Shown: piece by piece, positions 1 to 64,000 of the stretch
Layout: every line of letters begins with the position of its first letter
Numbering within the stretch: position 1 is the stretch's first letter
From: Nitrosarchaeum sp.
GTDB lineage: Archaea > Thermoproteota > Nitrososphaeria > Nitrososphaerales > Nitrosopumilaceae
DNA length: 64,000 nt
Assembly: GCA_021414365.1 (NCBI GenBank)
Contig: JAIOOR010000024.1
Coordinates: 1-64,000 of the forward strand
Reading direction: 5' to 3'
Translations under genes and position numbers: made by a program
The notes under the pieces: generated by a model
What the model saw: the letters and a program-made list of their open reading frames with translations, nothing else
The model's database searches: none
What the model was told of the DNA's origin: nothing

Positions 1-1328
1 ACTTCTGTTCCATCATACATTGTAGTTTGATATCCTGATTTTCCAAATGAGCCAACTGTGGTAAATACGGATGCTTGAACTACAATAGATTCCAAAATAT
101 TTTGACCTGCAATGGTTCCAGGTAAAATTTTCACCAAAAATTGTTCAGTTGAGTTTGGAGGGATAGTTATAGGATTTACAAAATCTTGCCACATGATGAC
201 GTTTTCAGAAGGACAAGTCCAGTGATTTGCACCTGTAGGAAAGATGTTATCGGCAACACAGTTAGCATCAAAAATTTTATCATTGTTATTAGCGCCTGGA
301 GCAAAAGCGGTAATCGAGAGTTTACTTACTTTCATAGGAGCATTTACAGGATTGGCTACATTTATGCCCCACAATGCTTTTGAGTTTGAGTCACCTTGGG
401 GAGATGGAATTGTGAGGAATAGTTTTGGTCTTGCAAGCAAATCTTCGTTAATTATGTTAGGATCAGATTGACCGTTTGTTCCATTGATATCAGTAGAACC
501 ATCTGTTGGTAATCGTAGTCTGCTTACATCAGAAACCGTGTTACTTATCACCACTGAAGAATCTTCATCAGTTCCACTTGCATAGCTAGAGAAACTAACA
601 TCATCATCACTATTGCCCGATATTGTATAATCCCATGAAAACATTACAGATGCACCAGGATTAAGATCAACTGAAGCAGGAGTTGATGAAGAGGATGCAA
701 GAACTGCCAAAGAAGGAATGACAATAGGAGGTTCAGGGGTAACATTATGAATGGTCGATAATCCAGTGTTTGTCACAACCATTGCAACAGTAACATTTTG
801 TCCAATTATTACATCTGGTGGATTAGCCATCATTTCAGATCTTAATCCACTAGAGGAGTTGGAACCAACAGTCATTTCAGTAATTTTCACAGTACCCAAT
901 GCAGAGATTACTTTGATATCATAAGTGTCAGGAGTCATGTGAAGAAGTTGGTTAGAAAGTACATTTGATTTGAATCTAGTTGGGACAAACGTATCATCAG
1001 GATGAATATCAAAAGGCGTTACAGGTTGAGTTGCAAGAGTTTTGTTAATTATCCAAACACGTAATATTTCAACTGGGTTTTGGCCATTATTGTCAACTAA
1101 GACATTTAAAATATTATTTGAATCAGTAAAAGCTGTTATTCCAAATTGCTCTTGTTGTTTTTTGAGTTCTAAATCAGATACAACTCTTTGAGTGTTCACA
1201 ATGTCTGTTTGAGAATCCAAAGCTAAACTCATTGAAGAAAAGCCAGCAATCATTAAGATTGTAAAAATCAACGCACCAACAATAGACGATATTCCACGCC
1301 TAGAAGAGGATTTATTTTTAAAAATCAT
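1..1328 (-). CDS. type IV pilin-like surface protein, partial (3' end outside window)
   Basis: The frame is open from an ATG to the window edge (at least 442 codons, no stop), so the C-terminus is missing. The N-terminus is a class III (type IV pilin) signal: basic residues KNKSSSRRG, then the hydrophobic stretch ISSIVGALIFTILMIAGF, with expected prepilin-peptidase cleavage after Gly12. The rest is a long Ser/Thr/Asn-rich extracellular region with beta-sandwich character and no cysteine cluster. The start overlaps the stop of the next pilin gene by 4 nt (ATGA), so the two are probably translationally coupled. It is the last visible gene of a four-gene minus-strand operon. Being much larger than the two minor pilins, it could be an adhesin-type pilin; that role is inferred. 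Confidence 0.8.
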   Translation of the reverse strand, partial: MIFKNKSSSRRGISSIVGALIFTILMIAGFSSMSLALDSQTDIVNTQRVVSDLELKKQQEQFGITAFTDSNNILNVLVDNNGQNPVEILRVWIINKTLATQPVTPFDIHPDDTFVPTRFKSNVLSNQLLHMTPDTYDIKVISALGTVKITEMTVGSNSSSGLRSEMMANPPDVIIGQNVTVAMVVTNTGLSTIHNVTPEPPIVIPSLAVLASSSSTPASVDLNPGASVMFSWDYTISGNSDDDVSFSSYASGTDEDSSVVISNTVSDVSRLRLPTDGSTDINGTNGQSDPNIINEDLLARPKLFLTIPSPQGDSNSKALWGINVANPVNAPMKVSKLSITAFAPGANNNDKIFDANCVADNIFPTGANHWTCPSENVIMWQDFVNPITIPPNSTEQFLVKILPGTIAGQNILESIVVQASVFTTVGSFGKSGYQTTMYDGTE

Positions 1329-2029
1329 TGTGCACTGCCGCTCTCAATTAAAAATTCCACTGGATTTATAGTTCCAATATTTAACATGACCTGAATGCCT
1401 TTATTTAATAAAATATCTTGATCATCAGGACCAAGTTTAATCAAAAGATTAACAGTATCACCGTTAGTGATTTCATTATCAGAAGACTGAATTATAGAAT
1501 ATTCCGGTATTATTGAAAACTTTCCATCGTGCGGATAGTTACCACCAGAAGACAAATCTTGGAGAGTATTCAAAGCAATACCAGATGTTTGAGAATCCCA
1601 TGTGTGTACAATCTTGTTTAGTTTAATATTATCTAAAAAGATAGAATGTATTCCATTATTTTTAATTTTGATCATAACAAATTCAGAACCTCCGTTTAAA
1701 GGAAGTTTATCTGAGAGTCCAACACCAGTGCAAGAAACACTACATAGTTGTTGGTCTCCAAATTTATTATCAAGATTTGTTACTTTAAGTAATGTGGAAG
1801 CGTCTCTTGTATCATATGCTATTAACTGAACGGATTTAGTTTCTGTGTTTAGCGATGACGCAGTAGATAAATTCCCAGAAATAAAGGAGTCATTTACAAA
1901 ATATGTCAAAGTACTTGCGCCAGCTACAGTTATTGCCATTAGCAACATAGTTGAAATTATATCTGTAATTCCTCTTTTCTTAGAAAGACAGTTTTTTTTC
2001 AATTGTAAATGATTAGGATTGGTTTTCAT
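1325..2029 (-). CDS. type IV pilin-like protein
   Basis: 234 aa. Residues 11-20 are basic (KKNCLSKKRG) and are followed by a 20-residue hydrophobic helix, ITDIISTMLLMAITVAGAST. This is a class III signal peptide with likely cleavage after Gly20. The mature part is predicted beta-rich, with one close cysteine pair (CSVSC, about residues 97-101) that could form a disulfide. It overlaps the larger pilin gene by 4 nt and lies 6 nt after the smaller one, so all belong to one operon. The fold and secretion route follow from the signal; the exact role (major or minor pilin, adhesin) cannot be read from sequence. Confidence 0.8.
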   Translation of the reverse strand: MKTNPNHLQLKKNCLSKKRGITDIISTMLLMAITVAGASTLTYFVNDSFISGNLSTASSLNTETKSVQLIAYDTRDASTLLKVTNLDNKFGDQQLCSVSCTGVGLSDKLPLNGGSEFVMIKIKNNGIHSIFLDNIKLNKIVHTWDSQTSGIALNTLQDLSSGGNYPHDGKFSIIPEYSIIQSSDNEITNGDTVNLLIKLGPDDQDILLNKGIQVMLNIGTINPVEFLIESGSAQ

Positions 2030-2035
2030 TTTGAA

Positions 2036-2545
2036 TCAAGTATTAAATGGAGCAGCGACAGTTGTGAAAAAATTGCCCTTAGATGTGGTTATAGAGATTT
2101 TATATTTTGAATCAAGGTATTGTGGTTCATTCCAAGTATGTGAACCAATATTTGCATTCAGAATTATAGGATCACTTGATTCTTTTATCTGAATAGTAGA
2201 ATTTATGCTTCCATTCCAATCAACTAAGATTTCTTGAGTATCGATTTGAACAACAGTTATGCTCTCAATTGTAGATTCAGTTGTTCCGATATTTGTAAGA
2301 TATAGAATAATTTGATCAGTTCCAGGCTCAAATCTTACATGCTCAAATATTAGATTTTCACGATATACCTCATTTTTTGTTTTGTCATGAAAAGACAGAT
2401 CATATGAGAAAGCATTGATTTGATTCATACCATTAAACAAAACTACAGAACCGATAGATGTAACAACGCCTAAAATCACAACACTGCCCATAACTTGACT
2501 TATCGCACGTCTTTTTTTTAAAGAATCAAATGGGGTACATTTCAT
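2036..2545 (-). CDS. type IV pilin-like protein (small)
   Basis: 169 aa. The N-terminus reads SLKKRRA then ISQVMGSVVILGVVTSIGSV, a class III signal with probable prepilin-peptidase cleavage after Ala14. The rest resembles the short beta-rich domain of archaeal pilins or archaellins. Its ATG overlaps the stop of the TackOD1 gene by 4 nt (ATGA) and the next pilin follows after 6 nt. Context (pilin operon divergent from a pilus ATPase and two TadC-type proteins) supports a structural pilus subunit. No prepilin peptidase is present in this window. Confidence 0.8.
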   Translation of the reverse strand: MKCTPFDSLKKRRAISQVMGSVVILGVVTSIGSVVLFNGMNQINAFSYDLSFHDKTKNEVYRENLIFEHVRFEPGTDQIILYLTNIGTTESTIESITVVQIDTQEILVDWNGSINSTIQIKESSDPIILNANIGSHTWNEPQYLDSKYKISITTSKGNFFTTVAAPFNT

Positions 2546-3681
2546 TTATGACCACCATTATGGGCATACCATGCAGAAACAAACTCTTCTACACGTGAAA
2601 TTATTTTTGAAAAATTAGGATCAGAAATTAAATTAATTTTATAATGTTTCGCAAGATTTTCCACATCTTCTTTGACATCAGATACTGTTACAAGCAATGT
2701 GCTTTTAGGATCAATATCTAACTTTGGGATTAAAATAGAATTCATATCTGATTCAGAAATTCCTGTAGATTGATTTTTGATAAAAATCAAAATAGAATCG
2801 TTATTGTATTTGTTTTTGCCAAAGATCGGAATTTCATGAACATTGCCGCTTTTTCCTTGTACAAGAAAATTAAGTTCTGCCGTAAAATTAAAACCATGTA
2901 ATAACTTGACTAACTCATCTCTTATTTGAGTAGAATCTGAAATATTTGACATGTCAGAATTTCTTAATTTATAACAAAACGTAGTTACAAATTTTCCTGA
3001 ATTTGTATCAAAATCATGATCATGTTTTCTACAATGAAGTTTTATTACAGCATTATCAAATTTTTCAGAACAATCTGCACATTGATACCACATTGCAGGA
3101 ACTCTAATTTCTTTGTCAAAATTTTTAATTTCTTTTTTACATGAAGGGCAAACAGATGGAGTAGAATTTGTGAAATCAAAATTTGTACTTTCAGCGATAT
3201 ATCCACATTTTTTATGTTCAAACAGATTTAATTTATCAACATTCATTGAATGGCATTTTGGGCAATACAATCTCATGCTGGATGAAAATACATCAGAATG
3301 AACTGGACAAACAATTAATTTCTCATAAATGTTCTTTGCCAAAATACCATCAGATACTAAACCATCCAAATAGGATACATTATCAGTTGGTTCTTCTATA
3401 TGCGATAAAATAGGATAAAAAATTCGGCCGTTAGTATAATCAATAAATGGCTTGATAGTATTATCTTCAAGTTTTTGTACTTGCTGAATCAAATTTACTG
3501 ATTTACTAGTAGAAGGAATGATTGAATCAGGCTCAGAATTTATCTTTTGAATTAATTTGGGGGAATTTTTTTTCGAGTCTGGCTCATTTTCCAAAACATG
3601 GATCATGTTCACCACATTAGGAATTGTCCCAGATTTTGATTTCAATTTTGAGAAAACATTTGATTTTCGACCAAACATCAA
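2542..3681 (-). CDS. TackOD1-type zinc protein with C-terminal nuclease-like fold
   Basis: 379 aa, first gene of the pilin operon. Residues 1-75 are low-complexity and polar. Residues about 105-225 hold paired metal ligands (Cys125/His128, Cys140/Cys143, His156/Cys159, Cys178/Cys181, Cys201/Cys204, Cys217/His220), the pattern of TackOD1, an output domain described from thaumarchaeal signalling proteins. The last ~110 residues contain GKSGNVHEIPIF and ILIFIKN, then alternating strands and helices, which recalls a restriction-endonuclease-like (Mrr) fold with a poor active site. No membrane segment is seen. It may be a cytosolic regulator or assembly factor for the pili. The domain names are from memory of motif spacing; the role is inferred. 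Confidence 0.65.
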   Translation of the reverse strand: MMFGRKSNVFSKLKSKSGTIPNVVNMIHVLENEPDSKKNSPKLIQKINSEPDSIIPSTSKSVNLIQQVQKLEDNTIKPFIDYTNGRIFYPILSHIEEPTDNVSYLDGLVSDGILAKNIYEKLIVCPVHSDVFSSSMRLYCPKCHSMNVDKLNLFEHKKCGYIAESTNFDFTNSTPSVCPSCKKEIKNFDKEIRVPAMWYQCADCSEKFDNAVIKLHCRKHDHDFDTNSGKFVTTFCYKLRNSDMSNISDSTQIRDELVKLLHGFNFTAELNFLVQGKSGNVHEIPIFGKNKYNNDSILIFIKNQSTGISESDMNSILIPKLDIDPKSTLLVTVSDVKEDVENLAKHYKINLISDPNFSKIISRVEEFVSAWYAHNGGHK

Positions 3682-3764
3682 GCATCAACCTCAAAAAATA
3701 AAACAGTAAATGTCATGTTTAGCATAAAGAGTCAAAACCAAAGTAAAAGCAAAATGTTGTTCAA

Positions 3765-5426
3765 ATGAACGAACAAGCGTTAAAACATAAAGTGTGCATA
3801 AAATACCTAAAAATGAGGCTGAACATATTTAAAGATAAGATCACAGTACTAAAAACAATTCACATAGACAAAAATATTTTAAAAACAAATAAAGATGTAC
3901 CAGATACAATATCAAAATTTAACGAAGAGAATGAAAATAGAATTCCACAATTTATGACATTATCAAAACTTGATTGGGATAACAATGAGATTCATGCAGG
4001 AATAATAAAAGATCAAACAGCCAAAGGAGGATTAAGATATCAAGTGATAGAACCAATATTGTCAGAAAGAGATCAGAAAGCTTTTGAAATTATTAAAAAG
4101 TTGTTAATGACTGAACTTTCAGTATCACTAGGTGAAATTAAATCTAAAAAAGACGCTGAAAAGAGATTAAAAACAAAAATATCTTCAATGATTAAAAAAT
4201 ACAGATTAAAAATTTCTCTAAAAAATATTGAAAAAATAAATTATTTTGCGGTAAGGGATTTCATTTATCTTGGAAAAATTGAACCATTAATGAGAGATCA
4301 TATGATTGAGGAAATTAGTTGTGATGGAACAAACATTCCAATTTATGTTTGGCATAGAGAACATGAATCAATTCCAACAAACATTATTTATGAAAAAGAA
4401 TCAGAACTGAATAATTTTGCAAGAAAAATGGCATACATGTGTGGAAAACATGTATCAATTGCAGATCCAATCATCGATGCATCGCTGCCTGATGGAAGTA
4501 GAATAAATCTAACACTAGGTCATGAAATAACGAAAAGAGGTAGTACGTTTACAATAAGACGTTTCAGGGCAGATCCGATTACCGTAATAGATCTAATCAA
4601 ATTCGGAACAATGTCAATAAATATAGCGGCGTACATGTGGTATCTTGCTGAAAAACGAGCTACAATGTTAATTGCTGGCGGTACAGCAAGTGGAAAAACT
4701 ACAGCTCTTAATGCATTGGCGACATTCATCAGACCTGGACAAAAAGTAGTCAGTATAGAGGATACACAGGAGCTAAATTTACCTCATGAAAATTGGATTC
4801 CAGCTGTTTCAAGACAGAGTTTCACAGATAAACAAATTGGAGAAATTAATCAGTTTGATCTGTTAAGAGCAGCTCTTAGACAAAGACCAGACATAATAAT
4901 TGTTGGTGAAACAAGAGGTAGAGAAGCATATACATTATTTCAAGCAATGGCTACTGGTCATGGAGGATATTCTTCAATACACGCAGATTCCGTAGAAGCA
5001 ACTCTAACTAGATTGACATCATCACCAATGGATGTTCCAAAAACTTTGATTTCAAATAGTCTTGATCTAATTACTTTGCAATTAAAAATTAGAATAGGAG
5101 AGAAATCAGCTAGAAGAATTATTCAGGTCTCAGAGATTAATGGAATTGATCAGAAAACAGGAGAAATAAAAACACATGAGATATTCAAATGGAATCCAAG
5201 AGAAGACAAACATGAATACATAGGAAATAGTGTTGTGTTTAATAAAATTAAAGAACGTGACGGTGATACAGATGATAAAATAAATTATGAATTAACAAAA
5301 CGACGAGTTGCATTAGAATGGATGGTAAGAAATGACATTCGTGATCACAAAGAAGTTTCCAATAACATAATGGAGTATTACTCAGATCCTGAAAGATACT
5401 ATGAGAGAAAAAGGATAGAAATGTAA
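3765..5426 (+). CDS. type IV pilus assembly / secretion ATPase (VirB11/TadA/ArlI family)
   Basis: 553 aa. The ATPase core has Walker A AGGTASGKTT at about residues 303-312, the Asp box region around IEDTQEL, Walker B DIIIVGETRG at about 375-384 and the His box region MATGHGGYSSIHADS. An N-terminal domain precedes the core, as in archaeal GspE/ArlI-type hexameric motors. It would power pilin extrusion at the inner face of the membrane. Two TadC-like membrane proteins follow at 1 nt and 5 nt, forming an operon divergent from the pilins. Another in-frame ATG at 3813 is a plausible alternative start. The C-terminal ~60 residues are charged and look specific to this lineage. Confidence 0.92.
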   Translation: MNEQALKHKVCIKYLKMRLNIFKDKITVLKTIHIDKNILKTNKDVPDTISKFNEENENRIPQFMTLSKLDWDNNEIHAGIIKDQTAKGGLRYQVIEPILSERDQKAFEIIKKLLMTELSVSLGEIKSKKDAEKRLKTKISSMIKKYRLKISLKNIEKINYFAVRDFIYLGKIEPLMRDHMIEEISCDGTNIPIYVWHREHESIPTNIIYEKESELNNFARKMAYMCGKHVSIADPIIDASLPDGSRINLTLGHEITKRGSTFTIRRFRADPITVIDLIKFGTMSINIAAYMWYLAEKRATMLIAGGTASGKTTALNALATFIRPGQKVVSIEDTQELNLPHENWIPAVSRQSFTDKQIGEINQFDLLRAALRQRPDIIIVGETRGREAYTLFQAMATGHGGYSSIHADSVEATLTRLTSSPMDVPKTLISNSLDLITLQLKIRIGEKSARRIIQVSEINGIDQKTGEIKTHEIFKWNPREDKHEYIGNSVVFNKIKERDGDTDDKINYELTKRRVALEWMVRNDIRDHKEVSNNIMEYYSDPERYYERKRIEM

Positions 5427-5427
5427 A

Positions 5428-6342
5428 ATGAAAACAATGCTAACAAAACAAAAACAAGAAGAATCAGTAGGAATTATTCATGTATATAGTTACAAATTAC
5501 TAAATGAGCACATAAAATTTCTTTATCCAAAATTAAGACCATTAGAAAAATCAATAAAACATGCAATGATGCCAATTCCTTTTGAAGTATATGTTTCAAG
5601 CATGGTTTTTTTCAGCATAATTGCAGGAATTTGTGGAGGCATAATGGGTATAATTGCCTCCCATTTTGTCAATATTCAGCCTGTAATAATTGGTTATTTA
5701 CTGCCACCTATTGCAGGAATGTCTTTGATGCTAATGACGTTTGGAATTCTTCAAGTAATTCCAATTGTTAGAGTGAAAAACAGATCAACTAAGCTTTTAG
5801 AAGAAATTCCTCACTTTATTGGATACATGTCAACATTAGCTACAAGTGGTTTATCTTTAGAAGAAATTTTCAAAGCAATAGCTAAAGAAGAAACGGATGA
5901 AGACATTGTAAAAGATGCACGATTCATCACAAGAAATATTGAGATTCTCGGAATGGATTTGATCACTGCAGTAAAAGATTTGATTAACAGAACGCCGCCA
6001 GGACCATACTCAGAATTACTAGAAGGTGCAATCATTACATCACAGTCAGGTGGAGATTTAAAAGAATACTTTAATGCAACAGCTAAAGTTCAACTTGAAG
6101 AAAAAAAAATGCTAATGCAAAAAACCACAGAATCATTGGGATCAGTTGCAGAAATATACACGATTCTTTTGATAGTTTTCCCATTACTTGCAGTAATCAT
6201 GTTATCAATTATGGGTATAATGAGTCCAAGTTTAGGAGGTTTTGATTTGTTAACATTGATGAACATTCTAACATTTGCAGTAATCCCACTTAGTGGAGTG
6301 TTGATGTTAGTTATGATGGATACTATGGTTCCAAAGAGGTAA
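5428..6342 (+). CDS. type II/IV secretion membrane platform protein (TadB/TadC, T2SSF-like)
   Basis: 304 aa. There are two hydrophobic helices at about residues 50-110, a cytoplasmic helical domain with the T2SSF-type pattern LLEEIPHFIGYMSTLATSGL, and two more helices near the C-terminus (TILLIVFPLLAVIMLSIMGI and the last ~35 residues). This is a single T2SSF unit, as in Tad systems, not the fused double-domain ArlJ. It would form the membrane platform on which the ATPase acts. It starts 1 nt after the ATPase stop and is followed 5 nt later by a second protein of the same length, suggesting a heteromeric platform. Confidence 0.88.
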   Translation: MKTMLTKQKQEESVGIIHVYSYKLLNEHIKFLYPKLRPLEKSIKHAMMPIPFEVYVSSMVFFSIIAGICGGIMGIIASHFVNIQPVIIGYLLPPIAGMSLMLMTFGILQVIPIVRVKNRSTKLLEEIPHFIGYMSTLATSGLSLEEIFKAIAKEETDEDIVKDARFITRNIEILGMDLITAVKDLINRTPPGPYSELLEGAIITSQSGGDLKEYFNATAKVQLEEKKMLMQKTTESLGSVAEIYTILLIVFPLLAVIMLSIMGIMSPSLGGFDLLTLMNILTFAVIPLSGVLMLVMMDTMVPKR

Positions 6343-6347
6343 AGAAG

Positions 6348-7262
6348 ATGCAAAAAGCGAGCAGACAGAAAAAGGAGATATTATCAACAGAGATAATGCC
6401 AAAAAAATCAATTTGGAAAAAAGAAATTACAAAAACAATCATGTTTTCAATTATTGCATCAATTAGTGTAATTCTAATTAGTTTAAAATTCTCTGACTTG
6501 TTAGGAACAACTACAGTAAGAGACGTTGGAATAATTTTTGGAATCATGGTAGGCATCATACCATTAACAATTCATCAATTAAGAGAAGTTCAAAGAAGAG
6601 ATAACATTGATAGAAACATGCCAGTATTTTTATTGGCATTATTGAGTTCAGTGCAAAGTGGTTCAAATCTTATCAAAGCAATAGAACAAGCCGCAGAAAG
6701 AAATCTTGGCGCATTAACTCCAGAATTAAAAAATCTAAAGGCAAATATCAGTTGGGGCACTCCTATTGAGGACGCATTTGAAAATTTTGCAAAGAGAACA
6801 GGCACAAGAGTTTCACGGCGTGTCACAGTGTTGTTAGAAATGGCTATGAAAATAGGAGGAGATGTCAGTGAAAATCTAGAGATGATTCAAAAACATGTTT
6901 CAGAGATGCAAAATATTGAGAAAAGCAGAAAGTCAGCTTTGCAGCCATACACTTACACAATTTACATTTCATTTGCAGTATTTTTGGCAGTTGCAGTATT
7001 ACTAACTACTAGTTTCTTTACAGAAATTGAAAAAGTTCAAGTGGGGTTATTGGCAGCAGGAAGCGGTAAAAACGGATTATTTGGATCACTTGCAGACATG
7101 GATGTATCAAAATTAGAATCATCATTATTTAACATGGCAATAATTGAGGCAGTCTTTGGAGGAGTTGCGGCTGGAAAAATCGGTTCCGGATCATATGTTG
7201 CAGGAACAAAACATGTTGTTGTGATGATCATTATGGCAGTAATTGCATTTAACGTGTCATAG
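6348..7262 (+). CDS. type II/IV secretion membrane platform protein (second TadC-like subunit)
   Basis: 304 aa. Membrane helices lie at about residues 27-70, then comes a T2SSF cytoplasmic domain (NMPVFLLALLSSVQSGSNLI, and EMAMKIGGDVSENLEMIQ), and two or three helices toward the C-terminus. It is only distantly similar to the preceding 304 aa protein, so the pair looks like TadB plus TadC. It ends 56 nt before the tiny ORF that leads into the TrmB gene. The family call is firm; which half of the platform it forms is not decided by sequence. Confidence 0.87.
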   Translation: MQKASRQKKEILSTEIMPKKSIWKKEITKTIMFSIIASISVILISLKFSDLLGTTTVRDVGIIFGIMVGIIPLTIHQLREVQRRDNIDRNMPVFLLALLSSVQSGSNLIKAIEQAAERNLGALTPELKNLKANISWGTPIEDAFENFAKRTGTRVSRRVTVLLEMAMKIGGDVSENLEMIQKHVSEMQNIEKSRKSALQPYTYTIYISFAVFLAVAVLLTTSFFTEIEKVQVGLLAAGSGKNGLFGSLADMDVSKLESSLFNMAIIEAVFGGVAAGKIGSGSYVAGTKHVVVMIIMAVIAFNVS

Positions 7263-7318
7263 ACATTCAAACATTGTTTGCATCGATTACAAAGTTTTAC
7301 AAATACAATTGAGGTAGG

Positions 7319-7450
7319 ATGGAAAAATTAAACAAAGATTCAAGTATGAATATGATAACATATGACAAACTAGTAAATTATGCGCAAATATTAAATGCAA
7401 TAAAACAAAATTTTTTCATTGAAGTCATTTCAGGGGTCAAAATAAAATGA
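7319..7450 (+). CDS. 43 aa small ORF translationally coupled to the TrmB gene
   Basis: Unrecognised. The ORF starts with ATG directly after a GAGGT Shine-Dalgarno-like element (7311-7315), encodes 43 residues beginning MEKLNKDSSMNMITYDKLVN, and its TGA overlaps the ATG of the TrmB regulator (ATGA). The good ribosome site plus coupling suggests a real leader peptide or small protein that sets translation of the regulator. The product is mixed polar and hydrophobic without cysteines or a clear membrane helix. Chance ORFs of this size are common, so confidence is moderate. Confidence 0.45.
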   Translation: MEKLNKDSSMNMITYDKLVNYAQILNAIKQNFFIEVISGVKIK

Positions 7451-8292
7451 TGTCATATCAAGATCAAATGAGAGGAATAGCATTAGATTTAGAAGAGATA
7501 TTGAATCTTGACGAATTGGAAGCCAAGGTCTATCTTAATTTGTTAAGAGTAGGGCCAATTACGGCAAGTGCACTTGCAAAAGAACTTGAAATAGATAGAG
7601 CACGAATGTATAGAACAGTAGACAGACTAGTAAGTAGAAATATTATTTCAATAACACTTTCTAGCCCCAAATTATGTATCGCCGTAGAACCACAGGATGC
7701 AATAAAAATTGCACTGAGAAAAAAAGAAGATGAGGTAAATAGAATAAAAAAAGATGGAGATGCAATAATTGAAAAAATTAACAATGAGATCACTACAAAG
7801 CAAGACAGAAACGCCCCAACATTCAGAGTAGTTCAAGGTAGAGGAAATATTTATGCAGACATTGCCCAATTAATTGAGAACTCAGTTGGAATTGTATACA
7901 TATCCACTACGCTTGAAGACATATCCAGAATGTATCATAGTGCAATACCGGAAAAGATAACAATCTCTGAAAAAAAAGGAGGTAAAGTAAGGCTTCTAGT
8001 GGAGATAGATGATCCTAAACTGATTTCATTTGTAAAGAGATTCAATGCGTCTGAAACAAAGATTTGCAAACTTCCATCAAAAGGAAGAATAGTAGTGCAA
8101 AAAGACAAACAAATGATAATGTCAGATTTAACAGCATCAAGTAAAGCATCTCCAAACTCAGAATCAGATTTTTCGTTGTGTACAAATTCATCAGAAATGG
8201 TAAGCAACATACACAGTCTTTGCAGTTTGTTATGGGAGACAGCTCAGCCACTAATGACTTTAGATGTAAAAAACTACATAGAAAAAAATTAA
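7447..8292 (+). CDS. TrmB-family transcriptional regulator
   Basis: 281 aa. The N-terminal winged helix-turn-helix covers about residues 15-70 (LRVGPITASALAKELEIDRA, then RTVDRLVSRNI), typical of TrmB. A charged helix at 80-115 is followed by a C-terminal effector-type domain. It has no close ligand-binding motif I can name. It closes the pilus operon, so pilus genes are candidate targets. A paralogue of identical length lies at 14063-14908 with the same HTH layout. The start is the first of two adjacent ATG codons, overlapping the stop of the 43 aa ORF. Confidence 0.88.
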   Translation: MMSYQDQMRGIALDLEEILNLDELEAKVYLNLLRVGPITASALAKELEIDRARMYRTVDRLVSRNIISITLSSPKLCIAVEPQDAIKIALRKKEDEVNRIKKDGDAIIEKINNEITTKQDRNAPTFRVVQGRGNIYADIAQLIENSVGIVYISTTLEDISRMYHSAIPEKITISEKKGGKVRLLVEIDDPKLISFVKRFNASETKICKLPSKGRIVVQKDKQMIMSDLTASSKASPNSESDFSLCTNSSEMVSNIHSLCSLLWETAQPLMTLDVKNYIEKN

Positions 8293-8298
8293 AACAAA

Positions 8299-8700
8299 TT
8301 AAACCAAAGATTCATCGCTTACTTCAATTGGTTTTCTTCCCATAAAACCTGAATCTTTCTCATGCCAGAATTTGATTTCAGTTTCACCATACTTCCAGCA
8401 AAGCCAGACTTCTTCATCGAATCTTTTGGATGGAAAATCAAGTAATCCCTGATCAATACTTTTCACCACAACACCTGTGTTTTCAAGAATTTCTACTGAT
8501 TCGTAAAACTTGGTTATTGCAGAATTAAGTTTTTGTTTTAATAAGACATATGATTCAAAAGAATTCGTTGTTTCAAGATTCATTTGGAGTTCTTGTTCAA
8601 TTTTTGAAACTTCGTTCTTTTTTGCCAAAGCAAATTCAAATTTTTTAATTATATCTGGTAATGCTTGATTTGCATCTTTTGTGGTAAAATATGAAAACAT
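8299..8700 (-). CDS. DUF2203 family protein
   Basis: 133 aa, matching the usual DUF2203 length. It begins with the family-like FSYFTTKDANQALPDIIKKF, has a central coiled helix region, and ends with the conserved block GLLDFPSKRFDEEVWLCWKY followed by FWHEKDSGFMGRKPI. The function of the family is not established. It is convergent with the TrmB gene (6 nt between stops) and divergent from the next pair of genes. Confidence 0.85.
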   Translation of the reverse strand: MFSYFTTKDANQALPDIIKKFEFALAKKNEVSKIEQELQMNLETTNSFESYVLLKQKLNSAITKFYESVEILENTGVVVKSIDQGLLDFPSKRFDEEVWLCWKYGETEIKFWHEKDSGFMGRKPIEVSDESLV

Positions 8701-8771
8701 ACTGCAATCATCGTGTCCCTGATTAAATATCTTAGGTGTAAATTTATTAACATTAATTCCAGTCTCAAATT

Positions 8772-9050
8772 ATGAACGAAAAGCAGATTGAAGAGATAAT
8801 CACTCAAACCATAAATGGTGCTGTTTTAACAATTCCAGCTTATCTACAAGACATAAAACAAAATCAAGAATCACTCAAAGTTGAAAATCCCCAAGAATTT
8901 GTTTATGGGATGATAATGGGAATGGCATTAGGAATGAGCGGAGCCATATTAAGCACACAGGAAGAAATGCCCACAACAGAAGACCAGATGAAAGTAAGAG
9001 ACATCATATACAGATACATTCCAGAAATCAGAGAACAGATCTTTAGTTGA
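8772..9050 (+). CDS. small conserved-looking protein of unknown function
   Basis: 92 aa, unrecognised. It is mainly helical, with acidic ends and a Gly/Met-rich central stretch (MIMGMALGMSGAIL, about residues 47-60) that could be a short membrane-associated or buried helix. Its TGA overlaps the TTG start of the flavin-type protein that follows, so the two are likely co-translated. This coupling is the main clue to function. Codon use resembles neighbouring genes. Confidence 0.7.
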   Translation: MNEKQIEEIITQTINGAVLTIPAYLQDIKQNQESLKVENPQEFVYGMIMGMALGMSGAILSTQEEMPTTEDQMKVRDIIYRYIPEIREQIFS

Positions 9051-9445
9051 TTGAATTTACAAAGATTGAAGAAAAGTTTCTTCAGTCAATTGAAGAAGCA
9101 AGAATTGCAACATCACACACAGATATTCCACATGTAAAACCAGTGTCATTTGTTTATCACAAGGGCAGTATTTTTATTGCAACAGATTACCATACTAGGA
9201 CATTTAAAAATCTGAAAGTAAATCCGATAACAGCTGTAACAATTGACATCTATGAATCCGGAAAACATAGAGCAGTATGCATTCAAGGAAAACCAATCAT
9301 TTTAGAAGACGGTAAAGAATTTTTAGAGATATATAAAATATTTGAAGAAAAATTTGCATGGGTTAGAAATGATCCATGGAAAGAAAATGAAGCACCTTTT
9401 CTTAAAATTATTGCTACCAGTAAGACAAGTTGGGGACTAAAATAA
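9047..9445 (+). CDS. pyridoxamine 5'-phosphate oxidase-related FMN-binding split-barrel protein
   Basis: 132 aa. The pattern FLQSIEEARIATSHTDIPHV, then PVSFVYHKGSIFIATDYHTRTFKNL and AVTIDIYESGKHRAVCIQGKP, is that of PNPOx-like split barrels, which bind FMN or a related cofactor (F420, heme) as dimers. A specific substrate cannot be assigned. TTG is used as start because it overlaps the upstream stop (TTGA) and there is no in-frame ATG before the domain. Confidence 0.82.
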   Translation: MIEFTKIEEKFLQSIEEARIATSHTDIPHVKPVSFVYHKGSIFIATDYHTRTFKNLKVNPITAVTIDIYESGKHRAVCIQGKPIILEDGKEFLEIYKIFEEKFAWVRNDPWKENEAPFLKIIATSKTSWGLK

Positions 9446-9492
9446 GAAAATTCAAGTTTTAACAAGGTAAATTGGAAATCACTGGAGAATAT

Positions 9493-10500
9493 ATGAAAGA
9501 CGGGATAAAAGAGTTCATGTCTGCAATTAAGATAAAAAACTTGACAAAGAAATTTGGAAAATTTATTGCAGTTGATTCCATTAATTTAGAGATAAAAGAA
9601 GGTGAATTATTTGGACTTTTAGGGCCAAATGGTGCAGGCAAGTCAACTACATTAAACATGCTGGCAACAATGATGATGCCTACTTCAGGTAATGCAACGA
9701 TAAATAATGTTGAGATTACTAGTCAGGATTCAGTTAGAAGAACTATTGGAATGGTCTTTCAAGATCCAAGTCTTGATGATGAATTAACAGGTAAAGAAAA
9801 TTTGGAATTTCATGGAAGAATGTATCACATGCAAAAGAATCTCAGAGCAAACAGAATAGAAGAGGTTTTGAAATTAGTTGGACTAGAAGACAAAGCAAAA
9901 TTTCAAATTAAGACTTACTCCGGTGGAATGAAACGTAGATTGGAAATTGCACGTGGTCTAATGCATCATCCAAAGATTTTATTTTTAGACGAGCCAACTT
10001 TGGGACTAGACCCTCAAACTAGAAGAGGAATCTGGGATTACATACAAAAGTTAAACAAAGATGAGGGCCTCACCATCATTCTAACAACTCATTATATGGA
10101 AGAAGCAGACTATTTGTGCGACAGAATTGCAATAATAGATAATGGAAAGATAATTGCACTGGATACTCCTGAAAATATGAAAAATATAATGGGTGGAGAC
10201 ATACTGAAAATAGAAACCAGAGAATCAGGGAGTTTAGATAAAATTCTAAAGTTTGATTGGATAAAAGATAAGACAAGATTTGATGACTATCTCAATGTCA
10301 CGGTTGCGGATGGGGGTTCGGCCATACCAGATATTCTCAAAGCAGCTTCTGAAGCTGGAATCAAAATAGATTCTGTACATATGATAAGACCATCACTTGA
10401 AGATGTATTCATACATTATACTGGTAGAACCATAAGAGAGCAAGAAGCAGATTCTACTAATCAAATAAAATCAATGATGAATCAATGGGGCAAGAGATAA
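9493..10500 (+). CDS. ABC transporter ATP-binding protein (DrrA/ABC-2 type)
   Basis: About 335 aa. It has Walker A GLLGPNGAGKSTT, Q-loop VFQDP, signature TYSGGMKRRLEIARG, Walker B ILFLDEPTLGLDP and the switch His in TTHYMEE. The C-terminal ~100 residues after the nucleotide-binding domain match the extension of DrrA-like exporters. It pairs with the ABC-2 permease that follows. I chose the ATG at 9493 because GGAG sits about 6 nt upstream; an upstream TTG (9472) and an internal ATG (9517) are alternatives. Substrate unknown: lipid, drug or other small molecule. Confidence 0.93.
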   Translation: MKDGIKEFMSAIKIKNLTKKFGKFIAVDSINLEIKEGELFGLLGPNGAGKSTTLNMLATMMMPTSGNATINNVEITSQDSVRRTIGMVFQDPSLDDELTGKENLEFHGRMYHMQKNLRANRIEEVLKLVGLEDKAKFQIKTYSGGMKRRLEIARGLMHHPKILFLDEPTLGLDPQTRRGIWDYIQKLNKDEGLTIILTTHYMEEADYLCDRIAIIDNGKIIALDTPENMKNIMGGDILKIETRESGSLDKILKFDWIKDKTRFDDYLNVTVADGGSAIPDILKAASEAGIKIDSVHMIRPSLEDVFIHYTGRTIREQEADSTNQIKSMMNQWGKR

Positions 10501-11246
10501 TGTTTCAAGACATATACACAATTTGGCTAAGAGAGATGCTAAAATTTGTCAGAGCACGTTCAAGAATAGCAAGCAGTTTGGCAATGCCGTTTATCTGGTT
10601 ATTTATACTTGGATTTGGTTTTTCATCATCAATAACCATACCAGGTTTACCATACATAGGATTTCTCGCTCCAGGAATAATTGGAATGATTATTTTGTTT
10701 ACATCAATCTTTTCAGGGATATCAATAATTTATGATAGACAATTTGGTTTTCTTAAGGAAATTTTAGTTGCTCCAGTTTCTAGATCAAGCATAGTTATAG
10801 GTAAAACTTTTGGCGGAGCTACAATTGCAACAATCAATGGACTCATAGTACTTGGTATTTCCAGTGCACTAGGTTTCATAGATTTTGGGATTGGAACTCT
10901 GCTTGCAATTCCATTTATGATTTTGATTGCAATTTCATTTGTAGCTATGGGTCTGATAATAGCATCTAGAATGAAGAATATGGAGGGATTTCAGATGATA
11001 ATGTCATTTCTAGTAATGCCGATATTTCTTCTCTCAGGAGCACTATTCCCACTCAAGGATGTACCAGATGCAATGAAGGTGATTTCATATTTTGATCCAC
11101 TTAGTTACGGGATTGATGGAATCAGGGGTTCACTTGTAGGAATAACCAATGTAGGCATCATAACAGATTTCACTGTATTATTAGGAATATCTGTAGGCAT
11201 GATATCTTTTGGGACTGTGATGTTCAAAAAAAGCACTCAATCATAA
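10500..11246 (+). CDS. ABC-2 type transporter permease
   Basis: About 248 aa with six hydrophobic segments and the ABC-2 motifs typical of DrrB-like permeases (ERQFGF-like block DRQFGFLKEILVAPVSR, and SGALFPLKDVPDAMKVISYF near the fifth helix). It forms the membrane half of an exporter with the preceding ATPase. The ATG at 10500 overlaps the ATPase stop by one nucleotide (TAATG); another in-frame ATG at 10485 would give a 15 nt overlap. The transported substrate is not evident. Confidence 0.9.
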   Translation: MFQDIYTIWLREMLKFVRARSRIASSLAMPFIWLFILGFGFSSSITIPGLPYIGFLAPGIIGMIILFTSIFSGISIIYDRQFGFLKEILVAPVSRSSIVIGKTFGGATIATINGLIVLGISSALGFIDFGIGTLLAIPFMILIAISFVAMGLIIASRMKNMEGFQMIMSFLVMPIFLLSGALFPLKDVPDAMKVISYFDPLSYGIDGIRGSLVGITNVGIITDFTVLLGISVGMISFGTVMFKKSTQS

Positions 11247-11371
11247 TAGAGATTTTTCAATAATTTCCAATCCATAATTAATTAAATGGGTGAGAGTTTA
11301 TTTTAATGCCGAAATTCAAATTCTAGTTTAATAACCTAACAAATAAAAACACGTGATAAAAAAATATTGTA

Positions 11372-11650
11372 ATGTCAATCAAAATAAAATGTTCACACAT
11401 TTTGGTGCAAAAACAAAGCGAAGCAATAGCAATTTGCGAACGCATTAAAAATGGTGAGAAATTTGGAAAGATTGCAAAAGAACTATCAATTGACACAGGA
11501 AGCGCAAAAAAAGATGGTAGTTTGGGTTATTTTACAAAGGGAATGATGGTAAAACCATTTGAAGAGGCAGCATTCAAATTGCAAATTGGGGAAATGTCCG
11601 AACCAATAAAATCAGAGTTTGGATATCACATCATCAAGAGATTTGGATAG
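11372..11650 (+). CDS. parvulin-type peptidyl-prolyl cis-trans isomerase
   Basis: 92 aa, a single stand-alone parvulin domain. It shows the family blocks KCSHILVQ (first strand with His), [36 protein letters not shown] and [15 protein letters not shown]. It speeds cis/trans isomerisation of prolyl bonds. Small single-domain parvulins are characteristic of Thaumarchaeota (for example CsPinA of Cenarchaeum). There is no signal peptide, so it should act in the cytosol, though a surface association cannot be excluded. It stands alone, with its own promoter region of about 125 nt. Confidence 0.95.
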
Positions 11651-11714
11651 ATATCTAAATCATATTTTTAGTTTTTATGATTTATCAAATAAAAAATTTG
11701 ACACCATAATATTT

Positions 11715-13232
11715 TTATAGAAATGCATCTAATCCAGTTTTTTCTAATTCAATTGCTTGATTCTTTTGCAATACTTTGGTCATTTTTTCACCCATTGACT
11801 TTGCAGAGGTCATTTTTCTTTTTCCAATCCAATAATATGTTTCATCAATAGTATTTTTTGCAATAAGTACAACTAATTTGCCGGTATCTTTTCTTCCAGT
11901 TCTACCTCTCCTTTGAACATAACGAATAGAGCTTGGGACGTTATCATAAAAAATTACTTGATTTACTTCAGAAATATCCAATCCCTCCTCACCTACACGG
12001 GTTGCAATCAATACTCTAAAGAGACCATCACGAAAGTTTTGGACAGTTTCTATTTGCTTTTTTTGTTTTAATCCTGTTTCTCCAGATTTTCCAATTAGTA
12101 TCGCAGCAGATATACCCATTTCGGTTAATTTGTTAAAAATTACATCAACTGAATCTCGATAGCTTGTAAATATCAGTGCTTTTCCAGGAATGGATTCGAT
12201 TATTTCTTTTAATTTTAGAATTTTAGAATGCTCAATTCCTTTTGATTGTGCGTCTTTGGCAAGATGTATTGCCCTTGTAAAATTAGGATCAATTTCAAAT
12301 AGTTCCTTTACTCCTGCACCTTTTTTTATTTTTGCACGCTCACAGAATTTTAAAAACGATGTAATTCCATGTGCCTCCAAAATATTCAGTGCATAGTGAA
12401 TTCGAATTGCGGTGAACAGTGGTTTTGCAGATCTTCTGTTTTGATTTAGAACAAACTGTCTAGTTCGTAATAATGCAGACAGAGATTGTTGCTCTGCAAG
12501 TTTAATTCCATTTTTCCTTAAAGTATCATATCGTTCATCTAAAGATAGTTTCAATAATGTCTGAATTGCTTTCATTTCAGGTGGAAGTTCTACACTAATC
12601 CATTCAGTGTTTGTCTCTTGTGTGTATGGTTTTACATCGGGACTATCTTCGGTTCTTTCAGCCACGCTTGAAATTCGTAGTTTAGTGAGAAGTTCTGTCG
12701 CCTTATCTTTTTCACTTGGAAGTGTTGCAGTCATTCCAAGAATTCTTGAATTTGAATTTGCGAATCTTTCTGCAATCCCTGAATATGCATAATCACCTAC
12801 AGTTCTATGAACTTCATCGTATATCACCAAACTGAATTGATCTGGAGAAACAATTTGTCTATCTAAATCGTTTTTTGCAATTTCAGGAGTAGCACAAATT
12901 ACACTGTTATTCCAAAGTTGAGTTCTTTTTTGGATAGGATCTTCTCCGGTAATCAGTGAAATGTCATTGATGGTGAGATTTTTTTTCAAGAATTCATAGT
13001 GTTGATTTACTAAAACTCTAGTAGGTGCCAAAAATAAAACACCTCCAGTTCCTTTTAATAAGAACTCTGCAATAACTTGCAAAGCAATAGCAGTTTTTCC
13101 CAAACCTGTAGGTAACACCACGATGCAGTTTTCCTGCATTGCCTGATTTGCTAGATTTACCTGATAATCCCTTTTTTCAATAGAATTTTTTTGAATGTAT
13201 TTTTTGTCAATATATTCCAAATCAAAGATCAC
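11715..13232 (-). CDS. Hef/FANCM-type superfamily 2 DNA helicase without nuclease domain
   Basis: 505 aa, GTG start. Helicase motifs in order: LPTGLGKT (I), APTRVL (Ia), YDEVH (II), MTATLPS (III), the Hef-type insert, IFTSYRDS (IV), ATRVGEEGLDISEVNQVIFY (V) and QRRGRTGR (VI). Euryarchaeal Hef continues into an XPF-like nuclease plus HhH; here the protein stops after the helicase. The C-terminus ends KTGLDAFL, which resembles a PCNA-interacting (PIP) box and is like the tail of the DNA polymerase in this window. Likely role: processing of stalled forks. No operon partner; convergent with the parvulin. Confidence 0.9.
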   Translation of the reverse strand: MIFDLEYIDKKYIQKNSIEKRDYQVNLANQAMQENCIVVLPTGLGKTAIALQVIAEFLLKGTGGVLFLAPTRVLVNQHYEFLKKNLTINDISLITGEDPIQKRTQLWNNSVICATPEIAKNDLDRQIVSPDQFSLVIYDEVHRTVGDYAYSGIAERFANSNSRILGMTATLPSEKDKATELLTKLRISSVAERTEDSPDVKPYTQETNTEWISVELPPEMKAIQTLLKLSLDERYDTLRKNGIKLAEQQSLSALLRTRQFVLNQNRRSAKPLFTAIRIHYALNILEAHGITSFLKFCERAKIKKGAGVKELFEIDPNFTRAIHLAKDAQSKGIEHSKILKLKEIIESIPGKALIFTSYRDSVDVIFNKLTEMGISAAILIGKSGETGLKQKKQIETVQNFRDGLFRVLIATRVGEEGLDISEVNQVIFYDNVPSSIRYVQRRGRTGRKDTGKLVVLIAKNTIDETYYWIGKRKMTSAKSMGEKMTKVLQKNQAIELEKTGLDAFL

Positions 13233-13446
13233 TAACTGAACTTGAATTTTATTGATTTTATGCTTTCGTATAGAATTGTTAAGCTAATACTAAACTCTAA
13301 ATCAATTCTTTTTTCTTTAAAAAGAAATAGGTTACGGATCAGACTTATTTCGTTCATAAAATAACAGTGATATATTACTTCTATGTTTACTATTTCCAGA
13401 AAATAAAGGAAGTATAACTAGAATACAAAGAACAGTAAGAGAGAGC

Positions 13447-13635
13447 ATGGTAGAAGATCATCAAGTAATAATAACTTCAGAACTAATAGATAAGATACAT
13501 AGTATGATGAATTCCATAGATGCTGAAAACAATACAGTGTATCGTTGTGGTCAGTGTAAGAATATCTTAGATTCAACATGGTTCTGTGAAGTATGTAAGT
13601 ATCAACACAACATCATTACTTCAACTCGTGACTAA
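13447..13635 (+). CDS. small zinc-ribbon protein
   Basis: 62 aa, unrecognised as a named family. It has an acidic-helical N-terminal half and then a four-cysteine ribbon, CGQCKNILDSTWFCEVC (Cys-x2-Cys, nine residues, Cys-x2-Cys), suited to bind one zinc ion. It might bind nucleic acid or protein. It is monocistronic in an otherwise sparse stretch between the helicase and the second TrmB regulator. Confidence 0.6.
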   Translation: MVEDHQVIITSELIDKIHSMMNSIDAENNTVYRCGQCKNILDSTWFCEVCKYQHNIITSTRD

Positions 13636-13732
13636 ATTACAGTATAGAGTTAGATAGTAGATTCGCTAAACAGAATCAAGGTATACCGCGTTACCATATT
13701 GTGATAAAAAGAGTTTTGGAGATTGTAAAAGA
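13636..13732. other. intergenic spacer
   Basis: AT-rich spacer after the zinc-ribbon gene. I see no RNA gene or conserved structure. A GGAG 11 nt before the ATG at 13733 is the only possible ribosome site for the small ORF that follows. Confidence 0.4.
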
Positions 13733-13897
13733 ATGAAATATTGCAAAGGTTGCAACTGTGATTGTCACTTTAGTCATAAAATCAATTTACGACATCCAGT
13801 TTTAGTGGGCATATCTCTTGTCGTAATTACTTACAAATACCACACTAACAGAAAAGTACATCAGACAAATATTTCCAATATATTGAATCTCGTGTAA
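13733..13897 (+). CDS. candidate 54 aa Cys-rich small membrane protein
   Basis: Unrecognised small ORF. It begins MKYCKGCNCDCHFSHK, with Cys4, Cys7, Cys9, Cys11 and two histidines, and continues with a hydrophobic stretch (about residues 22-34, PVLVGISLVVITY) that could be one membrane helix or a buried strand. The Cys-x2-Cys-x-Cys-x-Cys pattern suggests metal binding. The ribosome site is weak and no neighbour is coupled to it, so it may be spurious. It fills much of a stretch that would otherwise be noncoding. Confidence 0.35.
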   Translation: MKYCKGCNCDCHFSHKINLRHPVLVGISLVVITYKYHTNRKVHQTNISNILNLV

Positions 13898-14062
13898 TCA
13901 TATTGAACAGACAAACAAAAACATCTTTTTGAAAAATTATATGGGATTTTTCGATACGATAATCCATCTTTCTTAGTCTCAGTTTTTTCTTTTTTTGAAT
14001 CCTTGCTGTATGTTCAATTTAGACAGAGATTAGAGTATAAAATCATAAATAAATTATAATTA
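13898..14062. other. intergenic region upstream of second TrmB gene
   Basis: Contains T-rich runs (about 13985-14003) that could end upstream transcripts, and the TATA box for the TrmB gene. I see no ORF or RNA gene in it. Confidence 0.4.
14036..14043 (+). promoter_or_regulatory. TATA box for TrmB paralogue (leaderless)
   Basis: TATAAAAT centred about 24 nt upstream of the TTG start codon at 14063, the archaeal TATA-to-start distance expected for a leaderless transcript. It supports the TTG start. Confidence 0.55.
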
Positions 14063-14908
14063 TTGGCAACTACAAATGTTGAGCATTATAGAGAAGAGAT
14101 TGATGTAACACCATCCATAGAATACATAAACGAGGTGGGTCGCGAGTTCACAAATGCACTTGGAATGAATGATGTGGAAGGAAGAGCATACATGTCATTA
14201 CTAAGAACTGGACCAATTACGGCAAGCTCACTTGCAAAAGATTTGAACATAGACAGAGCCAAAGCATACAGAATGGTTGAAAAATTATCTGCAGATGGCT
14301 TTATTTCAATGTCATTTTCAAGTCCAAAAAAATGCATTCCAATAGATCCTGAAAATGCGTATGCTGCATGTCTTGAAAGAAAAGAACACGAACTGAAAAA
14401 TTTTAAAGAAATGGGGAAAAAGATAATTCCTAGAGTCAAAGGAGTGGTATGTGCACGATTTGGTTCAAACACGCCATCATTTAGAATATTACACGGAACT
14501 GAAAAAATTTATTCTGCAATTGAAAATTTACTAGAAGATGATTCGAAATTAGTATACATGGTAACTACATCAGATGATGTAGCAAAGATGTATCATTCTG
14601 GAATTCCAGAAAAAATTAAAAAATTAGAAGAGAATGGAGGTAAAGTACGATTAATTATAGATATAGAAGATAGAAAGATGCTTCCATTTTTAAAAAGACT
14701 AAACGCAACAGAGATTCGATTAGGGGCCCTTCCATCAAGTGGAAGGATGATTATTTCAGAAAACAGTTTGGTAATGTCAAACATTAACAAGATGAACGAA
14801 GATCCTACAAAAGATTATGCATTATCAACCAATGCTTCAGAGATGATAAACTCTATCTTTAGTTTGTGCAGTTTACTTTGGAAAAACTCTAAAGACGTTG
14901 ACGTTTAA
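14063..14908 (+). CDS. TrmB-family transcriptional regulator (paralogue)
   Basis: 281 aa, same length and layout as the regulator at 7447-8292. The HTH reads LRTGPITASSLAKDLNIDRA then RMVEKLSADGFIS. A charged linker and the C-terminal domain with SGIPEKIKKLEENGGKVRL and ALSTNASEMINSIFSLCSLL are shared in pattern with the paralogue. It uses a TTG start, supported by the TATA box at 14036. It is monocistronic. Its targets are unknown; the MFS gene 209 nt downstream is one candidate. The pair indicates an old duplication within this lineage. Confidence 0.88.
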   Translation: MATTNVEHYREEIDVTPSIEYINEVGREFTNALGMNDVEGRAYMSLLRTGPITASSLAKDLNIDRAKAYRMVEKLSADGFISMSFSSPKKCIPIDPENAYAACLERKEHELKNFKEMGKKIIPRVKGVVCARFGSNTPSFRILHGTEKIYSAIENLLEDDSKLVYMVTTSDDVAKMYHSGIPEKIKKLEENGGKVRLIIDIEDRKMLPFLKRLNATEIRLGALPSSGRMIISENSLVMSNINKMNEDPTKDYALSTNASEMINSIFSLCSLLWKNSKDVDV

Positions 14909-15117
14909 TTCCTAAAAAACAAGAGCACATCTAAGAACTCTACTTTTAATCATCTTTAATTTGAATATCTAAAAAATTGAAAACATAGCCAGAATTAATA
15001 CATCTAGATATATTGAATCAATTCTTTTTGTTAATATGTCAAACTTCAATCTATGATGTCTTTTTGAAGTCAAGTTAATACATTATTTCAGGATCCAAAG
15101 AGGACTGTGGAAGTAGA

Positions 15118-16389
15118 TTGAAAACAAGTAGAAAATGGATGTTATTTGTTTTACCATCCAGCATAACAGCAGAGGGACTACATATTATCATACCATTGTA
15201 TGTCCTTTTTCTTGGAGGCAGTGTGGCAGACGTTGGAGTTGTGATAGGACTTCATTATGGACTATCAGCAATCGGTGCAGTATTTTGGGGAAAGATAATT
15301 GACAAATATCACATAAAGCGAGCAATATTGGTTACTTGTTTTTTAGCAATTACAATTTGTTGTGTAGGATTGTTTTTTACAGTTGATTTGAGTTTAGTAA
15401 TAATAATTTCATCAATTTCAGGATTTTTTATCATTGGAAAAAACCCGGTAACTCAAATACTGGTGATGGAATCCGTGCCAAATAATCAATGGAGTAGATT
15501 ATTTACACTCATTTCAATTATAACCAGTTTTGGAAGTTTGGCTGCATTTTTGGTTGGCTCTGTATGGGACAGATTTTTTGATCTTAGACCATATTTCCTT
15601 TTTTGTGCAATTACTAGTGCAATTGCAACAGGCTTGAGTTTTGGAGTGAGTAGTAAAAGCATCATAGAAAGACACACCATAGTGCATTCAATATATGGCA
15701 TAAAACATATTTTCAGTCACAACAGATTAAATTTTCAATTTATCTTTACAAAAATTCCACATCCTCATGATTTTAAACCAATATTTACAATATTTCAGAG
15801 AAAAAATTCTCATGACATCGGAATACTTTTTTTAACAAATTTCTTGTTTTATTTTGGTAGTAATGTTTTCTTTACAGCATTCATACCATTTCTAAAAAAA
15901 TTTGATTTTACAAATTCAGAAGTTTTTCTAGTATACATGATTCAAACAATAATGTTACTTACAATATTTTTCTTTGTTCCTCGGTTCATTTCAAGAATTA
16001 CAGAAGAACATGCAACGCAAATATCATACCTACCAAGAATTTTGGGAATCATCATAGCTGCTTCATTTATTCCGAATATGATAGGAGTTAATTCACTTTT
16101 GATGGCAATAATTTCATCATGTATCATGGTTTCAGCATTTTCGATTTTCAGTGTATCAAATTCGATAATTTTATTCAAATCAATTCCTAAAGGTTTTGAG
16201 GGAACATATCTTGGTGTGAATAGTTTCATGGTAGGCATTGGAATATTTGCAGGAGCGTTAACTTCAGGATATGTTTCGCACGCAATAAGTTATTCTGCAA
16301 CATTTGCCATAGCAATTTGCATAATTTTCTCATCACTTGTAACATTTAGGATCTTTTTGAAACATAGATTGTCACATAAAGTAATCTAG
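15118..16389 (+). CDS. major facilitator superfamily transporter
   Basis: 423 aa with about 12 hydrophobic helices. The MFS motif A-like loop lies between helices 2 and 3 (GAVFWGKIIDKYHIKRAIL, about residues 57-75). A long cytoplasmic loop at about 185-235 separates the two six-helix halves. It would move a small solute across the cytoplasmic membrane; the substrate cannot be predicted. The start is TTG, in frame with no earlier ATG, after a purine-rich leader. There is no operon partner. Confidence 0.87.
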   Translation: MKTSRKWMLFVLPSSITAEGLHIIIPLYVLFLGGSVADVGVVIGLHYGLSAIGAVFWGKIIDKYHIKRAILVTCFLAITICCVGLFFTVDLSLVIIISSISGFFIIGKNPVTQILVMESVPNNQWSRLFTLISIITSFGSLAAFLVGSVWDRFFDLRPYFLFCAITSAIATGLSFGVSSKSIIERHTIVHSIYGIKHIFSHNRLNFQFIFTKIPHPHDFKPIFTIFQRKNSHDIGILFLTNFLFYFGSNVFFTAFIPFLKKFDFTNSEVFLVYMIQTIMLLTIFFFVPRFISRITEEHATQISYLPRILGIIIAASFIPNMIGVNSLLMAIISSCIMVSAFSIFSVSNSIILFKSIPKGFEGTYLGVNSFMVGIGIFAGALTSGYVSHAISYSATFAIAICIIFSSLVTFRIFLKHRLSHKVI

Positions 16390-16461
16390 ATAACAATTTC
16401 AATATTCAAATATGAAAATCCAGAGCATACAAAAAGTTAAGGTAAATTAAAAACAAATAAT

Positions 16462-17292
16462 CTAGTATTGTGGAATAATCAGTCTAGATTTTGAAGAGAC
16501 TACGATAATAGATATGATTGCTACAGCCAAAATCATTACTGCTATTGAACCAAATTCTGGTACCACTACCCCATTGTCGATCTCAATTTGGATAGACTGT
16601 TTATGTTCAGATGAAAGTCCTTGATTTGCAGTAATAGTATACATGCCATTTTCTTTCCATTGTGGACCACCAGTTACGATTTCTGTTGAAAATCCACCAT
16701 CAGCATCAGGGGTTAATTGTCCAACTGAAATCAAGTTTCCATTTGGTGAAATGATCCTATATGTAATATCAGTTACAGAACTTGTTGTACTTCCAATTAG
16801 AGTAACTTTATTCCCACCATTTTCAAATTTAGTAGATAGTGTAATTGGATTTGGAATTTTATCTGCCATGTTTGATTCTGGAGTGTTATCCATCATGTTT
16901 GATTCAGGTGATTTAATTACAGGTGATTTTGGAATTGGATTTGAGCCAACGACAGAAAATTGAATTTTTGCAATATTCCCAATTTCTTCATGACTTGCAG
17001 TTACAGTGTAAACACCGATTTGAAAACTTGGAAGAGTTGGTTGAACTAGCCATCTAAATGTACCATCAGTGTTAACGGTCAGATTTGGCGAGTATACAAC
17101 TACTCCGTCAGGAGATGTTACAGTTAGAGTAACAGGTTTGAAAGTAGCTACACCTGTAACCTTTCCAACAACTAATACAGTATCCAAAGAATTTATTTCA
17201 GTTTGAGTTGTACTTAATTCAATCATAGGCTCTGCAAAAGCAACAACTGGAACAGAAATTGCAATTAAAACAAGTAATGCGATTTTGAGCAC
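16462..17292 (-). CDS. secreted PEFG-CTERM surface protein with Ig-like repeats
   Basis: 276 aa, GTG start. A Sec signal (LKIALLVLIAISVPVVAFAE) precedes two beta-sandwich, bacterial Ig-like regions of about 90 residues each (TVTSPDGVVVYSPNLTVNTD and ITYRIISPNGNLISVGQLTP). Between them lies a repeated linker (ESNMMDNTP, ESNMADKIP). The C-terminus is VVPEFGSIAVMILAVAIISI followed by VVSSKSRL: the PEFG-CTERM sorting signal known from Thaumarchaeota, thought to be cut by an archaeosortase-like enzyme. It should be displayed on the cell surface. No sortase gene lies in the window. Confidence 0.88.
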   Translation of the reverse strand: MLKIALLVLIAISVPVVAFAEPMIELSTTQTEINSLDTVLVVGKVTGVATFKPVTLTVTSPDGVVVYSPNLTVNTDGTFRWLVQPTLPSFQIGVYTVTASHEEIGNIAKIQFSVVGSNPIPKSPVIKSPESNMMDNTPESNMADKIPNPITLSTKFENGGNKVTLIGSTTSSVTDITYRIISPNGNLISVGQLTPDADGGFSTEIVTGGPQWKENGMYTITANQGLSSEHKQSIQIEIDNGVVVPEFGSIAVMILAVAIISIIVVSSKSRLIIPQY

Positions 17293-17427
17293 TTTATTTA
17301 TGAATAATTGTTCGTATATTAATTATCCTATGCATAACAATGGCGGAGTTTAGATCTTGGAATTGATTTTAGAAAAAATAAATATCAATTATATAAAATT
17401 GGATTTTTGGCCATAATGAATTCTGCA

Positions 17428-17535
17428 TTAAACTCCGATCTGATTAAACGGGTGATTTGTAATATCATGATGGATATCTGCATGTTGTTCTTGTTTGAAT
17501 GTTAGATCGCATCTATAACATTTCCAAGATTTCAT
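17428..17535 (-). CDS. 35 aa C2H2-type zinc-finger miniprotein
   Basis: Small ORF MKSWKCYRCDLTFKQEQHAD, then IHHDITNHPF and a short tail. It has Cys6-x2-Cys9, an aromatic Phe13, and His18, His22/His23 and His28, the spacing of a single C2H2-like zinc finger. A TTATATG element about 28 nt upstream of the ATG suggests a leaderless transcript. Single-finger proteins of this size are frequent in Thaumarchaeota and may bind DNA, RNA or protein. It lies inside the 330 nt gap between the PEFG-CTERM gene and the VIT transporter; the rest of that gap holds nothing I can identify. Confidence 0.6.
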   Translation of the reverse strand: MKSWKCYRCDLTFKQEQHADIHHDITNHPFNQIGV

Positions 17536-17622
17536 ATTTTATAGATAGTTGATTTCTGCATATAACCACCGCGAATAATTCATTCATACAAATGATCAGT
17601 TTCATAGGAAGCATTTTTACAA

Positions 17623-18348
17623 TCAAATGTGAATTATTCCTAAATTAGATAATTCACTGCCTATTCCATATCCAATCAGTGCTATTCCAGTACCAAGACC
17701 TGCCATTTCCAAACCTCCAACCAGTTTATTCGTATTTGCCATTTTTGATTTGATTACACCAACAGTAAATGATGTGGAAATACTAACACCTATTGCAACA
17801 AAAAGAGCATCCATACCACTAAGAAAAAAGAATGGCAAAATAGGCAACATACCACCAATTAAAAATGAGATAAACATTCGAAGTGCACTTTTCAGGGGAC
17901 TTCCAGCAATTTCTAAATTCAAATTCAATTCTTCCGTAAGCATTGTATCAAGCCACACTTTCTTATCAGAAGTTATTTTATTTACAATCATTTCAAGTTC
18001 ATCTCCAGAAAAACCCTTAGCTTTGTAGATATCTACAATTTCTTGTCGTTCATCATCAGGTTTGTATTCAATCTCCCATTTTTCACGTTCAATTTCTGAT
18101 GTGAGTAATTGTCTTTGAGTTTTCACTGCAAGATAATTTTGAACTGCCATTGCTTTTGCTCCAGTAAACATTCCAACTAAAGCAGCAAGAACGATAATGT
18201 TAGCAGAGACGTCTGCTCCTCCAACTCCGGCAGCAATTCCTAATGAAGTATTAATGCCATCACCAAAACCAAAAACAAAATCTCGCATAGCACTGGATTC
18301 CTTAAGATGTGGTTCTAAATGTCGAGGTTCTGATACTTCTTTCAACAA
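17623..18348 (-). CDS. VIT1/CCC1 family iron/manganese transporter
   Basis: 241 aa. The first hydrophobic region carries the family block RDFVFGFGDGINTSLGIAAG, followed by helix 2 with GMFTGAKAMAVQNYLAVKTQ, an acidic cytoplasmic metal-binding helical domain (about residues 80-150, many Glu/Asp), and three C-terminal helices including ISFLIGGMLPILPFFFLSG. The family exports Fe2+/Mn2+ from the cytosol in exchange for protons. The start is TTG; an internal ATG (18288) begins directly at the first helix but would drop the His-containing N-terminus seen in relatives. Confidence 0.88.
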   Translation of the reverse strand: MLKEVSEPRHLEPHLKESSAMRDFVFGFGDGINTSLGIAAGVGGADVSANIIVLAALVGMFTGAKAMAVQNYLAVKTQRQLLTSEIEREKWEIEYKPDDERQEIVDIYKAKGFSGDELEMIVNKITSDKKVWLDTMLTEELNLNLEIAGSPLKSALRMFISFLIGGMLPILPFFFLSGMDALFVAIGVSISTSFTVGVIKSKMANTNKLVGGLEMAGLGTGIALIGYGIGSELSNLGIIHI

Positions 18349-18439
18349 GTATATTTCTAAATATCACCTTAATGGAGTTTTTGATTAGATAGAAATTTCT
18401 AGTGTGATAAATATAACAACGGTTTCATTTGTGGTAAAA

Positions 18440-19363
18440 TTAGTTGAAAATAGTTATTGTTTGATTCATCATTGTTTTTGTTGGGATTACAATACTTTCA
18501 TTTCTATCATTTGTTACAATGACATGAAGTAAATGTGATGCAGTTACAGTTCCAGTAATTTCTCCAATTTTGACTTTTTGTCCAATTTTAAGAACAGAGC
18601 GCTGATTTGATGCACCCATGATTGATGCTGGAATTAAATCTTTTAATGCAAATCCCAAACCTATTGCAATGGATGCACCTATTGCAATTGCAATGCTCCA
18701 TGAGAAGGCAGACACTAAAATCGGGATTATGTCCTTGCCAACACCTAATTGTGTAAAGGCAATGGCAAATACGATACCATAGATGACTGCCTTGATTATA
18801 GATATAATGATTCTTGGACTGGCTATATGATGATCCAGTAATTGATGTTCAACCCATTTACTCACAAAGTTGACCACAATAGAGCCAATAACCACAATTA
18901 ATACAAATGCAAGAAGATTAGGAACCCACAGCCACAGGTTTGTCAAAGCAGATGATAGCTGCTCAAACTGTAATGCATTGACTGCAGCAACTATGAAAAA
19001 CAAATAGACAAACCAACGAATTGTGGCAGAGATTAGTTTTACAGAATTGAATTTACCATACACTTCCTCTGCAAGATGCAAATCCTGATTTTTTTGACTT
19101 GTTTTTTGAAGAATGTTTGTAACAGCTCTGTTTGTAACTTTACCAACTACTTTGCCTACAATTAGACCTATTATTAGTAAAATTACAGATGCAATAATTT
19201 TTGGTGCACTATTTGCAACACTAACTGCAAATTCTTTTAATGCGTCAGTTGTTGGAACATAAATGCCCTCAAGAAAAGATTCTTGTGCAAATGCGGAATT
19301 GAAACTAATTATAATTAAAGATAAGGACATTACAGCGATCAAATAATTTTTTGAACTTTGCAT
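18440..19363 (-). CDS. MscS-like mechanosensitive ion channel
   Basis: About 307 aa. A signal-like helix (AVMSLSLIIISFNSAFA) precedes a helix with the TM_helix repeat (IIASVILLIIGLIVGKVVG), two more helices, and the pore-lining MscS segment AIAIGASIAIGLGFALKDLI followed by the beta domain (KIGQKVKIGEITGTVTASHL, ESIVIPTKTMMNQ). It would release solutes under hypo-osmotic stress. The ATG at 19363 is preferred; a TTG at 19375 is in frame. The beta domain is short, so this is a minimal channel. Confidence 0.88.
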   Translation of the reverse strand: MQSSKNYLIAVMSLSLIIISFNSAFAQESFLEGIYVPTTDALKEFAVSVANSAPKIIASVILLIIGLIVGKVVGKVTNRAVTNILQKTSQKNQDLHLAEEVYGKFNSVKLISATIRWFVYLFFIVAAVNALQFEQLSSALTNLWLWVPNLLAFVLIVVIGSIVVNFVSKWVEHQLLDHHIASPRIIISIIKAVIYGIVFAIAFTQLGVGKDIIPILVSAFSWSIAIAIGASIAIGLGFALKDLIPASIMGASNQRSVLKIGQKVKIGEITGTVTASHLLHVIVTNDRNESIVIPTKTMMNQTITIFN

Positions 19364-19419
19364 TGAGATTCTCAAGCGAATTATTGAGCTATTATACCTT
19401 GTTAGTTAATTAAAATAAC

Positions 19420-19512
19420 CTACATAACATCTTTGCATTCACATTTTTTTTGTTTATCAGATCGAGTATACTTTAGTTTATGGCATACTTCACAGTAAAG
19501 TTGATTTGTCAT
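19420..19512 (-). CDS. 30 aa zinc-ribbon miniprotein
   Basis: Small ORF with MTNQLYCEVCHKLKYTRSDK followed by QKKCECKDVM. It has Cys7-x2-Cys10 and Cys24-x-Cys26, enough to bind one zinc. It sits alone between the MscS gene and the coiled-coil gene, on the same strand. No family name can be given. The four regularly placed cysteines in so short a frame argue against chance, but expression is unproven. Confidence 0.5.
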   Translation of the reverse strand: MTNQLYCEVCHKLKYTRSDKQKKCECKDVM

Positions 19513-19579
19513 GTTTTATCATAACGAACATAGTATTTCCATCTTTGTTTCATTGTTTTTGATATTCTAAAATGCTAAT

Positions 19580-20125
19580 TTACTTTTTTTTAATCAATAA
19601 TGTATTTTGTATCTCATGTAAGCTGTTGATAAATTTCTGTTTTGCTTCAAATTCATCTTTTACAGCAATTACAATTTCAGTTTGAGACAACATGACATCT
19701 TTAACAACAAGAGGAGAGCTCAGACCCAACAGCTCGCATAAAATATCAAAGAGATTTTTGAATTGAGATTCATTTCTGTATTTGTACATAGTTTTTCCAT
19801 CAATTATTTTTGGATTATTATCAAGTGGTATTACTAAATTCGATGAGCTGAAATCGGAAATAAAAGTGGCAATATCTTTGGAAATCGTAGATTTTAGGCT
19901 AGTTTTGGTTCTTTCTAGCTGTTCTCTTGCCTTTTCAAGTTCGGCAAGTTTATCATCATAACCAATACCAATCATTTTTGCAAATGTTGATTCAGTTGAA
20001 CGTTTTAATGGAATTTCATGTAATTGTACATTTACGCCAGACAAAGAATCCTCTATCTCAAATAATTTTGAACGGTTTTCTTTGATTTGAATTGCAAGAT
20101 TCTCAAGGGATTCAAAATCAGACAT
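19580..20125 (-). CDS. coiled-coil protein encoded next to the tubulin-like GTPase
   Basis: 181 aa, unrecognised. Residues about 1-110 are largely helical with two heptad-like coils (ENLAIQIKENRSKLFEIEDS; DKLAELEKAREQLERTKTSL). Residues 110-181 look like a small alpha/beta domain (NLVIPLDNNPKIIDGKTMYK, then SQTEIVIAVKDEFEAKQKFI). There is no membrane segment. It follows the tubulin-like gene after 4 nt and must share its transcript, so it is a strong candidate for a binding partner or regulator of that filament protein. This role is inference from context only. Confidence 0.75.
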   Translation of the reverse strand: MSDFESLENLAIQIKENRSKLFEIEDSLSGVNVQLHEIPLKRSTESTFAKMIGIGYDDKLAELEKAREQLERTKTSLKSTISKDIATFISDFSSSNLVIPLDNNPKIIDGKTMYKYRNESQFKNLFDILCELLGLSSPLVVKDVMLSQTEIVIAVKDEFEAKQKFINSLHEIQNTLLIKKK

Positions 20126-20129
20126 ATCT

Positions 20130-21515
20130 TTAGCTGAATTGATGCACTACGTCCATTAGACCTTGTTTAAATTCCTCAGTCGAAAGTCCCCATCTGCCAT
20201 ATTCGTCTTTATATCCATCCCATGATTCTTCTGCCTCTTTTGCAATCTCTAAAATTTTAGGTCCAATAGCTTTTGTGTTTATCAAAGCAGCGATACTTGC
20301 TTGTTCTCCTTCCATTATTGGAATTTTCACAAAGATCATTCTAGACTCTTCAATGTTGAACTTGTCTTTGATTATTCTTTTGATTGCCTCCCTTTCTTTA
20401 ATATCAAACTCCCCTTTCACTTTAACTAGGACACAACAAGAATCACGTGAGCTGCCGTTGTTTCTAATATCATTTTCATCAATGTCAAATAGTAATGCAT
20501 CTTCTTTTTTGCCAATTTTGTTTAGCACGTCTTCCATGGTGTTATTTTTTGTAGATGTAAGCATATCTTTACCCCATTGGTTTTCAGATGGACTAACAGG
20601 CATTATCCACGGAATTGCAAATTTTGGTTTCTTTGTTGCAAGCCATGTACGGTAATTGGACATATCCCATTCAGTTTCTCTTGCAAATGAAGAGATAAAC
20701 ATAGAGATGGTATTTGCAGCTATCAAGTTCATTCCTTTGTAGTCTTTCCAACCGACTTCATGTTCTTTTGGAAGATCATCAATGATGGAAGGAATTTTTT
20801 GTAATTTCTTTTCATGTTGATGAGCAAGCTGTCTTAATGCCTTGTTTGAAATTAAAAGAGAGCAATCACTGTATTTTATCTGATATTCAAGATTCATTAC
20901 AATGTTAATTGCAGCTGCTTCAAAAATTACTGGGTCCCAACCAAATTCTGGAAGTAATCCAAATGTTGCAATAGTTGCATGTTCTTTAGTATCATTTTTG
21001 ATATATTCTATAAATGCACTTGAAAACGAACTTCCCGTTCCACCGCCCATAGCAAATGGAACGACATATCCTCGTACAGGCTCTGGAGATATTGCTGAAA
21101 GTTGTTTTTTAATATCGACTTTGGTCCTCATTTCTTCTAAGAATCTTGTTTTTCCTTCTGCCCAGTTTCTGGCAGCTCCTCCTGCACCATGTATTACATG
21201 TTGATCACGTAATGCAAAAAGATCAGGGTAAGATTGTAAAATAAGATTAGCAGCTCTTGGGTCCAAATCAACAAGTAGTGCTCTTGGAATAAGTGGGATG
21301 TCATTGCCACCATAAGAAGGAGCGAATCTCAAAATGGTGCTGCCGTATCTCTTTAGAACACGTGATTCATCTTTTGAATTTAATGTAGGCTTTAGAGGGT
21401 CTGCTCCCACATCTAACAATAGTCTTCGATAAGATTCAGCCCCAAGTCCAATGCCACAGTGACCAAAACAGATCATCAAAACAGGCGCTGGTGGAAGAGG
21501 AGCTAATTTCGACAT
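20130..21515 (-). CDS. tubulin/FtsZ superfamily GTPase, tubulin-like (artubulin-type)
   Basis: 461 aa, the length of tubulins, longer than FtsZ. The order of blocks follows tubulin: ICFGHCGIGLGAESYRRLLL (residues 15-34; T1 loop, tubulin GQCGNQIG), IPRALLVDLDP (76-86), HGAGGAARNWAEG (109-121; tubulin GKEDAANNYARG), the GTP signature GGGTGSS (157-163), SDCSLLISNKAL (216-227) and a T7-like segment ETEWDMSNY (280-288), then KPKFAIPWIMPVSPSE. It should bind GTP and may polymerise. The signature ends in Ser instead of Gly and the T7 Asn is replaced, so hydrolysis may differ. It is followed after 4 nt by a coiled-coil gene and preceded by an ESCRT-III gene on the same strand. Artubulins were described from Nitrosoarchaeum; alternatively this is the divergent thaumarchaeal FtsZ. 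Confidence 0.85.
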   Translation of the reverse strand: MSKLAPLPPAPVLMICFGHCGIGLGAESYRRLLLDVGADPLKPTLNSKDESRVLKRYGSTILRFAPSYGGNDIPLIPRALLVDLDPRAANLILQSYPDLFALRDQHVIHGAGGAARNWAEGKTRFLEEMRTKVDIKKQLSAISPEPVRGYVVPFAMGGGTGSSFSSAFIEYIKNDTKEHATIATFGLLPEFGWDPVIFEAAAINIVMNLEYQIKYSDCSLLISNKALRQLAHQHEKKLQKIPSIIDDLPKEHEVGWKDYKGMNLIAANTISMFISSFARETEWDMSNYRTWLATKKPKFAIPWIMPVSPSENQWGKDMLTSTKNNTMEDVLNKIGKKEDALLFDIDENDIRNNGSSRDSCCVLVKVKGEFDIKEREAIKRIIKDKFNIEESRMIFVKIPIMEGEQASIAALINTKAIGPKILEIAKEAEESWDGYKDEYGRWGLSTEEFKQGLMDVVHQFS

Positions 21516-21639
21516 AATGATTACTTGACCTACAAATACAGCATCTTGCTCATTAATAAGAGAGTAGAAGAAATTATACTAACCATATTGCATTTTTGAT
21601 GCTTTAAGATGAGTGAAATTGTTTTTGAATTGAATTTAC

Positions 21640-22260
21640 TTATTGTAATCCAATAGAACTGGATGAGGAGATTCCAGATGGAGTTGATGGGAATTTTTCA
21701 CCGACTCGTGTTCCAGCAACTGCTGCTGCTTCTTTTAGTATACTTTCAGTTTCTTCATTAGATACCATATCAGTTCCAAAGCTTCCTTCAAATGAGCCAG
21801 AGATTGATTCGTTTAGAATACCAAACAAGGATTCAAATTCACGACTTACCTCAGGCATGATTTTTCCTAGGGCAGGTTTTAATGCATTCATTGTTGCCAT
21901 TATTGGACCTAGTGAAGACATTGCATCACCTATATCAGATACAGTAGACAATCTAAGATTAACTTGTTCTAAGGACATTTTCAAAGTAGTTAGAATTTTT
22001 TTATTTTTTCTTATTTCAGCTAATTCGTTTGCGAGTACTTTCCCAGTTGTAATATCATGGCTTTTTTTTGCCATTACAATTCTATTAAATAATTTAGCAT
22101 CTTTTTCATCCAAAGTTTTTACTTTGTAATCAAGTGAAGAAACAGTTCTAGTTAATTGTACAAGAGAGTTTTGAATTCTTGGTTTTAATGGAGCTTCTTT
22201 TTTTAGTCCACGAATTTGGTCTGAGATTCCTTTTGATTGGGGGTTATTCCAGTTTGTCAT
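21640..22260 (-). CDS. cdvB: ESCRT-III / CdvB family protein
   Basis: 206 aa. It has a basic N-terminal segment and long helices typical of the Snf7/CdvB core (RIQNSLVQLTRTVSSLDYKV; LFNRIVMAKKSHDITTGKVL; NELAEIRKNKKILTTLKMSL; VNLRLSTVSDIGDAMSSLGP). The C-terminal part reads ETESILKEAAAVAGTRVGEK followed by FPSTP, the block common to archaeal CdvB paralogues. The C-terminal wing/MIM of Sulfolobus CdvB is short or absent. It would polymerise on membranes during division or remodelling. It lies 124 nt upstream of the tubulin-like gene. Thaumarchaea carry several CdvB paralogues; which one this is cannot be settled here. Confidence 0.88.
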   Translation of the reverse strand: MTNWNNPQSKGISDQIRGLKKEAPLKPRIQNSLVQLTRTVSSLDYKVKTLDEKDAKLFNRIVMAKKSHDITTGKVLANELAEIRKNKKILTTLKMSLEQVNLRLSTVSDIGDAMSSLGPIMATMNALKPALGKIMPEVSREFESLFGILNESISGSFEGSFGTDMVSNEETESILKEAAAVAGTRVGEKFPSTPSGISSSSSIGLQ

Positions 22261-22376
22261 GTGATTCTAATTTAGATAATAAAGTAAGATCATAATCAGA
22301 GGTGTTTAACATATTACACAAAAAAGATAGTATGTCGTAATTTTGTCAATTTTCTAAGCATAAAGTCAATAATTTC

Positions 22377-22940
22377 ATGAATCAATATATTGAACAGTTA
22401 GGCATGATTTGTGTGAATACGTCTTTTGAAAGGCCTAATTGGGATGAATATTTCATGCTCCAGGCAGAGCTTGCAAAACTTCGTTCAAATTGCATGACTA
22501 GGCAGGTAGGGGCAGTAATTGTACGGAAAAACAGGCAGTTGGCAACTGGATATAACGGAACTCCGCCAGGAATCAAAAATTGTTTTGAGGGAGGTTGTAA
22601 GCGATGCCAACTAAGAATGGAAGGAAAGATAGAATCAGGAGCATCATTAGATAGATGCCTATGTAATCATGCTGAAGCTAACGCCATAATGCATTGTGCA
22701 ATTTTAGGAATTGAAGCAGGAATTGCAGGTGCGGTGTTATACACTACATTTGTCCCATGTTTGGAATGTACAAAGATGGCAATTACAATTGGAATTAAAA
22801 AATTTGTTTGTCTTGATTCTTACCCAGAAACAGATTTTGAGTTGTTAAAAGAAGCAGGAGTCGAAGTGGTTCAGATGGACAAAAACAAAATCACCAAATG
22901 GGCAAAAGAACTAGTAAGCGAATACGAAAAGTCCAAGTGA
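22377..22940 (+). CDS. dCMP deaminase (ComEB family)
   Basis: 187 aa. The zinc-dependent cytidine/dCMP deaminase motifs are present: HAEANAI (His ligand and catalytic Glu) at about residues 99-105 and PCLECTKMAI at about 130-139. An extra Cys set before them (CFEGGCKRC) is common in the dCMP deaminase branch. It converts dCMP to dUMP for dTTP synthesis. DNA polymerase B starts 4 nt later, so nucleotide supply and replication genes share a transcript. The N-terminus is slightly long; a start at the second Met (22404) is possible. Confidence 0.93.
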   Translation: MNQYIEQLGMICVNTSFERPNWDEYFMLQAELAKLRSNCMTRQVGAVIVRKNRQLATGYNGTPPGIKNCFEGGCKRCQLRMEGKIESGASLDRCLCNHAEANAIMHCAILGIEAGIAGAVLYTTFVPCLECTKMAITIGIKKFVCLDSYPETDFELLKEAGVEVVQMDKNKITKWAKELVSEYEKSK

Positions 22941-22944
22941 TCAC

Positions 22945-25503
22945 ATGCAAGTTAATGTCAAAGAAACAGAAAAGATCACATCAATGCCTCCATCAATGTT
23001 AGTGTCTGCAACATATGATAACATAACAAGAACTGCAGTCTTAAAATTCTATGAACCTACATCACAGAAATTGATTTTATGGAACGACGAGACAGGACAC
23101 AAACCTTACTGTTATTCTCGATTAACTCCAGATGAATTAGATTTTCTAAAAGAGAGAGATGATATTTTAGAAATCAAAGCAGTCAAGCGACATGATTTGA
23201 TAAAAGACGAAGAAGCCATCTTGTCAAAAATCACAGTTGCAGACCCATTAACAATTGGAGGAACTACTGGAGACAAAAGCATTAGGAACATAATTGAAAC
23301 ATGGGAGTCAGATATCAAATATTATGAAAATTATCTTTATGATAGATCACTAATTGTTGGAAAATATTATGAAATAATTAATGGAAAAATACAACCTCAT
23401 GATTTAGAAATAACAGATGAGGTAAAGCTTGCTCTAAAAAGTTTGTTGTGGGATAAAGTTGACAGCGAGAACATGGTAGACCCAAAGGAATTCAAAGAAC
23501 TAATTTCAGATTGGGCAGACTTGTTGAATCAACCAATTCCTAGAATCAAAAGATTAAGCATAGACATCGAAGTTGAGGCTGAAGTTGGAAGAATTCCAGA
23601 CCCAAAAGTAGCTGAAAAAAAAATTACAGCAATTGGACTAAAAGGAACAAACGATTTTGACCAAATTTTTGTTCTAAGAACAGAAGGTACAGAAGAGGGG
23701 ACAAATGAACTTGGTCAAAATATCAAAACTGTGTTTTATGATCAAAGTAAAGAAAAAGAGATGATTTTAGATGCATTCAAGATAATTGAAGAATTTCCTT
23801 TTGTAGTAACATATAACGGAGACGAATTTGATTTACCATATTTGTACAACAGAGCAGAAAGGCTTGGAATAAAAAAAGAGGACAACCCACTATATATGAT
23901 GAAAGATTCTGCTACACTCAAACATGGAGTACATCTTGATTTGTACAGAACATTATCAAACAGATCATTTCAGATTTACGCGTTTAGTCAAAAGTATACA
24001 GATTTTTCACTAAACAGTGTCTCAAAGGCTCTGCTTAACAAAGAGAAAATAGACTATGGTTTAGAATTTGATCAACTTAGCTTGTATCAAACTGCAAACT
24101 ATTGTTACAACGATGCAATGCTAACTTATGAGCTTACAAGTTTTAACAAGGATCTTTTGATGGATTTGCTTGTAATTATTGCCAGAATTGGAAGAATGCC
24201 AATTGACGATATTGCAAGAATGGGAGTATCACAGTGGATTAGGAGTTTACTGTATTATGAACACAGACAAAGAAATGCATTAATTCCAAAAAGAGAAGAG
24301 CTTGAAAAAAGATCAGAGGGGGTTACATCAGATGCAGTAATCAAAGACAAGAAATATCGAGGAGGACTAGTAATAGATCCTAAGGAAGGGATTCATTTTG
24401 ATGTAGTCGTAATGGATTTTGCAAGTCTGTACCCTAGTATAATTAAGGTTAGAAACATATCTTATGAAACAGTAAGATGCTCTCATGAGGTGTGTAAGAA
24501 AAACACCATACCTCAAACAAACCATTGGTCATGTACAAAGAGAAACGGAATTACAGCCATAATCATCGGTTCACTACGAGATTTGAGGGTAAATTACTAC
24601 AAAAGTCTCTCAAAAAAAGAGACGTTAACCGAGGATCAAAGGCAACAATATACAGTAGTCAGTCAAGCACTCAAAGTAATTCTAAATGCAAGCTATGGAG
24701 TAATGGGCGCAGAGATATTTCCACTTTATTTTCTCCCGGCAGCAGAGGCAACAACTGCAATTGGAAGATTTACAATTTTAGAGACAATCAAAAAATGCGA
24801 AGCTGTGGGAATTGAAGTTCTATATGGAGATACAGATTCGCTATTTATCAAGAAACCTACAGACGAACAAATTCACACAGTGATTGAGCAAGCAAAAAAA
24901 GATCACGGGGTAGATTTGGAAATTGATAAAGTGTACAGATATTGTGTACTAAGTAACAGAAAGAAAAACTATCTCGGAGTAACTAAATCAGGAATCGTTG
25001 ATGTAAAAGGTTTAACTGGAAAAAAATCCCATACACCTCCATTTATCAGAAAATTATTTTACGAATTGCTTGATGTGTTATCCAAAGTTCAAACAGTTGC
25101 AGATTTTGAAAATGCAAAAAAACAAATTACAGATAAAATTGCAACGTGTGCAAAAAAAGTAGAAGCCAAAGAGATACCGCTGCAAGACTTGACATTTAAT
25201 GTAATGATTAGCAAAGCACCATCAGAGTATGTCAAGACAGTTCCACAACACATACGAGCTGCAAGATTACTGGAATCAATCAGAGAAGTAAAAAAAGGAG
25301 ACAAGATTTCATATGTTAAAATCACAAACAAACCTGGAGTGAAACCAGTAGAGATGGCAAAAAAAGAAGAGATAGATTCAAAGAAATACATGGAGTTTAT
25401 GGAGGCTACGCTGGATCAGATTACATCTTCGATGGATTTGGACTTTCAGACTATGCTAGGTAAACCAAAACAAACTGGATTAGACGAATTTTTTTGGAGT
25501 TAG
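22945..25503 (+). CDS. polB: family B DNA polymerase with proofreading exonuclease and PIP box
   Basis: 852 aa. Exonuclease motifs: DIE (207-209, Exo I), YNGDEFD (290-296, Exo II) and YCYNDAML (386-393, Exo III). Polymerase motifs: DFASLYPSII (491-500, A), KVILNASYG (577-585, B) and YGDTDS (627-632, C), all with intact catalytic Asp. A Cys/His-containing insert follows motif A (CSHEVC ... HWSC). The extreme C-terminus is QTGLDEFFWS, a textbook PIP box for binding the PCNA clamp. This is the main thaumarchaeal PolB-type replicase or repair polymerase. It follows the dCMP deaminase at 4 nt. Confidence 0.97.
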   Translation: MQVNVKETEKITSMPPSMLVSATYDNITRTAVLKFYEPTSQKLILWNDETGHKPYCYSRLTPDELDFLKERDDILEIKAVKRHDLIKDEEAILSKITVADPLTIGGTTGDKSIRNIIETWESDIKYYENYLYDRSLIVGKYYEIINGKIQPHDLEITDEVKLALKSLLWDKVDSENMVDPKEFKELISDWADLLNQPIPRIKRLSIDIEVEAEVGRIPDPKVAEKKITAIGLKGTNDFDQIFVLRTEGTEEGTNELGQNIKTVFYDQSKEKEMILDAFKIIEEFPFVVTYNGDEFDLPYLYNRAERLGIKKEDNPLYMMKDSATLKHGVHLDLYRTLSNRSFQIYAFSQKYTDFSLNSVSKALLNKEKIDYGLEFDQLSLYQTANYCYNDAMLTYELTSFNKDLLMDLLVIIARIGRMPIDDIARMGVSQWIRSLLYYEHRQRNALIPKREELEKRSEGVTSDAVIKDKKYRGGLVIDPKEGIHFDVVVMDFASLYPSIIKVRNISYETVRCSHEVCKKNTIPQTNHWSCTKRNGITAIIIGSLRDLRVNYYKSLSKKETLTEDQRQQYTVVSQALKVILNASYGVMGAEIFPLYFLPAAEATTAIGRFTILETIKKCEAVGIEVLYGDTDSLFIKKPTDEQIHTVIEQAKKDHGVDLEIDKVYRYCVLSNRKKNYLGVTKSGIVDVKGLTGKKSHTPPFIRKLFYELLDVLSKVQTVADFENAKKQITDKIATCAKKVEAKEIPLQDLTFNVMISKAPSEYVKTVPQHIRAARLLESIREVKKGDKISYVKITNKPGVKPVEMAKKEEIDSKKYMEFMEATLDQITSSMDLDFQTMLGKPKQTGLDEFFWS

Positions 25504-25512
25504 CGAGTAACG

Positions 25513-25800
25513 ATGGAGATTGACGAATCTTTACTTGTAATACTGGGAATTTCTGCAGGGGTTTTGATTTTATCAGGATGGGTAGACCAAATTATTAAAG
25601 GATATAAAACCAAAAGCCTCAAAGACGTTTCAAAATATTTGATGCTCTTTATTTCTGGAGGATCCATATTGTGGTTAATTTATGGAATTGTAGTCTCGGA
25701 TATATTTATCATAGGCACAAATACTGCAGCAATTGTTCTTATGATGATTGTTCTATTCATGAAAAGAAGATATGAAAGAACATCAAAAATAAATCAATAA
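25513..25800 (+). CDS. SemiSWEET/PQ-loop small membrane protein
   Basis: 95 aa with three hydrophobic helices (about residues 8-28, 42-60 and 66-84), the size of a SemiSWEET triple-helix unit. The block LSGWVDQIIKGYKTKSLKDV replaces the usual PQ motif with DQ but keeps the following KGYKTKS. SemiSWEETs dimerise and carry sugars or other small solutes; the substrate here is unknown. It begins 9 nt after the polymerase stop. Confidence 0.8.
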   Translation: MEIDESLLVILGISAGVLILSGWVDQIIKGYKTKSLKDVSKYLMLFISGGSILWLIYGIVVSDIFIIGTNTAAIVLMMIVLFMKRRYERTSKINQ

Positions 25801-25848
25801 AATTTTCAGTCAAGGATTAAATACAATGTAAAAATTTTCAAAGAGAGT

Positions 25849-26505
25849 ATGTTCATAATTAATTGTAAAAACTATGAAGAGATATCTGGAAACAAGATAT
25901 TAGAATTTGTAAAAATTGCAGAAAAAATTTCAAAAAAATACAAAATAAAAATTGCAATTGCACCACCACAGCATCTAATTGGCCTAGTAGCAAACAGCAG
26001 CATTCCAATTTTGGCACAACATGTAGATGATTCCAAGATAGGAAGTACCACAGGATTCATGATTCCAGAATTACTAAAAATATCCAAAGTTAGTGGTTCT
26101 TTGATTAATCACAGTGAACATAGAATTTCAAGTGATGAAATATCTAAACTTGTTTTAAAATTACATGAATTAAAAATGATATCAGTTGTATGTGTAAAAG
26201 ATGTTGCAGAAGCCAAGAAATATTCAAAACTAAATCCAGACTACATTGCAATAGAACCACCAGAACTAATTGGTTCAGGTAAAGCAGTGTCAAATGAAAA
26301 ACCAGATGTGATCATAAAGGCAGCAGATGCTGTAAAGAGTGCAAAAAACACAACAAAGTTACTTTGCGGTGCAGGAATAGTTTCAGGACAGGATGTTTCA
26401 AAAGCATTAGAATTAGGATCCAAAGGAATTTTGGTTGCGAGTGGAATAATCAAGGCTAAAAACTGGACAAAAATAATCGAAGAGTTCTCAAAGGCAATGA
26501 TTTGA
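25849..26505 (+). CDS. tpiA: triosephosphate isomerase (archaeal type)
   Basis: 218 aa, the short archaeal form. The catalytic set is visible: INCKNYE (Lys near residue 7), NHSEHR (His electrophile) and IEPPELIGSG (general-base Glu), with the phosphate-binding LLCGAGIVSG and GSKGILVASGI at the C-terminal barrel end. It interconverts DHAP and glyceraldehyde 3-phosphate in gluconeogenesis. It has its own upstream AT-rich promoter. Confidence 0.96.
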   Translation: MFIINCKNYEEISGNKILEFVKIAEKISKKYKIKIAIAPPQHLIGLVANSSIPILAQHVDDSKIGSTTGFMIPELLKISKVSGSLINHSEHRISSDEISKLVLKLHELKMISVVCVKDVAEAKKYSKLNPDYIAIEPPELIGSGKAVSNEKPDVIIKAADAVKSAKNTTKLLCGAGIVSGQDVSKALELGSKGILVASGIIKAKNWTKIIEEFSKAMI

Positions 26506-26588
26506 GAAAAATTTCATAAATTAACGATGTTATTGTTACATTCTGATTTATTCACCTAAGATTTGTCAGGACATAATGCATCTAGAAC

Positions 26589-26617
26589 AAGCCTATTCTG
26601 AGCCCAAATAGAGGCTT
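26589..26617. repeat. imperfect inverted repeat (stem-loop)
   Basis: AAGCCTATT pairs with AATAGAGGCTT across a 9 nt loop, with one bulge (GA). It lies 84 nt after tpiA and 57 nt before the next gene, and is followed by AT-rich sequence. It could be a transcript-end hairpin or part of a short RNA. The structure is seen; the function is unknown. Confidence 0.35.
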
Positions 26618-26673
26618 ATTTCAAAATAAACACACAAGTACATACTATTTAGATTAACAATTGCAATAATGTA

Positions 26674-27114
26674 ATGAGCAATAAATTAGTCACACAAGAG
26701 TCTGAAACCAAAAATAATTCAATTTCTGTTTGTGACTTGTTAAAGAATAACACTGTAAAAATAATTAGAAAATGTGAAACTCAAACGCCAATTTATGTAC
26801 AGTTGTATTCAAATTATTATGATGAATATCTTCATTCACTTGAAGAGATTTTTGGAACATGTTATATTTCTGAAAAGAATTTCTTCGATAATCTTGGAAT
26901 AGACGAACAAACCTTGATTGCGACAGACAAATTCTGGAAAGACTTTACCGAAACCACCATATCAAATATCGATATTTACACAAATTTTAGAAAAACACAG
27001 TTTGAGGGAATGGTTAGATGCATGAAAACATTTAACGATTTTGTCCAAATGGGAATGGATCAGTACGCAAAAATGTTATCTCAGTTCAATTCCCAAAAAA
27101 ATACTAATTCATAA
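26674..27114 (+). CDS. helical protein of unknown function
   Basis: 146 aa, unrecognised. It is predominantly alpha-helical, with an amphipathic C-terminal half (KFWKDFTETTISNIDIYTNF; RCMKTFNDFVQMGMDQYAKM) that recalls phasin-like or granule-associated helices, though this is only an impression. A TATTTAGA element about 26 nt upstream of the ATG suggests a leaderless transcript. No neighbour is coupled to it; a short convergent gene follows. Confidence 0.65.
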   Translation: MSNKLVTQESETKNNSISVCDLLKNNTVKIIRKCETQTPIYVQLYSNYYDEYLHSLEEIFGTCYISEKNFFDNLGIDEQTLIATDKFWKDFTETTISNIDIYTNFRKTQFEGMVRCMKTFNDFVQMGMDQYAKMLSQFNSQKNTNS

Positions 27115-27153
27115 AAACCAACACAAAAAAATCCAAAAAAAGTCAGTTAAAAT

Positions 27154-27354
27154 TTAATCTTTGTTGATTTTTTTATTATACTCATCTATGTCATAATTAT
27201 ATTCATCAATCTTTTTGTTTTCTTCATCAATATCCACTTCAAATAATTCTGGACTTTCTTCTTGAGCTCGTTTCATTAGTTTCTTAAATGTCTCAGGATC
27301 GTCTTTTTGTAGTTCTAAAAGCAATTTACCTATTGATTCATCCAAATTACTCAT
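27154..27354 (-). CDS. small acidic helical protein
   Basis: 66 aa, unrecognised. Very charged: LELQKDDPETFKKLMKRAQE is followed by an Asp/Glu/Tyr/Asn-rich tail with a near-repeat (DEYNYDI, DEYNKKI). No cysteine or membrane helix. It lies on the minus strand between a helical protein and a VOC protein. Codon use and the clean ATG make it likely real, but the function is unknown. Confidence 0.55.
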   Translation of the reverse strand: MSNLDESIGKLLLELQKDDPETFKKLMKRAQEESPELFEVDIDEENKKIDEYNYDIDEYNKKINKD

Positions 27355-27403
27355 GACATAGTTTTAGATTATAGAGTATTTTTACTATTCCAAGAAAAAA
27401 CAC

Positions 27404-27874
27404 TTATTGTTTGGAGCAGGTCATAAACTCAGCACCAGCTTTTTGTATTTCTTGCATGCTCATGTCTTTTTTTCTAGTTGCCACAGTCCATCTATGACCA
27501 AAAGGATCAGAGAGAATACCAAAACGATCACCCCAAAATCCATCCATCATTGGCATCAATGGTTTTGCACCAGCTGAGAGGGCTTTGCCAAAAACAGAAT
27601 CTGCATCATTGACATACATGTATATCGCACCACTTGGTCCACCTGTAGATGTTGGAGACAGGCATCCCATTTCTGGCATTTCATCACAAAGCATAACTGC
27701 AGAGTCACCTATTCGGATTTCTGCATGCATGATTGATTTTCCATCATGTCCAGGAAATCTGTAAATTTCTTTTGCATCAAAGGCTTTTTTGTAAAATTCA
27801 ATTGCATCAGATGCACCATGGATGGTCAAAGTGGGAGTAACTGTATGATACCCATCTGGAATTGGTTTTACCAT
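27404..27874 (-). CDS. PhnB-like VOC superfamily protein
   Basis: 156 aa. It matches the PhnB/glyoxalase-like subgroup: YHTVTPTLTIHGASDAIEFY, then the KKAF block, IMHAEIRIGDSAVMLCDE and FWGDRFGILSDPFGHRWTVA. VOC proteins bind a metal between paired beta-alpha-beta-beta-beta units; the PhnB branch has no agreed activity. The C-terminal 25 residues (MSMQEIQKAGAEF) are also typical. Monocistronic. Confidence 0.87.
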   Translation of the reverse strand: MVKPIPDGYHTVTPTLTIHGASDAIEFYKKAFDAKEIYRFPGHDGKSIMHAEIRIGDSAVMLCDEMPEMGCLSPTSTGGPSGAIYMYVNDADSVFGKALSAGAKPLMPMMDGFWGDRFGILSDPFGHRWTVATRKKDMSMQEIQKAGAEFMTCSKQ

Positions 27875-27968
27875 GAAGAGTGTTTTGTGTGAATGGATTT
27901 ATCGCTTTCTCCAGATTGTTTTTGAATGGATCAAAAACATGATGTCGCATATCATCTTAAGGCAATGC

Positions 27969-27976
27969 TTTAAAAA
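27969..27976 (+). promoter_or_regulatory. TATA-like element of the pyruvate phosphate dikinase gene
   Basis: TTTAAAAA about 37 nt before the ATG, so transcription would begin about 10-15 nt before the start codon. There is no evident Shine-Dalgarno sequence. Confidence 0.4.
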
Positions 27977-28009
27977 CCCCTGATTTTGATTTGATAATCT
28001 AGATAAAAA

Positions 28010-30775
28010 ATGAAACAGGTTTACTTTTTTGATGAAGGAGACGGGAAAAACAAGAAACTTCTAGGAGGAAAAGGAGCTGGTCTTTGTGAGATGACCAGAC
28101 TCAAGTTGCCTGTTCCACCAGGATTTACAATTACTACAGATGTCTGCAAAGAATATTACAAAAACAACAAAAAATTACCAAAAACCCTGATTCCAGAAGT
28201 TAAAAAAAATATCGCAAAAATTGAAAAAAGAACAGGAAAGAAATGGAATTCCAAAGAAAATCCATTATTGGTATCTGTAAGATCAGGGGCTGCAATATCC
28301 ATGCCTGGAATGATGGACACTATTTTGAATTTGGGGTTAAATGATGAAACTGTAGAAGGATTAGCAAAAAAGAGCAACAACCCAAGATTTGCATGGGATT
28401 CTTACAGGAGATTTGTACAATTATTTGGAAAAGTGGTATTTGGTGTAGAAGATAAAAAATTTGACATGGTTTTAGAACATGCAAAGCTAAACCAAGCAGT
28501 TCAAGCAGATAGTGCATTAAATGAAAAATCTCTGAAAAACGTAGTTTTAGAATACAAGAAAATTTGTGAAAAACACACAGGTATGCCATTTCCATCTGAC
28601 CCATTTGAACAACTAGAATTAGCAATCAAAGCAGTGTTTGGTAGTTGGATGGGAGAAAGAGCACTTGTGTATAGAGAGAGAAACAACATTACAAAAGATA
28701 TCGCTGATGGTACTGCAGTAAATGTAGTTTCAATGGCATTTGGAAATATGGGTAATGATAGTGCAACAGGAGTGGTGTTTACAAGAAACCCAGGAGATGG
28801 TACAAGACATCTTTTTGGCGAGTATCTAGTTAATGCACAAGGAGAAGACGTGGTTGCAGGAGTAAGAACAGGAAAACCAGTAGACGATATGAAAATCGAA
28901 TTGCCTGCATCATACAAACAACTAGAAGAAACATGTGAAAGATTAGAGAAGCACTACAAAGAACCTCAAGATATAGAATTTACAATCGAGCAAGGAAAAT
29001 TCTACTTGCTGCAAACAAGAAATGCAAAGATGAATGCAGTTGGAATGGTAAAGACATCTGTGGATATGGTTAATGAAAAATTAATTGATAAAAACAAAGC
29101 ACTGACAAGACTGCATGCAGAACAATTAGAACAACTACTTCATAGAACAATTGATTCAAAATCTATTAAAAACTACACATTACTTGTAAAAGGAATTCCG
29201 GCATCACCAGGAGCTGCAAGTGGAATAGCAGTATTAGATGTAAAGAGAGCAACTGCAATGGGGGAGAACGGTGCTAAAGTAATTTTAATTAGAGAAGAAA
29301 CAAAACCAGAAGACGTTCCAGCATTCTTTGAATCAGTTGGAATTCTCACCAGCAGGGGTGGAAAAACATCTCATGCGGCAGTTGTTGCAAGAGGAATGGG
29401 TAAGCCATGCATTGTCGGATGTTCTGATTTGAGAATTGATTATGACAATAAACAGTGCAGTGTGGATGGAAAAATTGTACATGAAGGAGACGCAGTTACA
29501 ATTGACGGTAGTACTGGTTCAGTTTATCTTGGAGAAATTCCTACAATAGAGCCAAAAATCACAGAAGATTTCAAAACAATTCTAGAGTGGGCACAAAAAG
29601 TCAAACAAATAGGAATAAGAGCAAACGCAGATACTCCTGAAGGTGCAAGACTGGCAAGGGAATTCGGAGGTCAGGGAATAGGGCTATGTAGAACAGAAAG
29701 AATGTTCAACGGAAGTGACAGAATTGGATTATTTGTAGAGATGATCATGGCAGAAAACATCGAAGAGCGAAAGAAAGTTCTAACTAAACTAGGAGAATTA
29801 CAAAAAAGTGATTTCATTGAAATTCTAAAAGCAATGGAAGGATACGCAGTTACAATCAGACTATTAGATCCGCCATTGCATGAATTTTTACCAAATCCAG
29901 AAGAACTGGCAGAAAAAATTCACAGATTAGAACAAAGAAACGATACAGTGGAGTTAGAAAAATCAAAAATTTTGCTAAAAAGAGCAAGAGAGTTGGCAGA
30001 GATCAACCCAATGATGGGACACAGAGGAGTAAGAGTTGGAATTACATATCCAGAAATTTATGAAATGCAAATCAGAGCAGTCTTTGAAGCAGCGGCAGAG
30101 TTGGCCAAAAACAAAGTTGATGCACATCCACAAATCATGATTCCGCAGATTAGCAGCATTGCAGAATTGAATCACATTAAAAAAATCTATGATGTAATCA
30201 AAAAAGAGATGGAGTTAAAACACAATATGAAATTAAAGATTAACTTTGGAACAATGATCGAAGTAGTAAGAGCTGCACTAACTGCAAACGAACTTGCAAG
30301 TACTGCAGAGTTCTTTAGTTTTGGTACAAATGACCTGACACAAGGAACATTTAGCTTTAGTCGTGAAGATGTTGAAGGAAAATTCCTTCCAGAATATATG
30401 GATAAAGAGATCCTAGAGAAAAACCCATTCCAATCAATTGATGTAAACGGTGTTGGAAGCCTAATGAAAATAGGAATTGCAGCAGGTAGAAGAATAAAAC
30501 CAAACATGGAAGTTGGAATTTGTGGAGAACATGGAGGAGACCCAAGTTCTATCAAATTTTGTCATAATGAAAATCTCAGTTATGTCAGTGCATCGCCACA
30601 TAGAATACCCATTGCAATAATTGCAGCAGCACAGGCAGCAATAGAGCATCCAAAAAAATCAGGTAGTTTGAAAAAACCAGTAAAAAAAATAGCAAGAAAA
30701 CCAGTAAAGAGAGTACTTCCAAAAAGAAAAACATCCAAAAAACTAGCAAAAAAAAGCAAATCTAAAAGAAAATAG
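28010..30775 (+). CDS. ppdK: pyruvate, phosphate dikinase with Lys-rich C-terminal tail
   Basis: 921 aa. The N-terminal ATP-grasp half begins VYFFDEGDGKNKKLLGGKGA; the swivelling phospho-His domain has SRGGKTSHAAVVARGMGKPC (about residues 447-466, His in TSHA); the C-terminal PEP/pyruvate TIM barrel has GLCRTERMF, FSFGTNDLTQ and GICGEHGGDP. It interconverts pyruvate + ATP + Pi and PEP + AMP + PPi, in gluconeogenesis from the fixed carbon. The common length is about 880; here roughly 40 extra residues form a Lys/Arg-rich tail (from about residue 880, SGSLKKPVKKIARKPVKRVL and more). The tail looks disordered and histone-H1-like, with unknown role. Confidence 0.95.
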   Translation: MKQVYFFDEGDGKNKKLLGGKGAGLCEMTRLKLPVPPGFTITTDVCKEYYKNNKKLPKTLIPEVKKNIAKIEKRTGKKWNSKENPLLVSVRSGAAISMPGMMDTILNLGLNDETVEGLAKKSNNPRFAWDSYRRFVQLFGKVVFGVEDKKFDMVLEHAKLNQAVQADSALNEKSLKNVVLEYKKICEKHTGMPFPSDPFEQLELAIKAVFGSWMGERALVYRERNNITKDIADGTAVNVVSMAFGNMGNDSATGVVFTRNPGDGTRHLFGEYLVNAQGEDVVAGVRTGKPVDDMKIELPASYKQLEETCERLEKHYKEPQDIEFTIEQGKFYLLQTRNAKMNAVGMVKTSVDMVNEKLIDKNKALTRLHAEQLEQLLHRTIDSKSIKNYTLLVKGIPASPGAASGIAVLDVKRATAMGENGAKVILIREETKPEDVPAFFESVGILTSRGGKTSHAAVVARGMGKPCIVGCSDLRIDYDNKQCSVDGKIVHEGDAVTIDGSTGSVYLGEIPTIEPKITEDFKTILEWAQKVKQIGIRANADTPEGARLAREFGGQGIGLCRTERMFNGSDRIGLFVEMIMAENIEERKKVLTKLGELQKSDFIEILKAMEGYAVTIRLLDPPLHEFLPNPEELAEKIHRLEQRNDTVELEKSKILLKRARELAEINPMMGHRGVRVGITYPEIYEMQIRAVFEAAAELAKNKVDAHPQIMIPQISSIAELNHIKKIYDVIKKEMELKHNMKLKINFGTMIEVVRAALTANELASTAEFFSFGTNDLTQGTFSFSREDVEGKFLPEYMDKEILEKNPFQSIDVNGVGSLMKIGIAAGRRIKPNMEVGICGEHGGDPSSIKFCHNENLSYVSASPHRIPIAIIAAAQAAIEHPKKSGSLKKPVKKIARKPVKRVLPKRKTSKKLAKKSKSKRK

Positions 30776-30822
30776 CCATACAGAGCACATTTTAAAACTA
30801 GCCAGACATACAACAATACGAA

Positions 30823-31383
30823 TTGCTACCAAGAATTGATTCAATTAAACAAATGAGGCTGAAAATAGGTATTACACAAAAAAAACTTGCCACATTGACA
30901 GGCGTAAGCACTTCAATGATTAACCAAATAGAATCAGGAAGGAGTCAGCCAAGTTATGAAACAGCTAAGAGAATTTTTGATAATCTTGCAAATCTTGAAG
31001 GTAAGTCATCATCTCATAAAGCAGGTGATTTTTGTAGTAAAGATGTTGTAAAATTGAAACCAAGTAACACATTACATGATGCAATAAAAAAAATGCACGA
31101 GTCATCAATTAGTCAGATTCCAATCTTCAACGGAGCAGAACTTGTTGGAATGATCTCCGAAGACGGGATTGTAAAGCATCTTGCAGATGTTGGAGAATCT
31201 GAATTAAAAAATGCAAAACTAGCAGACACTATGGAGCCAGTTCCACCAATTGTGGATTTTGATACGCCTGCAAATGTCCTAGTTCCTCTAATCAGATATT
31301 CAAAATGTATTCTGGTATCAAAAAAATCCAAGATAATAGGGATAATTACTGCATCTGACACATTAAAAATGATGGAACAGTAA
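30823..31383 (+). CDS. XRE-family HTH regulator with two CBS domains
   Basis: 186 aa, TTG start. Residues about 8-60 form a Cro/C1-type helix-turn-helix (MRLKIGITQKKLATLTGVST, then MINQIESGRSQPSYETAKRI). Residues about 70-186 form a CBS pair (LHDAIKKMHESSISQIPIFN; SKKSKIIGIITASDTLKMME). CBS pairs sense adenine nucleotides or other ligands, so this may tie gene control to energy state. It lies 47 nt after ppdK on the same strand and could regulate it. Confidence 0.9.
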   Translation: MLPRIDSIKQMRLKIGITQKKLATLTGVSTSMINQIESGRSQPSYETAKRIFDNLANLEGKSSSHKAGDFCSKDVVKLKPSNTLHDAIKKMHESSISQIPIFNGAELVGMISEDGIVKHLADVGESELKNAKLADTMEPVPPIVDFDTPANVLVPLIRYSKCILVSKKSKIIGIITASDTLKMMEQ

Positions 31384-31492
31384 AATTTCAAAATATTGCG
31401 AACTAAAAAAAAGAGTATTAAAACTATTAGTAGTATTCATCAGTTCAAATGCTTAGTAGACTAAATATTCAAAAATAATAGTTTGAGAATCA

Positions 31493-32347
31493 ATGACTAA
31501 AATACTACATGTTATGGTTTTGACCATCATGATGTCTATGGCTATTCCATTGAGTCAATCATATGGTGAGACAAACAATGACTTCACAAAAAGCAATGGC
31601 AACGATATTGCAAATAATCCGCTTGCAAAAAGCATCCTAAAAAATATCGAAATTGCAAGAAAACAATTTGCAGACACAGTGCAAAAAGAAAAAGAGAAAA
31701 ACGACTATCAAAATATGATCGATACACAAAGAAAAGCAGCACAGGCATCCCTAGAAGAAGAGTTATCAAGAATGAATACAACATATGAGCAATTTACGCC
31801 ACAAAATGCATTTGCAAAATATGTTTCAGGAAAGAGTGAAACTTTTCATGGAATTTACTGGGATCAATTCGGTTACCTAAACTCCAAAATAACACTAGCA
31901 AATGATGCAAGAAATACTGTTCTTGAAAACGGTGGTACTTATGTTGATGCAATGAAAGAATATTCCAAATATGCCCAGATGCCTAAAATTGAAATGCAAA
32001 ATGTGATAAAAGATTTGAATGTAAAACATGGTTTTACAGACAGTCAAACACAGTCATATTTTGATGCAAATGGGAAACTTCCCAGATTCGAAGACGACAC
32101 AATCTCACCTTGTTATGGTTGTGAGGCAAGTATTTCAAAAATAAAGAATTCAGATGCAGAAATCATCCAGATAACTGCAGAAAAGATAAAGCCAATTTCA
32201 CAATCAAATCAATTCGTTAGTCTAAAAGACAAGTTATCTGAATTGCAAAAAGACTTTGTAAATTCAAAAGACATTATCAAACAAAAAACCATAGCATATG
32301 AAATGAACAGAGTAGTAAAACAAATTCAAGAATTTTCAAATTCTTGA
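31493..32347 (+). CDS. secreted helical protein of unknown function
   Basis: 284 aa, unrecognised. An N-terminal Sec signal (KILHVMVLTIMMSMAIPLSQ, cleavage expected near SYGE) is followed by mostly helical sequence with a coiled region at about residues 45-100. A Cys-x2-Cys pair (CYGCEA, about residue 208) could be redox-active or bind metal. There is no C-terminal anchor. Likely exported to the pseudoperiplasm. Its gene stands alone. Confidence 0.7.
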   Translation: MTKILHVMVLTIMMSMAIPLSQSYGETNNDFTKSNGNDIANNPLAKSILKNIEIARKQFADTVQKEKEKNDYQNMIDTQRKAAQASLEEELSRMNTTYEQFTPQNAFAKYVSGKSETFHGIYWDQFGYLNSKITLANDARNTVLENGGTYVDAMKEYSKYAQMPKIEMQNVIKDLNVKHGFTDSQTQSYFDANGKLPRFEDDTISPCYGCEASISKIKNSDAEIIQITAEKIKPISQSNQFVSLKDKLSELQKDFVNSKDIIKQKTIAYEMNRVVKQIQEFSNS

Positions 32348-32393
32348 ATAACTACTTTTTATTTTTAATTATAAATTTGAAAAAACAGGTTAA

Positions 32394-32789
32394 CTATTTT
32401 GGATGTGAGCAGATCTCAGCAAGAACTCCGTGAAGAGATTTTGGATGAATGAATGTGACTGTTGTACCTGCAGAACCAGGTCTAATTTTTCCTAAAAATT
32501 GAATTCCACACCCTTCCATTCTTGAAACCTCACCTTCAATGTTATCAGTCTCCAATGCCATGTGATGTAAACCAGGTCCTTTTTTATCAAGGAATTTTTT
32601 AATTGGGCTGGCATCATTTGTAGGTTGCATTAATTCAATTCTTCCATTTTCAAGATGAATGATTGCAACTTTGACACCTTCAGATTCAACGGTTTCAAAT
32701 TCAACACTATCAACGCCAAGAGCCTCTTGGTAAACTTTGGCAGATTCTTCCACATCATTTACTGCAATGGCAATATGATCAATTTTCAT
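32394..32789 (-). CDS. mce: methylmalonyl-CoA epimerase
   Basis: 131 aa from the preferred ATG (MKIDHIAIAV); a longer start at 32804 is in frame but adds only five residues. The VOC-type fold shows KIDHIAIAVNDVEESAKVYQ, KVAIIHLENGRIELMQP, GPGLHHMALETD and the C-terminal Glu in GVLAEI, giving the His/Gln/His/Glu metal set. It interconverts (S)- and (R)-methylmalonyl-CoA, feeding the mutase encoded nearby; both belong to the 3-hydroxypropionate/4-hydroxybutyrate cycle. Confidence 0.93.
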   Translation of the reverse strand: MKIDHIAIAVNDVEESAKVYQEALGVDSVEFETVESEGVKVAIIHLENGRIELMQPTNDASPIKKFLDKKGPGLHHMALETDNIEGEVSRMEGCGIQFLGKIRPGSAGTTVTFIHPKSLHGVLAEICSHPK

Positions 32790-32899
32790 CTTTTTTAGAT
32801 ACACACTACATCTATTTTAAAATAATTATATCAAAAATGCAAATGAGTTGAGGGTAAAAAATAAAATAACTAAAATGAATCATTCATTATTGAAGATTA

Positions 32900-33442
32900 A
32901 TGAGTGCAACAAATCAACTACGTGAGGACCATGATCAGGTTCGTAGATTAGAGAAAATAGTCTCAAAATGTGCTCAGGAGATATACAAAGGGACAGAAAT
33001 CCCATTTTCAGATTTAGAAAAAATCACAGTAATAATATCAGAATTTGTAGATACGATTCATCACTCAAGAGAAGAAGACTCGTATTTCCCATGTGTTGCC
33101 AGTTATGACAATCTAAAAGAAGAGATTAGAAAATTTATGATAGAGCACGAGTTTGGAAGAAATATTGCAAGAAAGATTTCAGAATATCTAAGAGAGTGGA
33201 AATCAGGCAAAGATGCAAGAGAGCCGGTGGCTAGATATTTGAGAACGTACGCGATGTTTTTAGATGATCACCTAAACAAAGAAAATGAATTCTTTGATGA
33301 AGCTGAAACAACTGTATTATCTAAAGAAGAAGAAGTTGAAATGTATGAGCAATACAGATCAGTAATTGCAATCATAAAAAAAGTTGAACAAATGATTGCT
33401 GAAATTGATTGGTTAGAATTAAGGCCATGGTATCAAAGTTGA
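32900..33442 (+). CDS. hemerythrin HHE-domain protein
   Basis: 180 aa, four-helix bundle. Iron ligands are visible in order: REDHDQVRRLE, TIHHSREEDSYFP (His and Glu), MIEHEFGRNI and FLDDHLNKENEFF (HxxxE). Such proteins bind O2, NO or act as diiron sensors or stores. There is no signal peptide. The C-terminus ends with WLELRPWYQS. Monocistronic; the substrate or signal is unknown. Confidence 0.9.
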   Translation: MSATNQLREDHDQVRRLEKIVSKCAQEIYKGTEIPFSDLEKITVIISEFVDTIHHSREEDSYFPCVASYDNLKEEIRKFMIEHEFGRNIARKISEYLREWKSGKDAREPVARYLRTYAMFLDDHLNKENEFFDEAETTVLSKEEEVEMYEQYRSVIAIIKKVEQMIAEIDWLELRPWYQS

Positions 33443-33501
33443 TTCAAGATTGAGAGAACCAGCTTCAAACTAATTATCATTTAAGATAAAATATGAAAAT
33501 G

Positions 33502-33507
33502 ATATAT
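33502..33507 (+). promoter_or_regulatory. TATA box deciding the start of the next gene
   Basis: The core of TGATATATC is centred about 26 nt before the ATG at 33530, but only about 11 nt before the earlier in-frame ATG at 33515. This favours 33530 as the start of a leaderless message. Confidence 0.5.
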
Positions 33508-33529
33508 CACTTACATGCATTGTAAAGTA

Positions 33530-33892
33530 ATGGGAAAATCCATCAAAGAAAGAATCAAAGATATTAAAGAATCAGTCTCAGACGTCGAAGAAGACATAGC
33601 AGAAATTAGCAAGGAACAACGTGGAGGAATAAAAGAAGAATACAAAGATATTGAAAAGATCAGACACCATAAAGAACTAATTTATTACAAAACAGATGCT
33701 CTTGTAGTAGTTAGTCGTAAGTTGGGAGGATTTGATGAATTTCTTAAAACTGTTGATGAACTGACTCGGGAAGGATATCGGATGATGAATTCTGAAGATG
33801 TCAAAAATATCCTAGGGAATTTTGGAATTAGCACACCAGGTCAAAACAGAGGAACGTTGTATTACTTTCAAAACAAAAAATACATCAACTAG
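33530..33892 (+). CDS. charged coiled-coil protein of unknown function
   Basis: 120 aa from the TATA-supported ATG (MGKSIKERIKDIKESVSDVE). Residues 1-50 form a charged helix or coiled coil. Residues 55-120 form a small alpha/beta region (YYKTDALVVVSRKLGGFDEF, then TREGYRMMNSEDVKNILGNF) with a basic Tyr-rich end. Unrecognised; no membrane segment or metal site. Convergent with the secreted protein that follows. Confidence 0.65.
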   Translation: MGKSIKERIKDIKESVSDVEEDIAEISKEQRGGIKEEYKDIEKIRHHKELIYYKTDALVVVSRKLGGFDEFLKTVDELTREGYRMMNSEDVKNILGNFGISTPGQNRGTLYYFQNKKYIN

Positions 33893-33923
33893 CATTTTAT
33901 CAAAAAATAATTTTTTTATTAGT

Positions 33924-34610
33924 TTAATGCTGAGGAATTGTCAAATGAATTCCAATACAGCTAAAGTTGACTCTATCGCGAATTTCAGAATCCTGAACTT
34001 TAGAAAATTGGTATACAAAAACAGTATCTTGAAGATATGTTCCATAACTGGTAATTTCACATTGATTAAATTCCCAAGTTTGAATTGTGGAACCTTTTCC
34101 ATCTAATACATCAACGTTAACATTAAATTTGTTAAGACGATCACTTCCATCCATCCAGGTACTAACAAATTTGTAGAATTGTTTTTTGTCAACACTTGGT
34201 AAAGATTCTAAAAAGAATTTTGGATTGGCATCTCTGAATGAATACATTCTACCACGAGGATCATCAGATGCGCCTGGTTGTGAGCTAGTTAGTTCAAATT
34301 TTTCAAAATATGTGGCTGAAATTGGTGCTACAATGTTAGAGACAGTCACTTTAAAAGATTGAGCACGTTCTTCATTTGTTAAAGAGGTTTGGGCTGCAGT
34401 AACTTCAGTAATTGGAATTTGGATAATCCCATTAGTAATGAGATATTGTAAGGATGTGACATAGTCTGATTCACTAATTGTACCATCAGACCACCATTTT
34501 GCATTATTTTTTACCCAGTCTGGAATATTAGAATTATTTGCAGATGCAGAAATAGAAAGACCGGTAATTCCAATCACAAACAATATGAGAGGGAGGAATA
34601 TTTTTTTCAT
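33924..34610 (-). CDS. secreted protein with thaumarchaeal IPDW..WW module
   Basis: 228 aa. A Sec signal (KKIFLPLILFVIGITGLSIS) is followed directly by a ~37-residue module: IPDWVKNNAKWWSDGTISES then DYVTSLQYLITNGIIQIP. The same module ends the PstS protein at 48904-50184. The remaining ~150 residues are beta-rich and unrecognised, with one cysteine pair (Cys205 and Cys221, approximate). It is likely exported and held at the cell surface, perhaps by this module. Start ATG lies 9 nt after the mutase stop on the same strand, so it may be the last gene of that transcript. Confidence 0.75.
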   Translation of the reverse strand: MKKIFLPLILFVIGITGLSISASANNSNIPDWVKNNAKWWSDGTISESDYVTSLQYLITNGIIQIPITEVTAAQTSLTNEERAQSFKVTVSNIVAPISATYFEKFELTSSQPGASDDPRGRMYSFRDANPKFFLESLPSVDKKQFYKFVSTWMDGSDRLNKFNVNVDVLDGKGSTIQTWEFNQCEITSYGTYLQDTVFVYQFSKVQDSEIRDRVNFSCIGIHLTIPQH

Positions 34611-34619
34611 TTTAGTTAA

Positions 34620-36230
34620 TCAAAATACTTCTTTTGGGCGATATTCGCCAAAGACTTCTCTGAATGTGTTGCTGATTTCGCCAGTAGTGGCAAATGCTTT
34701 TGCAGCAGAAATTATGTAAGGCATCAAATTCTCATCAGTATCAGCTACACTTTTCATTGCAGATAATGCTTTTTCGAGTTTTGTATTATCTCGTGTTGAT
34801 CGTAGTTCTTTGAGTGCCTTTCTTTGCTGGATTTCTATTCTATCGTCAATTCTTAATAGTTCAGGAGACTTGCCTTCAACTTCGGAATACTTGTTTACAC
34901 CAACTATAACTCTGTCACCGGCATCTGCCTCTTTTTTGAGACGATATGCGTTTTGTCTAATCTCAGACTGGAAGAATCCTTTCTCAATTGCCTTAATAGA
35001 GCCACCCATTTTTTCAATTTGCTTTAGATACTTCCAGACATTTTCTTCGATTTGGTCACATAATTCCTCAAGATAGTATGAACCTGCCATGGGGTCGGCA
35101 GTTTTAGTAACTCCACTTTCATGAGCAACTATTTGCTGTGTTCTTAGTGCAATTTTTGCAGATTCCTGAGTTGGTAAAGCCAGTGCTTCGTCTCTAGAAT
35201 TTGTGTGAAGTGATTGTGTGCCACCAATTACTGCTGCCATTGTTTGTATGGCAACTCGTACAATGTTGTTATCTGGTTGTTGTGCAGTAAGTGATTCCCC
35301 ACTTGTTTGGGTATGAAATTTTAATTGCAAAGAACGAGGATCTTTTGCATGGAACTTTTCTTTGAGAATTTTAGCATAGACTTTTCTTGCAACTCTAAAC
35401 TTTGCAACTTCCTCAAAGAATTCAATTGTACAACAAAAGAAAAATGAAAGCCTGGGTGCAAAATCATCTATTTTTAGTCCTCTATCAAGACATGTCTGAA
35501 TATACGCAATAGCATTTGCAATGGTAAATGCAATCTCTTGTGTTGCAGTGCATCCAGCTTCTCTCATGTGGTATCCAGAGATAGATACAGGATACCATTG
35601 TGGGACTTTATCTGCACAATATCCAATCATGTCTCCAATTAATCGCATTGAAGGTAGTGGAGGGTAGATGTAGGTGTTTCTTGCAATGTATTCTTTGAGG
35701 ATATCGTTTTGTGTTGTACCTCTAAGTTCAGTGCTTTTGAATCCTTGAGATTCGCCTACTATGATATAGTATGCAAGTAAAGTTGATGCAGTAGAGTTGA
35801 TTGTCATTGAAGAGCTTACTTTACCAAGAGGAATTCCATCAAATGCAATCATCATGTCTTTTAGTGACGCAATTGAAACACCAACCTTTCCTACTTCACC
35901 CTCTGCAGGAGTGGAATCAGGGTCATGACCAATTTGAGTTGGAAGATCAAAGGCCATACTCAAACCAGTTTGTCCTTTTTCTAACATAAACTTGAATCGC
36001 TCATTAGTTAATTTTGCATCGCCAAAACCAGAATACTGCCTCATGGTCCAAAATCTTTCACGGAACATTTCAGGATGAATTCCTCTTGTGTAGGGATAAA
36101 CGCCAGAATCTTCTTTGATGTATTTCTTTGATGATCTATTGTAGATTCGCTTTACTGGAAAATTAGAATCAGTCACGTACTGCTTTGCAGGTTCTTTTTT
36201 TACTGTTTGTTTTTTTGCCATGTTTTTCAC
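34620..36230 (-). CDS. methylmalonyl-CoA mutase, large (catalytic) subunit
   Basis: 536 aa: the TIM-barrel half of the mutase without the B12 domain. Family blocks include YPYTRGIHPEMFRERFWTMR, QYSGFGDAKLTNERFKFML, GLSMAFDLPTQIGHDPDS, MTINSTASTLLAYYI and SLHTNSRDEALALPT. It binds methylmalonyl-CoA and rearranges it to succinyl-CoA with adenosylcobalamin held by the separate small subunit (41175-41597). The MeaB GTPase gene overlaps it by 4 nt upstream, so protector and enzyme are co-translated. A central reaction of the 3HP/4HB carbon-fixation cycle. Confidence 0.96.
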   Translation of the reverse strand: MKNMAKKQTVKKEPAKQYVTDSNFPVKRIYNRSSKKYIKEDSGVYPYTRGIHPEMFRERFWTMRQYSGFGDAKLTNERFKFMLEKGQTGLSMAFDLPTQIGHDPDSTPAEGEVGKVGVSIASLKDMMIAFDGIPLGKVSSSMTINSTASTLLAYYIIVGESQGFKSTELRGTTQNDILKEYIARNTYIYPPLPSMRLIGDMIGYCADKVPQWYPVSISGYHMREAGCTATQEIAFTIANAIAYIQTCLDRGLKIDDFAPRLSFFFCCTIEFFEEVAKFRVARKVYAKILKEKFHAKDPRSLQLKFHTQTSGESLTAQQPDNNIVRVAIQTMAAVIGGTQSLHTNSRDEALALPTQESAKIALRTQQIVAHESGVTKTADPMAGSYYLEELCDQIEENVWKYLKQIEKMGGSIKAIEKGFFQSEIRQNAYRLKKEADAGDRVIVGVNKYSEVEGKSPELLRIDDRIEIQQRKALKELRSTRDNTKLEKALSAMKSVADTDENLMPYIISAAKAFATTGEISNTFREVFGEYRPKEVF

Positions 36231-37141
36231 TTTATCAAAGACTTTGTAATTTTATCTGCTGCCTCAAAAGGATCCATTTTTTTTGATTGAATTTGTTTAA
36301 GATATTTTGAAAATGTTTTGTCAGTCTCTAGCATTAATTCGATCTTTTCATTCATATTATTTAAAATAATATCTTTTAATTCAGTCTCGAGTCTGAACAT
36401 ATCTTTTTCATGTTTATTTTTCTTTTTTATAGCCATCATTTCTTTTAGAGTTTTGGCAAATTCAGAGATTCCAGAGTTTTTCTTAACCGATGTCTTCAAA
36501 AACACAGTATTTTTTTCCGTTGAACCGACATATTCCCTAACTGCATCAAAGAGTTGATTTGCTCCATCAAGATCACTTTTGTTAACAAGATAAATATCTC
36601 CAATTTCAGTCAAACCAGCCTTTATGGTTTGAATGCTATCTCCAGTGTTTGGATTAAAAACAACAACTGTGATATCTGCAATATTTGAAATCTCAACTTC
36701 GGTTTGACCTGCACCTACACTTTCAATGATTATTGGATTAAATCCGGCATATTCTAAAATTCTAATGCTGTTTCTCAATGATCTAGAGATGGCTCCAGTT
36801 GCGCCCCTTGATGCAATACTGCGGATATAAGTTCCAGAATCAGTGGATTCAGTCATCCTAACTCTATCTCCCAATATTGCACCACCAGTAACATGACTTG
36901 TAGGGTCAATTGCAAGAACAGCTGGTTTTGTATGAAGTTTTTTTAATGCCACAGATGTTTTATTGATAAGTGAGCTTTTGCCAGCACCTGCAGGTCCAGT
37001 GATTCCAATGATTGATGCATTTCCAGTCTCTCTGAAAATTTTTTTTAATAATTTTCTTGCCTCAATGGGATCATTTTCAACTATTGAGATAGCTTTGGCA
37101 ATTGCACCTCGTTTGCCTTTTTTTAAATCAGAAATATCCAA
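36227..37141 (-). CDS. meaB: methylmalonyl-CoA mutase-associated GTPase (MeaB/ArgK family)
   Basis: 304 aa. G3E P-loop GTPase motifs: ITGPAGAGKSSLINK (Walker A), AIDPTSHVTGGAILGDRVRM (switch), IIESVGAGQTEVEI (Walker B region) and VNKSDLDGA (base specificity). The C-terminal helices are a dimerisation arm. MeaB loads and protects the adenosylcobalamin of methylmalonyl-CoA mutase. Its stop overlaps the start of the mutase large subunit by 4 nt, the classic arrangement. Confidence 0.96.
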   Translation of the reverse strand: MDISDLKKGKRGAIAKAISIVENDPIEARKLLKKIFRETGNASIIGITGPAGAGKSSLINKTSVALKKLHTKPAVLAIDPTSHVTGGAILGDRVRMTESTDSGTYIRSIASRGATGAISRSLRNSIRILEYAGFNPIIIESVGAGQTEVEISNIADITVVVFNPNTGDSIQTIKAGLTEIGDIYLVNKSDLDGANQLFDAVREYVGSTEKNTVFLKTSVKKNSGISEFAKTLKEMMAIKKKNKHEKDMFRLETELKDIILNNMNEKIELMLETDKTFSKYLKQIQSKKMDPFEAADKITKSLIK

Positions 37142-37185
37142 TACAATATAATTTTTGCAAGGTGCAATAAAATCTTGTTTGTGAT

Positions 37186-37590
37186 CTATGGGTTTCCATA
37201 AATGATTGGAGGTGCAGGTTCTCCATATGGATGAATTTCTGTTTTCAGAGAAACTTTACCGAGTTCTTGATGATCTATTAGAAATGTCACAGGGTGTACT
37301 TGCCACCCATATTTTGGGACTACTGGAAACTGTACGGTTTCTACAAATTTAGAACCAGACAAAGTCTTTTGATATGATTCATCCATTCCCAAAATTTCTA
37401 AAACTACATGATTAGTCTTTTCTGATTTATCATGATATGATATCTCTACATATCCTGCGTCATAGTATGTTGCATCAATTTCAAATGTAGATTTTATTAT
37501 ATCTCTATTTGGGCTAGCACCAGAAAGAAACAACAATGCTAGAACAGTGATTACAGCAATAGAAATTGCAGGGATTATTTTTTTTGCCAT
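37186..37590 (-). CDS. membrane-anchored or secreted small protein of unknown function
   Basis: 134 aa. An N-terminal hydrophobic helix (IIPAISIAVITVLALLFLSG) acts as signal or anchor. The remaining ~105 residues are beta-rich (FEIDATYYDAGYVEISYHDK; FLIDHQELGKVSLKTEIHPY) without cysteines. It follows the M1 aminopeptidase gene by 3 nt on the same strand, so it shares its transcript. Unrecognised; a small extracellular beta domain is the most one can say. Confidence 0.65.
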   Translation of the reverse strand: MAKKIIPAISIAVITVLALLFLSGASPNRDIIKSTFEIDATYYDAGYVEISYHDKSEKTNHVVLEILGMDESYQKTLSGSKFVETVQFPVVPKYGWQVHPVTFLIDHQELGKVSLKTEIHPYGEPAPPIIYGNP

Positions 37591-37593
37591 AAG

Positions 37594-40092
37594 TTATGGT
37601 GTGAATTCTTTTCTCATGCTACGCAAAAATTTGGAGTTTATTCTAATTCTCTCAAGTGTTTGCTCTTGTGTTCTTTCAGTTCCAGGAGTAGGATTCTTTT
37701 TGAAAAACTGACGAATTTCTTTTTCCATAGAGTCATCTGCAACAGATGAAATACTTGCAACAATTCTATTAAACAGTGGATTTCCCTTGCCAACTTTTTT
37801 GCTTAACTTTGACCAGTTAGTCTTAAGCCATGGCCATAGAATTTTTTTGCCATATGGATTGGCAGCTACTTTCATGATTGGAAGCTGCATGTTTTGAGAG
37901 CGAACCTCAGGTGTTTGTGAGAAATTCAATGACTTTAGCAATAGTTTTTCGTCTTTAAAGCTGCACATTGCTCCAAGGAATCTGAGTTTTTCCTCCATGG
38001 TTTTTGCGTTTCTGTAAAGACGTGTTAGTTCATCATGAGTTTTGGAATTTCCATTCCATGCCACTACAGAACAGACAGGTTCTACTAAATCAGGAGATAG
38101 AGAAGAAGGATTTTTCAAGAATTGTTTGTATCTACTTTGAGATTCTATTGTAACTTCATCATCATCTAATCTACCTAATGTAGAAATGACCAAACCTCGC
38201 ATCATGGCATCAGTATGCTTGTCTGTTTTTTTAGGAGTCCATCCCAAGTCATGTAAGATCTTTTTTAGATAATTCACAGTGTAACTTTTAATCTCTGAAG
38301 AAAAGTCTTCTCCAAATGCTCTAAAATACAATGAAGACAAGTTATGTGCGACATTTACAGACGCAAGATAGCTGTCCTCATCATAGTATGCATCAGAAAA
38401 ATCAAGATAGTTGCGAACCGTGTCATCTCCAGAGATACAAAGTGAAAACAGATCATTTTGAATTGCCCATCTATCAATTGGGGGGATTTGTTTTTGATCT
38501 ACAAGCATTTTTAGATCAAGTAAAGTGCTCGCGTCGTACTTTACACGATAGAATCCTTTTCTTCCAAAATTTGCTACAAATCCAATGTTATCTTTGGGCA
38601 ATTTTACAGACAGGGATTTTTTTGTAAAAAGTTTCTGGAATAATTGATCTTTTAATCCGACAGAGAGTGGGATTGACCACAATCCCCTGTGTAATTTTTT
38701 GTCAGACTCTGACAGGTATCTTCTTTGCTTAAGATGTATGATGGAATCTTGTTTTTTGATTTCAACTACTGGGAATCCTGGTTGTTTTAGCCATGTAGAT
38801 ACCATAGAACGCACAGGCATTTTAGAAACTTTACCTATTGCATCCCAAAGATCCTGACCTTCAGCATTTTTGTATTTGAAATCAGCAAGATAGTGTTTTA
38901 GTCCTTTTTGGAAATTTGATTCGCCCACATAATTTTCCAGCATTCTCAAAACACATCCTCCCTTATCATAAGAAATGGCATCAAAGATTTCACGAATTTC
39001 GGATGTAGAGTTTACTTTGACATCAATTGGGTGCGTACTTTTTAGCGAATCCAGTCCCATGGCGATATTCATTGCATCTTCAACGAATTGATTCCACAAG
39101 TCCCATTCGGGATAAAACTTGTCGACAAACTTTGTTGCCATAAATGTTGCAAAACTCTCATTGAGCCACAAGTCATTCCACCATTTCATTGTGACAAGAT
39201 TTCCAAACCACTGGTGTGCAATCTCATGTGAGATAACTTCGGCGATGTATTGTTTTGTTCTAGTTGAAGAGGTCTTTGGATCATAAAGCAAAATTGTTTC
39301 TCTAAAAGTTATTGCACCCCAGTTCTCCATTGCACCTGCTGCAAAATCCGGGATTGCTATCAAATCTAATTTAGGCAAAGGATATTTTATTCCAAAATAT
39401 TTCTCATATGACGATAGCAGTTTCTTTCCAAGTTCAAGTGCATACTTGCCTTTTGATTTATTCCCCTTTGTTGTAATTACACGAACTTGGATTTTTCCAG
39501 TTTTACCTGTAAGATATTCAAACTCACCTACTGCAAGATAAATAAGATATGTGGACATTATTGGAGTTTTTGCAAATTTGTACAGAGTTTTATTTTTTAT
39601 CTTCTTTTTTGAAATGATGGGCATGTTAGAAATTGCAGAAAACTTGTTTTCAGCAATTATTGAAATATCAAATGTTGCTTTGGCTTCAGGTTCATCCCAA
39701 CATGGAAATGCTCTTCTTGCATCAGCTGCCTCAAATTGGGATGTCGCAAGATATTTTGTTTTACCATTTTGTTTGTATTGACTTCGATAGAATCCAAGCA
39801 ATCTATCATTTAATTCTCCAGCAAATTCAATTTCAACAAAAGCAGTATCATGGATTTTATTTTTAATTAAAATTGTCAGTTCTTCTTTTTTTGGATCAGT
39901 TTTGGTGATGGCCTTTTCAGAAATACCATTATGAATAACAAAACATGATTTTATCTTGAGTTCTGCGCAATGCATCGTAATTGAATTTACAGATTCTTTG
40001 CATTCTATGGTGATTTTTTCCTTTCCATTAAATGTGAAATTTTTGAAAATAGGCTCAAATTCAAGCACATAATTTTTTGGAATTACCTTCAC
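37594..40092 (-). CDS. M1 family zinc aminopeptidase (tricorn-factor F2/F3-like)
   Basis: 832 aa. It has the exopeptidase motif GAMENWGAI and the zinc site HEIAHQWFGNLVTMKWWNDL, completed by the Glu of WLNESFATF. N-terminal beta domain, thermolysin-like catalytic domain and the C-terminal helical ERAP1-like domain are all present and full length. It removes N-terminal residues from peptides released by the proteasome or tricorn-like systems. No signal peptide, so cytosolic. First gene of a two-gene unit. Confidence 0.95.
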   Translation of the reverse strand: MKVIPKNYVLEFEPIFKNFTFNGKEKITIECKESVNSITMHCAELKIKSCFVIHNGISEKAITKTDPKKEELTILIKNKIHDTAFVEIEFAGELNDRLLGFYRSQYKQNGKTKYLATSQFEAADARRAFPCWDEPEAKATFDISIIAENKFSAISNMPIISKKKIKNKTLYKFAKTPIMSTYLIYLAVGEFEYLTGKTGKIQVRVITTKGNKSKGKYALELGKKLLSSYEKYFGIKYPLPKLDLIAIPDFAAGAMENWGAITFRETILLYDPKTSSTRTKQYIAEVISHEIAHQWFGNLVTMKWWNDLWLNESFATFMATKFVDKFYPEWDLWNQFVEDAMNIAMGLDSLKSTHPIDVKVNSTSEIREIFDAISYDKGGCVLRMLENYVGESNFQKGLKHYLADFKYKNAEGQDLWDAIGKVSKMPVRSMVSTWLKQPGFPVVEIKKQDSIIHLKQRRYLSESDKKLHRGLWSIPLSVGLKDQLFQKLFTKKSLSVKLPKDNIGFVANFGRKGFYRVKYDASTLLDLKMLVDQKQIPPIDRWAIQNDLFSLCISGDDTVRNYLDFSDAYYDEDSYLASVNVAHNLSSLYFRAFGEDFSSEIKSYTVNYLKKILHDLGWTPKKTDKHTDAMMRGLVISTLGRLDDDEVTIESQSRYKQFLKNPSSLSPDLVEPVCSVVAWNGNSKTHDELTRLYRNAKTMEEKLRFLGAMCSFKDEKLLLKSLNFSQTPEVRSQNMQLPIMKVAANPYGKKILWPWLKTNWSKLSKKVGKGNPLFNRIVASISSVADDSMEKEIRQFFKKNPTPGTERTQEQTLERIRINSKFLRSMRKEFTP

Positions 40093-40158
40093 AGTAAGGG
40101 TACTTTGCTAGCGCCTTATGTAAATTTCTAATAATGAAAAAAAGAAGAGAAGATCGAC

Positions 40159-40166
40159 TTTATATT
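40159..40166 (+). promoter_or_regulatory. TATA box for the VOC protein gene
   Basis: TTTATATT lies about 34 nt before the ATG at 40197 and downstream of an earlier in-frame ATG (40134), which argues that the earlier ATG is not used. Confidence 0.45.
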
Positions 40167-40196
40167 ATTAATAACTATGAATTACCAGAAATAATC

Positions 40197-40577
40197 ATGT
40201 CAAGAATTCTAAAAGCAACTTCAATGGATCATGTTAACATGACAGTAAAAAATTTAGAAGAAAGTGTAAAGTTTTACAAAGATCTTTTTGGTTTTGAAAT
40301 TAAAAAAGAGCAGCCAGATGATAAATCCAAAATTATAGGCAATGATAACATCAAACTATGTCTTTATGAAGATCCAGACATGGAACCGGAAGGAGCTATT
40401 GCTCATTTTGGATTTCATGTAGAAAATTTTGATGAGATTATGGAGATTTGTAAGTCATTAGATGTCAAGATTTACTATGATGGTCCAGTTCAATTTGAAA
40501 AATCCAGATCAGTGTATATCTGTGACCCAAATGGATACGACATTGAGCTAAGCGAAGTTCCGGGTGGCGGACTATAA
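40197..40577 (+). CDS. VOC/glyoxalase superfamily protein
   Basis: 126 aa from the ATG beginning MSRILKATSMDHVNMTVKN. Glyoxalase-like halves: MDHVNMTVKNLEESVKFYKD with LFGFEI, and IAHFGFHVENFDEIMEICKS with VYICDPNGYDIELSEV. Likely metal ligands are His33 of the full frame (DHVN), the His of HFGFHV and the late Glu (ELSE). It could be a lactoylglutathione lyase-like or dioxygenase-like enzyme; the substrate is unassigned. Confidence 0.85.
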   Translation: MSRILKATSMDHVNMTVKNLEESVKFYKDLFGFEIKKEQPDDKSKIIGNDNIKLCLYEDPDMEPEGAIAHFGFHVENFDEIMEICKSLDVKIYYDGPVQFEKSRSVYICDPNGYDIELSEVPGGGL

Positions 40578-40679
40578 TTAATGAATCAAAATTAAAAAAC
40601 ATGTTTCATTTATTATTATTGGATTGATAATATTTTAGAATTTACAAAAACAAATTATTTAAGATATTTTTGTTAGAGT

Positions 40680-41084
40680 CTATCTTGCTTTTCGAGTAAA
40701 TCCAGGTTCAATATTACAATTAGAGGCAGAGGAGGTTTGAAATTTTTTATTTTCTTGTTTCTTTTTGTTTTTTGATTCGATATTGAGAACCACTTTGAAA
40801 ACTTTTTCCCCGGTTGGTTTCACTTTTTGGGTCTCAGTGTAAACGATGTTAGATGGAGAAGTGTTTTTTGTGATTTTCTTTTTATTTTTTGGCTTGTCAC
40901 TATCAGTTGGATTTTTTTGTGTCCATTTTATATTATTAATGTCAGTTGAAGAGGAACGCTCAATATTATAAGTTCCAAATGATTTAATCATATTTCTTTG
41001 ATTTGGATTACAAACATAAGCGTATGGATGGAGTTTAGAATCCAAATTGTCATCATAGGATGCCTTCAAGAAATAGGTTTTCAC
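40680..41084 (-). CDS. basic low-complexity protein of unknown function
   Basis: 134 aa, unrecognised. A short ordered start (MKTYFLKASYDDNLDSKLHP) is followed by a Lys/Asn/Ser/Thr-rich, probably disordered middle (NPTDSDKPKNKKKITKNTSP; SKNKKKQENKKFQTSS). Two cysteines only. No membrane helix. It stands alone between the VOC gene and the divergent mutase small-subunit gene. It is probably real given the length and clean start, but support is modest. Confidence 0.5.
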   Translation of the reverse strand: MKTYFLKASYDDNLDSKLHPYAYVCNPNQRNMIKSFGTYNIERSSSTDINNIKWTQKNPTDSDKPKNKKKITKNTSPSNIVYTETQKVKPTGEKVFKVVLNIESKNKKKQENKKFQTSSASNCNIEPGFTRKAR

Positions 41085-41146
41085 CCGTTTTTGATATTTT
41101 AGTAGAATTCTGCTTTGTTTTCTGATGTCGAAAATCAGATAAAGGC

Positions 41147-41154
41147 TTTAAAAT
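41147..41154 (+). promoter_or_regulatory. TATA box for mutase small subunit (leaderless)
   Basis: TTTAAAAT centred 25 nt before the ATG at 41175, the standard distance for a leaderless archaeal message. Confidence 0.55.
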
Positions 41155-41174
41155 AATGACTAACAAGCACAAAC

Positions 41175-41597
41175 ATGAAACAAAAGACAGCCTCCAGACG
41201 TGTCAAGATACTAGTTGCCAAGCTAGGTTTGGACGGTCACGATAGAGGGGCTCTAGTGTTATGTAGGGCATTTAGAGATGCTGGAATGGAGGTAATTTAC
41301 TCTGGTCTTTTTGCAACTCCGGATAGAGTTGCACAGATTGCAGAAGACGAAGATGTGGATGCAATTGCAATGAGTTTACTCAATGGTGCACATGGAACAT
41401 TGTTTCCAAGAGTAGTGCAAGCATTAAACAAAAAAGGAATCAAAGATGTGTTAGTAGTTGGTGGCGGAGTCATTCCTGAAGAAGACAAAAAGGATCTCAA
41501 AAAATCCGGAGTAGATGAGGTATTTGGACCAGGCACACCACTAAAAGACATAATTGATCACATCACAACTGGTGTTTCTAAATTAAGAAAAATCTAA
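41175..41597 (+). CDS. methylmalonyl-CoA mutase, B12-binding small subunit
   Basis: 140 aa, a stand-alone cobalamin-binding domain. It carries LGLDGHDRGALVLCRAF (DxHxxG motif, His as lower axial cobalt ligand), a SLLNGAHGTLFPRVVQAL helix and the GGGVIPEEDK loop with FGPGTPL. It delivers adenosylcobalamin to the large subunit encoded about 5 kb away on the other strand. Its stop is 3 nt from the convergent stop of the ketol-acid reductoisomerase gene. Confidence 0.96.
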   Translation: MKQKTASRRVKILVAKLGLDGHDRGALVLCRAFRDAGMEVIYSGLFATPDRVAQIAEDEDVDAIAMSLLNGAHGTLFPRVVQALNKKGIKDVLVVGGGVIPEEDKKDLKKSGVDEVFGPGTPLKDIIDHITTGVSKLRKI

Positions 41598-41600
41598 AAA

Positions 41601-42599
41601 TTATTCTTTCGAATCAGGCCACATCATTTTACGCATTTGTTTTCCAACTTTTTCTATTTGATGTGCTTCTGTTTCTTTCATGTATTTATCAAATGAATCC
41701 TTACCATGTTTCTTGTATTCACCAATCCATTCTTCGTTAAATGTGCCATCTTGAATCATTTTAAGAACTTTTTTCATTTGTTTTTTAGTGTCATTGGTAA
41801 TTACCATTGGGCCGCGTGTTAAACCACCATATCGTGCAGTTTCACTAACGCGTCTCCACATTCCATTGATTCCATATCGTTGAATCATATCTACAATTAA
41901 TTTTAACTCGTGTAAAACCTCAAAGTATGCAATTTCTGGTTGATATCCAGCTTCTACAAGTGTTTCAAATGCAGCTTTTACCATTGATGCAGAACCACCA
42001 CAAAGATCGGCTTGTTCTCCAAACCAATCAGTTTCAACTTCTTCTTGAAAAGTTGTCTTGATTAATCCAGCACGTGCACTGCCAATTGCTTTTGCAATTC
42101 CCAGTGTTCTATCCCAAGCTTTTCCAGTAAAATCTTGATGTACTGCAACAATTGAAGGAGTTCCAAATTTTTCAAGATAAGTTTCTCTTACTTTAGAACC
42201 TGGTCCTTTAGGTGCAACCATGATAATATCAACATTTTTTGGAGCATCAATCCATTTCCAATGAATTGCAGCTGCATGTGAAAATGATAATGCTTTTCCT
42301 TCAGAGAGATTTGGTCCAATTTCATCTTTGTAAACTTGTGATTGGATCATATCAGGAAGTAAAACGTGAATAATGTCGGCTTTTTTGCATGCATCAGATA
42401 CAGACATGACGGTATGACCATCAGCCTTTGCCTTTTTCCAGCTTTTTCCACCTTTTTTAAGACCTACAATTACATTCAGACCAGAATCTTTCATGTTGTT
42501 GGCTTGGGCATCGCCTTGAATGCCATAACCGATAACAGCTATGGTTTGACGCTTTAGTGGAGCTAAACTGATGTCTTTATCTTTCCATGTTTTTGCCAT
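41601..42599 (-). CDS. ilvC: ketol-acid reductoisomerase
   Basis: 332 aa from the ATG beginning MAKTWKDKDISLAPLKRQT; a slightly longer in-frame start at 42611 is less likely. The Rossmann NADP site is IAVIGYGIQGDAQANNMKDS; the substrate blocks include MVAPKGPGSKVRETY, FGEQADLCGGSASMVKAAFE and the knotted C-terminal domain ending SETARYGGLTRGPMV. It makes 2,3-dihydroxy-isovalerate/methylvalerate for valine, leucine and isoleucine synthesis. Class I length. Confidence 0.96.
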   Translation of the reverse strand: MAKTWKDKDISLAPLKRQTIAVIGYGIQGDAQANNMKDSGLNVIVGLKKGGKSWKKAKADGHTVMSVSDACKKADIIHVLLPDMIQSQVYKDEIGPNLSEGKALSFSHAAAIHWKWIDAPKNVDIIMVAPKGPGSKVRETYLEKFGTPSIVAVHQDFTGKAWDRTLGIAKAIGSARAGLIKTTFQEEVETDWFGEQADLCGGSASMVKAAFETLVEAGYQPEIAYFEVLHELKLIVDMIQRYGINGMWRRVSETARYGGLTRGPMVITNDTKKQMKKVLKMIQDGTFNEEWIGEYKKHGKDSFDKYMKETEAHQIEKVGKQMRKMMWPDSKE

Positions 42600-42638
42600 G
42601 ATAATACACAAAATATTGCAAATATTAACTATAGAATT

Positions 42639-42758
42639 TCAAATTTGTATTATTTTATTGCATCCACGGCATTTTACAGTAACCACATCACCGGGTAATC
42701 GTTGAAATCTCTTTGAACCGCAATTAGGACAAATAGGACAAGCACGTACTGGTTCCAT
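42639..42758 (-). CDS. 39 aa zinc-ribbon protein coupled to NMN adenylyltransferase
   Basis: Small ORF MEPVRACPICPNCGSKRFQR followed by LPGDVVTVKCRGCNKIIQI. It has Cys7, Cys10, Cys13 and the pair Cys30-x2-Cys33, a zinc-ribbon of the kind found in rubredoxin-like and translation or RNA polymerase-related miniproteins. Its ATG overlaps the stop of the NMN adenylyltransferase gene by one nucleotide (TAATG), so the two are probably co-translated. Unnamed family. Confidence 0.7.
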   Translation of the reverse strand: MEPVRACPICPNCGSKRFQRLPGDVVTVKCRGCNKIIQI

Positions 42759-43288
42759 TAATGCTCAGTAGGTTTTGTATCTGATTTAGATATTATGTCT
42801 AGTCTCTTTTTTGCATTGATTTTTTCTAAAAATCCAACAACAGCTGGTGGAACAAGGTTTTGCCATTTATCGTCATTTATTATCATTGATCTGATTCGAG
42901 TCGCGTTAAATTGTGGTCTGTCTAAAAATTTTGGCGATACAGCATTGATTGCAGAGTCTGCAAGTAACATTTTGACATAATCATTTCCACTGTACACTTT
43001 ATCAAAATGAGGCAATGTAGATTTTAGATAAGAGGCCCAGGTTGCAATATTGAATTGATTTTCAATTGCTAAAACAAAACATCGAGACAAATCAACATCG
43101 GATTCTTTTAAAGAGTTGTGAATCATTTCAATTCTTTCACCAGCTGTAAATGGGTCTTTTTCCAAATAATTGAATTGAGAGCTAGTTATCGCAATTATTA
43201 CTTCGTCACATTCATCAAGAATTTGTTTTACCAAATTCAAGTGTCCCAAGTGGAAAGGCTGAAACCTTCCCATCATCAATCCACGCAT
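42758..43288 (-). CDS. nadM: nicotinamide-nucleotide adenylyltransferase (archaeal NadM)
   Basis: 176 aa. Nucleotidyltransferase motifs: GRFQPFHLGH (HxGH at the end) at residues 8-17, and the C-terminal ISxTxIR-equivalent FNATRIRSMI. EKDPFTAGERIEMI is typical of the archaeal branch. It joins NMN and ATP to give NAD+. The start codon is ATG with MRGLMMGRF. Together with nadE at 60076 this gives two late steps of NAD synthesis in the window. Confidence 0.94.
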   Translation of the reverse strand: MRGLMMGRFQPFHLGHLNLVKQILDECDEVIIAITSSQFNYLEKDPFTAGERIEMIHNSLKESDVDLSRCFVLAIENQFNIATWASYLKSTLPHFDKVYSGNDYVKMLLADSAINAVSPKFLDRPQFNATRIRSMIINDDKWQNLVPPAVVGFLEKINAKKRLDIISKSDTKPTEH

Positions 43289-43322
43289 GTATTTTGATAA
43301 ATTTTGATTTAATTAAATCAGT

Positions 43323-44240
43323 CTATTTGATTGAGCCGCTACCAAGAATTCGGATGGTGGTGGATTCCGGTTTTAGAATCACTGCAATATCACCGGAATT
43401 GCAGGCGATTGGTTTTTCAAATGCTAGCTTCAAAGGAGTAATGGAAGAAAATTTTGCTGCTTTGATTTGTAAACCGATGCTTACTAAACATCCTTGATTT
43501 TGTGCAATATCAGTTTTATAAAATGGGCTCTTTTTAAAATCAAGTTCAATTTCAGACTTTACATCAACTGTACCTGCTTGCGCAATCACATCACCTCTCC
43601 CAACTTCATCGGGTTTAGCACCCTTTACTGCCAAACCTACTCTTGCGGGACAAACAGATTCATCAACAGGATCATCGTGCATCTGAATTGATTTTATCAT
43701 CACATCAATTCCTGCCGGATATAGCTTGAGATTGTCATACTGTTTAATTTTTCCAGATGTCACCTTTCCAAGAATTACGGTTCCAACACCTTTAACATCA
43801 AAGCAGTGATCAACTACAAGCTTGGGAGGATCATTATTTGAGATGGGTTGAATCTTGTCCATCTCTTCTTTGAGTTTGTCCGGTTCTACTTTGAGATATT
43901 TTTCAACTACCGTACCCTTTATCATGGAATCTAATTTTGATTCATCTACATCAAAAGTATGAGAGAGTATTCCTTTCTCTTTTTTTAGAGTATCAAGTGC
44001 AATGATTTGCTCGCCAGTGAATTTATCGAGCTTATCAACATGAAATATCACATATTCTGCAAGATTAATTGCTTGTAAGAGCGGTTGAATTTTATCTGGA
44101 AATCCACTAGGAGTAACCCAAGTTTTGATCACGTCTGATTCTTTTCTATCATAAAGTGAAAGATCAGTAGCAGTTCCTTTTTTTCCAAATTCTGTTGCAA
44201 TGTCTTGCTTTCCCAAGACTACAAAATTGATGGACTTCAT
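43323..44240 (-). CDS. EF-1A/SelB-like protein with degenerate GTPase domain
   Basis: 305 aa. The C-terminal ~200 residues read as EF-Tu domains 2 and 3 (VVDHCFDVKGVGTVILGKVT, SIQMHDDPVDESVCPARVGL, GDVIAQAGTVDV). The N-terminal domain resembles a translational GTPase but has VVLGKQDIATEFGKKGTATD where the P-loop GHVDHGKST should be, and lacks the DxxG and NKxD boxes. It therefore probably does not hydrolyse GTP. It may bind tRNA or the ribosome. Related 'EF-Tu domain 2' proteins occur in other archaea. Start ATG, monocistronic. Confidence 0.82.
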   Translation of the reverse strand: MKSINFVVLGKQDIATEFGKKGTATDLSLYDRKESDVIKTWVTPSGFPDKIQPLLQAINLAEYVIFHVDKLDKFTGEQIIALDTLKKEKGILSHTFDVDESKLDSMIKGTVVEKYLKVEPDKLKEEMDKIQPISNNDPPKLVVDHCFDVKGVGTVILGKVTSGKIKQYDNLKLYPAGIDVMIKSIQMHDDPVDESVCPARVGLAVKGAKPDEVGRGDVIAQAGTVDVKSEIELDFKKSPFYKTDIAQNQGCLVSIGLQIKAAKFSSITPLKLAFEKPIACNSGDIAVILKPESTTIRILGSGSIK

Positions 44241-44304
44241 AATTAATGAGAAAATTTTGACTTTATTTTAAGCCTGTTTTTAGTCATTAAGTTTAGAAAA
44301 ACTA

Positions 44305-44964
44305 TCATTTAGTTTTGGTATGAGATGCAATACTTTCCTCATTTGGACGATGTTTGCCAGTTACAATATAGTTTATTGCATCACTCATAAACACAGCATG
44401 ATCACCAATTCTTTCCAGATATCGTAACAATAATGCTTCAGCTAGGGCACATCTGGTATTGGTAGACTGAATTAGTTTTGGAAGTCTTTCACGATATATT
44501 CTATCGATAAAGTCTTCATCTTCCTGAATTACAATTGCTTTTCTAATATCCAATTCCGCAAAAGATAAAACTGCCTCTTTTATCATATGTTTTACTTTTT
44601 TTGATGATTCAACAAGTGATGCACTGGTACATTCAGATACATCACCAAACAAATCTCGAACTAGAGTAATATCATAAGCATATCGGCTAAATCTAGAAAA
44701 CGCATATGAGATTTCTGTTGAAGAGCGGATTAATCTAAAGTCATCAGCGACGGGCTGATATTTTAGCAACATATCAAATGTAAGATCCTCCACTTCAAAA
44801 TATTTTGCACGGATAGAATTAGATAATTCCAGAACTCGTTCTTTGGTATTTTTGTCTGTCAAATATGAATCAATTGCCAAAGATATTGATTCAATTACCA
44901 TATCACCCATTTGTGACATGATGTAAGATAACTTGTGCAGAGATGGATCTATTAAACGAGTCAT
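44305..44964 (-). CDS. phoU: phosphate uptake regulator PhoU
   Basis: 219 aa, helical, with two three-helix PhoU units (MSQMGDMVIESISLAIDSYL; EDFIDRIYRERLPKLIQSTN) and the conserved LLRYLERIGDHAVFMSDAI metal/acidic patch. PhoU tunes Pst transport and phosphate signalling. It begins immediately after the pstB stop, closing the operon pstC-pstA-pstB-phoU. No two-component kinase is nearby; the AbrB-PhoU protein at 47812 may take the regulator role. Confidence 0.93.
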   Translation of the reverse strand: MTRLIDPSLHKLSYIMSQMGDMVIESISLAIDSYLTDKNTKERVLELSNSIRAKYFEVEDLTFDMLLKYQPVADDFRLIRSSTEISYAFSRFSRYAYDITLVRDLFGDVSECTSASLVESSKKVKHMIKEAVLSFAELDIRKAIVIQEDEDFIDRIYRERLPKLIQSTNTRCALAEALLLRYLERIGDHAVFMSDAINYIVTGKHRPNEESIASHTKTK

Positions 44965-45807
44965 TTAACCAAAGTGACCTTGCACATATTTTGCGGTAAG
45001 ATCTTCTTTTGGATCAGTAAACAATTTCTTTGTTTCTCCAAATTCTATTAGATCACCAATGTACATAAATCCAGTATAATCAGATACACGAATTGCCTGT
45101 TGCATGTTATGTGTGACAATGATTATTGTGTAATCTTTTTTTAATTCAGTAATTGTTTCTTCAATTTTTTGAGTTGCAATTGGATCAAGTGCAGATGCAG
45201 GCTCATCCATAAGCAACACCTCTGGCTGAATTGCAAGAGCTCTTGCAATACACAGACGCTGTTGTTGACCACCAGATAATTCCACCGCAGATTTTTTTAG
45301 ATCGTTTTTTACTTCATCCCAAAGATATGCCATCTTTAAAGAATCTTCTACAATTTCATCAAGAATTCTTTTGTCTTTTACTCCATTTAACCTAAGACCG
45401 GAAGTTACATTATCATATACAGACATCGTAGGGAATGGATTTGGTTTTTGGAAAACCATTCCAACTTTTCGTCGATGGTAAATTGGATCAATGTCTTTTG
45501 AATAAAGATCAATATTGTCAAGCATGACTTTACCTGTAACTTTAGCATTCTTTGTCATATCATGCATTCTATTTAGACATCTAAGAAAAGTAGTTTTTCC
45601 ACAACCAGATGGACCAATTAAAGCAGTAACAGAATTTTCTTTAAATTTCATTGTAACATTTTTTACGGCATCTATTCCACCATAAGATACAGTAACATTT
45701 TCTGCAATCATTTTGTATTTACTAACATCAACGGATGATTCATGTTCAGGAGTTGCAGTTGGATTTGATTCCATACCGACAGGAATAGGACTAGTCAAGG
45801 CTGTCAT
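44965..45807 (-). CDS. pstB: phosphate ABC transporter ATP-binding protein PstB
   Basis: 280 aa. Walker [22 protein letters not shown]-loop [18 protein letters not shown], signature [16 protein letters not shown], Walker [14 protein letters not shown] and switch His in VTHNM; the NPFP block is specific for PstB. The first ~35 residues are a non-conserved extension. It powers the PstCA channel. Its ATG overlaps the stop of pstA by 4 nt. Confidence 0.97.
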
Positions 45808-46727
45808 CTTCTATTTCCCCTATTCTTAATTAATGTGGTTAACATGTTATCGCCCTTATTCATGTAATGATATTTTACAGCCAAATTAATTCCCAATATA
45901 ATTATAATTAGAACCAATGCAGCTCCCCATCCCTGACCTTGAGCATTGTCATAAGGCAACAAAGAAAGTCGCCAAATTCTCAGAGGTAATGCATCCATCG
46001 GAGTATCAAAGCCATGAAAGAATTGACTACTTCCAAGAACAGTCATGATCAAAGGAGCAGTCTCGCCTCCTATTCTAGATACAGAAAGCAATATACCAGT
46101 AATCATACCACTTTTTGCAGCAGAAATTACAATTCTAAATGTAATGACCCATTTTTTTAATCCTAATGCAGTACCTGCCTCTCGGTATGTATGCGGAACC
46201 ATCTTCAATGACTCTTCAGTAGTTCTTGCAACGATTGGAAACATAATCAATGATAATGCAAATGCGCCAGCCCAAACGGAAAAACTGCCAATTACCAATA
46301 CAATTACCAAAAATGCAAATATTCCAATAACAATTGATGGAAATTCCATAAAGACATCAGTAAAGAATCGAACGCTTTTTGCAAATTTACCAACTTCATA
46401 TTCCGACAGGTAAATTCCAGACATCACGCCGATTGGAATTCCAATTAAACTGGATAATCCAATGATTATCAAAGTTCCTTGAATTGCAGGACCTATTCCG
46501 CCTCCACTAGAACCAGCAGCCCCAGGAATCTGAGTTAAAAATTCAATACTTAGTGCAGCCAATCCATTTTTGAATACTTCAATCAAAATACTACCTAGTG
46601 GAATAATTGCGATTATGACGCATGAAAAAACAACAATCTTTACAGCTTTGTCTACAAGTAATCGATTTTTAACATTTTGTTTGAATAATGATCTATACTC
46701 TTGTCTTCTTTGTTGAATAGGATTCAA
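45804..46727 (-). CDS. pstA: phosphate ABC transporter permease PstA
   Basis: 307 aa with six membrane helices. PstA-type blocks: [31 protein letters not shown], the EAA loop [20 protein letters not shown] and [20 protein letters not shown]. It forms the phosphate channel with PstC; the genes overlap by 4 nt. The C-terminus is basic ([10 protein letters not shown]). Confidence 0.95.
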
Positions 46728-47695
46728 TTATTTATTGCCCCCTCTTTAATTTTGAGCATTTTTGTTACAAGTACATGTGCAATCACATTAATTACTACAG
46801 CAATAAGAAGCAGAATTAATGCAATGCCAATCAGAGCAGGCATGTGGAGTGATGCAGGGGAAGCCTCAACGAATTCATTTGCAATAATACTTGACATGGT
46901 CTGACTTGGTGCAAATAATGAAGAAGGAATTGCGCCAATACCTGTTGCATTTCCAATCAACATTGTAACTGCCATTGTTTCACCAACTGCTCTTCCAAGA
47001 CCTAAGATAGAAGCGCCGATTAGACCAGTTTTCGAGTAAGGAAAAACAGCTAGCTTGAACATCTCCCATTTGGTTGCACCAAGCATGTAAGCTGCTTCTC
47101 TTTGTTGTTGTGGAACAGCTTTCATTATTTCTCTAGAAACTGCAGAAACAGTAGGAATGATCATTATTGCCAGAACTACACTTGCAGTAATAATGTCCAA
47201 ACCAAACGGATTTCCTGAAAATAACCAAACATTGTCTCCAAACATATTATGCAGAGGGGTTTCAATCCAATCCTTGAAATAAATTCTAAAAACCAGTAAT
47301 CCCCACAAACCATAAATAATACTTGGAATTGCGGCCAAGAGTTCTACTAAAAATCCTAGAGGTCCACCAATTTTTGGAGGAGCGTCTGAGATAAACATCG
47401 CAATTGCTATACTCAAAGGAACGCCAATTGCCATAGCTATAGCAGAGGTAGCCAAAGTTCCCAAAATATAAGGTAAAGCACCAAAGGACTCCCTACCTTC
47501 AACTGCATTCCAATCAGTTTTTGTGATAAATGATAATCCTTCTTCTTCCCAAATAGGAGCAGATTGTGTAATTAATTGAAATGCCATTAAAGCAACAACC
47601 ACCAAAACATATGATCCGGCAAGAGTTGCACCTATTTTGAATGCCTTATCTGAAAGTATTCGCCTTTTTTTTATTGCCAGATTTGCATTAGCCAT
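46724..47695 (-). CDS. pstC: phosphate ABC transporter permease PstC
   Basis: 323 aa, six membrane helices. PstC-type blocks: REAAYMLGATKWEMFKLAVF (EAA loop), GLGRAVGETMAVTMLIGN and the external segment WNAVEGRESFGALPYILGTL. First gene of the pst operon as transcribed. The 116 nt divergent region toward the AbrB-PhoU gene should hold both promoters and perhaps the phosphate-responsive operator. Confidence 0.95.
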   Translation of the reverse strand: MANANLAIKKRRILSDKAFKIGATLAGSYVLVVVALMAFQLITQSAPIWEEEGLSFITKTDWNAVEGRESFGALPYILGTLATSAIAMAIGVPLSIAIAMFISDAPPKIGGPLGFLVELLAAIPSIIYGLWGLLVFRIYFKDWIETPLHNMFGDNVWLFSGNPFGLDIITASVVLAIMIIPTVSAVSREIMKAVPQQQREAAYMLGATKWEMFKLAVFPYSKTGLIGASILGLGRAVGETMAVTMLIGNATGIGAIPSSLFAPSQTMSSIIANEFVEASPASLHMPALIGIALILLLIAVVINVIAHVLVTKMLKIKEGAINN

Positions 47696-47758
47696 AAAAA
47701 GATAATGCAGGTATAGGATATCTAAGATCCCACCATACTTTATGAGGTGATCATATTT

Positions 47759-47766
47759 CTATATAG
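47759..47766. promoter_or_regulatory. CTATATAG palindrome between pstC and the AbrB-PhoU gene
   Basis: An 8 nt palindrome inside TCTATATAG, located 64 nt upstream of pstC and 46 nt upstream of the AbrB-PhoU start. The same 9-mer occurs upstream of pstS (50258-50265). It could be a TATA element or part of a shared phosphate operator; two copies are too few to decide. Confidence 0.3.
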
Positions 47767-47811
47767 ATCGTCAGCTAAATTGTAATTAAGAAATTTTGAA
47801 TACTAAGATCA

Positions 47812-48855
47812 ATGGAGATCATAGAAAACACAAAGCAAACAAGAAAAATTCAGCTAAGTGGTGGATCTACGTACATTATATCATTACCAAAAGAATGGGT
47901 TGAAGAATTAAAAATTAAAGTTGGAGAAAACGTAACTATTGTAAAAAATTCAAATCATTCACTAACACTATTTCCAAGAGAACAGGATAAGTATAGAAAA
48001 GAAACGATTGCGATAATATGTCCAAATCAAAAAGAATCAGGAGGTTCAATTAAGCGAAAAATCATAGCAGCATATCTTGCAGGATACAAAACAATTCAGA
48101 TAAAAACAAAAGGAATGAAAATTAATTCAGAACACTCCAAAAGTGTTAGAGAGTTGGTTCGCTCATCAATGATTGGAACAGAAATTGTAGAATCAAGCTC
48201 CGAGGCAATGACCATTCAAATTTTAACTAGATTACCAGAGTTATCATTTGAGACTGCACTAAAAAGGATGTTTTTAATGGCAACAAACATGGTAAAAGAG
48301 GCAATTGAAGCTTTAGAAGAAGTGGATTTGTCTCATGCAAGTGAAATTGTCAATATGGATGACGAAGTAGACAGATTCGGACTTTACATGAGAAGAAATC
48401 TAGTTTTGGCAATTGGAAACGAAAACATACTTCAAGATATGGGATTAAAAAAACCTGCAGATTGTATTGAATATAGAACCATAGTAAGTAAAATAGAAAG
48501 AATAGGAGATCATGCAAGATTAATTGCAAAGAGAATTAAATTCATTGAAGAAAAAATAGACCCAAAAACAATAATAAAAATTAAAAAATTATCTGAAAAG
48601 TCACTTGAAGTATTTGAAGAGTCAATTACAGCTGTACAAAATCATGATTTTCAAACAGGTGAAAACGTTGCAGAAAAGGTAAGCAAAATAATTGAAGAGG
48701 AAAAAGACATCATGTCAAAGATTAAAGACAATGAAAAAAATGCCACCGTAATAAGATTTGTTTTAGAAGACTTGAGAAGAATTGCAGAATATTCAAGCGA
48801 TATTGCAGAAGTTGCCATAGATGAAAATATTCATAATATCGTCATTGAAGAGTAA
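47812..48855 (+). CDS. AbrB-PhoU phosphate regulator
   Basis: 347 aa. An N-terminal AbrB/SpoVT swapped-hairpin DNA-binding domain (KIQLSGGSTYIISLPKEWVE, then LKIKVGENVTIVKN; residues 10-45) is fused to a PhoU-like helical region (LFLMATNMVKEAIEALEEVD-type block and YRTIVSKIERIGDHARLIA). This fusion is common in archaea with Pst systems and probably represses pst genes when phosphate is plentiful. It is divergent from pstC and convergent with pstS, so it sits between its likely targets. Confidence 0.9.
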   Translation: MEIIENTKQTRKIQLSGGSTYIISLPKEWVEELKIKVGENVTIVKNSNHSLTLFPREQDKYRKETIAIICPNQKESGGSIKRKIIAAYLAGYKTIQIKTKGMKINSEHSKSVRELVRSSMIGTEIVESSSEAMTIQILTRLPELSFETALKRMFLMATNMVKEAIEALEEVDLSHASEIVNMDDEVDRFGLYMRRNLVLAIGNENILQDMGLKKPADCIEYRTIVSKIERIGDHARLIAKRIKFIEEKIDPKTIIKIKKLSEKSLEVFEESITAVQNHDFQTGENVAEKVSKIIEEEKDIMSKIKDNEKNATVIRFVLEDLRRIAEYSSDIAEVAIDENIHNIVIEE

Positions 48856-48903
48856 AATACAAATAAAATATTTTAATTAAAAAAATAAAAAAGAAAAAAA
48901 GGA
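48856..48903. terminator. A/T-run bidirectional terminator between convergent genes
   Basis: The 48 nt between the AbrB-PhoU stop and the pstS stop is almost only A and T, with long A runs on the plus strand near the pstS side (a U tract for pstS). Archaeal RNA polymerase stops at such tracts without a hairpin. Confidence 0.4.
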
Positions 48904-50184
48904 CTAGATTTTAAGAATGCCTTGTTGAACTAAGTATTGTAGACCTTTTATGTAGTCGTCATCTGAGATACTGCCTTCTGCCCACCATTTTGCATTGTTT
49001 CTAATCCAGTCAGGAATTTTAGAACCTGATGTTGGACTTGAACTTGTTGCTGGTGAACTCATTGAATCTGCAGAATCACCAGTCCAAATTACTTGACCAT
49101 TGTATTTTACCATCTGTAAACCTTTTTGGTCTAAAGAAACAACTTGACTAGGAATTGGTGCATACAATAAACCACTTGAAGATTCTTGGCCTTTAGTGAC
49201 CATCCAATTAATCATGTGAATTACGGCTTTCGCTTCTTCCATGTTCTTTGTTACTTTTCCTAGATCATTGTATACAAGTAGATATGAGAAACTTGCAATT
49301 GGGTATGATTTAGGACCAGGTGCATTTACAATAGATACCTTAGACCAATCACCATCTGCGGCTGGAAGTTTATCTACAATTCCTGCGGCAGCTTGACTAG
49401 CACCTTCAATAGATGGTTCAAGAAAAGCGGTTTTGTCAGCGTTTTGAACAGACGTATAACTCATTTTTGTTTGAAATGCATATGCTAGTTCAACATAACC
49501 TACAGAATATTTAGTAGATTTTACGATTGCTGCAACACCTTCGTTTCCTTTACCGGCTAACCCTATTGGCCATGGTACGGATTTTCCAAATCCGATTTTT
49601 TTACCCCAACCATTTGGGTCAGCTTTTGAAAGATAGTCAGTGAAGACAAATGTGGTTCCAGAACCATCTGAACGATGTACAACATTGATTCCTTTATCAG
49701 GAAGATTTACCCCAGGATTAATATTTTTAATCGCTGGATCTTGCCAATTTGTGATTCTTCCCTGATAAATATCAGAGATTATCTGTCCAGTTAATTTCAG
49801 TCCACCTGCTGGGACTTCTGGAATGTTGTATACTATTGTAACAGCCCCAATAGTTTCAGGGATGTGTAGAGTTCCTGGAGCTAATCCAGCTTCAGATGTA
49901 GTCATTGGTGCATCAGAGGCTGCAAAGTTGACAGTTTTTTCAATGTGCTGTTTAATTCCACCACCACTTCCAATTGATTGATAGTTTAGATTTACATTTG
50001 GATAAGCTGCATTGTAGTCAACTCTCCATAAATCAATCAGAGGGAATGGGAATGTTGCACCAGCTCCATTGAGGTTGATTGTCCCTTTTGGTGTATCTGG
50101 CATAGATGCGGCATTTGCGTTAAGTGGTGCTATGACGGCAACTATAGTTGCGATCATAAGCAACAGTGTTATTTTTGAATTCAT
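48904..50184 (-). CDS. pstS: phosphate-binding protein PstS with C-terminal surface module
   Basis: 426 aa. A Sec signal (ITLLLMIATIVAVIAPLNAN) precedes the PBP domain: LNGAGATFPFPLIDLWRVDY, YQSIGSGGGIKQHIEKTVNF, VVHRSDGSGTTFVFTDYLSK and YSVGYVELAYAFQTK. There is no lipobox. After a Ser/Thr-rich linker the protein ends with the ~37-residue module IPDWIRNNAKWWAEGSISDD then DYIKGLQYLVQQGILKI, nearly identical in pattern to that of the secreted protein at 33924-34610. The module may retain PstS at the cell surface. Transcribed separately from pstCAB. Confidence 0.95.
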   Translation of the reverse strand: MNSKITLLLMIATIVAVIAPLNANAASMPDTPKGTINLNGAGATFPFPLIDLWRVDYNAAYPNVNLNYQSIGSGGGIKQHIEKTVNFAASDAPMTTSEAGLAPGTLHIPETIGAVTIVYNIPEVPAGGLKLTGQIISDIYQGRITNWQDPAIKNINPGVNLPDKGINVVHRSDGSGTTFVFTDYLSKADPNGWGKKIGFGKSVPWPIGLAGKGNEGVAAIVKSTKYSVGYVELAYAFQTKMSYTSVQNADKTAFLEPSIEGASQAAAGIVDKLPAADGDWSKVSIVNAPGPKSYPIASFSYLLVYNDLGKVTKNMEEAKAVIHMINWMVTKGQESSSGLLYAPIPSQVVSLDQKGLQMVKYNGQVIWTGDSADSMSSPATSSSPTSGSKIPDWIRNNAKWWAEGSISDDDYIKGLQYLVQQGILKI

Positions 50185-50480
50185 TAAAAAAATGTACTCT
50201 CCAGTTTATTTAGCAATATCAATCATAGATTACGAAAGATCAATACAGATCTATTAACTATATAGACATAAAATTAATTATAAGATCTTAGGTGTATCAA
50301 CACGGATATTCAGATAATTCTGCATATTCATCTAATTTTTCATCTATGATGTGTAAGTGATAAAGAGGGGATTTACTAATGGACAAATTAAGACATCTCT
50401 TTGGTATTAAGGTATGAAATTAATCATGAATATAAAAGAATAATAAATGAATCACATTATATAAATTGCAAAATTTGAGG
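50185..50480. other. intergenic region upstream of pstS
   Basis: 296 nt, very AT-rich. It should hold the pstS promoter (a CTAAATAAAC element lies about 25 nt upstream of the ATG on the minus strand). I see no RNA gene or convincing ORF; a 12-codon frame at about 50381 with a GAGGGG upstream is too short to support. Confidence 0.4.
50258..50265. promoter_or_regulatory. CTATATAG palindrome upstream of pstS
   Basis: Second copy of the TCTATATAG element (minus orientation), about 74-81 nt upstream of the pstS ATG. The distance is too long for a TATA box of a leaderless gene, which leaves an operator as one option. Confidence 0.3.
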
Positions 50481-51236
50481 CTAAGGAAACGAATTCAGTA
50501 CAGCAGCATAACTTGCAAAACGGTGATTTTTTGGATTTACTAATTTTTGATGGTATTTTTTGATCGTTCTACCAGTGGCACCATTTAGTCCAAGTGGTCC
50601 ATGGACAAATTTCTCTTTATTTGCCCAATTCAAAACCTCATCAGTTGGACTGTAATAGTTTACAATTTTACTTTTAATTATTTTATCAAAGAGTTTCTCA
50701 TATTTTTTTGATGATGGAATATCACTGGTAATTGATGCACCAAAAAGATGCACGCTTTCAATAATTCCATTATTTTGACTTTTTTTTGCCAAGTATTCTA
50801 CAGTACTTAGAATTACTTGAGAACCTAAAGAGTGTCCCATGAGACGAATTTTTGTTGTAGGACTTAGAGATTTAAAATATTCAATGAACATGGAGAGATT
50901 ACGACCGTTTTTCTTTGCAATAATTTGACCTGCTGAAAGTGCACGTTTTACATATTTTTGTAAATGTGCTCCAGTAGTGTTTGAATCATAACTAAACCCA
51001 ACAACAGGAAAACTATAACCTAAATGTGACAATCTGTTTTTTGCCAGAACTGTCTTTGCTATTGCACCAGCATTATTATTTCTTAGTCCATGAATCATTA
51101 TAACAAGTTCTTTGGAGCCAACAAGTTTTTCAAAATCTTTTTTAGGGTATAAAAAATATGAATTATTTTTAATGGTCTTACCATATGTAAGATCATAGTA
51201 TCCTCTAGTGGATATTCTTGGAATGATTTTAGTCAT
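50481..51236 (-). CDS. alpha/beta hydrolase (lipase/esterase-like, DUF900-type)
   Basis: 251 aa. The nucleophile elbow is GHSLGSQ (about residues 134-140), preceded by the oxyanion-side block LVIMIHGLRNNNAGAI and followed by an acid candidate (YYSPTDEVLNW) and a late His (NPKNHRF). There is no signal peptide. It overlaps the metG stop-start by 4 nt, so it is made from the MetRS transcript. The substrate is unknown, probably an ester or thioester. Confidence 0.85.
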   Translation of the reverse strand: MTKIIPRISTRGYYDLTYGKTIKNNSYFLYPKKDFEKLVGSKELVIMIHGLRNNNAGAIAKTVLAKNRLSHLGYSFPVVGFSYDSNTTGAHLQKYVKRALSAGQIIAKKNGRNLSMFIEYFKSLSPTTKIRLMGHSLGSQVILSTVEYLAKKSQNNGIIESVHLFGASITSDIPSSKKYEKLFDKIIKSKIVNYYSPTDEVLNWANKEKFVHGPLGLNGATGRTIKKYHQKLVNPKNHRFASYAAVLNSFP

Positions 51237-52888
51237 TGTGACGGACCGAGTAGTTTTTTGTATTTAGCAATATCTGTCTCTTCAACTTTAACAAATAACG
51301 GAGTTGCATCACCTAAAACATGCCCTGGTTTTACACCAATGTCAGATATTGAATCCCATTTGTTTTCATTTACTTTACCAGAAAATCCAAGCTGTTCCCA
51401 AATTTTTTGAGATGATACAGGTAGAAATGGGAAAAGAGCGATGGCTATACTGCGTGCCGCATTTACAGATAAAAACACACAGTTTGCAGTTCCAAGTCCT
51501 TTCTTCCAGGGTTCTTTGTGTTGGAAATATTGATTGAAGTAAGATGAAAACTCCATGATTTTCTTTAGAGCCCTATCCAGATGATTTTGCTCCATTAGAA
51601 TTCCTAGTTCTTCTGCAAGGATTTTTATTTTATTTTCAGCCTCAGTGTCTTTTTCGTCATAGATTTCAGTTTCTGGAATTACTCCATCAAATGCTTTTTT
51701 TGTAAATCCCAATGCACGATTAACAAAGTTTCCAAGATTTCCAATCAATTCAGAATTAATTCTATTTGTAAATTCATCCCAATCAAAATTTAAATCATCT
51801 TGAGAGTACGGATTTATTGCAATTAGATAATATCTCAAATAATCTGCAGGATAGTATTCTAAGAATTGCTTTAGTCCAATGTACCAGTTTCTGCTTTTTG
51901 AGATTTTCTTTGATTGTAATGTGAGATGGCCTCTTGTTGGGATAAAGTCAGGCAACTTGTATTCGCGGTTTAATCCCAAACGCATTGCAGGTAAGAATAG
52001 AAAATGATGATAAACGATATCTTTGCCAATAAAATGATAGATATCTGCAGAATTCCAAAACTCTTTTCCGTTAATTCCTTTATCATTAAGAAATTTTATT
52101 GCTGTTGAAATGTATGCCAAGTGATTATCAAACCAACCATAGAATACTTTGTCTTTGGTGCCATCAATTGGGACTGGAACTCCCCAAGAAATATCACGTG
52201 TGATATCCCAATCAATTAGTCCTGATTTTATCCAGTTTTGAACATATTTTTTGACATCTTTTTGTAGATTCTCATTTTCATCTAGCCATTTGTATAACGC
52301 ATCACCAAAATTTTTTAGTTTGAAAAAGAAATGAGTTGTTTTTTCTTTGGTAGGAGTTTGTCCACATATAGAACATTTTGGATCAGATATTTCTTCAGGA
52401 ACACGTCCACAGCTTTCACAAAGATCAGAATATTGATCAGGCGCATTACAATACGGGCATACTCCTTTGACATATCTATCTGGAAGGAATTTTTTGTCAT
52501 TATTGCAGTAAAATTGAATAATTTCTTTTTCATATAGGTGTCCTGCAGAGTTGAGTTTGTTAAACACATCTTGAACAAATGCTATATTTTCAGGAGAGCT
52601 TGTTTTGTAAAAAAAATCAAAATCAATTCCAAATGCAGTAAAATCATCATAATCACGTTTATTCCAAAATGCAACATATTCTGATGGTGTCTTTCCTTCT
52701 TTTTCAGATTGGATCAAAATAGGCGTACCAAAATCATCTGATGCACAAAAATAGTATGCCTCAACGCCTTTTAGTTTTAGGAATCTTGTTGTGACATCAG
52801 CTGGCAAGTATGTGGATGCAACGTGTCCGAGATGAATTTCTCCGTTGGCATAAGGTAGAGCACTAGTAATGATTGCTTTGTTTTTCAT
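51233..52888 (-). CDS. metG: methionyl-tRNA synthetase
   Basis: 551 aa, class I aaRS. ALPYANGEIHLGHVAST contains the HIGH-type motif, KISKSRNW the KMSKS-type motif; a double zinc knuckle (CPYCNAPDQYSDLCESC and CSICG) is intact. The anticodon-binding helical domain is complete; there is no C-terminal EMAP domain. Charges tRNA-Met. It overlaps the downstream hydrolase gene by 4 nt. Confidence 0.97.
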   Translation of the reverse strand: MKNKAIITSALPYANGEIHLGHVASTYLPADVTTRFLKLKGVEAYYFCASDDFGTPILIQSEKEGKTPSEYVAFWNKRDYDDFTAFGIDFDFFYKTSSPENIAFVQDVFNKLNSAGHLYEKEIIQFYCNNDKKFLPDRYVKGVCPYCNAPDQYSDLCESCGRVPEEISDPKCSICGQTPTKEKTTHFFFKLKNFGDALYKWLDENENLQKDVKKYVQNWIKSGLIDWDITRDISWGVPVPIDGTKDKVFYGWFDNHLAYISTAIKFLNDKGINGKEFWNSADIYHFIGKDIVYHHFLFLPAMRLGLNREYKLPDFIPTRGHLTLQSKKISKSRNWYIGLKQFLEYYPADYLRYYLIAINPYSQDDLNFDWDEFTNRINSELIGNLGNFVNRALGFTKKAFDGVIPETEIYDEKDTEAENKIKILAEELGILMEQNHLDRALKKIMEFSSYFNQYFQHKEPWKKGLGTANCVFLSVNAARSIAIALFPFLPVSSQKIWEQLGFSGKVNENKWDSISDIGVKPGHVLGDATPLFVKVEETDIAKYKKLLGPSQ

Positions 52889-52924
52889 CAGTTATACTTT
52901 GGAATCCATGTGGAGTTAAGAAGT

Positions 52925-54166
52925 TTACCAGCTGTGAGAATATTTGACTTGCTCTGGAGTTAGCTTGTCAATTTTTACATCCATTGCCTTTAGGGCATCA
53001 ACTGCAACTTGTTTATCTATTTCCTCAGGTACATTGATTATTTTATTTCCAATTTTTGTGTGGTTTTTAAGAATATACAAAACAGAAAGAATTTGATTAG
53101 AAAATGACTGTGCCATTACTTCTGGTGGGTGTCCTTCTGCTGCAACAAGATTTGCCAGTCTTCCTTCGCCAATAAGATAAACGTGTTTTCCATTTTTGAG
53201 AGTACATTCATCAAGGTTTGCTCTAACTCTTTTTACAGATTTTGATTCTTTTAGCAAAAACTTGCTATCAATTTCAACATCAAAGTGACCAACGTTTCCC
53301 ATTATTGCGCCATTTTTCATTTGCAAGATGTGTTCTTTTCTAATTACACTAGTCATTCCAGTACAAGTGATGAATATGTCACCTAATTTGCAAGCTTGTG
53401 CCATTGGCATTACTTCAAATCCATCCATGTGAGCTTCTAATGCTTTTATCGGATCAATTTCAGTAACTAATACTTTTGAACCCATTCCATGACATCTTGC
53501 TGCGACACCGCGTCCTACCCAACCATAACCAACAACTACAACTCTTTTGGATGCCATAAGTAAATTCATTGCACGTAGATATCCATCGATAGTACTTTGT
53601 CCAGTACCATATCGATTATCAAACATATGTTTTGTGTATGCTTCATTGACCAAGATTACAGGGTAGCGCAGCTTGCCTTGATTTTCGACTGCTCTAATTC
53701 TAGTTACACCAGCAGTTGTCTCTTCGGTTGCACCGAGTATTTTCATATTTTTGTATCTATTATCAAAATGTGCTTTTACGTTCATGTCAGCACCATCATC
53801 AGTCAAAATTGTTGGTTTGTGATTCAACACTTGATCAATACACCAATCATATTCTTTTATAGACTGACCGTGCCATGCATAAACATGAATTCCTTGAGAT
53901 GCTAAAAATGCAGCAATATCATCTTGGGTAGTGAGAGGATTTCCACCACAACATGCAACTGTCGCTCCAAGCTCCTTTGCACCCATTAAGAGAACAGATG
54001 TCTCCTTTGTAATATGCAAACAGAATCCCAAAGTAATGCCTTTGAGAGGCTTTGATTTTTTTAATCTGTTAATGGTATTATCTAAAATTTGCATGTGAGA
54101 TCTAGCCCATTCATAAGATAATTTACCATCTTGAATCAATTTTTTACTAGACTTTACCTTGCTCAA
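52925..54166 (-). CDS. ahcY: S-adenosylhomocysteine hydrolase
   Basis: 413 aa, the short archaeal length. NAD-binding Rossmann motif VVVGYGWVGRGVAARCHGMG, upstream ETTAGVTRI and NRYGTGQSTIDGYLRAMNLL, and the C-terminal GNVGHFDVEID. It splits S-adenosylhomocysteine to adenosine and homocysteine, keeping methyltransferases active. It lies 36 nt upstream of metG on the same strand, so a methionine-cycle unit is plausible. Confidence 0.96.
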   Translation of the reverse strand: MSKVKSSKKLIQDGKLSYEWARSHMQILDNTINRLKKSKPLKGITLGFCLHITKETSVLLMGAKELGATVACCGGNPLTTQDDIAAFLASQGIHVYAWHGQSIKEYDWCIDQVLNHKPTILTDDGADMNVKAHFDNRYKNMKILGATEETTAGVTRIRAVENQGKLRYPVILVNEAYTKHMFDNRYGTGQSTIDGYLRAMNLLMASKRVVVVGYGWVGRGVAARCHGMGSKVLVTEIDPIKALEAHMDGFEVMPMAQACKLGDIFITCTGMTSVIRKEHILQMKNGAIMGNVGHFDVEIDSKFLLKESKSVKRVRANLDECTLKNGKHVYLIGEGRLANLVAAEGHPPEVMAQSFSNQILSVLYILKNHTKIGNKIINVPEEIDKQVAVDALKAMDVKIDKLTPEQVKYSHSW

Positions 54167-54244
54167 TGCATTTTGGCAACATAAAGACTATAAAATTCTA
54201 TCATGCGAATCTAAATAAATGACAAAATTATAAAATTAGCAAGT

Positions 54245-54547
54245 ATGGCTTGGAAGAAAATTGCAGAAAAAGGTGACATCGCAGATGGAAAAGGCAAGGC
54301 CTATAAAATTGATGGAAAACAAATTGCAATATTTAATCAAAATGGATATCATGCGTTAGATGATCTTTGTGTTCATCAAGATGGATCACTTGCACCAGGT
54401 AAACTTGATGGAGATATTGTAGAGTGTCCATTACATTTTTGGCATTACAACATCAAATCAGGAGAACTGAAAGACTATCTCTAGGAGGTAAAATTAGCAA
54501 CGTATCGTGTTGAAGCTAGAAATGATGGTATTTACGTAGACGTCTAA
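54245..54547 (+). pseudogene. Rieske [2Fe-2S] ferredoxin with in-frame TAG near the 3' end
   Basis: The frame runs 79 residues (CxH at Cys42/His44 and CxxH at Cys61/His64, in LCVHQDGSLAPG and ECPLHFWHYNI, both cluster sites intact) to a TAG at 54482-54484. The same frame then continues EVKLATYRVEARNDGIYVDV to a TAA at 54547. That tail is the final beta strand pair normally closing Rieske ferredoxins, so a complete protein would have 100 residues. Options are a nonsense mutation, amber readthrough, a sequence error, or a functional short form. GGAGG directly follows the TAG but no good start codon follows it. Small soluble Rieske proteins serve as electron carriers. Confidence 0.8.
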
Positions 54548-54650
54548 ATTTTAAGATTAGAATTTAAGAGCTTGAATATACAATTAGAAAATTAAACTAC
54601 GAATGGATAAATTTTCTATATAGAAAAAACACAAAATTATGTAATAATAC

Positions 54651-54658
54651 TTATAAAT
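54651..54658 (+). promoter_or_regulatory. TATA box of the Lys-rich coiled-coil gene
   Basis: TTATAAAT about 31 nt upstream of the ATG at 54685 but only 6 nt before the earlier ATG at 54664. This favours 54685 as the true start. Confidence 0.5.
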
Positions 54659-54684
54659 CTAAAATGGTTTCTGGAGTGGATATG

Positions 54685-55023
54685 ACAGATATTGCATTTA
54701 AAGAAACCAAAAGCCAAGAAATATCTAAAATAAAAGAGGCAAAAAAAAGACTAGATGAAGCTAAGAGCGCATATAAAAAAGTCAAAGAAGATGTAAAGAA
54801 AAAACTAAAACAAATTAAAAAAGACAAACGTGCAAAAATCAAAGAAAATAAGAAATTAAAAAAATTGGCAGCAAAACAAAACAAAGAAGAGTTAGAAAAA
54901 AAAATTAAAGAAACAAAAAATGAAATCAAATTGGCAAAAATAGCTGCTAAAAATGAGGCAAAAACTAAGATTAAAAATGCAAAATCAAAATTAAAAGAGA
55001 TTAAGAAAATATCTAAAAACTAA
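54685..55023 (+). CDS. lysine-rich coiled-coil protein
   Basis: 112 aa from the TATA-supported ATG (MTDIAFKETKSQEISKIKEA). Almost entirely Lys/Glu/Ala/Leu/Ile with about one third Lys: a long, highly basic helix or coiled coil. No domain name. Its stop overlaps the convergent stop of the CHAD gene by 4 nt (CTAA). Next to CHAD, Ppx and SixA genes, a basic protein of this type could bind polyphosphate or DNA; that is inference from charge and context. Confidence 0.7.
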   Translation, partial: TDIAFKETKSQEISKIKEAKKRLDEAKSAYKKVKEDVKKKLKQIKKDKRAKIKENKKLKKLAAKQNKEELEKKIKETKNEIKLAKIAAKNEAKTKIKNAKSKLKEIKKISKN

Positions 55024-55808
55024 CCATTTGTAGATAGAAGTGAATTGTGTTGAACCAATTTTTTAAAATTAGCATCTCTAGATTCTTTTTCAAGCAATAT
55101 TAGTGGTTTTAAAGAATTGAATTTATCAATTTTTTTCTGAAAAAATAAAATGGTCATATCATTATCATGAATGTCACCAAGGAGATCCTGTAGTTGTTTA
55201 AGATCTTTCAAAATTTGTGAGATAGAATCCTCGGGTAAAAATTCTAATAGATAACGTAATTTTTTAACAGTTTTTCTCATGGAGTGAAGTTCTTTAATTT
55301 TAGTTTGATCTTGTATAATTATAGGAAAATTCGTTTGAATTTCTAAAATAAGTTCAAGGCATTTTTCGGTAAAGAACATGTTGATCTCATCAATAAAATT
55401 AAATTCTGAAATAGTTGGGACTTCTAATGTTAAAAGCAAAGAAGATTGGTTTAGAACGTCGATAATCTTTTTTTCTCTTTGTTTTTTTAGATATTGAATG
55501 AACGTAAGTTCGGAAAACCCATAAAAAGAAATCTTCTCAGATAAAATATCATAATCTCTAATTATACTACTGGATTTGAATAAAAGTTGATATTGTTTTA
55601 CAAATTTTTTAATTTTCTTTTTTTTTAGATATTTTGATAAAATTTTATAAATTGTGGTCATTCTACGAATTGAAGTCCTAAGATCATGTATGTTATCAAC
55701 TGAGGGGTCATTAACACAAACAGATAATCGGTGATGAGATTTTTTCATATGTTCTAAAAACATTTGAAAAAAAGAAGCATTGAGGGAACTAATGTGAATT
55801 ATTGTCAT
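55020..55808 (-). CDS. CHAD domain protein
   Basis: 262 aa. It is an all-helical protein with the conserved His-containing blocks of CHAD: FLEHMKKSHHRLSVCVNDPS, NIHDLRTSIRRMTTIYKI, RDYDIL and RKTVKKLRYLLEFLPED followed by LQDLLGDIHDNDMTILFF. CHAD domains bind polyphosphate through clustered Arg/Lys/His. It ends a minus-strand set with two kinase-like genes (4 nt overlap upstream), Ppx/GppA and SixA, all fitting polyphosphate metabolism. Confidence 0.9.
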   Translation of the reverse strand: MTIIHISSLNASFFQMFLEHMKKSHHRLSVCVNDPSVDNIHDLRTSIRRMTTIYKILSKYLKKKKIKKFVKQYQLLFKSSSIIRDYDILSEKISFYGFSELTFIQYLKKQREKKIIDVLNQSSLLLTLEVPTISEFNFIDEINMFFTEKCLELILEIQTNFPIIIQDQTKIKELHSMRKTVKKLRYLLEFLPEDSISQILKDLKQLQDLLGDIHDNDMTILFFQKKIDKFNSLKPLILLEKESRDANFKKLVQHNSLLSTNG

Positions 55809-56536
55809 TTTTTGAGAAAACCACGAATGTGATTTTGAAGAACTTGATTTACATCAAGTATGGATTTATTTCCATCTATTGTGATAAGATCGTATTGTTT
55901 CTTTAAACGAGCAAATTCATCTGCCATTTTACTTTGGTAAATTAAAAATGATTCATACATATCATCAGATAATCCCAGATCTGCACCAGATTCATAATAA
56001 TCTAAAGACATTCGTTTTTCAAATACTCTGTGAACTAATTTAGTTGGATTTACATTCAAATAAAAAACTAAATCAGGCACTAGAGCAAAACTGTATAGAT
56101 CATTAGACCATTTTCTTTTTAGTCCTCTAACATTGTTTCTTGCAATTAATGTGTAGATGTATCTGTCTGCAAGTACAACATATCCAGATTGTAATGCAGG
56201 AATAATCTTATGTTCTAATTGATCAGCAAAATCTGCAGCATAAAAAAGAGCCAATGTTTTCTTTCCTAATGAAACATTTCGTTTAGCTTCAAGAATCCCT
56301 TCGCCAATAAGATCTGAACGTTTGAGACCAGTATTAAGAACAGCAAATCCATCTGCTTCAAGTCGTGATGTCAACATTTCAATCTGAGTACTTCGTCCAG
56401 AACCATCAGGCCCTTCAACTACAATTAATCTACCACTGATTTCAAGATCTTTCAAATAAGGAATTCCTACATGAGAGTTACCAGCATACCATATTGGTGA
56501 TCTTTTTTGTATTGATTTAGAAGTTTTAGAGTTCAT
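55805..56536 (-). CDS. thymidylate kinase-like protein with altered P-loop
   Basis: 243 aa. P-loop kinase of the dTMP kinase family: VVEGPDGSGRSTQIEMLTSR (about residues 37-56), ADRYIYTLIARNNVRG and a C-terminal lid with YYESGADLGLSDDMYESFLI. The Walker A lysine is replaced by arginine (GSGRST), which usually reduces catalysis. It is longer than standard dTMP kinases (about 205-215). The neighbouring gene (2 nt upstream) is a paralogue with an intact P-loop, so a heterodimer is possible. Might act on dTMP, or, given context, on a polyphosphate-linked nucleotide reaction (PPK2 is a distant relative). Confidence 0.85.
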   Translation of the reverse strand: MNSKTSKSIQKRSPIWYAGNSHVGIPYLKDLEISGRLIVVEGPDGSGRSTQIEMLTSRLEADGFAVLNTGLKRSDLIGEGILEAKRNVSLGKKTLALFYAADFADQLEHKIIPALQSGYVVLADRYIYTLIARNNVRGLKRKWSNDLYSFALVPDLVFYLNVNPTKLVHRVFEKRMSLDYYESGADLGLSDDMYESFLIYQSKMADEFARLKKQYDLITIDGNKSILDVNQVLQNHIRGFLKK

Positions 56537-56538
56537 TA

Positions 56539-57234
56539 TTATGTCTCCTTAACGACTTTTGCTAATTTTTTGGTAAGAAGTTTCATTACTTTTTCACGCA
56601 TGATTGATTGTTGTTCCTGTATTCCTAATGAAGCGTCGATTATTGTGAAGTGTTCCTTTTTACTCATGGCGTCATATTGTGAAATTATTTTTGATTGGAA
56701 AATGCGATAGCTCTCATACACATCTTTGCTCAAATCTAGATCCATTCCAGCTTCATAGTATTTCAGTTTAGGACGACCAGAAAGAATTCTGTCAATTGCA
56801 ACATCTATGGGGGTTTTAAAATAAAATGCAATGTCAGGTTTTAGCGCAAAATCATATACTTTTCGTACCCATTTGTAATTACAGCCTCTAGTAACATCTC
56901 TAGCATATGCAGTGTATACGTATCTATCTGCAAGAACAAAGTATCCGGCTCTTAGCAGAGGAAGAATATTTCTTTCAAATCTGTCAGCAAAATCTGTTGC
57001 ATGCAATAAGCTAAATGTGGTAGGTGTTAGATTTCCTTTCTTTTTTCCTTTTGAAGTGATTTCTTTTACCAGTTCAGATGAATTCCATTCAGTTCTAAAA
57101 ACATCTATTTTGTTAAATTTTAGCCATTTTTCCAATAAGCTTAGTTGCGTAGATTTTCCTGAACCATCTATTCCCTCTACAACTATCAGCTTTCCAGATT
57201 TACCATGTATTTTGAGATTTTTTTTAGAATTCAT
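56539..57234 (-). CDS. thymidylate kinase-like protein
   Basis: 231 aa. Walker A VVEGIDGSGKSTQLSLLEKW (about residues 17-36), ADRYVYTAYARDVTRG, and FKTPIDVAIDRILSGRPKLK then YYEAGMDLDLSKDVYESYRI as lid region. All typical catalytic residues of TMP-kinase-like enzymes are present. It likely phosphorylates dTMP to dTDP, but it stands in a polyphosphate-type cluster as tandem copy with the Arg-variant gene. First gene of the three-gene set with its paralogue and CHAD. Confidence 0.88.
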   Translation of the reverse strand: MNSKKNLKIHGKSGKLIVVEGIDGSGKSTQLSLLEKWLKFNKIDVFRTEWNSSELVKEITSKGKKKGNLTPTTFSLLHATDFADRFERNILPLLRAGYFVLADRYVYTAYARDVTRGCNYKWVRKVYDFALKPDIAFYFKTPIDVAIDRILSGRPKLKYYEAGMDLDLSKDVYESYRIFQSKIISQYDAMSKKEHFTIIDASLGIQEQQSIMREKVMKLLTKKLAKVVKET

Positions 57235-57302
57235 AGATACACAGAGTAAAAACAGACAGAGATATCTATAATTTTACTATATTGTTTACGTATGTGAGGA
57301 GT

Positions 57303-58859
57303 TTAGAGAACACTAATCAAATTTAGTGTACGGTTAAATGATGATTGATAATAGACATCGGATTGTACATGAATATCTAAAGTAGTTTCAAGTTTTTCAC
57401 ATGCTTGTTTGAAAAGCACTTCTGGGAATGCGTTGTTTTTTGGATAAATCTTCAAAATTAAATTAAAATTTTCATAGGATGAAGTTACAATTGCCTGAGT
57501 TTTGAGAAATATGTAACATAAAGATATGATAGAAGAAATTTTACGGATAATTTTTTTATCATTTTTTTCTAATAGAATTTTGTATTTCAAAATCAAAGAC
57601 TCTGATTTTTTTTTCTTTTTTGAATAAATTAGTGAGAGTGCAACGATTAATTGTTCTCTATGAGATAAAGAACTGTCATCGTCCATAACTGCATAAAGAA
57701 TATTGTCTACGTCTCTAAATGATGAAAGTATGTCAATTTTAGAAATAGATTGAGAGAGTAGAATTCTCTCCTTTTCTGAAATTAATGTTATTGAAAATAA
57801 CAAACTTGTAAAATCTTCAACATATTTAGACAGATGCTCAGACTGAGTTGAAAGATTAATTATGTCATGAATTTGCGGTAAGCTGATTTCGATGTCATTG
57901 AAAAACTCATCAGGGTATTGCATAGATACGAATAATGTTCCTTCACGTAATCCATGTGCACTTACTAAAAGTTCAGTTAATTCCAATTTCTTCATTAATT
58001 CTGAAATTACACATGCTCCAGCTTGAACAGTGTCAGATCTTCCGCTTCCGATTGATTCAATCTGAGAGATTTGCTGAAAATCATAGGACATTAATCGTTG
58101 AGCAATTTGATTAACAGATTCTGAAGAGATCGGATAGTTATGAATTTTCTTTAATGGATAGTTTTTCAATTCTTGATCATATTTTGCAATACTTCGAAGT
58201 GTTCCACCAACCCCAATTATTGGAATTTGGGTTTCAAGTATTTTCAATTCTTCTTTAGAAGGCAATGATTGTGTTATGTATTGAGACATTTTGTAATAAT
58301 GGTTATTTGAAAAATTTCCTTTTTTGCTTGCAAATAATTGTGATAGTCTAAGGGAGCCAAAGGGTAAAGAAATAATTGTTTTTATTTTGTAATTAGAGGC
58401 ATAAACTATTTCTAAACTTCCACCTCCAAGATCAAAGAAAATAGCAGATTGGATTTTCAATGATCTAATCGCTCCAATATAAGAATAGAGTGCTTCTTGG
58501 GTTTCAGATAAAATTTTGAATTTAAATCCTGTTTCTCTCTGAATTTTATCGAGTAATTCGACATTATTTTTTGCATCACGTACAACACTAGTTGCAATAC
58601 ATATCACATAATCAATTTGCTCAAAATCCACAATATTTCTAAATAATTTCATAGTTTCAATTGTTTTTTCTACATATTTTTCCTGAATAATACCATCTTC
58701 CAAGCCTTCAGCTAATTTTACTCGAACGGATTCCTGATGATATGGTTTGTAGGTATTATCAATTCCAATATTATAATTAACTAGTTTAACTGAATTAGAA
58801 CCAAGATCTATCACTGCAGCTTTTCTTGTATTTATGATATTTTTTGTAATTGGGATCAA
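57303..58859 (-). CDS. Ppx/GppA family exopolyphosphatase
   Basis: 518 aa, TTG start. ASKHA-fold motifs: AAVIDLGSNSVKLVNY (phosphate 1), FFDLGGGSLEIVYA (phosphate 2) and GVGGTLRSIAKY (adenosine-type motif), with catalytic Glu in EVQEAL-like SETQEALYSYIG. The C-terminal ~200 residues are a helical HD-like region, as in longer Ppx proteins. It would cut terminal phosphates from polyphosphate or pppGpp. It is flanked by CHAD/kinase genes and SixA on the same strand. Confidence 0.92.
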   Translation of the reverse strand: MIPITKNIINTRKAAVIDLGSNSVKLVNYNIGIDNTYKPYHQESVRVKLAEGLEDGIIQEKYVEKTIETMKLFRNIVDFEQIDYVICIATSVVRDAKNNVELLDKIQRETGFKFKILSETQEALYSYIGAIRSLKIQSAIFFDLGGGSLEIVYASNYKIKTIISLPFGSLRLSQLFASKKGNFSNNHYYKMSQYITQSLPSKEELKILETQIPIIGVGGTLRSIAKYDQELKNYPLKKIHNYPISSESVNQIAQRLMSYDFQQISQIESIGSGRSDTVQAGACVISELMKKLELTELLVSAHGLREGTLFVSMQYPDEFFNDIEISLPQIHDIINLSTQSEHLSKYVEDFTSLLFSITLISEKERILLSQSISKIDILSSFRDVDNILYAVMDDDSSLSHREQLIVALSLIYSKKKKKSESLILKYKILLEKNDKKIIRKISSIISLCYIFLKTQAIVTSSYENFNLILKIYPKNNAFPEVLFKQACEKLETTLDIHVQSDVYYQSSFNRTLNLISVL

Positions 58860-58918
58860 GCTTTCGTTTTCTTAAATGAAAATGTCCAATTTATCAAATC
58901 CATATTAAAAAAAATTAT

Positions 58919-59419
58919 CTAATTGCATAGTTTTTTCATCTGTTTGGGGGTCATCAAACTTTTCAATGTTCCATGTAATGCAGATCTATCCGAGAAAAGT
59001 TCAATATGGGCAAAGCCTCCTTTTTTTAATAATATACAGATTTTTGAAGAATCAGAAATAATACTTCCAATTAAGTTACTAAGATTGGGCTCATGTCCTA
59101 CAAGCATCATAGATGAAAAATTTAGAGATCGTATCTTTTTTTTTATTTGTTCTATAGGAATTTCAGGTTTTAATTCATCCCAAATCAAAAAGTGTTTTTT
59201 TTGTTTTAGCAAGTCTTTTGATAAAATATTGGCGGTTTGCTTTGATCTGTTTAATGGGCTTGAGATAAGATAATCAATTTTTACATCTAGTCCCTTTAAT
59301 GATTTTGAAATGATTTCAATTTCTTTTATACCGTATTCTGTAAGATTTCTTTTAGAATCACTAGTGACTGAAGATGTTCTCTCTTCAGCTTTGCCATGCC
59401 TGAATAAGTACAAATCCAT
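58919..59419 (-). CDS. SixA-like phosphohistidine phosphatase
   Basis: 166 aa from the ATG before DLYLFRHGKAEERTSS; an earlier in-frame ATG (59500) would add 27 residues without domain support. Histidine phosphatase superfamily: LYLFRHGKAE (RHG with catalytic His) at residues 4-13, LISSPLNRSKQTANIL, and the second His in MLVGHEPNLSNLIGSI. Compact branch as in SixA. It may dephosphorylate phosphohistidine proteins or small phosphoesters. Last gene upstream in the minus-strand polyphosphate-type set. Confidence 0.9.
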   Translation of the reverse strand: MDLYLFRHGKAEERTSSVTSDSKRNLTEYGIKEIEIISKSLKGLDVKIDYLISSPLNRSKQTANILSKDLLKQKKHFLIWDELKPEIPIEQIKKKIRSLNFSSMMLVGHEPNLSNLIGSIISDSSKICILLKKGGFAHIELFSDRSALHGTLKSLMTPKQMKKLCN

Positions 59420-59569
59420 ATTTTCTATAAGCGATGATTTGTATAAAAATAGATTATGTAGATTATAATATTCACATACACTATATAGAATATGGAGCAT
59501 ATAATATGATAATTAGCAATATGGTATTCACGATGTGTTTGTTTAATATTCAAAACACAAAGCAACATC

Positions 59570-59707
59570 ATGACAGAATACACGTATTTAAAACAAACTT
59601 ATTATCTTCGAATATTTCAAATCGATGAGATGATTGCAATAATAAAACAAGTTGCATTTGAATCTAGAAAAAAGAATTCAATCAAAAAGAATTTGAAGCG
59701 ACATTAA
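59570..59707 (+). CDS. candidate 45 aa basic small protein
   Basis: Small ORF beginning MTEYTYLKQTYYLRIFQIDE and ending with a Lys/Arg-rich tail (SRKKNSIKKNLKRH). A TTTAATATT stretch about 25 nt upstream could be a TATA element for a leaderless message. No cysteines and no recognisable family. It lies in the otherwise gene-free stretch between SixA and nadE; may be spurious. Confidence 0.3.
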   Translation: MTEYTYLKQTYYLRIFQIDEMIAIIKQVAFESRKKNSIKKNLKRH

Positions 59708-59876
59708 AAAAATTAATTAATATATTTTTAACAACATAATGAAAAATTAGGCATGACAAATAAAATTTAAAATTGTTTTATTTTCCTATATAGTTAACAG
59801 AAAATCGTAATTCAAGTACACCATTGTAAATTAAAGACTAGTTATTTTTATTGCAGTTTTTATCATTTCAAGTGGG
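59708..59876. other. AT-rich intergenic sequence
   Basis: Very AT-rich, no ORF or RNA gene seen. A TTATTTTTATTG stretch (about 59842-59853) could serve as promoter element for the zinc miniprotein that follows. Confidence 0.35.
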
Positions 59877-59975
59877 ATGCACATAATCTTCTCCTGTGGA
59901 TGTAAAATTCAAGATCGTGATGGAACACTTGTAAAATCATGTATTTTCCACAGGGAAGGAAATTTTATCAATTAA
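59877..59975 (+). CDS. 32 aa zinc-binding miniprotein candidate
   Basis: Small ORF with MHIIFSCGCKIQDRDGTLVK followed by SCIFHREGNFIN. Cys7-x-Cys9 and Cys22-x2-His25 make a plausible four-ligand zinc site around a DRDGT turn. The pattern (CGC ... C..H) is of the type I expect from tiny thaumarchaeal zinc proteins. GTGGG directly precedes the ATG. Monocistronic, 100 nt upstream of nadE. Confidence 0.5.
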   Translation: MHIIFSCGCKIQDRDGTLVKSCIFHREGNFIN

Positions 59976-60075
59976 ATTTCATTAAAAATTGTGTCATGCC
60001 AGTCAATTCAGGCATTAAAGATATGAAAATTATATTTGGCACAACTTTTATTCTGACGTTTTTCAAAAGGATCTA

Positions 60076-60873
60076 TTGAATCAGAAGATTTTAGATGAGA
60101 TACTTCATCAAGATTACAATTCCATCATAAAGAACATAGAAGAATTTTTGGAAACCCAGATTGAAAAAAACAAGGCAAACGGAGTAATTCTTGGCCTAAG
60201 TGGAGGAATAGATTCTGCAGTATTGGCGTATTTATGCAAAGGAGTACTCAAAGAAAAAACACTTGCAGTAATAATGCCAGACACACAAATCACACCAAGT
60301 ATAGAAACAGAAGATGCAATGAAAATGATTTCACTAACTGGGTTAGAATACAAACTAGTAGATATCAAGCCAATTGTGAATGAATATTCAAATTATCTCG
60401 AACCAAATGATTGGGCAAAAGGAAATCTCAGAGCACGGATAAGGGCAAATATTTTGTATTATTACGCAAATGCAAAGAACTATCTTGTATTAGGCTCTAG
60501 TGACAAAAGTGAGTATCTGATAGGATATTTTACAAAGTACGGAGATGGTGCATCGGATCTAGTTCCAATAATTTCATTATACAAATTACAAGTAAGAGAA
60601 ATTGCCAAAGTTTTAGGAGTACCACAAAACGTCATTGAAAAAAAGAGCAGTCCTCACTTGTGGAAAGAGCATGAAGCTGAAAAAGAGATAGGAGTGTCAT
60701 ATGAGGAGATAGACTCTATACTTTATTGTATTTTTGATAAAAAATGTTCAATTGAACAGACAGCTGAAATATTGCAAATAGAAAAACAAACTGTGAACAA
60801 AGTCTACAAATTGCATCTTGACAGCATGCACAAAAGAGAGACTCAACAAAAACCATTTGAGGATAAAAAATGA
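60076..60873 (+). CDS. nadE: NH3-dependent NAD+ synthetase
   Basis: 265 aa, TTG start. The PP-loop ATP site is LGLSGGIDSAVLAYLC (SGGxDS) at about residues 37-52; the NaAD and ATP site blocks KGNLRARIRANILYY, GSSDKSEYLIGYFTKYGDGA and LYKLQVREIAKVLGVP follow. The catalytic loop with KKSSPHLW is present. It amidates nicotinate adenine dinucleotide to NAD+ with free ammonia (no glutaminase domain). It overlaps cysS by 4 nt (ATGA), so the two are co-translated. Confidence 0.95.
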   Translation: MNQKILDEILHQDYNSIIKNIEEFLETQIEKNKANGVILGLSGGIDSAVLAYLCKGVLKEKTLAVIMPDTQITPSIETEDAMKMISLTGLEYKLVDIKPIVNEYSNYLEPNDWAKGNLRARIRANILYYYANAKNYLVLGSSDKSEYLIGYFTKYGDGASDLVPIISLYKLQVREIAKVLGVPQNVIEKKSSPHLWKEHEAEKEIGVSYEEIDSILYCIFDKKCSIEQTAEILQIEKQTVNKVYKLHLDSMHKRETQQKPFEDKK

Positions 60874-62264
60874 AACTGCAAGACACACTTTCTAATTCAG
60901 AGCAAACACTAGATACTTCAAAAACAGTAAAAATTTACTTGTGTGGTGTTACAGTTTATGATGAATCACATATAGGACATGCGAGGACAATAATTGTTTT
61001 TGATGTATTTAGAAAATACTTGGAAAGCAAGGGAATCCATGTAAATTTTATCCAAAATTTTACAGATGTGGATGATAAAATAATAAATCGTGCAAAATTG
61101 GAAAATACTACTGCAGAGCAAATCAGTTCAAAATACATTCAAAATTATTTCACAGATTTTGATGGATTAAATGTAAAACGTGCAACAAATTATCCCAAGG
61201 CAACTGAGCACATTGAAGACATTGTAAGTTTTATTGAAAAATTAATTGAAAAAGAAATAGCATATGTATCAAAAAATGGAGTGTATTTTTCAGTATCAAA
61301 GTTTTCCCATTACGGTAAACTATCAAAAAAGAAGATAGACGAATTACAGTCAGGTGCAAGAATTGAGATAGATGAGGCAAAAAAAGACCCTCTAGATTTT
61401 GCTTTATGGAAATTTTCAGACACATTACCAGTATGGGACAGCCCATGGGGCAAAGGAAGGCCTGGATGGCACATAGAATGCTCTGCAATGAGCATCAAAT
61501 ATCTTGGAGAAAATTTTGACATACATGGTGGTGGGAGGGATTTAATATTTCCTCATCACGAAAATGAAATTGCCCAGTCAGAATCTTTTACATCAAAACA
61601 GTTTGCAAAAATTTGGATGCATGTTGGTATGGTGACAATTAACGGTGAAAAAATGTCAAAATCACTTGGAAACATTCGATCAATAAAACATGTATTAGAT
61701 AATTGGGGACCAAATGTGATCAGGCTGTTTTGTTTATCAGGTCATTATTCAAAACCGATTGATTATTCTGACGAATTACTAAAAGAGGATCTTACAAAAT
61801 GGCGTCAAGCCGAAATTTGCTATTATGAATTAATTCATGCAGACAATGAAAATCACAGTGTGGAAATCAAATCAATGATTGAAGAAATCAACAATGAATT
61901 TGATAATGCGTTAGAGTCAGATCTGAATACACATCTTGCACTCTCAGCATTTTTCAGACTTGTAAAAGAAGTAAATTATTTAGCTGCTGAAGAAAAAATA
62001 AGTGTAAACGATGCTAAAATAATCATTCCAGAGTTTGAAAGGATGCTTGAAATTTTAGGACTGACAATACCAAAAATAACCTCAAATGAAAAACAAGAAA
62101 TCAATAATTTGATAATATCAAGAGAGCAATTTAGAAAAGAAAAGAAATTCCAAGATGCAGATAAAATTAGAGACAAACTTAATGAAATGAATATCGAATT
62201 AGTTGATCATAAAGGTAAAACAGTTTGGGTAAGGAAAGAAAAGATCAAGACAGACATCAAATAA
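60870..62264 (+). CDS. cysS: cysteinyl-tRNA synthetase
   Basis: 464 aa, class Ia. Zinc/active-site start LCGVTVYDESHIGHARTIIV (HIGH at HIGHAR), WHIECSAMS and HHENEIAQSE zinc ligands, and the KMSKS motif GEKMSKSLGNIRS. The helical anticodon domain is complete. Charges tRNA-Cys directly, so this organism does not rely only on the SepRS route. Overlaps nadE by 4 nt. Confidence 0.97.
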   Translation: MKLQDTLSNSEQTLDTSKTVKIYLCGVTVYDESHIGHARTIIVFDVFRKYLESKGIHVNFIQNFTDVDDKIINRAKLENTTAEQISSKYIQNYFTDFDGLNVKRATNYPKATEHIEDIVSFIEKLIEKEIAYVSKNGVYFSVSKFSHYGKLSKKKIDELQSGARIEIDEAKKDPLDFALWKFSDTLPVWDSPWGKGRPGWHIECSAMSIKYLGENFDIHGGGRDLIFPHHENEIAQSESFTSKQFAKIWMHVGMVTINGEKMSKSLGNIRSIKHVLDNWGPNVIRLFCLSGHYSKPIDYSDELLKEDLTKWRQAEICYYELIHADNENHSVEIKSMIEEINNEFDNALESDLNTHLALSAFFRLVKEVNYLAAEEKISVNDAKIIIPEFERMLEILGLTIPKITSNEKQEINNLIISREQFRKEKKFQDADKIRDKLNEMNIELVDHKGKTVWVRKEKIKTDIK

Positions 62265-62341
62265 TTTCATAAAAAAAGTACAAATTTAAAAAAATTAGTC
62301 CAATCTAATTAGTTGCATCTAATTTTCACATTGTTTAATCA

Positions 62342-62578
62342 TTGACAAAAATAAAATCATTCATGAATGCATGGAGTAAATTTTGGAAATGGTATGAAAA
62401 CAAAATATTGGGAAGTATAATTATAATTGCCATAATCCAGTTTATCCAAATTCCACACATGGTATGGAATGCAGATTTGATGCTACAAGCAGGAATGATA
62501 TCAAGAATAAATCAGGGGATAGACGGGTTATTGTATGGAGTTGACTTGATTGAAATTGTATCAATTATCAATGTGTGA
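62342..62578 (+). CDS. small single-helix membrane protein
   Basis: 78 aa with TTG start, or 71 aa from the ATG at 62363 (MNAWSKFWKWYENKILGSII). One clear hydrophobic helix (ILGSIIIIAIIQFIQIPHMV) lies after an aromatic-basic start; the C-terminal half is amphipathic (MISRINQGIDGLLYGVDLIE). No family recognised. It follows cysS by 77 nt on the same strand. It probably sits in the cytoplasmic membrane. Confidence 0.6.
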   Translation: MTKIKSFMNAWSKFWKWYENKILGSIIIIAIIQFIQIPHMVWNADLMLQAGMISRINQGIDGLLYGVDLIEIVSIINV

Positions 62579-62680
62579 ATGATCATGTTTAGTTTAATTA
62601 AAAAAGAAGAACAAAGCAAGTCATAAGCAGTACAAAATAAGATAACGCCGGTACAAATAGAAGAAGAAAGACAGCCAAGC

Positions 62681-62821
62681 ATGTCATTATTTTGTGAGAA
62701 ATGTAACAATCGAAGACTGCCAAAATGGATTAAAGATGAAAACAAAACAGATTGGCTTTGTGAAACTTGTGGAAATTATGTGGATGATAAAAACAACATC
62801 ATTCGACAATACACAAAATAA
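62681..62821 (+). CDS. 46 aa zinc-ribbon miniprotein
   Basis: Small ORF MSLFCEKCNNRRLPKWIKDE, then NKTDWLCETCGNYVDDKNNI and a short tail. Two Cys-x2-Cys pairs (5/8 and 27/30) separated by 18 residues make a standard zinc ribbon. An AAGAAGAAAG purine tract upstream may help ribosome binding. It is convergent with the GTPase gene, 23 nt apart. No assigned function; a nucleic-acid or protein-binding role is possible. Confidence 0.65.
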   Translation: MSLFCEKCNNRRLPKWIKDENKTDWLCETCGNYVDDKNNIIRQYTK

Positions 62822-62844
62822 TTTAGAAAATACACAGTAACAAA

Positions 62845-64000
62845 TTATTTTTTAGAAGCGCTGACCAAAGATACAACATCCCTATCCCTTAGCTGATAAT
62901 CTACAGGCAATCGTAGATTATATCTCAAATCTTTTCCATAAAGCAATCCTTTTGTAAGATCAGTATGAATCTCTTTTGCAAGATCAGCGATTGTGGCTCC
63001 AGCTTTAAGCAGAATCAAATCAGGCAACACACGTCCTTTATGATCTGAAAGGTGTTTCTCATCAGCTACAGGATAAATCGAATTCATCTTTAGAAGTTTA
63101 AAGACTGCAACATTTATCGCAAATTGCACACCTGTTCGCATGTATTCTCCCATTATTCCTTTTTTTATGAAATCCAATGCATTGATTTGTTTTTCATTTA
63201 GATCCTCAGATTTTATTATTTCAAATTGTTCTGAACCTGGAGAATACTTGATCAGTCCCTTTTGCTCAGCTCTTCTTAGACTAAATTCACTATCACCACT
63301 GACAGGAATTACTATAGAATCATTGTAACGTTCTCTTAGACGAGCAAAATTTTTGTCTGCACCATCTACATCAATTTTGTTTGCAACAATCAATGTAGGT
63401 TTTGATGTTTTTCGAAGATATGTTGCAAGTTTTTTTGTATCAATCATGTCAAAATTATCAAAATCCTTATCTTCAAGCCCAAGTGTTACCAAGGCATCTT
63501 TTACATGTATTTTGGTTACACCTATTCCACGGTATAAATCAGTAATAGCATCTACAATTCCAGAACCGGTTCTAATTAATTTTGAAACTTTGTCTCGGTT
63601 TCCTTCTAAAATTTTATGGTACCACATTATCAACTCCTCTTCAATGTCTGCAAAATCAGATATAGGATCACCACTTCCAACCTCGCTTATTTTTCCTGAA
63701 GAGTCAATACCGCCAGATGCATCAACTACATGTAGTAATGCATCAGATTGTGCAGCAATTGAAAGAAACTGATTTCCCAATCCTTTTCCTTTCCATGCAT
63801 CTTTGATCAGACCAGGTAAATCAATTAATTCTACTGGGATGTATCTCCAACCTTCAACACATTTTGAATTATTTGGGTTATCCTGTATTTTGAATTCAGG
63901 ATGAACACATAGTGTGATTGCATGAGCAATTCCAGAAACGGGTTTTTTTGTTGTAAATGGATAAGATGAAATTTCTTCAGACGATAAAGTTGCGGCATTG
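62845..64000 (-). CDS. Obg/YchF-related GTPase with TGS domain, partial (5' end outside window)
   Basis: The frame is open to the window edge (at least 385 codons); the P-loop lies outside. Visible: switch region SSYPFTTKKPVSGIAHA (G2-like), ELIDLPGLIKDAWKGKGLG (G3, DxPG), VANKID (G4, NKxD) and a C-terminal TGS domain (LPDLILLKAGATIADLAKEI; YNLRLPVDYQLRDRDVVSLV). It belongs to the archaeal TGS-containing Obg/YchF group of ribosome-associated GTPases. A Met at 63780 is internal, not the start. Confidence 0.9.
   Translation of the reverse strand, partial: NAATLSSEEISSYPFTTKKPVSGIAHAITLCVHPEFKIQDNPNNSKCVEGWRYIPVELIDLPGLIKDAWKGKGLGNQFLSIAAQSDALLHVVDASGGIDSSGKISEVGSGDPISDFADIEEELIMWYHKILEGNRDKVSKLIRTGSGIVDAITDLYRGIGVTKIHVKDALVTLGLEDKDFDNFDMIDTKKLATYLRKTSKPTLIVANKIDVDGADKNFARLRERYNDSIVIPVSGDSEFSLRRAEQKGLIKYSPGSEQFEIIKSEDLNEKQINALDFIKKGIMGEYMRTGVQFAINVAVFKLLKMNSIYPVADEKHLSDHKGRVLPDLILLKAGATIADLAKEIHTDLTKGLLYGKDLRYNLRLPVDYQLRDRDVVSLVSASKK

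Follow-up and report, generated by a model that had tools for sequence, protein, structure and literature searches.

A TackOD1 zinc domain joined to a predicted nuclease fold without a catalytic triad in an archaeal type IV pilus locus

What does a protein that joins a zinc-ligand domain to a nuclease-like domain do at the head of a pilin operon? The gene in question lies in the window, the whole stretch of 64,000 nucleotides analysed here (contig C24, positions 1-64000, with position 1 at the contig start). A first-pass annotation had read its product as TackOD1 joined to an Mrr-like fold and had suggested a sensor or assembly role instead of DNA cleavage. We found that the gene was indeed the first of a pilin operon, as had been proposed, and overlapped the next, pilin-like ORF by four bases, an arrangement that would couple the translation of the two. 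Its frame opened with TTG, and the ATG at codon 2 is an alternative start. The pilus ATPase, two platform proteins and a TrmB-family regulator formed a divergent operon (Table 1), and the intergenic region would be longer if the ATPase started at a later ATG that is common in orthologs. The ATPase also matched a FlaI-like family, at a score below that family's cut-off. Pilin-like protein 1 had no Pfam match, and pilin-like protein 2 scored 21.3 bits with TIGR02537, whose cut-off is 20, and matched Pilin_N weakly in Pfam. A second TrmB-like regulator gene, resembling the first by eye, was seen at 14063-14908.

Table 1. Features of the pilus locus at the start of the window.
Feature	Coordinates	Strand	Basis
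Third pilin-like/adhesin-like protein, larger, cut by contig start	1..1328	-	Open frame conserved in neighbours
Pilin-like protein 2, archaellin/type IV pilin N-terminal domain	1325..2029	-	TIGR02537 E=1.4e-4
Pilin-like protein 1, conserved next gene	2036..2545	-	Hydrophobic stretch near N-terminus
Four-base overlap, TackOD1 gene end / first pilin gene start	2542..2545	-	ORF coordinates
TackOD1 + predicted inactive PD-(D/E)xK-fold protein	2542..3681	-	379 aa ORF, Pfam, ligands, model
Predicted PD-(D/E)xK-fold domain, residues 247-374, catalytic positions P285, F300, K302	2560..2943	-	Predicted fold; residue alignment
TackOD1 domain, residues 57-240, twelve zinc-ligand residues	2962..3513	-	Pfam, ligands, model
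N-terminal 56 residues, linker	3514..3681	-	Poor conservation; pLDDT <50 for residues 1-56
Intergenic region between divergent operons	3682..3764	.	ORF coordinates
Pilus assembly/secretion ATPase (T2SSE)	3765..5426	+	PF00437 E=1.9e-41
Platform protein (T2SSF) 1	5428..6342	+	PF00482 E=6.6e-15
Platform protein (T2SSF) 2	6348..7262	+	PF00482 E=2.9e-16
TrmB-family regulator, accompanies locus in most relatives	7447..8292	+	PF01978 E=7.2e-14

Two papers, of 2016 and 2018 (PMC4858521, PMC5847659), described TackOD1 proteins from type IV pilus loci of thaumarchaea. The pilus linkage in Thaumarchaea is already known, and the premise that all discussion of the domain had so far concerned an output role in signalling had to be given up. 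PMC5847659 assigns such proteins to arCOG06883, terms the function of TackOD1 obscure, and names the architectures REC-TackOD1 and REC-wHTH-TackOD1. Among the papers listed by a literature search, the names arCOG06883, TackOD1 and PF18551 occurred only in these two. The window gene likewise lay within a type IV pilus locus, and its product shared both the zinc domain and the kind of locus with the proteins described in the portions seen. Those portions do not mention the nuclease-fold domain, which could be mentioned elsewhere in the two papers, and do not state the co-inheritance with the pilus ATPase, the linkage in Bathyarchaeia, or the bacterial glycosyltransferase operons described below.

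The presence of TackOD1 with twelve paired ligands was confirmed. PF18551 matched residues 59-228 of the window protein (E=3.5e-22, 79.3 bits against a cut-off of 32), and the ligands, C125, H128, C140, C143, H156, C159, C178, C181, C201, C204, C217, and H222, were all twelve invariant in an alignment of 35 orthologs (the window and 34 loci; L065, with a split frame, was omitted). These residues, which would hold the zinc, were Cys/His pairs, two of the Cys pairs taking the form C125xxH128 and C217...H222 in the window family; the pattern given in PMC5847659 is five CxxC and one HxxC. Modelled alone, the domain reached a pLDDT of 92.3. No solved structure was a convincing relative of that model (Foldseek best E=0.071, best Z 6.3), which does not show that the predicted fold is new, and the sequence matches of the domain were common zinc fingers. 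Pfam found no receiver domain in the window protein, which did not have the make-up of a response regulator.

The C-terminal domain was examined in an AlphaFold2 model built on the 35-ortholog alignment (mean pLDDT 78, pTM 0.43). It was separate from TackOD1, and its predicted element order over residues 247-374 was a-b-b-b-a-b-a-b-a, which contains the PD-(D/E)xK core a-b-b-b-a-b. When compared with the PDB by Foldseek, AF1548 (1y88) ranked first (E=9.5e-6) and VC1899 (1xmx) second, with Cdn1/Can2 and type II enzymes below. VIA-align gave a Z of 12.9 to 1y88 (rmsd 3.9, 116 residues, 17% identity), 12.3 to Can2, 12.2 to VC1899, and 10.4 to both NucS (2vld) and Bax1. AF1548 is itself a protein of unknown function, and its match covered residues 3-125 only and was a likeness of fold alone. 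A sequence search of the PDB returned chance matches only (best E=0.047). Among 18 C-domain members, the weak Pfam matches, one member each, were Hjc (0.0082), NA-iREase1 (0.057), Mrr_cat (0.1), and NucS_C (0.1), and the lowest E was that of an unrelated family, GxGYxYP_N_3rd (0.00072, four members); Mrr_cat (PF04471) did not match the window protein. Since the sequence matches were weak or due to chance, the nuclease-fold call rests on predicted structure and element order, and on the model the assignment to the PD-(D/E)xK fold holds. The two parts of the first-pass reading were thus both recovered, and a failure to match TackOD1 or a PD-(D/E)xK fold, which had been looked for, did not occur.

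We then considered how tightly the gene is tied to the pilus. Pilin 1 lay downstream on the same strand in 35/35 loci of the window family; the spacing was -44 to +22 in 34 of them and 381 in L065, whose frame is split. The ATPase was present in 33 of the 35 loci, divergent in 32 and co-linear in one (L053); the two loci without a visible ATPase, L057 and L065, are short contigs. The TackOD1 gene followed ATPase-platform-platform directly and on the same strand in L053 and in L143, L259, L261, L262, and L263 (L143 and L263 being one locus), which belong, L053 aside, to deeper Thaumarchaeota and another archaeon and in which the pilin came next except in L259. The simplest history would be a single ancestral operon, later split by inversion in most of the window family. 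The fixed gene order could reflect co-expression only.

Across the phylum, the C-domain profile matched 190 of 398 genomes and TackOD1 196 of 300, the two matches being adjacent in proteins of about 330 aa. T2SSE or T2SSF was found near 22 of the 38 phylum-wide loci chosen by C-domain or TackOD1 score; neither was nearby in the other 16, some of which end at a contig edge, which indicates that the TackOD1/C-domain family is not confined to pili. Scanning named genomes yielded 72 loci, mostly from Bathyarchaeota, plus Nitrosocaldus and others, a taxon count biased by the 13 seed sequences, mostly of Bathyarchaeota type. T2SSE was present in 37 of the 40 named loci flanked by 5 kb or more on each side, a set that overlaps the 38 above, and most of the 37 were in Bathyarchaeia; it was absent from L246, L248, and L257. 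The nearest pilus gene was downstream on the opposite strand in 50 of the 55 linked named loci, the gene being convergent with the ATPase operon in many Bathyarchaeia. Several distant relatives had other features. TackOD1 proteins with three or four predicted transmembrane segments were encoded in L159, L164, L165, and L168, and one with a single segment in L160; those of L159, L164, and L168 were longer, with the membrane segments in front, and L164 and L168 had pilin-like neighbours. A prepilin peptidase (Peptidase_A24) gene (L156:5961-6761) adjoined the TackOD1 gene of one of the 16 loci, in which no pilus ATPase was seen, and a KaiC-family ATPase gene (L152:5647-6387) lay directly upstream of another TackOD1 gene that had no pilus ATPase nearby.

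Regulator-type TackOD1 genes served as a control. T2SSE or T2SSF was near none of 14 such loci, so that the idea of these genes, too, lying beside pilus genes was not borne out. The REC-TackOD1 regulator of the same genome (contig C22 of G000; L002, L189) adjoins a protein with a thioredoxin fold and a pair of large, conserved genes that recurred in 8 of the 14 loci. Such regulators share TackOD1 with the window protein; they differ in having a receiver in front, in ending after TackOD1 without a nuclease-fold domain, and in lying outside pilus loci. In a tree of 65 TackOD1 domains the regulator forms made one group (100/100), and a 98/98 branch set them apart from 39 rows that include the window family and the named pilus-linked rows. 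The split was imperfect, with a few distant rows that have pilus neighbours (e.g. L164, L167) on the regulator side. Other Thaumarchaeota were the neighbours of the window family in the tree, the placement expected under vertical descent.

Could the protein instead be a nucleic-acid-binding autoregulator that sets pilin expression, its zinc ribbons and dead nuclease fold contacting either the divergent promoter or the mRNA of the pilin? Zinc ribbons and dead nuclease folds are frequently nucleic-acid binders, the gene heads its operon at a divergent intergenic region, and REC-TackOD1 regulators are known, one of them in this very genome. However, neither domain had an excess of basic residues (K+R versus D+E was 14 versus 17 in the C-domain and 23 versus 24 in TackOD1), some relatives are the membrane-anchored forms described above (L159, L164, L165, L168, L160), and in many Bathyarchaeia the gene, being convergent with the ATPase operon, does not lie at the promoter of that operon. 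The locus also already has its TrmB regulator, and we consider autoregulation unlikely.

Co-inheritance with the pilus was measured in 151 family genomes. The long protein was found in 47 of them and the orthologous ATPase (E<=1e-200) in 52, and all 47 had both. TackOD1 matches including regulator-type ones occurred in 77 genomes, of which only those with the long protein were counted; scores of at least 699 bits, against at most 454 for paralogs and fragments, set the orthologous ATPase apart. Five genomes had the ATPase without the TackOD1 protein: G075, G031, and G060, where the locus ends at a contig edge, G020, and G116. In G116 (L068) the ATPase, platform, and pilin genes were kept, with a short gap at the place of the TackOD1 gene. 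This otherwise intact-looking locus led us to abandon the view that the pilus cannot do without the protein. The TackOD1 protein was thus not present wherever the locus is, as a core component would be, and the G116 locus suggests that it is probably accessory. That it is an indispensable structural element of the pilus base and takes no part in signalling would suit the near-strict co-occurrence with the ATPase, but is quite improbable given G116 and the fusion of TackOD1 elsewhere to REC or GGDEF.

TackOD1 genes were also found outside pilus loci. In two archaeal families (L160:6531-8090, L165:6512-8005) the TackOD1 protein had N-terminal membrane segments, and a GT2 gene followed 33 and 39 bases on. 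The TackOD1 domain of L145 matched 21 plasmid records and the Aminobacter protein 20. Eleven bacterial plasmid loci were examined (L265, L266, L268-L271, L273-L277), from Aminobacter, Roseibium, Methylocystis, Alisedimentitalea, Plesiomonas, Photobacterium, Phyllobacterium (two), Palleronia, Aeromonas, and Rhodobacteraceae M382; the set left out the second records from Aminobacter, Methylocystis, and Aeromonas as well as one of those from Phyllobacterium. A GT2/glycosyltransferase gene lay within two genes after TackOD1 in all 11, adjacent in ten and separated from it by one small gene in Alisedimentitalea; those of Photobacterium and Aeromonas were identified by eye in unannotated frames. An HlyD-family gene came right after the glycosyltransferase in seven (six annotated, Photobacterium by eye) and behind TolC in Aeromonas, and the gene following the glycosyltransferase was annotated as hypothetical in Roseibium, Methylocystis, and Palleronia. 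In these plasmid loci TackOD1 forms a tight operon with a GT2-type gene and often an HlyD adaptor gene. Pfam showed a REC-TackOD1 fusion in Roseibium and a TackOD1-GGDEF fusion in Plesiomonas, and PilZ was absent from the families listed for the window protein and for the bacterial TackOD1 proteins scanned. The C-domain profile matched none of five bacterial TackOD1 proteins and, weakly (13.5 bits), one of two from haloarchaeal plasmids; the three haloarchaeal plasmid loci (L267, L272, L278) had neither pilus nor GT2 neighbours.

These operons bear on the reading that the pilus handles DNA, in uptake or exchange, and that the nuclease-fold domain steers the DNA but leaves it uncut. The fold relatives are DNA or RNA nucleases (NucS, Bax1, Can2), and PMC11868833 reports that Sulfolobales pili participate in DNA exchange. 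We regard this as very unlikely, as Pfam found no DNA channel, helicase, or single-strand-binding gene among the eight proteins around 1325-8700, and the five bacterial TackOD1 proteins tested lie beside polysaccharide-type genes and have no nuclease-fold domain.

The catalytic residues of the PD-(D/E)xK fold were then inspected. The window protein has P285 in place of D and F300 in place of E, and retains K302, so that the pattern D...(D/E/Q)xK is missing. The annotation had called these residues weak: a lysine is kept, and at two of the three positions they are absent, not merely weak. In 27 family sequences (26 loci and the window, after eight near-copies and L065 were dropped), position 285 was D in 11 and P in 13, and position 300 was F, L, or M in all 27. 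The triad was found in none of 44 wider sequences (the window, six family and 37 distant ones), 17 of which have D285 with D/E/Q300, and in none of the 72 named loci, of which 58 combine D285 with D/E300 and 54 have Ala at position 302. The acid pair and the lysine occurred together in no sequence, and the second acid was lost throughout the window family. The most conserved features of the domain were a GxSGxxH loop and D322. Judged from sequence, DNA cleavage would not be expected of the window protein, in agreement with the first-pass annotation; the acid pair in 58 of the 72 named relatives makes it conceivable that these bind metal, or catalyse in an unusual way by means of a lysine at another position. 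An active nuclease with such a lysine, for example K277 in the conserved GKSG loop (K in 60/73 rows), is highly improbable despite that acid pair, given the loss of the second acid in the window family, its D285 in 11 of 27 only, and a K277 that is not invariant.

On balance, we consider it reasonably probable that the window protein is an accessory, non-catalytic cytoplasmic control or adaptor subunit of one archaeal type IV pilus machine. The pilus linkage, the co-inheritance, the regulator control, the missing triad, and the well-supported branch of the tree argue for a pilus subunit; the wider loci without T2SSE or T2SSF, the G116 locus, and the acid pair of the named relatives argue against it. 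The protein would be made together with the first pilin from overlapping genes and would be located on the cytoplasmic side of the ATPase and platform, where it would tune pilus assembly upon a signal. Its zinc-rich TackOD1 part may act as a rigid adaptor, and its nuclease-fold part, having lost cutting, is probably a domain that binds a ligand or a partner. We infer this platform-tuning adaptor from the linkage, the gene overlap, the loss of catalysis, the absence from G116, and the partners of TackOD1 elsewhere. The sensor or assembly role first suggested would fit both the linkage and the missing catalytic residues.

Much more tentatively, TackOD1 may be a zinc-built control module for membrane machines that make surface structures in archaea and bacteria. 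In Thaumarchaeota and Bathyarchaeia the machine would be the pilus platform; in Pseudomonadota and a few archaea it would be an exopolysaccharide-type synthase of the GT2/HlyD kind. Its signals would come from receivers, GGDEF-like domains, or a dead nuclease fold. PilZ domains are used in pilus systems, in GT2/HlyD polysaccharide synthases, and in fusions to receivers. TackOD1 would be used in a similar pattern, with a zinc fold instead and perhaps another signal; the likeness is one of use, and no kinship is claimed. If so, there would be a reason for ammonia-oxidising archaea to keep REC-TackOD1 regulators beside the pilus form. Through the linkage, TackOD1 gains two concrete types of partner, the ATPase/platform of the pilus and the GT2 synthase. 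Because the bacterial operons occur in culturable organisms, direct tests of its role become feasible for a domain that is known chiefly from archaea not in culture.

The pilus-linked case also adds to the dead nuclease folds that serve purposes besides cutting. NA-iREase (NACHT-associated inactive restriction endonuclease, PF22722) is likewise a dead nuclease fold used as a non-catalytic module; its weak match to one C-domain member (E=0.057) was not significant, and its NACHT partner is absent at the pilus loci. One ortholog of the window protein (L058:467-2023) carries a long KLEEERRKAE-type repeat tail behind its nuclease-fold domain.

Follow-up and report, generated by a model that had tools for sequence, protein, structure and literature searches.

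The window analysed here is a 64,000-nucleotide stretch of contig C24, taken from a 1.875-Mb draft genome of Nitrosarchaeum sp. that is assembled in 26 contigs and is 99.86% complete. It contains a gene for a Rieske-type [2Fe-2S] ferredoxin in which a TAG codon interrupts the frame before the ancestral end of the gene. This raises the question of whether the protein is really cut short at this point. The original prediction had listed a recent nonsense mutation, a read error, programmed readthrough and a tolerated truncation as possible answers, and chose none of them.

The interrupted gene and its orthologues

Translation of the frame gave 79 residues, the TAG, 20 further codons and a TAA at 54545-54547 (Table 1). 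Both cluster motifs, C42-V-H44 and C61-P-L-H64, lie 5' of the TAG, and the 79-residue product alone matched the Rieske domain PF00355 with an E-value of 2.4e-16. These results confirm the position and nature of the stop as first described, an in-frame TAG past both cluster-binding motifs of a Rieske ferredoxin. With its C-x-H and C-x-x-H ligand motifs and its Rieske domain, the gene belongs with the Rieske [2Fe-2S] ferredoxins. The product that it encodes does not contain the complete domain, as it ends at residue 79 and the strands at residues 89-92 and 95-99 come after the TAG. The gene is a member of the Rieske family by descent, and its product as encoded is incomplete.

Table 1. Positions of the ferredoxin gene and its parts within the 64,000-nucleotide window.
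Feature	Position	Strand	Basis
Rieske-type [2Fe-2S] ferredoxin gene, through the internal stop to the ancestral TAA	54245..54547	+	PF00355 at residues 3-87; ungapped genus and family orthologues; fold shared with solved ferredoxins of dioxygenases
Open part of the gene, 79 codons and TAG, both cluster motifs included	54245..54484	+	Translation
Premature TAG, codon 80; AAA or AAG (Lys) in every other orthologue read	54482..54484	+	Translation and orthologue comparison
Conserved continuation, 20 codons and TAA; residues 89-92 and 95-99 predicted as the last two beta-strands	54485..54547	+	Orthologue alignment and model

When the frame was read through the TAG, its 100 residues aligned without a gap to full-length orthologues, with 81-90% identity within the genus, and residues 81-100 closely matched those of the orthologues. 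Therefore, the continuation after the TAG is not due to chance, and the 20 codons that precede the TAA appear to encode the normal C-terminal strands, as had been proposed. The closest proteins among named relatives are those of Nitrosarchaeum and Nitrosopumilus. In the 88 other distinct sequences of orthologues, codon 80 was without exception a lysine codon (AAA in 77, AAG in 11), indicating that the TAG is a private change.

Of 17 further genomes from the genus, 16 have the gene (15 full length, one partial hit), and we found an orthologue in 217 of 250 genomes of the family, including 128 of the 131 of good quality. Among the itemised family matches, which stop short of the lowest-scoring ones, an internal stop was present in the window's own genome only. 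Orthologues that all end at this point would have changed the interpretation of the locus; none of those read does, and the observation stands. A natural early terminus was rejected, as every orthologue read was full length. The stop is thus absent from close relatives of a gene that was previously under constraint, which is the pattern of a lineage-specific nonsense allele.

An AlphaFold2 model in which the TAG was taken as lysine (mean pLDDT 81.9) placed strands 89-92 and 95-99 beyond the stop. This model superposed over its whole length on solved dioxygenase ferredoxins with a TM of about 0.85, and several of the solved sequences align up to residue 98 or 99. Judging from the model, loss of the last two beta-strands should destabilise the Rieske domain. 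If the truncation were tolerated, the 79-residue ferredoxin would still bind its cluster and work, as could be argued from a short product that retains all four cluster ligands and scores as a Rieske domain. However, the final two strands are conserved in every orthologue read, they belong to the predicted fold as well as to the solved one, and no orthologue ends early. We consider it unlikely that the short protein works.

Upstream of the ferredoxin gene lies a divergent S-adenosylhomocysteine hydrolase gene. Similarity to four congeners ends at the ferredoxin TAA and resumes 5' of an NAD synthase gene; the block directly 3' of the TAA (about 54550-60030) has no counterpart at that place in these four genomes. 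It encodes a Lys-rich protein, a CHAD domain protein, two thymidylate-kinase-like proteins, a Ppx/GppA phosphatase and a SixA-like histidine phosphatase, and looks like a polyphosphate-related island. This block lies beyond the ancestral TAA and does not explain the TAG. No copy of the ferredoxin was found in viral contigs.

Decoding of the TAG codon

Readthrough would mean that a near-cognate or unknown tRNA decodes UAG, giving some full-length ferredoxin. It would account for the conserved region that follows the TAG, in which differences are mostly synonymous, and readthrough of in-frame stops has been argued to be frequent in prokaryotes (Belinky et al. 2021, PMC7918605). However, this conservation is explained equally well by a recent mutation or an error, and the TAG is not conserved among orthologues. 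Furthermore, according to a 2021 review of archaeal recoding, stop readthrough has been demonstrated in archaea for selenocysteine and pyrrolysine only (PMC8211752).

A profile search of the genome revealed no pyrrolysyl-tRNA synthetase (PylS) at curated cut-offs: the best score for TIGR02367 was 29 bits against a cut-off of 178, and TIGR03912 gave no match, with a positive Methanosarcina control. No tRNA with a CUA anticodon occurred among the tRNA genes called in this draft genome, intron-containing genes included. When CUA loops followed by a T arm were sought by pattern, all matches fell in the D arm or variable arm of ordinary tRNAs or in sequence without a tRNA call. Separately, one Rfam tRNA hit (L194) was not called by ARAGORN. 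Pyrrolysine decoding was rejected, as neither the synthetase nor the tRNA was found, and both results argue against readthrough in general. We also observed that TAG terminates 98 of 385 conserved genes of this genome. TAG is therefore an ordinary terminator here, closing a quarter of the genes, which led us to reject its genome-wide reassignment and also weighs against its readthrough in the ferredoxin gene.

Folding of the RNA downstream of the TAG was no better than that of shuffled sequences (z 0.64 and 0.65), giving no sign of a readthrough signal based on RNA structure. Neither of these two marks of programmed readthrough was found, the stop being replaced by lysine in 88 of 88 sequences elsewhere and the downstream RNA lacking stimulatory structure. 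Readthrough thus appears quite improbable. More improbable still is a regulatory form of it, in which a near-cognate tRNA partially reads a real TAG and amber readthrough thereby controls how much of this core electron-transfer protein is made, in a Nitrosarchaeum that lacks pyrrolysine.

Recent mutation or sequence error

Compared with its counterpart in the congener G001, the ferredoxin gene showed a dS of 0.92 and a dN of 0.055, hence an omega (dN/dS) of about 0.06, near the genome median of 0.077 calculated over 395 orthologous genes. Against L006, the region after the stop displayed 8 synonymous and 2 non-synonymous base differences. In a five-genome comparison, this genome held 6 of the 12 private residues in the ferredoxin, versus 37% of private residues over 35 genes, an excess that is not significant (P 0.26). 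A wider comparison within the genus gave eight private residues for this genome's ferredoxin, the highest count of 15 and followed by six, making a slight relaxation of selection possible. An old pseudogene was rejected on the basis of the near-median omega and the lack of significant acceleration. Judging from these substitution patterns, the gene looked to be under constraint until recently, and the constraint data fit a recent stop, an unreal stop or a stop that is read through equally well.

The TAG is two bases away from AAA, the codon 80 of the genus members read, and codon 81 is also altered, from GAT (14 of 14 genus members) to GAG. The simplest path to the TAG would be a silent change of AAA to AAG followed by AAG to TAG, and this two-base difference somewhat lowers the likelihood of a pure error. 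The changes in codons 80 and 81 also create a Shine-Dalgarno-like AGGAGGT that overlaps the stop (54482-54490); no start codon lies at a suitable distance after it. Downstream reinitiation was rejected, as the stretch from the TAG to the TAA holds no ATG, GTG or TTG in frame.

If the TAG arose in sequencing or assembly, codon 80 would in truth be AAG or AAA, the ferredoxin would be full length and there would be no biological event. The strong conservation of the gene, without sign of decay, and the draft state of the genome (26 contigs) speak for an error, as does a second private nonsense codon on the same contig. This codon, a TGA at 62576-62578, is found about 8 kb from the ferredoxin TAG, in a small protein gene (62366-62626, plus strand) that has 94 codons in relatives. 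The four congeners carrying that gene have it intact, with a glycine at this site, and about 10 C-terminal residues after the TGA are still conserved. When the contig was compared between five genomes, two private internal stops were counted here; the 80-kb counterparts gave none in three of the other genomes and 1 in the fourth. Two further contigs, covered over 400 kb, showed no nonsense codon of similar clarity, and the candidates left there lay near the 5' ends of ORFs. One of these, C9:137423 (in L202), is a possible third private stop close to the 5' end of an ORF that has 356 codons in G001, and it may be upstream of the true start.

Furthermore, an SRP-GTPase gene on contig C9, presumably ftsY judging from its sequence, has a frame break at about 64183 (L199), inside a 12-bp tandem repeat (PEPKPEPK...), after which the C-terminal part is read in a different frame. 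Since a gene of this kind should be essential, the break is probably an assembly error, or possibly a variable repeat; an assembly error would mean that the assembly is not error-free. However, the error rate is not high, as several hundred genes were compared and gave only two clear cases of a private nonsense codon and a single frame break, and AAG must have evolved first for a single error to convert the genus AAA into TAG. Widespread error or decay was rejected, the internal stops reported by tblastn being mostly opposite-strand ORFs or over-long 5' ends. A sequence error at codon 80 is a serious possibility to which we give well under an even chance.

We favour, by slightly more than an even chance, a genuine, recent and lineage-specific nonsense mutation that cuts the protein short and probably leaves it without function. 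Codon 80 of this core gene, an invariant lysine codon, would first have become AAG by a synonymous change, and one A-to-T change would then have turned AAG into TAG. Translation would end at residue 79, giving a product that keeps the cluster ligands without the last two beta-strands and that should be unstable or work poorly. This would make the gene a pseudogene in its early stages or a null allele still segregating, and its loss could be tolerated through other Rieske proteins encoded elsewhere in the genome, in which we found three other Rieske-domain matches.

As far as the comparisons go, several points argue for the nonsense mutation: the stop is private, the 88 other sequences having lysine and the other itemised family matches showing no stop; the two-base change at codon 80 together with the altered codon 81 is more than one random base-call error produces; the lost strands belong to the solved fold; and constraint without significant acceleration is what a recent loss would be expected to leave. 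Against it, the second private nonsense codon and the C9 frame break bring error into play, and the retention of the ferredoxin by 128 of 131 good-quality family genomes suggests a cost to losing it. In bacteria, in-frame stops that are short-lived and exist as population polymorphisms have been described (PMC7918605).

Of the four options left side by side in the original prediction, the recent nonsense mutation is therefore the best supported and a read error stays in contention as the less probable of the two; programmed readthrough is unsupported, and the structure makes a tolerated truncation unlikely. The weights that we attach to these readings are a matter of judgement and were not computed. 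If the TAG is real, a ferredoxin kept by nearly all good-quality genomes of the family can be shortened in one lineage, hinting at redundancy with other Rieske proteins. Should it be an error, it is a warning that reads or strains are needed before a single stop in a draft archaeal genome is taken as recoding. The finding is an ordinary one of little overall importance, and nothing that we found suggests a new genetic trick.

Comparison with known systems

Genes of methanogens in which UAG is decoded as pyrrolysine share with this locus an in-frame UAG in an archaeal gene, here in place of a lysine. In contrast to those genes, the ferredoxin is not a methyltransferase, its UAG is not conserved, and PylS and a CUA-anticodon tRNA were not found. 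The Rieske-type ferredoxins of aromatic dioxygenase and monooxygenase systems (toluene dioxygenase ferredoxin, 3DQY/4EMJ; BphF, 1FQT; BphA3, 2E4P) have in common with it the domain, a length of about 100 residues, the C-x-H and C-x-x-H motifs and the fold (TM about 0.85). However, the gene in the window is interrupted at residue 80, identity in the fold comparison is only about 26-31%, and dioxygenase genes were not seen next to it among the ORFs examined. Although the ferredoxin TAG is known from one assembly only, it shares with the lineage-specific nonsense alleles and young pseudogenes of prokaryotes (PMC7918605) a single in-frame stop, conserved flanks and prior purifying selection.
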